This document shows positions 1 to 24,604 of a stretch of DNA of 24,604 nucleotides, piece by piece. Origin of the DNA: a virus; the IMG/VR virus record IMGVR_UViG_3300006080_000012, positions 1 to 24,604 of that record; one strand, written 5' to 3'. Made by a program: the position numbers and the translations under genes. How positions within the stretch are numbered: position 1 is the first letter of the stretch; the number at the start of each line of letters is the position of its first letter. Below the pieces are notes generated by a model. It saw only the letters and a program-made list of their open reading frames with translations, was not told the DNA's origin and ran no database searches.

Positions 1-1
1 A

Positions 2-313
2 GAAAAAGAATTAGTAGCAGTAAAAATAGTAGATGCAGTTGATGCTATAATTGGCAATGACACACCATTAGTCTTACTAGGGCGCGACAAAGATAGGATA
101 CATGACTTAATGATAGCCATCTTAAAAGAGAAGGCACCTGCTAGACAATCCGTAGAGCTATGGAAGAATATAGCTCACGCTTGGGTAGATGGAGCAGAGG
201 TAGAATTTTGGGATCTAAATCCTAATGCCGAGCAGACAGAATGGATTAGCATGGATGATGATGAATTTTTTAGGTACGACGAGAACGTGGTACTTCGGAT
301 AAAGGAGAAATAA
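2..313 (+). CDS. hypothetical protein, 5' end cut by window
   Basis: The frame is open from base 2, so the gene begins upstream of the window; the ATG at 110 is internal and not the likely start. The visible 103 residues are acidic at the C terminus (a WISMDDDEFFRYDE segment) and carry no motif that I recognise. The stop is two bases before the next ATG, so it is co-transcribed with the following small gene and with the uvsX-helicase pair. Function unknown; the position suggests an accessory protein of the replication/recombination module, which is inference only. Confidence 0.75.
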   Translation, partial: EKELVAVKIVDAVDAIIGNDTPLVLLGRDKDRIHDLMIAILKEKAPARQSVELWKNIAHAWVDGAEVEFWDLNPNAEQTEWISMDDDEFFRYDENVVLRIKEK

Positions 314-315
314 AG

Positions 316-606
316 ATGAACGTAGTAGAAAACCAAGATCTAAGTCTTACAATACATGGGTTAACAGAAGAAGAGGCACACCGTCTGTTCCGTAAAGGTA
401 TCCAAACTATGCTTGAGGAAATCAAACAAGGTGATAAGTTCATCCTTATTACCGACCCTGAAGAAATGGGATTAGTCTCCGAGCACTTAGAAGGAGAACA
501 GCCTAAAGTCTGGGAAATCACTGATGAAGAATACGATCAGTGTATGCAGATTGGTGCTGTACAGATCATTAGTGAAGCCTGCGATAACTGGAAGAAAGGA
601 GAATAA
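316..606 (+). CDS. small acidic hypothetical protein
   Basis: A 96-residue soluble acidic protein with the ATG directly after the upstream stop and a purine-rich AAAGGAGAAATAAAG ribosome-binding stretch ahead of it. No signal peptide, membrane segment or cysteine motif is visible; the sequence alternates short helices with acidic loops. It ends five bases before uvsX, which has its own AAGGAGAATAAG site overlapping this gene's end. I do not recognise the family. Its place immediately ahead of the recombinase suggests it is expressed with the replication genes. Confidence 0.75.
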   Translation: MNVVENQDLSLTIHGLTEEEAHRLFRKGIQTMLEEIKQGDKFILITDPEEMGLVSEHLEGEQPKVWEITDEEYDQCMQIGAVQIISEACDNWKKGE

Positions 607-611
607 GTAAT

Positions 612-1637
612 ATGAGCATAATGGATAAACTAAAGAAGAATTCGAGAATCAAGGCTACACAAGTGCTTGATAAGTCCTCGCTATTCTCAAAGAGGGATTT
701 GGTATCAACACCGGTTCCAATGATTAATGTAGCTTTGTCTGGTGATCCAGATGGGGGTTTAAGTTCGGGTCTTACTGTATTAGCAGGACCATCTAAACAC
801 TTTAAGACTTCATTTGCATTACTGATGGCAGCTGCTTATCTAAACAAGTATGAGGATGCTATTATATTATTCTATGATTCTGAGTTTGGATCACCACAAT
901 CATACTTTGAGTCATTCGGTATCGATGCTACACGTGTATTACATACACCTATCACTAACGTAGAAGAACTTAAGTTTGATATTGTAAATCAACTTGAAGC
1001 TATTGATAAGACTGATAAGGTAATCATCGTAATCGATTCCATTGGCAACTTAGCATCTAAGAAAGAATTGGATGATGCTATCAATGAGAAGTCTGTTGCT
1101 GATATGAGTAGAGCTAAAGCTTTAAAGGGTTTATTTAGAATGTGCACACCATATCTTACTTTAAGAGACATTCCATTGATTGCTGTTAACCATACGTATC
1201 AAGAGATTGGTTTATTCCCTAAAGCGGTTGTATCTGGTGGTACTGGTATTTACTATTCAGCAGATAACATCTGGATCATCGGCAGACAACAAGAAAAGAA
1301 AGGTACTGAGATTCAAGGATACAACTTCATCATTAACGTTGAGAAGTCTAGATTTGTTAAAGAGAAGTCTAAGATTCCTATTTCGGTTACATGGGAAGGT
1401 GGCATCGCTACTTACTCTGGATTACTACAGGCTGCCTTGGAAGGTGGATATGTAGTTAAACCTACTATGGGTTGGTACTCACGAGTTGATACTAAAACAG
1501 GTGAAATTGAAGATAAGAAAGTTCGTGAGAAGGAAACACTCCATAAAGAGTTTTGGGATATTGTATTTGAAACAACGGACTTTAAAGCTTTCTTGAAGAA
1601 CAAATATGAAATTGGACATAAGGATATGCTTACTTAA
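612..1637 (+). CDS. uvsX: UvsX-like RecA-family recombinase
   Basis: A 341-residue strand-exchange protein of the RecA/RadA superfamily, the phage counterpart of T4 UvsX, which coats single-stranded DNA and drives recombination-dependent replication and repair. The Walker A loop at residues 59-67 reads GPSKHFKTS, the unusual form found in T4 UvsX rather than the bacterial GPESSGKTT. A Walker B strand VIIVIDS is at about 137-143, and an EFGSPQSYF segment near 91-99 follows the first strands as in RecA folds. The length is a little below the roughly 390 residues of T4 UvsX. Its stop overlaps the helicase start (TTAATG), so the two are translationally coupled, matching their cooperation in T4 replication. 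Assignment is secure at family level. Confidence 0.95.
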   Translation: MSIMDKLKKNSRIKATQVLDKSSLFSKRDLVSTPVPMINVALSGDPDGGLSSGLTVLAGPSKHFKTSFALLMAAAYLNKYEDAIILFYDSEFGSPQSYFESFGIDATRVLHTPITNVEELKFDIVNQLEAIDKTDKVIIVIDSIGNLASKKELDDAINEKSVADMSRAKALKGLFRMCTPYLTLRDIPLIAVNHTYQEIGLFPKAVVSGGTGIYYSADNIWIIGRQQEKKGTEIQGYNFIINVEKSRFVKEKSKIPISVTWEGGIATYSGLLQAALEGGYVVKPTMGWYSRVDTKTGEIEDKKVREKETLHKEFWDIVFETTDFKAFLKNKYEIGHKDMLT

Positions 1638-2992
1638 TGAATTTAGAAACACTAATATTACGATCTTTAATTCAAGATGAGTCTTTTACTAGGAAGGTAA
1701 TACCACACTTAAAGCAGAAGTATTTTGAGGGACCTTATAAGGTAATCTTTAAAGAGATTATACAGTTCGTTCAAGATTATAGTAAGCTGCCTAATACTGA
1801 AGCGCTTAGCATCGAATTACAGAAGAGTTCTCAAATTCCTCAGGATATGCTTGCAGATGTGTTTTCTATTGTAAATGATCTTAATACTAAGTCAGATGAT
1901 ACTAATCATGATTGGTTGATAAATCAAACTGAGAAGTGGTGTCAAGACCGATCTATATACTTAGCTATCATGGAATCTATTAATATTATTGATGGTAAGC
2001 ATGAAGAGTTAACTAAGAATGCTCTCCCTGCATTATTGAGTGAAGCATTAAGTGTTACATTCGATACTAATGTGGGCCATGACTATATAGATAACTCTGA
2101 TGATAGATATGAATTCTACCATAGGACCGAAGAACATCTGCCATTTGATCTTGAATACTTTAATAAGATTACTAAGGGTGGTTTAGTTAATAAGACATTG
2201 AATGTTGCATTGGCTGGAACAGGTGTTGGTAAGTCTTTATTCATGTGTCATGTAGCTGCAGGTGCACTTACTCAAATGAAGAATGTATTGTATATTACAA
2301 TGGAGATGTCTGAAGAGAGGATTGCCGAACGTATTGATGCTAACTTAATGAATGTACCAATCGACCAATTAGCTAACCTATCTAAGAGTATGTATGATAA
2401 GAAGATTAAAGCTATTGCCGAAAAGGGTGCTGGTAAGTTAATTGTAAAGGAGTATCCTACAGGTGCGGCTAACTCAAGTCACTTTAGATCACTGCTTGAT
2501 GAGTTAAAGTTAAAGAAAGACTTTAAGCCTGATTTGATTTGTATTGATTACTTAAACATATGTTCATCTTCTAGAATGAAAGCTATGGGCGGATCTATTA
2601 ACTCATATACTTATGTTAAGGCGATTGCTGAAGAGTTAAGAGGATTAGCCGTAGAGAATAATGTACCTGTATTAACAGCAACACAAACAACACGAGGCGG
2701 CTTTGGTAATTCAGATGTAGGACTTGAAGATACATCCGAGTCATTCGGATTACCAGCAACGGCTGACTTGATGTTTGCTTTAATTTCAACTGAGGAATTA
2801 GAGAACATGAACCAGATAATGGTTAAGCAATTGAAGAATAGATATAACGATCCTACGGGTGATACAAAGAGATTTGTGCTTGGCATTGATAGACCTAAGA
2901 TGAGGTTGTATGATGTGGAGGCAACAGCACAAACATTAGTGGCTGATTCAGTGACAGAATCAACAAATGATTATAGTGGTTTTAGTGTATAA
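1637..2992 (+). CDS. 41: replicative DNA helicase, gp41/DnaB family
   Basis: A 451-residue hexameric 5'-3' replicative helicase. The first 150 or so residues form the helical N-terminal domain. The RecA-like C-terminal domain begins with the Walker A AGTGVGKS at 193-200, followed by YITMEMSEERIAERI (helicase motif Ia region, about 219-233), a Walker B strand LICIDYLNI around 300-308, and an ATQTTRGG segment like the DnaB H3/H4 region. Length and motif order match T4 gp41. The ATG overlaps the uvsX stop. thyX follows after 8 bases carrying AAGGAGAG. It should unwind the lagging-strand template at the fork and load primase; no primase gene is in the window. Confidence 0.95.
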   Translation: MNLETLILRSLIQDESFTRKVIPHLKQKYFEGPYKVIFKEIIQFVQDYSKLPNTEALSIELQKSSQIPQDMLADVFSIVNDLNTKSDDTNHDWLINQTEKWCQDRSIYLAIMESINIIDGKHEELTKNALPALLSEALSVTFDTNVGHDYIDNSDDRYEFYHRTEEHLPFDLEYFNKITKGGLVNKTLNVALAGTGVGKSLFMCHVAAGALTQMKNVLYITMEMSEERIAERIDANLMNVPIDQLANLSKSMYDKKIKAIAEKGAGKLIVKEYPTGAANSSHFRSLLDELKLKKDFKPDLICIDYLNICSSSRMKAMGGSINSYTYVKAIAEELRGLAVENNVPVLTATQTTRGGFGNSDVGLEDTSESFGLPATADLMFALISTEELENMNQIMVKQLKNRYNDPTGDTKRFVLGIDRPKMRLYDVEATAQTLVADSVTESTNDYSGFSV

Positions 2993-3000
2993 GGAGAGAA

Positions 3001-3741
3001 ATGTTAGAAGGTAATAGAACGAATGATATTAAGAACGGAAAGAGGGTTAAGGTAGTGGATACAGCTCAAACCTACACTACGGTTAAGATGGTGTCATATA
3101 GTATGCCAAGCCCCGAGTTTAAAGAAGCTGGTTTGAATGATTGTCAAGATCTGATAGCATTCTGTGCTAGAGTGAGTAACCCAGGCAATCAGTTTAATAA
3201 AGAAACATCAGATAAGTTAATTAAGTATCTTATCAAACATAAGCATTGGAGTCCCTTGGAGACTGTATCAGCTTGCTTAGAGATTGAGACTACTAGGGAT
3301 ATCGGTAGACAGATACTAAGACATAGGTCTTTCTCATTTCAAGAATTTTCACAACGATATGCAGACCCTACAAAGGATATGGCATTCATGTTAAGAGAAG
3401 CTAGACTTCAAGATACAACGAATAGGCAGAACTCAATTGACACTGATAATATAACGTTAAGTGCTATGTGGAGAATCAAACAAGAGGAGGTTATTAAGAA
3501 GTCATTAGAAGCTTATAACTTCGCTATTGATAACGGCATTGCTAAGGAGCAGGCCAGAGTAGTATTGCCGGAAGGTAATACGATGAGTAGGATGTATATG
3601 AATGGAACATTAAGAAGTTGGGTTCATTACATTGAATTGAGGAGTGCTAATGGTACTCAAAAAGAGCATATCGAAGTAGCTAAGCAATGCGCTAAAGTAA
3701 TTGCAGAAATATTTCCACTTATGCTTGACATTATGGAGTAA
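3001..3741 (+). CDS. thyX: FAD-dependent thymidylate synthase ThyX
   Basis: A 246-residue flavin-dependent thymidylate synthase that makes dTMP from dUMP with methylene-tetrahydrofolate and NADPH. The family signature RHRxxxxxxxSxR is present as RHRSFSFQEFSQR, near residues 110-122. A second substrate-binding region ARVVLPEGNTMSRMYMNGTL is near 186-205. An excellent AAGGAGAG site ends just before the ATG. The N terminus is about 30 residues longer than many ThyX proteins; Met30 is an alternative start, but the ribosome-binding site favours 3001. T4 itself uses the unrelated Td enzyme; ThyX is common in marine phages. It works with the nrdAB genes here to supply dTTP. The last bases of the gene contain a promoter. 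Confidence 0.95.
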   Translation: MLEGNRTNDIKNGKRVKVVDTAQTYTTVKMVSYSMPSPEFKEAGLNDCQDLIAFCARVSNPGNQFNKETSDKLIKYLIKHKHWSPLETVSACLEIETTRDIGRQILRHRSFSFQEFSQRYADPTKDMAFMLREARLQDTTNRQNSIDTDNITLSAMWRIKQEEVIKKSLEAYNFAIDNGIAKEQARVVLPEGNTMSRMYMNGTLRSWVHYIELRSANGTQKEHIEVAKQCAKVIAEIFPLMLDIME

Positions 3742-3753
3742 ATCATGTATAAT
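3725..3753 (+). promoter_or_regulatory. sigma70-type promoter at end of thyX
   Basis: TTGACA at 3725-3730 and TATAAT at 3748-3753 are separated by exactly 17 bases, a full consensus match. The -35 lies in the last codons of thyX and the -10 overlaps the start of the next small gene (ATG 3745). A transcript starting near 3760 would therefore serve the genes from 3915 onward, while the 3745 gene must be read from the upstream transcript. Confidence 0.75.
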
Positions 3754-3918
3754 AAACTTAAAGTAAAGTATATTGAGCGTATTAAAAACGCTTTAAAGAA
3801 GAAGCCCGATTACGAGACTCTATACAATGAAGAACGTAAACACTCCCAAGGGTGGGAGTACAAATATAATAAGTTATACAGACAATTAGGTTCAATTTTA
3901 AAGGAGAGTGACCAATGA
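3745..3918 (+). CDS. small basic hypothetical protein
   Basis: A 57-residue Lys- and Tyr-rich protein starting three bases after the thyX stop. It has a helical N terminus (KYIERIKNALKKK) and a tyrosine-rich second half, with no cysteines and no hydrophobic segment. The stop overlaps the next ATG in an ATGA junction, and the sequence just ahead (AAGGAGAGTGACC) serves as ribosome-binding site for that gene. No family recognised. The overlap with a strong promoter means this gene is probably made only from read-through of the helicase-thyX transcript. Confidence 0.6.
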   Translation: MYNKLKVKYIERIKNALKKKPDYETLYNEERKHSQGWEYKYNKLYRQLGSILKESDQ

Positions 3919-4049
3919 GTAAATCATCAGTACCATATGTAAAAACGAAGAAAGATCATAACGGTAATAGAGTAAGTAAGAAGTCAATGAGTCATGGGTC
4001 TTATAGATGTAAGCGCAAGCCTAATAGTCCATACTGCAAGAATGCATGA
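3915..4049 (+). CDS. very small basic protein with C-terminal Cys pair
   Basis: A 44-residue Lys/Ser/Arg-rich protein with strong AAGGAGAG site seven to eight bases upstream. Two cysteines near the C terminus, in RCKRKPNSPYCKNA, could form a knuckle or disulphide, but one pair alone is not a zinc site. It overlaps both neighbours by ATGA junctions (3915 and 4046), which supports real translation despite its size. Function unknown; the basic composition would suit nucleic-acid or ribosome contact, which is speculation. Confidence 0.6.
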   Translation: MSKSSVPYVKTKKDHNGNRVSKKSMSHGSYRCKRKPNSPYCKNA

Positions 4050-4336
4050 CTGAATTATCTTTTAAAGAGTGGTCTTTCGTTGAGAAAGACTTCGACCAAG
4101 ATCATTGGTATGTTAAATTAACTGGAGGAAGATATCATGGAGTTGTATTTAAGTTTGAGCATATTAAGCTTAATGAATCTACTGAGTCTATCGATTACGA
4201 TTATGAAATCGTAGATTATATAGATGATGATCCCCATGGTGAAACTGAGTTTAATGAGGCTACTGGTGTAATACTGAGAAGTATATTAGATGATGCTATG
4301 GAAAGACAAGACTTTATAGTAGGTGATAAAGAATAA
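4046..4336 (+). CDS. conserved hypothetical phage protein
   Basis: A 96-residue acidic protein whose segment WYVKLTGGRYHGVVFKFEHI followed by DYDYEIVDY and a C-terminal helix is a pattern I associate with small proteins of marine T4-like phages, all without assigned function. It is mostly predicted beta-strand in the first half. The ATG overlaps the preceding stop (ATGA), and its TAA overlaps the ATG of the MazG-like gene (TAATG), so it is part of a translationally coupled string that starts at the promoter at 3725. No catalytic motif is visible. Confidence 0.75.
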   Translation: MTELSFKEWSFVEKDFDQDHWYVKLTGGRYHGVVFKFEHIKLNESTESIDYDYEIVDYIDDDPHGETEFNEATGVILRSILDDAMERQDFIVGDKE

Positions 4337-4602
4337 TGCAAGAATCTTTAATTATCTTATCTGAGGAGTGTGCAGAAGTACAAGTAGCTATATCTAAAAT
4401 ACTTCGCTTTGGATTAGATGACCCTAAGAATAAAAAACAATTGGAGGATGAGATAGGTGATATACTTGCTATGTTAGCTATATTAGACTTCAATGACTAT
4501 ATCGATAGTGATAGGGTCATGAAACGTGTCCCGATTAAGTTAAGGAAGCTAAAGAAGTGGAGTAAGATCAATCATCTAGACGACATCATCGAAAACTTAT
4601 AA
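4336..4602 (+). CDS. mazG: MazG-like nucleotide pyrophosphohydrolase
   Basis: An 88-residue all-helical protein with the MazG/dUTPase-superfamily metal motif: EExxE at residues 10-14 (EECAE) and ExxD at 39-42 (EIGD), separated by a typical spacer. Such proteins hydrolyse (d)NTPs, or possibly (p)ppGpp-related nucleotides, to monophosphates. It is shorter than full bacterial MazG and corresponds to a single catalytic half, as in many phage versions. The C terminus is Lys-rich. It closes the operon that began at 3745, and the TATAAATA late-type box overlaps its last codons. The substrate is not deducible here. Confidence 0.75.
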   Translation: MQESLIILSEECAEVQVAISKILRFGLDDPKNKKQLEDEIGDILAMLAILDFNDYIDSDRVMKRVPIKLRKLKKWSKINHLDDIIENL

Positions 4603-4605
4603 ATA
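4598..4605 (+). promoter_or_regulatory. candidate T4-type late promoter
   Basis: TATAAATA, the T4 late (gp55/gp33-dependent) -10 element, lies 26 bases ahead of the ATG at 4632, the first gene of the putative packaged-protein operon. By base composition about three or four such octamers are expected by chance on this strand, and others do occur inside genes (9935, 16582). The support is therefore its position ahead of an operon expected to be late, not the match itself. Confidence 0.45.
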
Positions 4606-4631
4606 ATACTATTAGTGTATTATAGGTTAGC

Positions 4632-5288
4632 ATGTTAAACTTTAAACGTTATTTGGATGAAGGAAGAAATGATCCCGGAATCTTTCACGCTATATTCATG
4701 GCTGGTGGACCTGGCTCTGGTAAATCTACTGTAGCAGCCCAGCTGGGATTACGCCCACTAGGTTTCGTCGATATTAACTCTGATACTGCATTTGAAACGG
4801 GACTAAAGAAGTCCCTTTTGTCGTTAAAGATGCCAGACTCAGAAGAATATCCTCGTAATATCGTAAGGGGAATAGCAAAGAAAACTGCAAACGCAAAGCA
4901 CGGTCATGCAATTGACGGTAGATTAGCTATGGTTATTGACGGCACGGGTAAAGATTCAAAGAAGATTGGTAAGAAGGTTAAGGACTTAGAATTGCTAGGA
5001 TATGAAACTGCAATGGTATTTGTTAACACTGATCTTGAAACCGCATTAGAAAGAAACGAGAAGAGAGAAAGAAGCCTTAAGCCAGCAGTGGTAACTAAGA
5101 TGTGGAAGCAAGTTCAATCAAACCTAAAGTCCTTCAAGAAGACATTTGGATCAAGATTATACGTTATTGATAATAATAATTATGAAGTATCTGGTGCACA
5201 ATCGGCTAAGGTATATACTAAGATTATGACGTGGGCTAAGAAACTACCAGACAATCCTGCAGTAGCTAACTGGATGGAACATTCATGA
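4632..5288 (+). CDS. P-loop kinase (zeta-toxin/PNK-like) with capsid-targeting N terminus
   Basis: A 218-residue P-loop NTPase with Walker A GGPGSGKST at 25-33, DINSD after the second strand (about 48-52), VIDGTGKD near 106-113 and an Arg-rich lid (ERNEKRERS, about 140-148). This layout is that of AAA_33/zeta-toxin and polynucleotide-kinase-like small-molecule or nucleic-acid kinases. Residues 1-10 are MLNFKRYLDE followed by G11, matching the T4 capsid-targeting sequence with its L-x-E/G cleavage site. It is the first gene after a TATAAATA box and overlaps the next by ATGA. I infer that it is packed in the head, trimmed by the prohead protease and ejected. The substrate (nucleoside, RNA 5' end, UDP-sugar) cannot be told from sequence. 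Confidence 0.75.
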   Translation: MLNFKRYLDEGRNDPGIFHAIFMAGGPGSGKSTVAAQLGLRPLGFVDINSDTAFETGLKKSLLSLKMPDSEEYPRNIVRGIAKKTANAKHGHAIDGRLAMVIDGTGKDSKKIGKKVKDLELLGYETAMVFVNTDLETALERNEKRERSLKPAVVTKMWKQVQSNLKSFKKTFGSRLYVIDNNNYEVSGAQSAKVYTKIMTWAKKLPDNPAVANWMEHS

Positions 5289-6580
5289 GGAGATTCAAAT
5301 ACTTCTTGTCTGAAGCTCCCCTCGCTGTAAAGTCTATAGCTAGAAATCCTATTTACGGAAAGAATATAGCTAAGCAGATAGAAGATGGAGTTCCTTTTGA
5401 GTTAAATGGGGGAGGCACTGTTGTATTGAAGAAGAATGCAAAAACAATTAAAGCATTTAATACAAACAATGAAGTCCCTGTTGAAGTTGAAACTGAGGAT
5501 GGCAAGATAATCAAAGTGTCTTCTCTCAAGAAAACTGAAAGCATTAAGGGAGCAGGAACCAAGTTATCCAATAGAGGAGATGTTGCAGAAGGGATTCTAG
5601 CCGCAGCCATATTCATGAAGTTTGCTGGAATGCCTATGAATGCTAAGACTCTTAACAATATCCTTACTGAAGAGATTAAATTAAAAAAAGATCTTGTTGC
5701 TACATCAACCTCTAAACCATCTGATGATTTAGTACTATACGTCAATCTAGCTGAGAACCACTTTGCATCTCTAACAAACCCGTCAGAAGATTTTGTGGTT
5801 CTACGTAGTGATCTTGTTAAAAGTGCTTTAGAATATGCAGGAGCTAAAAACGCTACTAGATACGCCAAATTCTTTCAAACAAACCAAAAGCACGACAAAG
5901 TTCGTATCGTAGCTGATGGACTAGGTGGACAGAGAGATACTAAGGCTGACCTATATGTAGAATGGACAACAGCTCATTCTGTAACTGGTGAAACTACTAC
6001 AAGAAAGCTTAATCTCAACATATCGTTAAAAGTTGGTACTGTTAAACAGTTCGGTCAAGTGTCTGGGTCTAAGTTTGTTAATCAACAAGCATTGTGGGAT
6101 ACGTTTGGAGTATCAATTGCAGAAGCTGAGTCTAAGTACAACCAGCTGATCAAACAAAGTAAAGTTGCTGACGCTGTTGTATTATCATACAAAACAGCGT
6201 ATAATGTTATTAATAAGGGATTTGCAGGTAAGTCTGAAGACTTATCCCCTATACTAAGACTATTCAAAGCAATTAAGAAACACGCTACCTTAGGAGATAA
6301 TATCGAGTTAGTGCAGCTAGACAAGGGAACTTTTAAGAAGTTTAAGTTTAATATGACGGACACAGCCATGAAGAAACTAGCAAAAGAACATAAATTTAAT
6401 GTATCATGGAAGATGAGCAAGGGAAAAACGCCACTTCCTACAGTAACAATCAATATGGACAACATTCCGTTTCTATCTATCAGATCAAAGGTAGATTCAA
6501 ACAACAAAGATGGAAGTTTTTACGTACGTAATCTAATTGAAAAGCAGAAGGGGTTTGCCCAGTTTTATAAAATAAAATAA
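5285..6580 (+). CDS. putative PD-(D/E)XK nuclease-like protein with capsid-targeting N terminus
   Basis: A 431-residue protein beginning MRRFKYFLSE/A, the same targeting signature as its neighbours, with cleavage predicted after E10. Further in, NRGDVAEGILAAA (about 97-108, E102), TKADLYV (D222) and NISLKVG (S247-x-K249) followed by a FGQVSGSKF stretch have the order and spacing of the restriction-endonuclease-like core: helix Glu, then Asp, then (E/Q/S)xK. The middle and C-terminal regions are Lys-rich with no other motif. I have seen similar long proteins in marine T4-like phages without known function. A nuclease fold is inferred and the active site is not proven. It overlaps its upstream gene by four bases. 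Confidence 0.6.
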   Translation: MRRFKYFLSEAPLAVKSIARNPIYGKNIAKQIEDGVPFELNGGGTVVLKKNAKTIKAFNTNNEVPVEVETEDGKIIKVSSLKKTESIKGAGTKLSNRGDVAEGILAAAIFMKFAGMPMNAKTLNNILTEEIKLKKDLVATSTSKPSDDLVLYVNLAENHFASLTNPSEDFVVLRSDLVKSALEYAGAKNATRYAKFFQTNQKHDKVRIVADGLGGQRDTKADLYVEWTTAHSVTGETTTRKLNLNISLKVGTVKQFGQVSGSKFVNQQALWDTFGVSIAEAESKYNQLIKQSKVADAVVLSYKTAYNVINKGFAGKSEDLSPILRLFKAIKKHATLGDNIELVQLDKGTFKKFKFNMTDTAMKKLAKEHKFNVSWKMSKGKTPLPTVTINMDNIPFLSIRSKVDSNNKDGSFYVRNLIEKQKGFAQFYKIK

Positions 6581-6632
6581 GTGGATTATACAATGAAATC
6601 ATTTAGTAGGAAAACGAGACATGAGTAGTTAA

Positions 6633-6890
6633 GTGGGGACGCTAATCCAATTCAGACCATTAACTAAACGTAAAGAATATGTTGAGTTATGGCCTGCGGA
6701 TTGGGAAAGCGAATTTAATCCTACATTATATGAATTACAGGCATCGCTTGAAACAATTGAAAATTACCGTAGTATATTAATAGAGGAATTAGCTACTGCT
6801 GGAGTATACGCAGAGTTTGGTATAAGGGAAGGATTGCAGCAATTAGATTGCATGCATGTCGTATTAATGAATTATTACAGAACAGATTAA
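6633..6890 (+). CDS. small hypothetical protein, GTG start
   Basis: An 85-residue protein that can only start at the GTG immediately after an in-frame TAA (6630-6632), as there is no ATG before residue 74 or so. Ribosome-binding signal is weak. The sequence is largely helical (LYELQASLETIENYRSIL) with two tryptophans near residues 20-24. It lies between two genes with the targeting signature but lacks that signature. An 11-codon minigene (MKSFSRKTRHE, 6593-6628) sits just upstream and might act as a leader. Function unknown. Confidence 0.6.
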   Translation: MGTLIQFRPLTKRKEYVELWPADWESEFNPTLYELQASLETIENYRSILIEELATAGVYAEFGIREGLQQLDCMHVVLMNYYRTD

Positions 6891-6891
6891 G

Positions 6892-7413
6892 ATGAATACA
6901 TTTAAACAACATTTAATAGAACAAGAGCAATTGGATGAATTATTCCCGTTGATACCAATCATTGGGGCAGCATTCATACCTTGGGTAATTGATAATGCAA
7001 CAGATCCTATAGCTATTCAGACAGTTGCAAAATCTGATACAGCAGCCGCTATCTGGGATATGATCAAAGATATCGGTATAGTAGCTTGGGGTGAGATGTG
7101 GCCGGCAATTGCTGGATTTGCCGGAGCATTTATTCTAATTAAATATGCCCCTAAATTCCTAAAATGGTTTTATGATACAGTTAAGTATGATAAGATAGGT
7201 AAGGAGTTAAGAAATGATAAGGACGTTGCTGCGTTATTTGTTAGAGCATCTAAAGATAAACAACTAGCAGCTGATATAAAACTAGTATTAGTTGGTATGT
7301 CAAAAGAACAGCCTGGATTAATGAAAAGAATGACCAAAGACTTTATAAAGAAAGCTAAAAAGGATGATAAGGCAAAAGGATTAATCACTAAGGCAGTTTC
7401 GAAATTAAAATGA
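6892..7413 (+). CDS. membrane protein with capsid-targeting-like N terminus
   Basis: A 173-residue protein with N terminus MNTFKQHLIE/Q: F4, K5, L8 and E10 fit the shared signature, but the residue after the expected cut is Gln rather than Ala or Gly. Two hydrophobic stretches follow, FPLIPIIGAAFIPWVI (about 19-34) and WPAIAGFAGAFILIKYA (about 66-82), then a basic helical C-terminal domain (KKAKKDDKAKG). If it is packaged and ejected, a role in the host inner membrane during DNA entry or as an early immunity protein is conceivable; this is inference. The stop overlaps the next ATG (ATGA). Confidence 0.65.
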   Translation: MNTFKQHLIEQEQLDELFPLIPIIGAAFIPWVIDNATDPIAIQTVAKSDTAAAIWDMIKDIGIVAWGEMWPAIAGFAGAFILIKYAPKFLKWFYDTVKYDKIGKELRNDKDVAALFVRASKDKQLAADIKLVLVGMSKEQPGLMKRMTKDFIKKAKKDDKAKGLITKAVSKLK

Positions 7414-8645
7414 TTAAATTTAGAAAATATCTCGAGGAAGCGAAGAACACTCATATGACCCATATCGAGGATATGGTAATTGATGGTGGTGTTAACGGCA
7501 CGCGTGCGGCTATTAATGCATTGCGTGATTTAAGAGATATGCTTGGTGGTCATACAAATGATACTAAAGCAGTAACGGTTAAGTGGGACGGAGCACCAGC
7601 TGTGTTTGCTGGTATCGATCCAAGTGACGGGGAGTTTTTCATTGCAAAAAAAGGAATCTTTAACAAAAATCCTAAAGTATATAAGTCTTTGGGTGATATC
7701 GATGCAGATACTAGCGGCGATCTATCTAGTAAGCTCAAAGTTGCTTTTATTGAGCTGGCTAAACTAGGTATTAAGAAAGGTGTATATCAAGGTGACATCA
7801 TGTTCACTAAGAGCGATCTTAAGAAAGAAACTATTGATGGGGTAAAGTATGTTACATTTCATCCTAATACTATTGTTTATGCTATACCTGTATCTGATGC
7901 TGCCGATGTATTAAAGGCTAAAATTGGAGTTGTATGGCATACTAAATATAGTGGAAGTTCATTTGAAACTATGAATGCTTCATTCGGAGTAGGCTTGGGT
8001 GAATTTAAAAAAGTAAGTAGTGTATGGCAGAAGAGTGCTGACCTACCTGATATGTCTGGTGTGGCTACATTAACTAAAAAGGAAACTGATGATATCACTA
8101 AACACATCTCCAATGCTGGAAAAATATTTAACAAAATTAAAGCCTCTACCCTCACTGATGTTTCAACCAATAAAGAAATTAACCTTTACATTAATACATT
8201 TAGAAACACGAAGGTCAGAGGACAGAGCGAAATTTCTAACACAAAACAACACGTACAAGAACTCATAGATTGGATTCACAATAGGTACGATAAAGAGATA
8301 GATAAGCTAAAGAGTGATAAGGGAAAGGCGCGTAAGAATGCTAAGAAGATTGAAGCATTGACCTGGTTCTCTAATGATAATAAAAAGAATTTACAATTGA
8401 TGTTTGATATGCAAAATTCATTAGTAGATGCTAAACGTGAGTTACTACAACATCTGGATAAATTAGACAGTATAAGTACATTTGTAAAGACTAAGGATGG
8501 CTTTAAAGTAACAGGTGCTGAAGGGTACGTTGCAATTGATCACCTAACTAATGGTGCAGTTAAGATTGTAGATCGTATGGAATTTAGTTATAATAATTTT
8601 TCAAAGAACATAATCAAAGGATGGGAATCAGATGCAAGAGGATAA
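7410..8645 (+). CDS. ligase-like nucleotidyltransferase domain protein with capsid-targeting N terminus
   Basis: A 411-residue protein starting MIKFRKYLEE/A, a perfect fit to the targeting signature. VTVKWDGAPAVFAG (K58-W-D-G61) resembles motif I of the DNA/RNA ligase and capping-enzyme superfamily, where the Lys is adenylated. FFIAKKGIF (76-84) and GVYQGDIMFT (124-133) sit where motifs Ia/III would be expected, and VVWHTKYSG follows further on. A clean motif IV (EGxVxK) is not obvious. The C-terminal third is helical and Lys-rich. Similar proteins occur in marine T4-like phages as conserved hypotheticals. I favour a nucleic-acid end-sealing or nucleotidyl-transfer role, with moderate confidence. 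It overlaps the next gene by 14 bases. Confidence 0.6.
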   Translation: MIKFRKYLEEAKNTHMTHIEDMVIDGGVNGTRAAINALRDLRDMLGGHTNDTKAVTVKWDGAPAVFAGIDPSDGEFFIAKKGIFNKNPKVYKSLGDIDADTSGDLSSKLKVAFIELAKLGIKKGVYQGDIMFTKSDLKKETIDGVKYVTFHPNTIVYAIPVSDAADVLKAKIGVVWHTKYSGSSFETMNASFGVGLGEFKKVSSVWQKSADLPDMSGVATLTKKETDDITKHISNAGKIFNKIKASTLTDVSTNKEINLYINTFRNTKVRGQSEISNTKQHVQELIDWIHNRYDKEIDKLKSDKGKARKNAKKIEALTWFSNDNKKNLQLMFDMQNSLVDAKRELLQHLDKLDSISTFVKTKDGFKVTGAEGYVAIDHLTNGAVKIVDRMEFSYNNFSKNIIKGWESDARG

Positions 8646-9207
8646 TATAAACGAAATGAAGAATAAATTAGGTGACCCTAAAGCCTTAATGAAAGTTGCT
8701 AAGGGTTATAAGGGCGATGATAAAGATGATATGGAATGGGCAGCTGATATGATCGCTAAGATTGATATGCCCGGTCTTAAAACTCTTCTTAGTAGATTAG
8801 ATACTGCAATCCGTGATGAGGTCTTAGGTGCTATTAATAAGAAGCATTGGAAGAAGTTAGGCTACACACCAATCGGCGAAGCGTTAGATGCTAAGCAACG
8901 TATGAAGATGAAACAAGCATTTAAAAAGTCAGCTGCTAAGCGTAAGATTGGTATGAAGAAATCCGCTAAGAAACTTAAAACTCCAGACAAGCTTAAAAAG
9001 ACGGCTATGAAGAAAGCAAGAGATATGGTAGCTAAGAAGATGGTTAAAGGTGTTGATAAGAAAGATATGTCATTCGCTCAACGTAAAAGTCTTGAGAAGA
9101 AATTAGATAAGAAGAAAGGCGCTATTGCTAAACTAGCTAAGAAGATTAAAGGTAAGGTTAAGATGGCTGATAAAGAAAGAGTTAAGAAGGCTAGATCTAA
9201 AAAATGA
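8632..9207 (+). CDS. Lys-rich core-like protein with internal prohead-protease-type site
   Basis: A 191-residue protein in two parts. Residues 1-80 are mixed helical and acidic. From about 86 the protein is extremely Lys/Arg-rich (repeated KK, MKKSAKKLK, AKKMVKGVDKKDMS). The junction reads TPIGE/ALD (E83/A84), an I-x-E/A site like those cut by T4 gp21. The basic tail with its SFAQRKSLEKKLDKKKGAI segment resembles a DNA-binding or scaffold-core module found on several marine T4-like phage proteins, often next to a targeting sequence. It lacks the N-terminal signature of its neighbours. A DNA-condensing internal head protein or scaffold component is the likeliest role, by inference. Confidence 0.65.
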   Translation: MQEDNINEMKNKLGDPKALMKVAKGYKGDDKDDMEWAADMIAKIDMPGLKTLLSRLDTAIRDEVLGAINKKHWKKLGYTPIGEALDAKQRMKMKQAFKKSAAKRKIGMKKSAKKLKTPDKLKKTAMKKARDMVAKKMVKGVDKKDMSFAQRKSLEKKLDKKKGAIAKLAKKIKGKVKMADKERVKKARSKK

Positions 9208-10022
9208 TTCACGGATTTAAGGAGCATTATCTATCAGAGGCTGCAGCTGAAACCGTTGTTATTAACTTTGGTAGATTTAATCCACCTACAAATGGGCATG
9301 AGAAACTATTAGCAGCTTCAGTGAAGGCAGCTAAGGGTGTTCATCGTGTATATGCTTCTCAATCACAAGATGCTAAGAAGAATCCTTTATCTTACAAAGA
9401 AAAGATTAAGTTCATGCGTAAGATGTTTCCCAAGCATGCCCGTAATATCTTATTAGATACTAAGGTAAGAACCTTCTTTGATGCCCTTGTTATTGCACAT
9501 GATGATGGATTTAAGAAATGCGTTATCGTAGTAGGTTCTGATCGAGTTAAAGAATTTGATACAGCCCTAAATAAATATAACGGAGTTGAAGCCCGTCATG
9601 GATTTTATGAATTCGATGGTGGTGTTAAGGTTGTAAGTGCAGGAGAAAGAGATCCAGATGCTGATGGTGTATCAGGTATGTCCGCATCTAAATTGAGATC
9701 ATCCGCAAAGGATAATGATCTTATAACCTTTACTAAGGGAATGCCAAAAGGTTATAAAGGTGCTGAATCGTTAATGAAGGCTGTTAGAGCTGGAATGGGA
9801 TTGAAAGAGTCTAACTGTTTTAGAAAGAATATGAAGTTAAAGAGAACAACAATGTTACGTGAGAAGTATATTGAAGGTAATTTATTTGAAGTGGGTGATA
9901 AGGTTATTATAGATGAAACAAGGGAAGTAGCTACTATAAATAAATTATGTAGCAATTATGTGGAAGTTGATATTAATGGAAAGACAAAGAACGTCTGGAT
10001 TTCCGATATATGCAAGGAGTGA
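9204..10022 (+). CDS. HIGH-superfamily nucleotidyltransferase with capsid-targeting N terminus
   Basis: A 272-residue protein: targeting signature MIHGFKEHYLSE/A (cut expected after E12), then a cytidylyltransferase/NMN-adenylyltransferase-type Rossmann domain. GRFNPPTNGH at 23-32 is the (H/N)xGH nucleotide-binding motif, VVGSDRV lies near 109-115, and GMSASKLR at 158-165 corresponds to the ISSTxxR motif. The last 50 residues (FEVGDKVIIDE through VWISDICKE) look like a small SH3/KOW-like beta-barrel also seen in other phage proteins. Family members transfer AMP or CMP to NMN, nicotinate mononucleotide or phospho-compounds. The substrate is not determinable here, but NAD synthesis is plausible. 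It overlaps the previous gene by ATGA. Confidence 0.75.
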   Translation: MIHGFKEHYLSEAAAETVVINFGRFNPPTNGHEKLLAASVKAAKGVHRVYASQSQDAKKNPLSYKEKIKFMRKMFPKHARNILLDTKVRTFFDALVIAHDDGFKKCVIVVGSDRVKEFDTALNKYNGVEARHGFYEFDGGVKVVSAGERDPDADGVSGMSASKLRSSAKDNDLITFTKGMPKGYKGAESLMKAVRAGMGLKESNCFRKNMKLKRTTMLREKYIEGNLFEVGDKVIIDETREVATINKLCSNYVEVDINGKTKNVWISDICKE

Positions 10023-10039
10023 ATTAATCATTTTATATT

Positions 10040-10396
10040 ATGAAATTAACATTAGATAACTTTGAACTGTATGCATCGAAGCATTATCAGCGAAGTAAAT
10101 GGGCAACAACTGAAGAATTTAAATCTGACATAGCTAGGTTTAAGTATATTAATAGGCTAATTAACAGGTACTATAGGGATGACGATCTCAAAGAGAGATT
10201 GATATTAAACCATATTATCGTATTAGCTAACGTATTAACACCGGAGGTAACTGCCGATATGTTGATGATAAATACTGATCATCTTCTAAAGAGTACAGTC
10301 AAGACTTTTTTGGTATATCTACATTACCTACCGGAAGATAGGTATATTGAGATTCCATTAGATTCAACAATAATAAATGTATTAAGAGAACTATAA
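10040..10396 (+). CDS. conserved hypothetical protein
   Basis: A 118-residue helical protein (FKYINRLINRYYRDDDLKER, then a hydrophobic ILNHIIVLANVL segment that is probably buried rather than membrane-spanning). I associate this type with marine T4-like phages, where it sits next to the family encoded by the following gene, both without known function. The ribosome-binding site is weak (AT-rich upstream). Its TAA overlaps the next ATG (TATAATG), so the two are coupled and likely act together. Confidence 0.7.
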   Translation: MKLTLDNFELYASKHYQRSKWATTEEFKSDIARFKYINRLINRYYRDDDLKERLILNHIIVLANVLTPEVTADMLMINTDHLLKSTVKTFLVYLHYLPEDRYIEIPLDSTIINVLREL

Positions 10397-10911
10397 TGTC
10401 ATTATCAAGAGCAGCAGATTTATATTTTACGTATCGATTTTTAAAACTACTAGTCACACCGTGGACTGAGATGGATGCGTTTAAATTAGGTATCATCGAT
10501 AATAAAGGTGCTAATCTAATCAAGACTAATAAGTTGTCGGGTAATGAACAAAAAGATGCTTTTACTACATTCCATCGATTAGTATTCAATATTAAACGTA
10601 TGATGGAAAAGATTCCATTTGGAAAGTCACGCATAGCATCATATGCAGCAGCATTATATCTATTAAGAGAAGAGACAGGGATGTCCGATGAGGCCCTCAT
10701 GAAAGTCATGACCGAATTGGGTGTTGACGTTACTGGAGATCTTAATGAAGAAACATGCACTCCTGGACAGTATATCTTATCAAATACAGTTGATAATGAT
10801 CATCCTAAGGGATCTGTCATAACCGTAGAATCTGTAGTAGATTACTTTTCTGGTATTCCTATATATAATACTACAGATAATATATACGTAACATCAGCTA
10901 ATATCCGTTGA
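10396..10911 (+). CDS. conserved T4-like phage protein of unknown function
   Basis: A 171-residue protein with a distinctive N-terminal segment (YFTYRFLKLLVTPWTEMDAF followed by KLGIID) and a central KIPFGKSRIASYAAALYLL helix. I recognise this as widespread in marine T4-like phages but know of no assigned function. The C terminus ends in beta-type sequence. It is translationally coupled to the preceding small gene. The nrdA promoter overlaps its final codons, so its stop marks the end of the long operon that begins at 4632. Confidence 0.75.
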   Translation: MSLSRAADLYFTYRFLKLLVTPWTEMDAFKLGIIDNKGANLIKTNKLSGNEQKDAFTTFHRLVFNIKRMMEKIPFGKSRIASYAAALYLLREETGMSDEALMKVMTELGVDVTGDLNEETCTPGQYILSNTVDNDHPKGSVITVESVVDYFSGIPIYNTTDNIYVTSANIR

Positions 10912-10936
10912 CATTTGGCTTGAGTTAGGGTATAAT
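10908..10936 (+). promoter_or_regulatory. consensus sigma70-type promoter for nrdA
   Basis: TTGACA at 10908-10913, a 17-base spacer, TATAAT at 10931-10936. The block CCGTTGACATTTG...TTGA...GTATAATATA recurs nearly unchanged at 18063-18096. The downstream TATAACAAT stretch is also shared. The nrdA ATG lies about 36 bases below the -10. Confidence 0.85.
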
Positions 10937-10972
10937 ATACTCTATAACAATTAAATAATGAAGGAATGAAAT

Positions 10973-13240
10973 ATGACGGGCATCCTAGTCACTAAAAGAA
11001 ATGGGGATAAAGTTCCATTCTCCCTATCTAAAATCCATCGAATCCTCGAATGGTCCTGCGAAGAGATTACAGGTGTAAGTGTATCCGAAATTGAATTAAA
11101 AGCTAACGTACAATTATTCGATCTTATGACAACAACTGATATTCATGAGTTGTTAATTAAGTCCGCTGCTGATTTGATTACAGAGCATACTCCTAATTAC
11201 CAATATGTAGCTGCTAGACTTATTAATTATAAGTTAAGAAAGGATGTATATGGTGAATACTCACCTCCAACACTACTAGAGATTATTAATACCAATATCA
11301 ATCATGGTGTATATGATGATGATATTCTTAATCAGTATACTAACGAAGAGATTGATTGGATTGGCGAATACGTAGTAAAGCATACTAGAGATAATGATTT
11401 CACATATGCTGGTATGGAACAATTTAGAGGTAAGTACTTAGTTCAAAATAGAACTACAGGTGTTATCTATGAGACTCCTCAAATACTATATGCTATGATT
11501 GCAATGACGTTATTTGCTGGTTATAATGGCAGGAGAATGTATTACGTTAAGGCATTCTATAATGCTATTTCACAATTCTATATTTCATTACCAACACCGA
11601 TTATGGCTGGAGTAAGAACTCCTACTAGACAATTCTCTTCGTGTGTTGTATTAGAAGCAGATGATTCATTAAACTCTATTAATGCCGCTGCTTCATCCAT
11701 TGTATCTTATATCTCTAAGAAGGCTGGATTAGGTATTAATGCTGGTAAGATTAGAGCTGTTGGTTCACATATTGGTGATGGCTCTGTAGCTCATACCGGT
11801 GTTATTCCATTCTTAAAGTATTTTAAAGCTGCTGTTAAATCATGTTCACAAGGTGGCGTAAGAGGTGGAGCAGCCACAGTTCATTTTCCATTATGGCATT
11901 TAGAGTTTGAAGACTTAGTTGTACTTAAGAATAATAAAGGTACTGATGAGAATAGAGTTAGGGAATTAGATTATTGTTTCCAGTTTAACAAGTTAATGTA
12001 TGAAAGACTATTGACTGGTGGTAATATTACTTTCTTCAGTCCAAATGAAGTACCTGGTTTATACGAAGCATTCTTTGAAGATCAAGATGAGTTTAAACGT
12101 CTATATGAGAAGTATGAAAAGATTAGAAAGATACGTAAGAAGACACTTCCAGCATTAGAAGTATTCTCACAGTTTCTTACAGAGAGAAAAGAGACTGGAC
12201 GTATATACTTACAGAATGTAGATCATGCAAATACACATGGTGCATTCATAGAAAAAGAAGCACCTATTCATCAGTCTAACTTATGCCAAGAGATTGATCT
12301 ACCATCCAAAGGCTTAAAGTCTTATGATGATAATGAACATGGTGAAATATCGTTATGTACATTAGCCGCTATTAATTGGGGAATGATATCTGAGCCAGCT
12401 GACTTTAAGAAGTATTGTGATTTAACTGTACGGGCCTTAGATTCATTATTAGACTATCAGGGATATCCAGTAATAGCAGCTGAAACATCTACATACAACA
12501 GAAGACCTTTAGGTGTTGGTATTATTAACTTTGCATACTTCCTTGCTAAACGTGGATTGAAGTATGACGAAGATGCCTTAGAAATAGTAGATGAATATGC
12601 AGAAGCATGGAGTTATTATTTAATTAAAGCATCAAATAAATTAGCCCAAGAGAAAGGAGCTGCACCGAAGTGTCATGAGACTAAGTATGGTATGGGAATT
12701 CTGCCAATTGATACATATAAGAAAGAGGTCGATGAATTGATTAAACCGAAGGAGCGTATGGATTGGAAGCAGTTAAGAAACCAACTTAAAGAGCATGGTA
12801 TACGCAACTCTACCCTTATGGCTCTTATGCCTGCGGAGACTTCTGCGCAAATATCGAATTCTACGAATGGTATAGAGCCACCTAGAGCTTTAGTATCTTA
12901 TAAACAATCTAAGGATGGTGTAATGGCTCAAGTAGTTCCAGGTATTCATAACTTAAAGAATAAGTATGATTTACTGTGGGATCAACAAAGCCCTCAAGGA
13001 TACTTAAAGATTATGGCAGTCTTACAGAAGTATGTGGATCAAGGTATATCGGTTAACACTAGTTATAATCCAGAGTACTATGCAGACCATAAGATACCTA
13101 TGAGCATAATGATTAAAGACCTTATAACATTTTACAAGTATGGTGGAAAACAACTATATTATTTCAACACTAACGATATGGCAGGCGACGACTCCAGTTT
13201 GTTTGGGGAAGGGGAAGACTGTGATAGCTGTAAGATTTGA
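10973..13240 (+). CDS. nrdA: ribonucleotide reductase class Ia, large subunit
   Basis: A 755-residue NrdA reducing ribonucleoside diphosphates. It has an N-terminal ATP-cone (VTKRNGDKVPFSLSKIHRIL, from residue 6), the redox cysteine in FSSCVV (C224) and its partner in SLCTLAAIN (C462), and the NLCQEI loop with N436, thiyl-radical C438 and E440. MALMPAETSAQISNSTNGIEP is the late substrate-binding motif, and the C-terminal CDSC pair (C750, C753) receives electrons. The numbering is almost that of E. coli NrdA (C225, C439, C462), and the length equals T4 NrdA, so there is no intein or truncation. Own promoter just upstream; AAGGAATG-type site before the ATG. Works with NrdB and the glutaredoxin encoded at 14996. 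Confidence 0.97.
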   Translation: MTGILVTKRNGDKVPFSLSKIHRILEWSCEEITGVSVSEIELKANVQLFDLMTTTDIHELLIKSAADLITEHTPNYQYVAARLINYKLRKDVYGEYSPPTLLEIINTNINHGVYDDDILNQYTNEEIDWIGEYVVKHTRDNDFTYAGMEQFRGKYLVQNRTTGVIYETPQILYAMIAMTLFAGYNGRRMYYVKAFYNAISQFYISLPTPIMAGVRTPTRQFSSCVVLEADDSLNSINAAASSIVSYISKKAGLGINAGKIRAVGSHIGDGSVAHTGVIPFLKYFKAAVKSCSQGGVRGGAATVHFPLWHLEFEDLVVLKNNKGTDENRVRELDYCFQFNKLMYERLLTGGNITFFSPNEVPGLYEAFFEDQDEFKRLYEKYEKIRKIRKKTLPALEVFSQFLTERKETGRIYLQNVDHANTHGAFIEKEAPIHQSNLCQEIDLPSKGLKSYDDNEHGEISLCTLAAINWGMISEPADFKKYCDLTVRALDSLLDYQGYPVIAAETSTYNRRPLGVGIINFAYFLAKRGLKYDEDALEIVDEYAEAWSYYLIKASNKLAQEKGAAPKCHETKYGMGILPIDTYKKEVDELIKPKERMDWKQLRNQLKEHGIRNSTLMALMPAETSAQISNSTNGIEPPRALVSYKQSKDGVMAQVVPGIHNLKNKYDLLWDQQSPQGYLKIMAVLQKYVDQGISVNTSYNPEYYADHKIPMSIMIKDLITFYKYGGKQLYYFNTNDMAGDDSSLFGEGEDCDSCKI

Positions 13241-13443
13241 AGTGTTTTAACGACTTACCACTTTTAGAGCAGTACGAGTACTTCGACTGGCTCGAGACCC
13301 TTCAAATAGAAGGTAGAGTCTCTATGGATATATCAAACGAGGAATTCATGGAGAAACTTTATAGAATGTATGCATGTGATCAACATCAAGGATTCGACCC
13401 AGATAATCCCCAAATTGGGGTTGACTTCTTCGACAAAATCTAG
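13237..13443 (+). CDS. small hypothetical protein between nrdA and nrdB
   Basis: A 68-residue acidic, aromatic-rich protein (YEYFDWLETLQIEGRVSMDI) that must start at a TTG overlapping the nrdA stop (TTGA); no ATG is available in the first 29 residues. GGGGAAGGGGAAG about 30 bases upstream is too far for a usual site, so translation probably depends on coupling to nrdA. It has two cysteines that do not form a metal motif. The 3' end carries the -35 and spacer of the next promoter. No family recognised. The alternative is that the reading frame is maintained but rarely translated. Confidence 0.5.
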   Translation: MKCFNDLPLLEQYEYFDWLETLQIEGRVSMDISNEEFMEKLYRMYACDQHQGFDPDNPQIGVDFFDKI

Positions 13444-13449
13444 TATAAT
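13421..13449 (+). promoter_or_regulatory. sigma70-type promoter for the small membrane protein and nrdB
   Basis: TTGACT at 13421-13426, a 17-base spacer, TATAAT at 13444-13449, in the extended form AGTATAATATATTA. It lies between nrdA and nrdB and implies a leader of about 150 bases before the ATG at 13605, so the small membrane protein and nrdB can be made independently of nrdA. Confidence 0.75.
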
Positions 13450-13489
13450 ATATTAATACAATGGGATTTTAAATCTTATAAGTATATCT

Positions 13490-13572
13490 AATCGTTTGCC
13501 TAATAATAGACGATTGGTTCATTAGTGGTCACCAACAGGGATGGGATACTAGTGACATCCGTAATGATGTCA
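13490..13572 (+). promoter_or_regulatory. structured leader before the small membrane protein gene
   Basis: This is the only long untranslated leader in this half of the window. AATCGT (13490-13495) pairs with ACGATT (13510-13515). TGACATC (13553-13559) pairs with GATGTCA (13566-13572) around a CGTAAT loop, and a T6 tract follows about seven bases later. GTCAC/GTGAC and CATTA/TAATG pairings in between suggest a larger fold. It could be an attenuator, a stabilising 5' structure or a regulatory RNA; it matches no riboswitch that I know. Confidence 0.4.
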
Positions 13573-13604
13573 AACTAATTTTTTAATAATAAAAGAGGTA
13601 AACT

Positions 13605-13823
13605 ATGTTAGATAAAGTAGTAAGTTGGATTAAAGCAGGTACTGAAGCCGGCGTAGCATTGATTGCATTTGCAATCGTATTACAAGTAATCTTTGGTGGT
13701 ACTGTACCATTTCTTGGTGGCGACATTATCGCTACTATTACTGGTATCGTTGCACAGCTTGGTGCACAAGGTCTTGTTGGTCTTGTAGCAGCGGCAGTAC
13801 TATATAAGATTTTCAATAAGTAA
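13605..13823 (+). CDS. small two-helix membrane protein
   Basis: A 72-residue very hydrophobic protein. After a short amphipathic start (MLDKVVSWIKAGTEAG) come two membrane segments, about 17-32 (VALIAFAIVLQVIFGG) and 52-68 (GAQGLVGLVAAAVLYKI), joined by a glycine-rich loop (TVPFLGGDIIATITG). It has no cysteines and few charges. AAGAGGTAAACT gives a good ribosome-binding site, and codon choice (GGT, GCA, GTA) looks suited to strong expression. It has its own promoter and structured leader, and is flanked downstream by hairpins. It could be a holin-like, bacteriocin-like or membrane-associated phage protein; nothing in it decides. Its position splits nrdA from nrdB. Confidence 0.8.
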   Translation: MLDKVVSWIKAGTEAGVALIAFAIVLQVIFGGTVPFLGGDIIATITGIVAQLGAQGLVGLVAAAVLYKIFNK

Positions 13824-13856
13824 ATCTTAAAATAACCGAACACCTTCTCCCAAGGT
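13805..13856 (+). other. hairpins at and after the stop of the small membrane protein gene
   Basis: TAAGATTT (13805-13812) pairs with AAATCTTA (13822-13829), enclosing the stop codon. A second stem ACCTT/AAGGT (13842-13846 with 13852-13856) follows. Neither is followed by a T tract, so these are more likely RNA-stability or processing elements than intrinsic terminators. The remaining 70 bases to nrdB hold no gene that I can see. Confidence 0.35.
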
Positions 13857-13928
13857 TCCGGTGGGTTTGCTAGTTTCCCGATATCCCAATAATTAGCACC
13901 TAATTTTTAGTAATGTATATATAATGAT

Positions 13929-14999
13929 ATGAGTGTATTTGAAATAAACAAGAAGAACTATCTGGATAAGAATATGTTCTTCGATGAAACTGTTGACATT
14001 GCTAGGTACGATACTGTAAAGTATCCTACAATACAGAAGCTTTATGAGAAGATGTTATCGTTCTATTGGACGCCGGACGAGATTGATGTTACAAAAGATA
14101 AGCTTGACTTTTCAGCATTAACTGAAAGTGAGCAGCATATATTCACTGCCAATCTTAAACGTCAGATCTTGTTAGACTCGGTTCAAGGTAGATCGCCCAA
14201 TATAGCACTTCTACCCCTTGTCTCCCTTCCTGAATTAGAGGTGTTGGTAGAGACTTGGGCATTCTTTGAAACGATCCACTCAAGATCGTATACCCATATA
14301 ATTAGGAATGTATATCCTAATCCATCGGTAGTATTTAATGAGATGACCACAATTCCTGAGATTGTAGATTGTGGTCATGATGTATCAAAGCACTATGACA
14401 ATCTAATCGAATATAAAGGACCATACGGTTCTTATGACCACAAAAAACTATTATACCTTACAATGATGTCTATCTTTATGTTAGAGGGTATTCGCTTCTA
14501 TACTTCATTTGCTTGTTCATGGGCATTTGCAGAACTTAAGAAGATGGAGGGTAATGCAAAGATTATTAAGTTAATTGCACGAGATGAGAATACTCACTTA
14601 TCAGCTTCTATTAGTATCATTAAGAACCTGCCAAAGGAAGATCCGGATTTCATTAAGATTAAGGCTGAAACTGAATCAATTATTAATGATATGTTTATGG
14701 ATGTTATAAAACAAGAAGAGGCGTGGTGTGACTATCTATTTAAAGGTGGATCTATGATTGGTTTAAATGCCAATTTATTAAAAGACTATATACAATGGAT
14801 AGGGGCGAAGAGAATGAAGACGATAGGTCTTTCAGTCCCTTATCATGTACAGCAAGCTAATCCATTACCTTGGACAGAGAAATGGATTGGTGGTGGTAAT
14901 GTACAAGTTGCTCCGCAAGAAACAGAGATAACAAGTTATGTAGTGGGTGGTGTTACCCAAGACGTTGAAGAAAATACATTTAAAGGATTGAGTTTATGA
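13929..14999 (+). CDS. nrdB: ribonucleotide reductase class Ia, small subunit
   Basis: A 356-residue di-iron, tyrosyl-radical subunit of ribonucleotide reductase. The iron ligands can be placed: D83 (LLDSVQGRS), E114 and H117 (FFETIHSRS), E186 (MLEGIRF), E220 and H223 (RDENTHL). The radical tyrosine is Y121 in SRSYTHI, in the same context as E. coli Y122. The C-terminal part has the usual helical bundle, and the last residues are for binding NrdA. The region ahead of the ATG lacks a clear ribosome-binding site (AT-rich, with an overlapping ATGATATGA). The stop overlaps the glutaredoxin start. It belongs with nrdA although separated by 690 bases with a second promoter. Confidence 0.97.
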   Translation: MSVFEINKKNYLDKNMFFDETVDIARYDTVKYPTIQKLYEKMLSFYWTPDEIDVTKDKLDFSALTESEQHIFTANLKRQILLDSVQGRSPNIALLPLVSLPELEVLVETWAFFETIHSRSYTHIIRNVYPNPSVVFNEMTTIPEIVDCGHDVSKHYDNLIEYKGPYGSYDHKKLLYLTMMSIFMLEGIRFYTSFACSWAFAELKKMEGNAKIIKLIARDENTHLSASISIIKNLPKEDPDFIKIKAETESIINDMFMDVIKQEEAWCDYLFKGGSMIGLNANLLKDYIQWIGAKRMKTIGLSVPYHVQQANPLPWTEKWIGGGNVQVAPQETEITSYVVGGVTQDVEENTFKGLSL

Positions 15000-15250
15000 G
15001 TGAAAATATTGTATGGACAACCAAGTATTGTCCGTTTTGTGATAAGGCAAAAGAATTATTAAGTGCTGCTGGCATTAATTTTGAGTCAAGATTAGTAGAT
15101 GAAGACAGATGGTCTTTACATGACTTACTAGTATATGCACCGGAAGCTAGAACGTATCCCCAAGTATTCTTAGGGAATAAACACATTGGGGGTTGTGATG
15201 ATCTCGAATATTATTTATCGGTACGGGATATGGGTGTAGATGGTCTGTGA
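14996..15250 (+). CDS. grx: glutaredoxin
   Basis: An 84-residue thioredoxin-fold protein with active site CPFC at 12-15 preceded by WTTKY, the cis-proline turn TYPQVF near 59-64 and the glutathione-binding GGCDDLEYY near 69-77. Length and motifs match phage and bacterial glutaredoxins that reduce ribonucleotide reductase. The start overlaps the nrdB stop (ATGA), which directly supports a role as electron donor to the NrdAB made here, analogous to T4 NrdC. Confidence 0.95.
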   Translation: MSENIVWTTKYCPFCDKAKELLSAAGINFESRLVDEDRWSLHDLLVYAPEARTYPQVFLGNKHIGGCDDLEYYLSVRDMGVDGL

Positions 15251-15407
15251 TGAATGTAACCAATTGTACAACGTTGTAGTGGACGTTGATGGTAGGAACT
15301 TCGTAGATGCAGCTGAATTGGATATAGATATTCCCTTCTGCCCCTTCTGCGGTTCTAATATTGAATATACAGAGAGCTTTGATAATGGCACAAGCTTGGA
15401 TTTATGA
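15240..15407 (+). CDS. zinc-ribbon mini-protein
   Basis: A 55-residue protein with two CxxC knuckles, VCDEC (residues 3-6) and FCPFC (34-37), separated by a beta-type stretch: a compact zinc ribbon. The ATG lies inside the 3' end of the glutaredoxin gene in another frame, and its stop lies beyond the start of the next gene. Such double overlaps are usual for this genome. It could be a nucleic-acid or polymerase-binding ribbon; the target is not deducible. The paired cysteines at correct spacing make chance translation unlikely. Confidence 0.65.
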   Translation: MVCDECNQLYNVVVDVDGRNFVDAAELDIDIPFCPFCGSNIEYTESFDNGTSLDL

Positions 15408-15807
15408 GGGAAAGGAATTTATTCCCGAAATGGTGGGTGACTGGTATGGTTTCATATATCGTATTACTAACTTACGGAATGGACATGATTACGTGGGTAG
15501 AAAATATTTTAAAACTAAACGTAAGCTGAAACCCCTTAAAGGGAGAAAGAATAAAAGAATTAGAATAGTAGATACTGATTGGCAGGACTACTATGGGTCT
15601 TCTAAGAGATTATTAGAAGATATAGATAAATTAGGAAAGGATAATTTTAAACGAGAGATTATCCTCTTATGTAAGACTCGAGGTAATACAAACTACATGG
15701 AAGCTAAGATACAGTTCGATGAAAATGTATTGTTAAGAGAAGATAATTATAATGGTATTATCGCAATCAAGATAGGTATTGGTTCGGTAAAAAATTTGAC
15801 GGAGTGA
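15385..15807 (+). CDS. GIY-YIG-like endonuclease-family protein
   Basis: A 140-residue basic protein. WYGFIYRITNLRNGHDYVGR followed by KYF is a GIY-YIG-type core (the two strands as GFIY and YVG, then the Arg). DWQDYYGSSKRLLEDIDKLG and an FKREIILLC strand follow, with N-MEAKIQFDE near 110-118 supplying the family Glu. Homologues are common in T4-like marine phages and may be free-standing nucleases. A TTG at 15361 is in frame, but the ATG at 15385, with AGAGAG ahead, is the better start. The stop is three bases before the RNase H gene, which has GGAGTGAG as its site. Confidence 0.75.
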   Translation: MAQAWIYEGKEFIPEMVGDWYGFIYRITNLRNGHDYVGRKYFKTKRKLKPLKGRKNKRIRIVDTDWQDYYGSSKRLLEDIDKLGKDNFKREIILLCKTRGNTNYMEAKIQFDENVLLREDNYNGIIAIKIGIGSVKNLTE

Positions 15808-15810
15808 GTT

Positions 15811-16668
15811 ATGGTTTTAGTAGATTTTAATGGTATATCGATAGGATCGGTATTGGGACAATTAAACAGGGGTGAAGTACTTAGTGCTAATCTAGTTAAA
15901 CATATTATATTAAACAATTTAAGAACATATAGAAATAGATTCCCTGAGAGTGATTGGGGAAGAATGATTATATGCTTAGAGGGTAGATCTTGGAGACGAG
16001 ATATATTTCCTCAATACAAAGCAGCTAGACAGACTAATCGTGATAAAGACAAATACGATTGGGTTGAGATTTATAAACTTATCTCAGAAGCCTCAGCTGA
16101 TATCAAGGAGAACTTTCCGTATGCTGTAATACAAGTAGCGAACGGTGAGGCTGATGATATCATCGGAGCTATTACTATTGAAGAAATGGATAAGTTAGGT
16201 GCTGAGAAGATTGCAATTGTAAGTGCTGATAAAGACTTTATTCAATTACATAACTTAGGTGATATTGTTCAATATAGCCCTATGCAGGATAAGATGGTTA
16301 AGGAACCTAATCCAGGTAGATATCTATTTGATCATATATTTAAAGGTGATAGTTCAGACGGTGTTCCAAATGCCAATAGTCCTGATAACTCATTTACAGA
16401 TAAGATTAGACAGAAGCCGATGAGAAAGACTGATATTGAGCATTACTGGGATAATAGAGATTCATTCCAAGGTGGTATGAATGACGATGTATATAGAAAC
16501 TTTATTAGAAACCAGAAAATGATTGATCTAAAATTTATGCCAAAAGATGTATATGAATCTTCAATTACGCAATTAGATTCATATAAATATCCTATGAGAG
16601 GGAAAGTTTTTAATTACTTAATTGAGAATAAAATGAATATGTTGATTGAATGTGCGAGTGAATTTTAA
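15811..16668 (+). CDS. rnh: RNase H / 5'-3' exonuclease (T4 Rnh, FEN-1 family)
   Basis: A 285-residue FEN-1-type 5' nuclease that removes RNA primers from Okazaki fragments. Metal-binding acidic residues are visible: D5 (LVDFNG), NGEADDIIG (E113, D115, D116), SADKDF (D140, D142) and KGDSSDGVPN (D180, D183). WRRDIFPQYKAAR near 61-73 is the helical-arch region. In ICLEGR (residues 54-59) a Glu stands where many relatives have Asp. Length is close to T4 RNase H (305 residues). The stop overlaps the next ATG (TAATG). It cooperates with the helicase and recombinase genes encoded earlier. Confidence 0.92.
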   Translation: MVLVDFNGISIGSVLGQLNRGEVLSANLVKHIILNNLRTYRNRFPESDWGRMIICLEGRSWRRDIFPQYKAARQTNRDKDKYDWVEIYKLISEASADIKENFPYAVIQVANGEADDIIGAITIEEMDKLGAEKIAIVSADKDFIQLHNLGDIVQYSPMQDKMVKEPNPGRYLFDHIFKGDSSDGVPNANSPDNSFTDKIRQKPMRKTDIEHYWDNRDSFQGGMNDDVYRNFIRNQKMIDLKFMPKDVYESSITQLDSYKYPMRGKVFNYLIENKMNMLIECASEF

Positions 16669-17060
16669 TGGAAATATACGAAATACTAGACGCAGTAGCA
16701 ACTGCACCAACTAAAGTAGACAAGATGAAAGTGTTAGTCGATAACGATTGCATAGCTCTACGGGATATACTAAAGACAAACTTTGATGATAACATCCACA
16801 TACATGTGTCTAATAACATACCGTGGGAGCCTAACTTCAACTCTAATAAATCATTAAAAGATATAACTAAATATCTGGTGCCTTTATCTAAGAGTACTAT
16901 TAATGAGGAAAGAGCCGACAAATCATTTAAAGCTATGTTAGAACAGATACATCCAATGGATGCACAAATCTTAGTAGATGCCACTAGACAAAGACTGAAG
17001 TATAAAGGATTAACGGCTAAGTTAATACAAGGCGTGTGGGGGGAGAAGATTATATCATGA
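16668..17060 (+). CDS. conserved hypothetical phage protein
   Basis: A 130-residue helical protein. Its C-terminal block (EERADKSFKAMLEQIHPMDA followed by QILVDATRQRLKYKGLTAKLIQGVW) resembles a helical module of the kind found at the N terminus of ATP-dependent DNA ligases, where an R-x-L-x-x-G-x-t-x-k-x-I-x-x-V-W-type line is conserved. Similar stand-alone proteins are frequent in marine T4-like phages, usually near rnh. I treat this as a structural resemblance only; no catalytic residues are seen. Overlaps rnh by one base and the next mini-gene by four. Confidence 0.7.
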   Translation: MEIYEILDAVATAPTKVDKMKVLVDNDCIALRDILKTNFDDNIHIHVSNNIPWEPNFNSNKSLKDITKYLVPLSKSTINEERADKSFKAMLEQIHPMDAQILVDATRQRLKYKGLTAKLIQGVWGEKIIS

Positions 17061-17137
17061 CACTACATGAAATATTATTATATTCCATAACACTATTTGG
17101 AATTGTAGCAGTAGTATACATTACCAAACACCCTTAA
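17057..17137 (+). CDS. 26-residue single-pass membrane peptide
   Basis: The ATG overlaps the previous stop (ATGA) and the TAA overlaps the next ATG (TAATG). The peptide is almost entirely one membrane helix (LLYSITLFGIVAVVYI) with a short polar tail (TKHP). The clean overlaps at both ends, within a coupled string of genes, are the main evidence of translation. Function unknown. Confidence 0.5.
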   Translation: MTLHEILLYSITLFGIVAVVYITKHP

Positions 17138-17385
17138 TGCCAATATATGACTTTGAACATCTCGATACTAAAGAGATATGGACGGCTACAATGCCTTATG
17201 CAGAGAAAGAAGAGTATATGGCGGATCATAATTGCAGGGCTATATTCTTAACAACCCCGCAAGTAATTGGTACGAGTAAAGATATATACTCTAATAGTTC
17301 AGATGATTTTAAAGGTAGGATGAAAGCTATTAAAAAGCATTATCCAGCTAAAGGGCCTAATAAACATAACATGGAGTCGTGGTGA
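17137..17385 (+). CDS. small FmdB-like protein without its cysteines
   Basis: An 82-residue protein starting MPIYDFEHLDTKEIW, the N-terminal pattern of FmdB-type small proteins, where a zinc ribbon usually follows; here the CxxC pairs are missing (only C33). The C-terminal GRMKAIKKHYPAKGPNKH resembles small proteins of marine T4-like phages that keep this layout. Its function is unknown. It is coupled at both ends, and its stop overlaps the GTG start of phoH. GGAG within its last codons provides the phoH ribosome-binding site. Confidence 0.65.
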   Translation: MPIYDFEHLDTKEIWTATMPYAEKEEYMADHNCRAIFLTTPQVIGTSKDIYSNSSDDFKGRMKAIKKHYPAKGPNKHNMESW

Positions 17386-18068
17386 ATAGAAAACAAAAGA
17401 AAGTTAGATTAGAGGATCTTCCGCATTTAGAACCTAGGAATAAGAATCAAAGAAAAGCTATTGAGGCTTTTGACAATAGACATTTAATACTATCTGGTTA
17501 TGCAGGAACCGGTAAAACGTTCTTGGCTTTATCATTAGGACTAGAGGCTGTATTAGATAAGACTACACCTTATCATGATATAATCATTATGAGATCTATT
17601 GTACCTACTAGAGATATTGGCTTTCTTCCTGGTGATGAGCAAGAAAAGAAAGATGCATACACAGGTCCATATAGAGCTATATTCCAAGAGTTATTTAAAT
17701 GCTTAACTGCATGGGATAACTTAATGGCCAATAACCTATTACACTTTGAAAGTACATCATTCATTAGAGGTATAACTTATAACAACGCCGTTATAGTAGT
17801 TGATGAAATGCAGAACTTAAACTATCATGAATTATGTTCTGTAATTACTAGAGTAGGTAAGCACTGTAAGATTATATTCTCAGGTGACTTTCATCAATCA
17901 GACTTCAAGCAAGATAAAGAAAAGAATGGCTTAAATGATTTCTTAGAGATCATGAAGATGATGCCTAATCAATTCGGGTTCATAGAGTTTGGCGTAGATG
18001 ATATTGTACGTTCTGGCTTGGTAAAAGACTTCATTATTAATGAGAAAAAATTTAAAGAAAACCGTTGA
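17382..18068 (+). CDS. phoH: PhoH-like P-loop ATPase
   Basis: A PhoH-family ATPase of about 228 residues. The helicase-superfamily-1-like core has the Q-like NQRKAIEAF, Walker A GYAGTGKT (about residues 39-46), MRSIVPTRDIGFLPGDEQEK, Walker B VIVVDEMQN (about 137-145) and FSGDFHQSDF. PhoH proteins are ATPases, perhaps RNA helicases or partners of nucleases, and are very common in marine phages. Two GTG codons are possible (17379, 17382). The second overlaps the preceding stop as GTGA and lies five bases below GGAG (17373-17376), so I chose it. The final codons contain the -35 of the next promoter. Confidence 0.92.
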   Translation: MNRKQKKVRLEDLPHLEPRNKNQRKAIEAFDNRHLILSGYAGTGKTFLALSLGLEAVLDKTTPYHDIIIMRSIVPTRDIGFLPGDEQEKKDAYTGPYRAIFQELFKCLTAWDNLMANNLLHFESTSFIRGITYNNAVIVVDEMQNLNYHELCSVITRVGKHCKIIFSGDFHQSDFKQDKEKNGLNDFLEIMKMMPNQFGFIEFGVDDIVRSGLVKDFIINEKKFKENR

Positions 18069-18093
18069 CATTTGAGTTGAAATAGCGTATAAT
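18065..18093 (+). promoter_or_regulatory. consensus sigma70-type promoter for the RecB-like nuclease and clpP
   Basis: TTGACA at 18065-18070, a 17-base spacer, TATAAT at 18088-18093. Flanking bases CCG before the -35, TTTG after it and TATAACAAT downstream match the nrdA promoter, so the two look like copies of one element. The -35 lies over the last codon and stop of phoH. Confidence 0.85.
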
Positions 18094-18123
18094 ATATTAT
18101 ATTATAACAATGAAAACTACATT

Positions 18124-18780
18124 ATGTTTAAACATGAACCTATCAACTTAGGATACGATGATTTAAGTTGCATAACAAAAACAACTGGTAGAAAATATGA
18201 AACACCTGCGGGCAATTCATATCCTTCTATCACTACGGTATTATCACTACAATCTAAAGAAGCTATTGCTAAATGGCGAGCTCGTGTAGGTAGTGAAGAA
18301 GCTAATAAAATATCTTATAAAGCCTCTACCAGAGGAACTGCAGTTCATGACATGGCTGAGAAATATGTTAACAATGATCCTAGTTGGAACGTTGCTATGC
18401 CTAATATCTTAGGTGATTTCATGAATATCAAACCTATACTAGACGAAAGATTGTCATTAGTATACGGACAAGAATTACCACTATACTCAGATCACTTGCG
18501 ATTAGCAGGTAGAGTAGACTGTGTGGGTATATTCGATGGTGAGATTAGTATCATCGACTATAAGACATCCAGAAGGAAAAAGAAATATGACTGGGTTAAA
18601 AGCTATTTCATGCAAGAAGCATTTTATGCAATTGCTTGGGAGGAAAGAACGGGTATGCCAATTACTCAACTTGTGACTATCATTGCTGTAGATAATGATG
18701 ACCCACAAGTGTTTATTGAACATAGAGATAATTGGGATAAAGAATTAATTAGATGCATTAAGGAGTATAATGAACAATAA
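18124..18780 (+). CDS. PD-(D/E)XK exonuclease (RecB/Cas4/MGME1-like)
   Basis: A 218-residue nuclease of the RecB-like branch of PD-(D/E)XK enzymes. RGTAVHDMAEKY (H75) is the helical His motif. GRVDCVGIFDGEISIIDYKT gives D132 and D145-x-K147, and QEAFYAIAWEE (Q164 to Y168) is the QxxxY motif. All motif residues are present and in order, so it should be active on DNA ends. Related single-domain nucleases in phages are thought to process DNA ends in recombination or degrade host DNA. It is the first gene after a strong promoter and overlaps the clpP-like gene by 11 bases. Confidence 0.88.
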   Translation: MFKHEPINLGYDDLSCITKTTGRKYETPAGNSYPSITTVLSLQSKEAIAKWRARVGSEEANKISYKASTRGTAVHDMAEKYVNNDPSWNVAMPNILGDFMNIKPILDERLSLVYGQELPLYSDHLRLAGRVDCVGIFDGEISIIDYKTSRRKKKYDWVKSYFMQEAFYAIAWEERTGMPITQLVTIIAVDNDDPQVFIEHRDNWDKELIRCIKEYNEQ

Positions 18781-19369
18781 TATGGGATTACTTGATAGCT
18801 TAGTCGGCCAAGACATTAAAGATAACTTTAGCAAACCAGTAGCATATAACCACGATTACTATTTAAGTGGAGCAATTGAAGGACCAGAGAACTATACTGA
18901 TTGGTTTGATCAAATAAGAAACGCTACGTCAGAGGATACTATTACGATTCATATTAATAGTCCTGGTGGATCATTAGCAACAGCATTACAATTCTTTAGG
19001 GTCTTAGGCGAAAGTCAAGCTACCATTATTGCTTCGATTGAAGGTGAAGCTATGAGTGCAGCAACTATCATTATGATGCAAGCTGATGCATATCTTATTT
19101 CTCCACACTCTATGTTTATGTTCCATAACTATTCTGGTGGTGCATTTGGTAAGGGTGGTGAGATGATGGATCAATTAGAATTCGAAAGACTATGGAGTAC
19201 TAATTTCTTACATGAAGTATACAAAGACTTCTTAACTGAAGATGAAGTTAACAATATCTTAGACAATAGAGACATCTGGCTAACAACTGATGAAGTATCT
19301 GAAAGACTATCAAATAGAGCACAGATCATTCAAAAGGAAAAAGAAGATGCCGACTCAGAAGAAGAATAG
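18770..19369 (+). CDS. clpP: ClpP-like serine protease
   Basis: A 199-residue ClpP-fold protease. Ser96 in EGEAMSAAT, His119 in MFMFHNYSG and Asp168 in DNRDIWL complete the catalytic triad, and HINSPGGSL (61-69) is the oxyanion-hole glycine loop. Length is typical of ClpP. The last 20 or so residues are acidic and unstructured. The protein should form barrel-shaped oligomers, using a host Clp ATPase or acting alone. In head-assembly modules ClpP-like proteases mature capsids, but this one sits among replication and nuclease genes, so regulated degradation of host or phage proteins is as likely. AGGAG four bases before the ATG. Confidence 0.92.
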   Translation: MNNNMGLLDSLVGQDIKDNFSKPVAYNHDYYLSGAIEGPENYTDWFDQIRNATSEDTITIHINSPGGSLATALQFFRVLGESQATIIASIEGEAMSAATIIMMQADAYLISPHSMFMFHNYSGGAFGKGGEMMDQLEFERLWSTNFLHEVYKDFLTEDEVNNILDNRDIWLTTDEVSERLSNRAQIIQKEKEDADSEEE

Positions 19370-19511
19370 GTTTATTGATGCAACTAAGGATTTATGTGAA
19401 ACATGCTCCAGGGCATTTAAAGGAGGTTGTCCAGTATGGCCTACTTTAACAATCACTACACAATGTGTGATGTTTAAGGGTAGGGGAAGCCCACCATCCA
19501 GTAAGAATTAG
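19347..19511 (+). CDS. small Cys-rich, zinc-finger-like protein
   Basis: A 54-residue basic protein with C17-E-T-C20, then GGC28 and QC41, four cysteines that could bind one zinc ion. A longer frame is open to an ATG at 19290, but the ATG at 19347, with AAGGAAAAAGAAG ahead of it, fits better and gives a compact protein. It overlaps the 3' end of the ClpP-like gene in another frame. Function unknown. It ends the operon that begins at 18065; no terminator hairpin follows before the next promoter. Confidence 0.6.
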   Translation: MPTQKKNRFIDATKDLCETCSRAFKGGCPVWPTLTITTQCVMFKGRGSPPSSKN

Positions 19512-19548
19512 ACTTCATATTTAGATGAGTATAAACCGCGAATAAAGG

Positions 19549-19577
19549 TTGCCATTACCTGCGATCTATGATATAAT
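19549..19577 (+). promoter_or_regulatory. promoter, first copy of a duplicated cassette
   Basis: TTGCCA at 19549-19554, a 17-base spacer, TATAAT at 19572-19577, followed by ATATACATATTAACAATAAAG. The -35 differs from the TTGACA of other promoters here by one base, and this form is shared with the copy at 19749. Confidence 0.75.
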
Positions 19578-19613
19578 ATATACATATTAACAATAAAGCG
19601 AAGGAGCTAAAGA

Positions 19614-19760
19614 ATGAAACTATCACCAGAAGATCAGAAAGAATTAGAAGACGACATCAAGAAGGTACAAGATAAGGTTGATGCAGTACTTACAAAATTA
19701 GATAACATCATAGTGTTGTTACAATATAATGACCATCTAATTAAGAGGTTGCCATTATAG
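19614..19760 (+). CDS. 48-residue coiled-coil-like protein
   Basis: A short acidic protein with heptad-like hydrophobic spacing over most of its length (DIKKVQDKVDAVLTKLDNII), ending in VLLQYNDHLIKRLPL. It has strong AAGGAG site in the repeated leader. Its last codons (Arg-Leu-Pro-Leu-stop) are encoded by the -35 region of the second promoter copy, so coding and promoter sequence are superimposed. A dimerising helix is likely. No family recognised. Confidence 0.6.
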   Translation: MKLSPEDQKELEDDIKKVQDKVDAVLTKLDNIIVLLQYNDHLIKRLPL

Positions 19761-19777
19761 GCAATCTATGGTATAAT
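19749..19777 (+). promoter_or_regulatory. promoter, second copy of the duplicated cassette
   Basis: TTGCCA at 19749-19754, a 17-base spacer, TATAAT at 19772-19777, exactly 200 bases below the first copy. The -35 and part of the spacer lie inside the preceding mini-gene, including its stop codon. Confidence 0.75.
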
Positions 19778-19814
19778 ATATACATATAAAAAATAAAGCG
19801 AAGGAGCTAACAAA

Positions 19815-19937
19815 ATGTCAGAACAATATACTAAACAAGAAGCAAGTGAAATTTTATCTCAACAGATGGCAGATTTCTTATCCAACGGTGGGGTAGTTAC
19901 TACAATTAAGACGAAGAAGAATACATATAAAAAATAA
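19815..19937 (+). CDS. 40-residue mini-protein
   Basis: A small protein with a helical first half (QEASEILSQQMADFL) and a Lys-rich end (IKTKKNTYKK) that is encoded by the third copy of the 30-base repeat, which indicates that the present stop was created by the rearrangement. AAGGAG five to nine bases upstream, in the second repeat copy. It may be a truncated remnant rather than a full-length protein. No function can be assigned. Confidence 0.5.
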   Translation: MSEQYTKQEASEILSQQMADFLSNGGVVTTIKTKKNTYKK

Positions 19938-19954
19938 AGCGAAGGAGCTAAAAT

Positions 19955-20326
19955 ATGAAAAAAGTAACACAAATCAATAAGAATGTATTAAAAGACGTAA
20001 GAGCTGAATTAGAAGCTGTATTATCTAAATTTGAAAAGAAAGGTTTAAAGTTCGAATTAGGCACTATGCGTTACGGTGAGAAGTCATTCTCAGTTAAGTT
20101 AGAAGCATTAGTGGCAGGTTCACAATCTAAAGTTGCGGCTGCTCTTGAAGCATTCACTACATTTAAAGAGAATGATATCATTAAAATCAAACAATTGGGT
20201 GAAGTTAAATTGGTTGGATTTAATAGAAGAGCTAAAAAATATCCATATATGGTTGAAGTGGTTTCATCAGGTAAGCCATACAAGCTATCTGAGTCACACG
20301 TAGCTAATCGTATTTCAGTAGTATAA
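19955..20326 (+). CDS. conserved small phage protein with SH3-like C terminus
   Basis: A 123-residue basic protein. The first half (NKNVLKDVRAELEAVLSKF, then LKFELGTMRYGEKSFSVKLE) is a helix followed by a beta-sheet pattern. The second half (IIKIKQLGEVKLVGFNRRAK through YPYMVEVVSSGKPYKLSESH) reads as a small barrel of SH3/KOW type. I associate this layout with early-region proteins of marine T4-like phages. Its leader is the promoterless third copy of the repeat, so it is transcribed from the promoter at 19749. A nucleic-acid contact is possible; there is no catalytic motif. Confidence 0.7.
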   Translation: MKKVTQINKNVLKDVRAELEAVLSKFEKKGLKFELGTMRYGEKSFSVKLEALVAGSQSKVAAALEAFTTFKENDIIKIKQLGEVKLVGFNRRAKKYPYMVEVVSSGKPYKLSESHVANRISVV

Positions 20327-20340
20327 TCGGAGGATATAAT

Positions 20341-20535
20341 ATGCATTTAAAATCAATTAACTTATGGTTAGATAACGATGGTTTCCATGGTATGAAATAT
20401 GGAATGACAAAGCCTGATATGGCTAAAGACATGTGCGTTAAGCATGATAAATTACCTAAGGGAGCATGGTTGTTCATGTCACCTGAAGATAAGAAACGAG
20501 TAGGTAATTTTTTAAATAAGGATAAGAAAGGATAA
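20341..20535 (+). CDS. small hypothetical protein
   Basis: A 64-residue basic protein with good TCGGAGGATATAAT site before the ATG. It contains two tryptophans and a Met/Lys-rich middle (GMTKPDMAKDMCVKHDK), with no cysteine pair and no membrane segment. It is followed after one base by the HAD nucleotidase gene, whose AAAGGATAAC site overlaps its end. Not recognised. Confidence 0.65.
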   Translation: MHLKSINLWLDNDGFHGMKYGMTKPDMAKDMCVKHDKLPKGAWLFMSPEDKKRVGNFLNKDKKG

Positions 20536-20536
20536 C

Positions 20537-21115
20537 ATGAAAGAAAATATTATTTTAGTAGACTGTGATGGTGTTCTGTTAGATTGGGAACCATACTTCT
20601 ACAACTGGATGAAAGAAGAACATAACATTAATAAGGTACACTCATCCATTTACAATGTTGGTAAGGCCATGGATCTTACCCCTACGGAAGGCCGCCGTTA
20701 TGTTGGAGCTTATAACTCTTCAATACACATGGCTAACTTAGGTCCGCTTCGTGATGCAGTTAAGTATGTTCGTAAACTACACGCAAACTATGGCTATAAG
20801 TTTCACGTCATCACTAGTCAGACAGATGATAAATCAGCTCGAGAATTTCGTAAGTATAATCTCGAGACACTATTTGGTAAAGGCATTTTTCACGGTATTA
20901 CTATCCTGGATGCTGGAGCCGACAAAGATAAAGAGTTAATCAAATGGAAAGACTCTGGATGTTATTGGGTAGAAGATAAGGTACAAAATGCTGATATCGG
21001 AAAGAAATTAGGATTGAATTCAATCGTGATGGCCCATGAACACAACGTCGATACTAAACACGTACGTGCTCAAAACTGGAAAGAAATTTATAATATAATC
21101 ACTGGAGAAGTATAA
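20537..21115 (+). CDS. HAD-superfamily 5'(3')-deoxyribonucleotidase-like phosphatase
   Basis: A 192-residue haloacid-dehalogenase-fold phosphatase. Motif I is DCDGVLLDW (nucleophile D9, general acid D11), motif II is HVITSQTDD (Ser/Thr after a strand) and motif IV is WVEDKVQNAD with its acidic pair. The helical cap between motif I and motif II is short, as in the 5'(3')-deoxyribonucleotidase group. It probably dephosphorylates nucleoside monophosphates, recycling nucleotides with the MazG-like, ThyX and NrdAB proteins. The start is preceded by AAAGGATAAC. Its TAA overlaps the next ATG (TATAATGAG). Confidence 0.8.
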   Translation: MKENIILVDCDGVLLDWEPYFYNWMKEEHNINKVHSSIYNVGKAMDLTPTEGRRYVGAYNSSIHMANLGPLRDAVKYVRKLHANYGYKFHVITSQTDDKSAREFRKYNLETLFGKGIFHGITILDAGADKDKELIKWKDSGCYWVEDKVQNADIGKKLGLNSIVMAHEHNVDTKHVRAQNWKEIYNIITGEV

Positions 21116-21336
21116 TGAGTAATTATTTTAATTATCCAGAGGTCTGTATAGGTGGTAAAGTTTACTATACCTTTAACGGATTTGATAAGATCTTCTATTT
21201 TTCATCTTGGTATAAGATGGGATTTGATAAGCTCACGGAAGAGAAACTAATGGAATTTGCTACATGGGTATTTGAAATACGTAAGAGCAAGTTCGATGTG
21301 GAAGAGCAATTCTTAATTAAAACAGGAGAAGTATAA
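21115..21336 (+). CDS. small hypothetical protein
   Basis: A 73-residue protein rich in aromatic residues (CIGGKVYYTFNGFDKIFYFSS) with a helical C terminus. GGAGAAGTATAATG gives its ribosome-binding site and overlaps the end of the HAD gene. The same GGAGAAGTATAAT stretch recurs at its own 3' end ahead of the next mini-gene, so both starts use a near-identical signal. No membrane segment. Not recognised. Confidence 0.65.
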   Translation: MSNYFNYPEVCIGGKVYYTFNGFDKIFYFSSWYKMGFDKLTEEKLMEFATWVFEIRKSKFDVEEQFLIKTGEV

Positions 21337-21337
21337 T

Positions 21338-21442
21338 ATGAGTGAATATTTAATTGGTTTGATGGTAGGTAGTTTTGCAGGTGTTGCAGCAGTTTTCACA
21401 TCGATGTGGATTGCAAATGTTGAAATGGCTTGGAAGAAGTAA
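21338..21442 (+). CDS. 34-residue single-pass membrane peptide
   Basis: Good GGAGAAGTATAAT site just upstream of the ATG. The peptide consists of one membrane helix (LIGLMVGSFAGVAAVFTSMW) and a short tail IANVEMAWKK. One of three membrane peptides under 35 residues in this window, probably early proteins acting at the host inner membrane. Function unknown. Confidence 0.55.
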   Translation: MSEYLIGLMVGSFAGVAAVFTSMWIANVEMAWKK

Positions 21443-21472
21443 GGTAAATTATAATAAACTTGAGGAAGTGAA

Positions 21473-21601
21473 ATGAAGAAATATAAAATGAAAAGACGTA
21501 TAGTAAATGAAATGAAATCAACAATTAAGGCTGGTCAGAACCCCTTAGTAGCTGCTCGCAATTACGCTATCATGAGTAGGATTATCAAAGATCGCAGCTA
21601 A
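21473..21601 (+). CDS. 42-residue basic peptide
   Basis: A strongly basic peptide (KKYKMKRRIVNEMKSTIKAG, ending RIIKDRS) with GAGGAAG eight bases before the ATG. It is likely to be all-helical and may bind nucleic acid or an acidic host protein. Its TAA overlaps the ATG of the next mini-gene. No family recognised. Confidence 0.5.
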   Translation: MKKYKMKRRIVNEMKSTIKAGQNPLVAARNYAIMSRIIKDRS

Positions 21602-21702
21602 TGGAATTACTAACTACAATCGTATTAGTATCAGCAGCATTGTATATGACAGTAATGTTAGCCGCATTTGTCATATGCATATATAATGAAATAAAGAGAT
21701 AA
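21601..21702 (+). CDS. 33-residue single-pass membrane peptide
   Basis: The start overlaps the preceding stop (TAATG). One membrane helix (TTIVLVSAALYMTVMLAAFV) precedes a basic end (YNEIKR), predicting N-out/C-in orientation by the positive-inside rule. Function unknown; it is the last gene before the hairpin-rich region. Confidence 0.5.
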   Translation: MELLTTIVLVSAALYMTVMLAAFVICIYNEIKR

Positions 21703-21726
21703 ATACCCATAATTTAAACATGAGTA

Positions 21727-21812
21727 ATATATAAGGGTTTCCTTATATATACTTGTAGTTACCTATATTAGAGAATGCTAATATAGGTTTAAAGAGGAAA
21801 AGATCGACCTCT
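21727..21812 (+). promoter_or_regulatory. three successive hairpins in the leader of the envelope cassette
   Basis: Hairpin 1: ATATATAAGG (21727-21736) with CCTTATATAT (21741-21750), loop GTTT. Hairpin 2: ACCTATATTAG (21761-21771) with CTAATATAGGT (21778-21788), 11 perfect pairs. Hairpin 3: AGAGG (21793-21797) with CCTCT (21808-21812). None is followed by a T tract. The 154 bases between 21702 and 21857 hold no gene. They probably end or process the upstream transcript and protect the downstream mRNA. Confidence 0.6.
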
Positions 21813-21856
21813 ATAATATAACGACTCACTTATAAAATAATATTCGGGAGAATAAC

Positions 21857-22219
21857 ATGAAAAAAATTATCGCAATTGCTACTTTAGTAGCAGCTACATC
21901 AGCTTCAGCTGGTTTCTTTAACAACGACAACGGTTCAAACTGGGGTCCATTTGATACGGGTTCTAACGTAGGTCCATTTAATGGTGCTTCAGATTGGGGT
22001 CCTTTCAATGGCGCTAACAACTGGATGAATGATACAGACTTCGGTTTTAACTTTAACACTAAGAATAAGGTTGACAACACAGTTTCAGGTAAAGCTGATA
22101 CTAAGTTTAATGGTCAAGCAGAAGCTTATGCAAAAGGTTATGCAGAAGGTACAAAGAGAAGTAATAATAACTTCTTTGTAACTGAGCAACAAGCAATGTT
22201 AAACGAACAAAAGATCTAA
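21857..22219 (+). CDS. secreted low-complexity protein with 9-residue repeats
   Basis: A 120-residue protein with a classical signal peptide (MKKIIAIATLVAATSASA, cleavage near residue 18-19). The mature part begins with tandem 9-residue units, SNWGPFDTG, SNVGPFNGA, SDWGPFNGA, then a partial NNWMNDTD. An Asn/Gly/Phe stretch (FGFNFNTKNK) and a charged tail with QAEAYAKGYAEGTKR follow. No cysteines. The repeats are Gly/aromatic-rich like some secreted globule-coat or adhesive proteins. A sulfur-globule-type protein is one thought, but the evidence is only compositional. GGGAGAATAAC site before the ATG. It is the first gene of a two-gene envelope cassette with the porin. Confidence 0.8.
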   Translation: MKKIIAIATLVAATSASAGFFNNDNGSNWGPFDTGSNVGPFNGASDWGPFNGANNWMNDTDFGFNFNTKNKVDNTVSGKADTKFNGQAEAYAKGYAEGTKRSNNNFFVTEQQAMLNEQKI

Positions 22220-22254
22220 ATCCCTTCTCGGGATATGAGGACTAGGTACTCCTC
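22220..22254 (+). other. hairpins between the secreted protein and porin genes
   Basis: ATCCC/GGGAT (22220-22224 with 22230-22234) directly follows the stop codon, and GAGGA/TCCTC (22237-22241 with 22250-22254) comes next. With no T tract they are likely mRNA processing or stability elements that could set the ratio of the two envelope proteins. Confidence 0.35.
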
Positions 22255-22296
22255 TTTAAATCCAGGGCCTACTTTAATCTTATATAAGGAAACAAA

Positions 22297-23172
22297 ATGT
22301 TAAACAAAACAATTCTTGCTACTGCAGTAGCAACAACAATGACAATGGCAGTAGCTGGTGTTACTATTACAGGTGATTACACAGGTTTTATCACTAATGA
22401 TAGCTCAGCAACTTCGTATGCACAAGACTTAGATCTTACCATTAAAGGTACTATGTTAGATAATACTACATCGGTAACAGCTACAATTGAAAACTTAGGT
22501 GGGACGTCTGATACATTATCTGTTAATGAGTTATACGTTGATACTAATATTGAAGGCTTAAACGTTAAGTTAGGTAAATATGAGGGTATGAATGGTACGG
22601 GTATTATGCAAAATAAATCAGTAGCCATTAATAAACTTAATATTGGTTTAGGTGCTGCTGGTTATGGTGTATCAGTTAATCAAGTATCTGGTGCTAGTAA
22701 CGTTACATTTGATACAACGGGTAGTCTCGGTGGTATTAACTTTAAGGTACAAGACATAGCTAATACTGATCGTTACATCTCAGCTTCAAGTGACGTTGCT
22801 GGTATCGAAGTAGCAGTTGAATATCAAAAGACTGCTATTGGTACTAATACTGGTTTAGCGGCTGCTACACAAGTAGCTGGTTATGGTATAACGTATGCAC
22901 AAGTAGATGTTGGTGATGCCGCTGGCGTTACTCAAGACGGTTCTGTTACAAATGAAAGAACTAGTATCTTAGAAGATATCTCTGATGCAGTTACTGGTAA
23001 AGTAGTACGTGGTATCGTATTATCAAGAGGTGATGTTACCGGTAAGGTAATTAAGAAGAATGATAAGATGACTTACGTAGCATTATTTGATAAAGGTCCT
23101 ATGCAATACAGTTATGCTAAGACTGAAGCATCTGATGGTGTGTTTGGAGCTAGAGTAGCGTTTAACTTTTAA
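22297..23172 (+). CDS. outer-membrane porin-like protein
   Basis: A 291-residue protein with a signal peptide (MLNKTILATAVATTMTMAVA, cleavage before VTITGDYTG). Alternating polar/hydrophobic strands run the whole length, typical of a beta-barrel (GLNVKLGKYEG, YGVSVNQVSG, VAVEYQKTAIG, MQYSYAKTEAS), and the last strand VFGARVAFNF ends in Phe, the outer-membrane-protein signal read by the BAM complex. No cysteines; one long loop around residues 205-235. AAGGAAACAAA precedes the ATG. Codons are simple and repetitive (GGT, GCT, ACT), like highly expressed genes. Phage-encoded porins are known (lambdoid Lc/NmpC) but are unusual in a T4-like genome. It was perhaps acquired from a host and could replace the receptor or raise uptake. 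Confidence 0.8.
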   Translation: MLNKTILATAVATTMTMAVAGVTITGDYTGFITNDSSATSYAQDLDLTIKGTMLDNTTSVTATIENLGGTSDTLSVNELYVDTNIEGLNVKLGKYEGMNGTGIMQNKSVAINKLNIGLGAAGYGVSVNQVSGASNVTFDTTGSLGGINFKVQDIANTDRYISASSDVAGIEVAVEYQKTAIGTNTGLAAATQVAGYGITYAQVDVGDAAGVTQDGSVTNERTSILEDISDAVTGKVVRGIVLSRGDVTGKVIKKNDKMTYVALFDKGPMQYSYAKTEASDGVFGARVAFNF

Positions 23173-23222
23173 ATGTAAATAAATTATAAATAACTGTATG
23201 AACTTCAGTTAATTAATTTCAG

Positions 23223-23258
23223 TGGGTATTAGGAGCAATCTTAATACCCATTTTTTTT
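23223..23258 (+). terminator. intrinsic terminator after the porin gene
   Basis: TGGGTATTA (23223-23231) pairs perfectly with TAATACCCA (23242-23250) around a 10-base loop, followed by eight T at 23251-23258. This is the clearest rho-independent terminator in the window and closes the envelope cassette. Confidence 0.9.
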
Positions 23259-23284
23259 ACCGGTATATAACATGAATATAAAGC

Positions 23285-23313
23285 GTGCTATTTCTCGCAT
23301 TGTATAGTATAAT
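23285..23313 (+). promoter_or_regulatory. promoter for the terminal small-gene cluster
   Basis: TATAAT at 23308-23313 in the extended form AGTATAATATA, with a weak -35 GTGCTA at 23285-23290 (17-base spacer) and downstream TATAAACAAT, matching the pattern of the other promoters here. It lies 27 bases after the terminator and 35 before the ATG at 23348. Confidence 0.6.
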
Positions 23314-23347
23314 ATAACTATATAAACAATCAAAAAGGAAATATATT

Positions 23348-23596
23348 ATGAAAACATTAAACATCACAGACACATTCGCTACTGAAGGTAACCTTACATT
23401 TGCTAAAATGCTAGGGGAGTTTAACATTTCTGAAAACGTATTATTCAACAATGAAACTAATGAGATCATCTCAACAGGTTGGTTTGAATTTTATGAAGAT
23501 GGTTGGTACATGGACACCAATGTTGCTGATGGCATCCCTGGTAAGTTTAAACTGTTCAGCACTTGGACAGACATCCTTAACTTTTTTAAAAAATAA
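23348..23596 (+). CDS. small acidic hypothetical protein
   Basis: An 82-residue acidic protein, first gene of the cluster after the terminator and promoter. It is rich in Asn, Phe and Glu and beta-type in its second half (STGWFEFYEDGWYMDTNVAD, then GKFKLFSTWTDIL). AAAAGGAAATATATT precedes the ATG. No cysteine or membrane segment. Not recognised; first position in an early-type operon suggests abundant early expression. Confidence 0.7.
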   Translation: MKTLNITDTFATEGNLTFAKMLGEFNISENVLFNNETNEIISTGWFEFYEDGWYMDTNVADGIPGKFKLFSTWTDILNFFKK

Positions 23597-23606
23597 CGGA
23601 GCTAAA

Positions 23607-23894
23607 ATGACTATAGTAACAAAGAGTAATAGAGATACATACTTAAGAACTAAGAATAGGTTTTATCAAGCTGGTTGGTTAGATGCTGAACGAGATGAAG
23701 ACCCTCAAGTTTATCCTGAGAATGCTAAAGCTGGATCTATCGAAGATTCATATGTTAGTGGGTATAGAGAATCAATGTCTAATTACATGGCTATGGCTGG
23801 CTGGGATGCAGAGGTGGTTAAAGAGTATGCTTCACAAGTATGCTTTGCTTCTTCCATGGAAGGTCTGTTAAATGATTCTTTGGAGGAGTGTTAG
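23607..23894 (+). CDS. small acidic helical protein
   Basis: A 95-residue protein. The frame is open to an ATG at 23451 inside the preceding gene, but the ATG at 23607, after ACGGAGCTAAA, is the proper start. That signal resembles the GGAGCTAA of the repeats near 19600. It contains YQAGWLDAERDEDP and SYVSGYRESMSNYMAMAGWD, both with Gly-Trp pairs, and ends in two cysteines spread over 20 residues. Function unknown. Confidence 0.65.
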   Translation: MTIVTKSNRDTYLRTKNRFYQAGWLDAERDEDPQVYPENAKAGSIEDSYVSGYRESMSNYMAMAGWDAEVVKEYASQVCFASSMEGLLNDSLEEC

Positions 23895-23895
23895 T

Positions 23896-24066
23896 ATGGT
23901 TGAATATGTCTATTATGTATGTAATGAGTATGGTGATACCTTATATGAATTTAATGACGAGATGGATGCAATGGAATCTTGCAATCATCAAAACGGGGAA
24001 TCTGTATCAAGAAAACGATTATTAACCGAGGAGGATGATCATGCCAAAAATGCACAGCAACTCTGA
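23896..24066 (+). CDS. small acidic hypothetical protein
   Basis: A 56-residue acidic protein starting MVEYVYYVCNEYGDTLYEFN. The frame extends to an ATG at 23872, but GGAGG at 23882-23886 places the start at 23896, one base after the preceding stop. The N-terminal strand-turn-strand followed by DEMDAMESC is like small phage proteins that carry a short beta-hairpin and helix. It overlaps the next gene by 26 bases. Function unknown. Confidence 0.6.
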   Translation: MVEYVYYVCNEYGDTLYEFNDEMDAMESCNHQNGESVSRKRLLTEEDDHAKNAQQL

Positions 24067-24232
24067 ATGCTTTGCAAAGTGTTCGGGTTTAGTTACACTT
24101 TTATCTGAACTAAGAGTACACTGCTTACTTGATCAAGACTATAATAAATTGAACCAAGTAGAAAGTGCACTTCAACTAATTAATGAACTTAAAGGAGAAT
24201 TTGATGTCACTCAAGAAGAAACAAAATGCTGA
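24041..24232 (+). CDS. small helical protein with N-terminal Cys pair
   Basis: A 63-residue protein. Two ATGs are close (24035, 24041); GAGGAGG at 24028-24034 is adjacent to the first and six bases before the second, so 24041 is the real start. SECFAKC provides two cysteines and further ones follow at the middle and end, with helices between (GLVTLLSELRVHCLL, QVESALQLINELKG). It overlaps both neighbours. Not recognised. Confidence 0.6.
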   Translation: MPKMHSNSECFAKCSGLVTLLSELRVHCLLDQDYNKLNQVESALQLINELKGEFDVTQEETKC

Positions 24233-24356
24233 AGTCTATATGTCAATAACAACTAGTGGTAAATCACTATTACAATTGTATATGGAGGTTAAGAAAGAAC
24301 GTGATCAATTAGCAGTAGCATTAGCTTGTAAGTCTATAGGCATACCATATGTCTGA
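24204..24356 (+). CDS. 50-residue hypothetical protein
   Basis: Starts inside the preceding gene with AAAGGAGAATTTG ahead of the ATG. The protein has a basic start (MSLKKKQNAEV) and a helix (LLQLYMEVKKERDQLAVALA) and ends CKSIGIPYV. Both ends overlap other genes in different frames. The good ribosome-binding site and tight overlaps support translation. Function unknown. Confidence 0.55.
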   Translation: MSLKKKQNAEVYMSITTSGKSLLQLYMEVKKERDQLAVALACKSIGIPYV

Positions 24357-24537
24357 TAACGAAGCATTGCAAACAAGAGTTGATTTTCTAGAAATATCAC
24401 TGAGGGAGTTAACTGAAAAGTATAATTTGTTACGTCATCAGTTAAATACAAAGTCAAACGATAACCGTAAAAAAGTAGATTCTGGAGATCGGTTTTTATA
24501 TAATTACGCAGTAGATAGGAAGGGACCATGGCAGTAA
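24349..24537 (+). CDS. small coiled-coil protein
   Basis: A 62-residue protein beginning MSDNEALQTRVDFLEISLRE followed by LTEKYNLLRHQLNTK, a heptad pattern of Leu/Val over about 35 residues and therefore a probable short coiled coil, and a basic C terminus. The ATG overlaps the previous stop region. The next gene, also coiled-coil-like, starts within its last codons, hinting at a related pair. Function unknown. Confidence 0.6.
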   Translation: MSDNEALQTRVDFLEISLRELTEKYNLLRHQLNTKSNDNRKKVDSGDRFLYNYAVDRKGPWQ

Positions 24538-24604
24538 ATGAATTAGAACAGAAAGTGGAAGTACTGGAATCACGTATTATTGAATTAGAAAAAGTTAACG
24601 CATT
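24528..24604 (+). CDS. coiled-coil-like protein, 3' end cut by window
   Basis: The ATG at 24528 is preceded by GGAAGGGACC, and the frame is open to the window edge. The 25 visible residues (MAVNELEQKVEVLESRIIEL and on) are a clear leucine-heptad helix resembling the start of the preceding protein, so the two may be tandem paralogues or partners. Length and function cannot be judged from this window. Confidence 0.6.
   Translation, partial: MAVNELEQKVEVLESRIIELEKVNA

Follow-up and report, generated by a model that had tools for sequence, protein, structure and literature searches.

A T4-like leader shared by unrelated proteins of a marine phage operon: candidate cargo of the phage head

For many years the capsid-targeting sequence (CTS) of phage T4 has served to bring foreign proteins into the head, and reviews suggest that T4-like phages vary their cargo by means of it; to our knowledge, natural CTS cargo is known mainly from the T-even phages. 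The signal occupies the first 10 residues, of which positions 4 and 7 serve targeting and positions 8 and 10 processing (PMC9026906). The T-even internal proteins (IPs) that carry it are diverse anti-restriction proteins, with the CTS as their sole common part (PMC3012670). Enzymes are also found in the virions of marine phages. S-CREM2 virions contain a SAM hydrolase (MKDFDSFLEE), a kinase ((V)KRFDAFLTE), a cytidylyltransferase (MKNFSSFLTE/A; a slash marks a cut throughout), ORF13 and ORF136 (PMC10665884); those of S-SZBM1 contain a cytidylyltransferase, MRFRQFIIE/A (PMC9146016). As far as the accessible portions of these reports and that on S-SCSM1 go, no leader is named; those on S-CREM2 and S-SZBM1 give presence and describe no processing; two papers leave true packaging open, and the authors of two caution that carry-over is possible.

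The DNA considered here, ‘the window’, spans positions 1 to 24,604 of IMGVR_UViG_3300006080_000012, from a marine T4-like phage. It contains a tightly packed operon in which five unrelated genes begin with a common leader of 10–12 residues, with the signature F4, Y/F/H7, L8 and E10 (Table 1). The gene starts are supported by their spacing: those at 5285, 7410 and 9204 overlap the preceding stop as ATGA, and that at 6892 lies one base past a stop. The five N termini and their coordinates are as the original prediction gave them. Its claim of one leader on unrelated bodies also holds: when the targeting positions of T4 IPIII are turned into a rule and the window is scanned with it, exactly these five genes match, out of 235 candidate ATG/GTG starts.

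Table 1. Features of the operon, with the evidence for each assignment (all positions in the window)
Feature	Position	Strand	Evidence or remark
T4-type late-promoter-like box TATAAATA	4598..4605	+	34 nt upstream of first leader ATG
P-loop kinase, polynucleotide-kinase/zeta type	4632..5288	+	Pfam AAA_33 5.7e-13, Zeta_toxin 2.8e-10; PHROG polynucleotide kinase 9.7e-12
Kinase leader MLNFKRYLDE/G	4632-4661	+	Leader kept in homologues
PD-(D/E)XK-nuclease-like protein, assigned from motifs alone	5285..6580	+	ADLYVEW at 221, ISLK at 246 (by eye)
Nuclease-like protein leader MRRFKYFLSE/A	5285-5314	+	Predicted cut
Small operon gene, probably not cargo	6633..6890	+	Matrix score -3.2, leader missing; homologues likewise without leader
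Putative membrane protein, two hydrophobic segments	6892..7413	+	Hydropathy maxima at about residues 15-35 and 72-90
Putative membrane protein leader MNTFKQHLIE/Q	6892-6921	+	Homologues retain M(K/N)TFKQHLIEQ
DUF6267 protein, ligase-like nucleotidyltransferase	7410..8645	+	Pfam DUF6267 3.6e-98
DUF6267 protein leader MIKFRKYLEE/A	7410-7439	+	Predicted cut
Very basic protein, K+R 31%	8632..9207	+	Predicted cut after E83 (nt 8880), PIGE/ALD
NMNAT/cytidylyltransferase-like enzyme with C-terminal extra domain	9204..10022	+	Pfam CTP_transf_like 7.4e-6; PHROG cytidyltransferase 1.5e-61
NMNAT-like enzyme leader MIHGFKEHYLSE/A	9204-9239	+	12-residue leader, predicted cut

The resemblance to T4 IPI, IPII, IPIII and Alt takes in a 10-residue signal with aromatics at 4 and 7, L/I at 8 and E at 10; a prohead protease cut, predicted here, after L/I-x-E; basic cargo (the mature bodies here all have positive net charge); and diverse bodies with the leader alone in common. 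Two genes depart from the T4 register, one with H as residue 7 instead of an aromatic, the other with two extra residues. Unlike the T4 set, in which the IPs are small and Alt is the only enzyme, the window has five or six such genes in one operon, most with enzyme-like bodies of ~200-430 aa, and one encoding a putative membrane protein. The cytidylyltransferase and kinases associated with S-CREM2, S-SZBM1 and S-SCSM1 virions are another parallel, with a related cytidylyltransferase and the same kind of leader; the S-SZBM1 locus, with MazG and DUF6267, is syntenic with the operon. The ejection bolus of SPN3US/phiKZ-type giant phages is likewise packaged in the head, processed by a prohead protease and delivered into the cell; the likeness, as far as the accessible text carries it, covers these steps.

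The DUF6267 protein has the ligase-type motifs I, IV and V (KWDG at 58, EGYVAID at 371, KIVDR at 385), which are kept across the alignment; several tRNA/DNA ligases are among the VIA matches to residues 54-213 of its model (Z 4.5-6.1), and a Foldseek search with the model gave no match at E ≤ 0.001. A PDB sequence search with the kinase and the NMNAT-like enzyme gave none at E ≤ 0.01; the sole PADLOC result was a weak match of the kinase to VakA. The NMNAT-like enzyme has a second possible cut, GLKE/S, after nt 9809, and this linker site is retained in 18 of 19 homologues. The nuclease-like protein falls in PHROG 3560 (unknown function; 4e-41), and a viral-contig tblastn search found no homologues of it; its single-sequence structure (pLDDT 33) was unusable.

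Two operon genes were left out of the set originally described, the leaderless one at 6633 and that for the basic protein at 8632. The rule gave no further matches in the window, and the latter gene joins the set through its internal site. The predicted cut would release a body of net charge ~+36. In one relative (C48C1, at 63080) the homologue has a canonical leader, MLSFKQFVSE/VLD, with the same boundary, where the window's protein has a different N terminus; a homologue in another (L089) is leader-bearing too. The basic protein belongs to the set as its sixth gene.

One way to account for the leaders is to invoke chance and common ancestry of short N termini, with detection by mass spectrometry attributed to carry-over of abundant late proteins. 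L-x-E within residues 7-15 is indeed common, found in ~17-30% of genes, so that the full register is needed. A position matrix trained on relatives, the window excluded and homologues of some of the five included, separates each of the five leaders from internal sequence at p ≤ 0.001, and five such leaders in ~40 genes have a binomial probability of ~6e-10 under that same matrix. In T4 itself the rule recovers IPII and IPIII, misses IPI and Alt, and matches some frames without known packaging; a match at 114210, considered as gp68, lies within annotated uvsW, was rejected and is not counted as support. In S-CREM2, 5 of 7 rule-positive proteins are virion-associated, p=0.009 by Fisher's test with a rule that was partly post hoc; shuffled N termini average 0.5 matches against the 7 observed. 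Neither a looser leader pattern (p=0.12-0.36) nor the relative-trained matrix (p=0.06 or worse) predicted S-CREM2 virion proteins significantly; the probable cause is that D/S stands in cyanophage leaders at places where the relatives have K. In S-SZBM1 only 1 of 3 annotated rule-positive proteins was detected; its DUF6267 protein is without leader and, in the accessible part of the report, undetected in virions (PMC9146016). The leader is moreover common to at least 15 unrelated body families in relatives, each with at least two distinct leaders, and chance is the least probable of the explanations considered, hardly credible.

The behavior of the leader in relatives is that of a detachable module. 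Across three families L-x-E stands at residues 7-15 in 207 of 222 distinct N termini, and the cargo that bears leaders varies from genome to genome. Leaderless DUF6267 proteins begin at the cut, as M/AKNTH and M/SKNTH in S-SZBM1 and S-WAM1; that of HTVC008M reads MYNDLLVE/DKNTH. The proposed check on homologues came out in favor of a leader that is conserved, gained or lost at the predicted cut, and separable from the bodies. Homogenisation of leaders within a genome was considered and dropped, as one of three gene pairs suggested it (p=0.0125; the others 0.65 and 0.998).

A gp21-family (Peptidase_S77) prohead protease, the other partner looked for, occurs without exception in the 12 related records with the major capsid gene gp23, two of which have DUF6267 proteins 76-77% identical to the window's; none was found in the window, which is only a 24.6 kb fragment. 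Capsid cleavage sites (Melnitz EXVC039M FLSE/AAP, Stenotrophomonas phage DLP_6 LLGE/AAP, G003 QLHE/A, G015 YISE/A, S-SZBM1 ILTE/A, T4 FLTE/A) share the L/I-x-E motif with the leaders, and those of relatives (FLSE/A, YISE/A) match leader ends (FLSE/A, YLSE/A). In several relatives a small protein adjoining the protease has a similar leader. The late-promoter-like box placed ahead of the operon in the original prediction is well positioned and recurs before the first cluster gene of relatives (-38 in G003, -39 in G011, -47 in Melnitz), and in 19 of 67 distinct kinase-family upstreams against ~8% background; the window as a whole shows no enrichment of it (4 copies, 5.9 expected by chance).

A second perspective supposes that the leader docks its protein onto some other phage complex, such as the replisome, the clamp or a membrane, and is no packaging signal. 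The operon adjoins replication genes, and in relatives the locus lies between gp41 helicase/MazG and ribonucleotide reductase; but the replication proteins of the window are without leader, the L/I-x-E/A-or-G end of the leader matches the capsid protein cut, leaderless homologues begin at that cut, and tagged homologues are detected in virions. This makes docking very improbable. A third grants packaging and places the role in the head itself, in DNA condensation, core assembly or head size, with no task in the next host. Such a role was proposed for T4 IPIII, mutants of which slow head assembly (PMC9026906), and it would suit bodies that are all net basic and a set that includes the +36 protein. 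Condensation, however, needs no catalytic-type folds such as kinase, ligase-like protein and nucleotidyltransferase; the cargo is not constant across genomes; the S-CREM2 cargo includes a SAM hydrolase; and T4 IPIII also works in the cytoplasm of the host, where it permits growth on a defended strain even when its CTS is missing (PMC9391042). A role confined to the head is therefore unlikely, if less so than docking.

The operon very probably encodes head-packaged cargo with a T4-type capsid-targeting leader, cut by the prohead protease and entering the next host with the DNA. This is the reading originally proposed, and the conserved leaders, the relatives' protease, the capsid sites, the T4 controls and mass spectrometry of relatives' virions support it. 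That is, late in infection each protein would be made with an N-terminal targeting sequence like that of the T4 internal proteins; the aromatics at 4 and 7 would bind the prohead core; a gp21-type protease would cleave behind the L/I-x-E, which ends at residue 10, or at 12 in a single gene; and the mature, net-positive proteins would remain in the head with the DNA, then enter the next host. Packaging and cleavage in the window's own phage, and ejection, we infer. As the same removable tag marks unrelated enzymes that are clustered together, infection by this phage probably brings in a set of finished proteins along with the DNA.

For the job of the cargo, take-over or counter-defence within minutes of infection is the most likely reading, at about even odds. 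The parallels of T4 IPI, IPIII and Alt, and of the S-CREM2 SAM hydrolase, suggest action before transcription, perhaps against host defences. A more detailed scenario, speculative and on balance doubtful, has the head deliver a kit for repair and counter-defence: kinase and ligase-like protein would mend host-cut tRNA/DNA ends, the NMNAT-like enzyme would make good the NAD+ lost to NAD-depleting defences, and the hydrophobic protein would enter the host membrane, all before phage genes are read; marine T4-like phages would share the tag as an exchangeable loading dock.

In marine phages the targeting signal is now seen to head proteins of at least 15 unrelated families. The leader offers a mechanism for those cyanophage virion enzymes whose packaging had been left open, and the sequence rule serves to predict, among phage proteins of unknown function, those that accompany the DNA into the cell, a direct route to new counter-defence and take-over proteins.

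The best explanation for the leader, the 10-12 residue N terminus shared by five genes of the window, is very probably the one known from T4: the cargo would be loaded into the head through a T4-type capsid-targeting sequence, the leader would be removed by the prohead protease, and the cargo would be delivered along with the phage DNA. The five N termini are present in the sequence as originally described (see table), and their starts are well supported, because three overlap the upstream gene's stop codon and a fourth sits one base past a stop.

In T4 IPIII, targeting depends mainly on residues 4 and 7, processing on residues 8 and 10; the gp21 cut follows L/I-x-E (PMC9026906). A rule built on these four positions and scanned over ATG/GTG starts picks out exactly the five leader genes among 235 starts in the window. 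In T4 it matches 5/1822 starts: two are the annotated IPII and IPIII, one is gp61.1, and the last two fall at an alternative start of gp61.4 and in a frame within uvsW. IPI and Alt are not picked up in that scan. Judged by its capsid-targeting-like start, gp61.1 may be an overlooked internal protein. A position matrix trained on relatives, with the window left out, gives p<=0.001 for each leader; the binomial probability of five among about 40 genes is about 6e-10, a figure to be read with caution since the training set includes homologues from some of the five families. L-x-E within residues 7-15, found in about 17-30% of genes, does not discriminate alone.

Head genes are absent from the window, a virus record of 24,604 bases; the genes outside the operon (UvsX-like, helicase, MazG, ThyX, ribonucleotide reductase and PhoH, by sequence reading; MazG also by Pfam) belong to a T4-like phage. 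ClpP-like and porin-like products are also encoded; an outer-membrane protein would be unusual for a phage. By DUF6267 comparison, Phage C48C1 (Kyanoviridae) is the closest annotated relative, ahead of Methylophilales phage Melnitz and Stenotrophomonas phage DLP_6. The gp21-like protease invoked by the original prediction was sought in 25 related records and is encoded by 12. Since gp23 occurs in precisely this set of 12, fragmentary contigs explain why the protease is missing from the rest. In the relatives' major capsid proteins the expected site falls near residues 45-60 (FLSE/AAP, FLTE/T, LLGE/AAP, QLHE/A, YISE/A, SISE/G, ILTE/A), with the same motif that closes the leaders. A small protein encoded between the portal and protease genes has a similar leader in C48C1 (MRTFKELRE/A, from an upstream GTG start) and in the related record G011 (MLTFAELRE/A).

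Positions and sites of the features (slash, predicted prohead-protease cut; window leaders read from its sequence)
Location	N terminus or site	Product or feature	Basis
Window 4598-4605	TATAAATA	Late-promoter-like box	
Window 4632	MLNFKRYLDE/G	P-loop kinase, polynucleotide-kinase/zeta type	Sequence matches
Window 5285	MRRFKYFLSE/A	PD-(D/E)XK-like protein	Motif only
Window 6892	MNTFKQHLIE/Q	Two hydrophobic stretches	
Window 7410	MIKFRKYLEE/A	DUF6267 protein	KWDG, EGYV, K385 resemble ligase motifs I, IV, V
Window 8632	PIGE/ALDAKQR	Highly basic protein	
Window 9204	MIHGFKEHYLSE/A	NMNAT/cytidylyltransferase-like enzyme plus C-terminal domain	
Window 9804-9812	GLKE/S	Conserved linker between the two, residues 201-203 of 9204 product	
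Window 18770-19369		Resembles ClpP-family protease	Sequence reading
Window 22297-23172		Apparent signal peptide, porin-like sequence	
Window 23185	TATAAATA	Another box, following the porin-like gene	
NC_000866 18966-19130 (-)	MKTFKEFIKE/D	T4 gp61.1, 54 aa, function unassigned	
OL473597 122311-123125 (-)	MKSFKSFLSE/S, MKTFKQYITE/A	Two adjacent small S-SZBM1 genes, adjoining virion protein 190	
OR473000 7704-10313 (-)	LRFASFMAE/A	S-CREM2 Cas9-annotated nuclease	

Among IMG/VR relatives sought with the kinase, DUF6267 and nucleotidyltransferase bodies, leaders removed from the queries, the expected conservation of the N terminus holds for L-x-E at residues 7-15 (207/222 distinct N termini), not for the remaining leader residues or leader length, which differ. 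Further proteins with the signature do exist: a rule-based census of relatives finds at least 15 body families, each with two or more distinct leaders. Leaders are also borne by PD-(D/E)XK-like proteins (assigned by eye from the motif) and by more membrane-like ones. Cases from a single genome include an RNA ligase (Pfam 7e-25) and a 5'-nucleotidase (Pfam) in the related record L228 (IMGVR_UViG_3300014613_000105), where one contig stretch holds at least six rule-positive proteins, these two and a membrane-like protein among them.

The boundary between leader and body is modular. As annotated, the DUF6267 orthologues of S-SZBM1 and S-WAM1 are leaderless, starting M/AKNTH and M/SKNTH, exactly at the residue past the predicted window cut (MIKFRKYLEE/AKNTH); that of HTVC008M begins MYNDLLVE/DKNTH. 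The basic protein at 8632 lacks an N-terminal leader in the window; the site preceding its basic body sits where the C48C1 homologue has its canonical leader (MLSFKQFVSE/VLDATQR), and on this ground the gene is counted as the sixth for cargo. The GLKE/S linker, kept in 18/19 homologues, is a possible second prohead-protease cut, recalling the C-terminal processing of T4 Alt (PMC9026906). In a predicted DUF6267 model (mean pLDDT 72), residues about 54-213 align with fungal tRNA ligase and several DNA ligases (Z 4.5-6.1), weak alone yet consistent with the ligase-like motifs.

Published virion proteomes bear on packaging. For S-CREM2, 52 proteins were detected in CsCl-purified virions (PMC10665884). 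The rule, fixed after the S-CREM2 N termini were known, matches 7/219 annotated proteins, and 5/7 are in that virion list (Fisher p=0.009): SAM hydrolase, APH/ChoK-like kinase, cytidylyltransferase, ORF13 and ORF136. With shuffled N termini the average falls to 0.5 matches (maximum 4); a looser leader pattern and the matrix show no significant enrichment for the virion proteins. In S-SZBM1 (PMC9146016), virion proteins include the syntenic cytidylyltransferase (leader MRFRQFIIE/A) and neighbours 139 and 136; the leaderless DUF6267 is absent from that list, and two other rule-positive small proteins, the adjacent pair in the table, were undetected by MS in virions. NMNAT is also reported from S-SCSM1 virions (PMC9602691). 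Carry-over is possible according to the S-CREM2 and S-SCSM1 authors (PMC10665884, PMC9602691). The S-CREM2 Cas9-annotated nuclease, detected in virions, has a leader-like stretch at a CTG codon within the annotated N terminus; the start assigned to this gene may be wrong.

The T4-type late-promoter-like box TATAAATA, behind which the operon had been placed, lies 34 nt upstream of the leader gene that opens the operon; three relatives have it at -38, -39 and -47 ahead of the first cluster gene. It is found in 19/67 distinct kinase upstreams vs a background near 8%, a comparison whose significance is inflated by relatedness of the sequences. Over the window as a whole it is not enriched.

The capsid-targeting signal, and the idea of cargo variation through it in T4-like phages, are already known (PMC9026906, PMC3012670); in the open-access papers searched no report was found of the leader in marine phages or cyanophage virion enzymes. 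What the cargo would do in a new host we infer from that of T4 and S-CREM2: IPI of T4 blocks a restriction enzyme (PMC3012670), IPIII works in the cytoplasm so that the phage can grow on a strain with defences (PMC9391042), Alt modifies RNA polymerase (PMC9026906), and SAM hydrolase is among the S-CREM2 cargo (PMC10665884). The cargo might, plausibly if improbably, constitute a nucleic-acid-repair and NAD kit.
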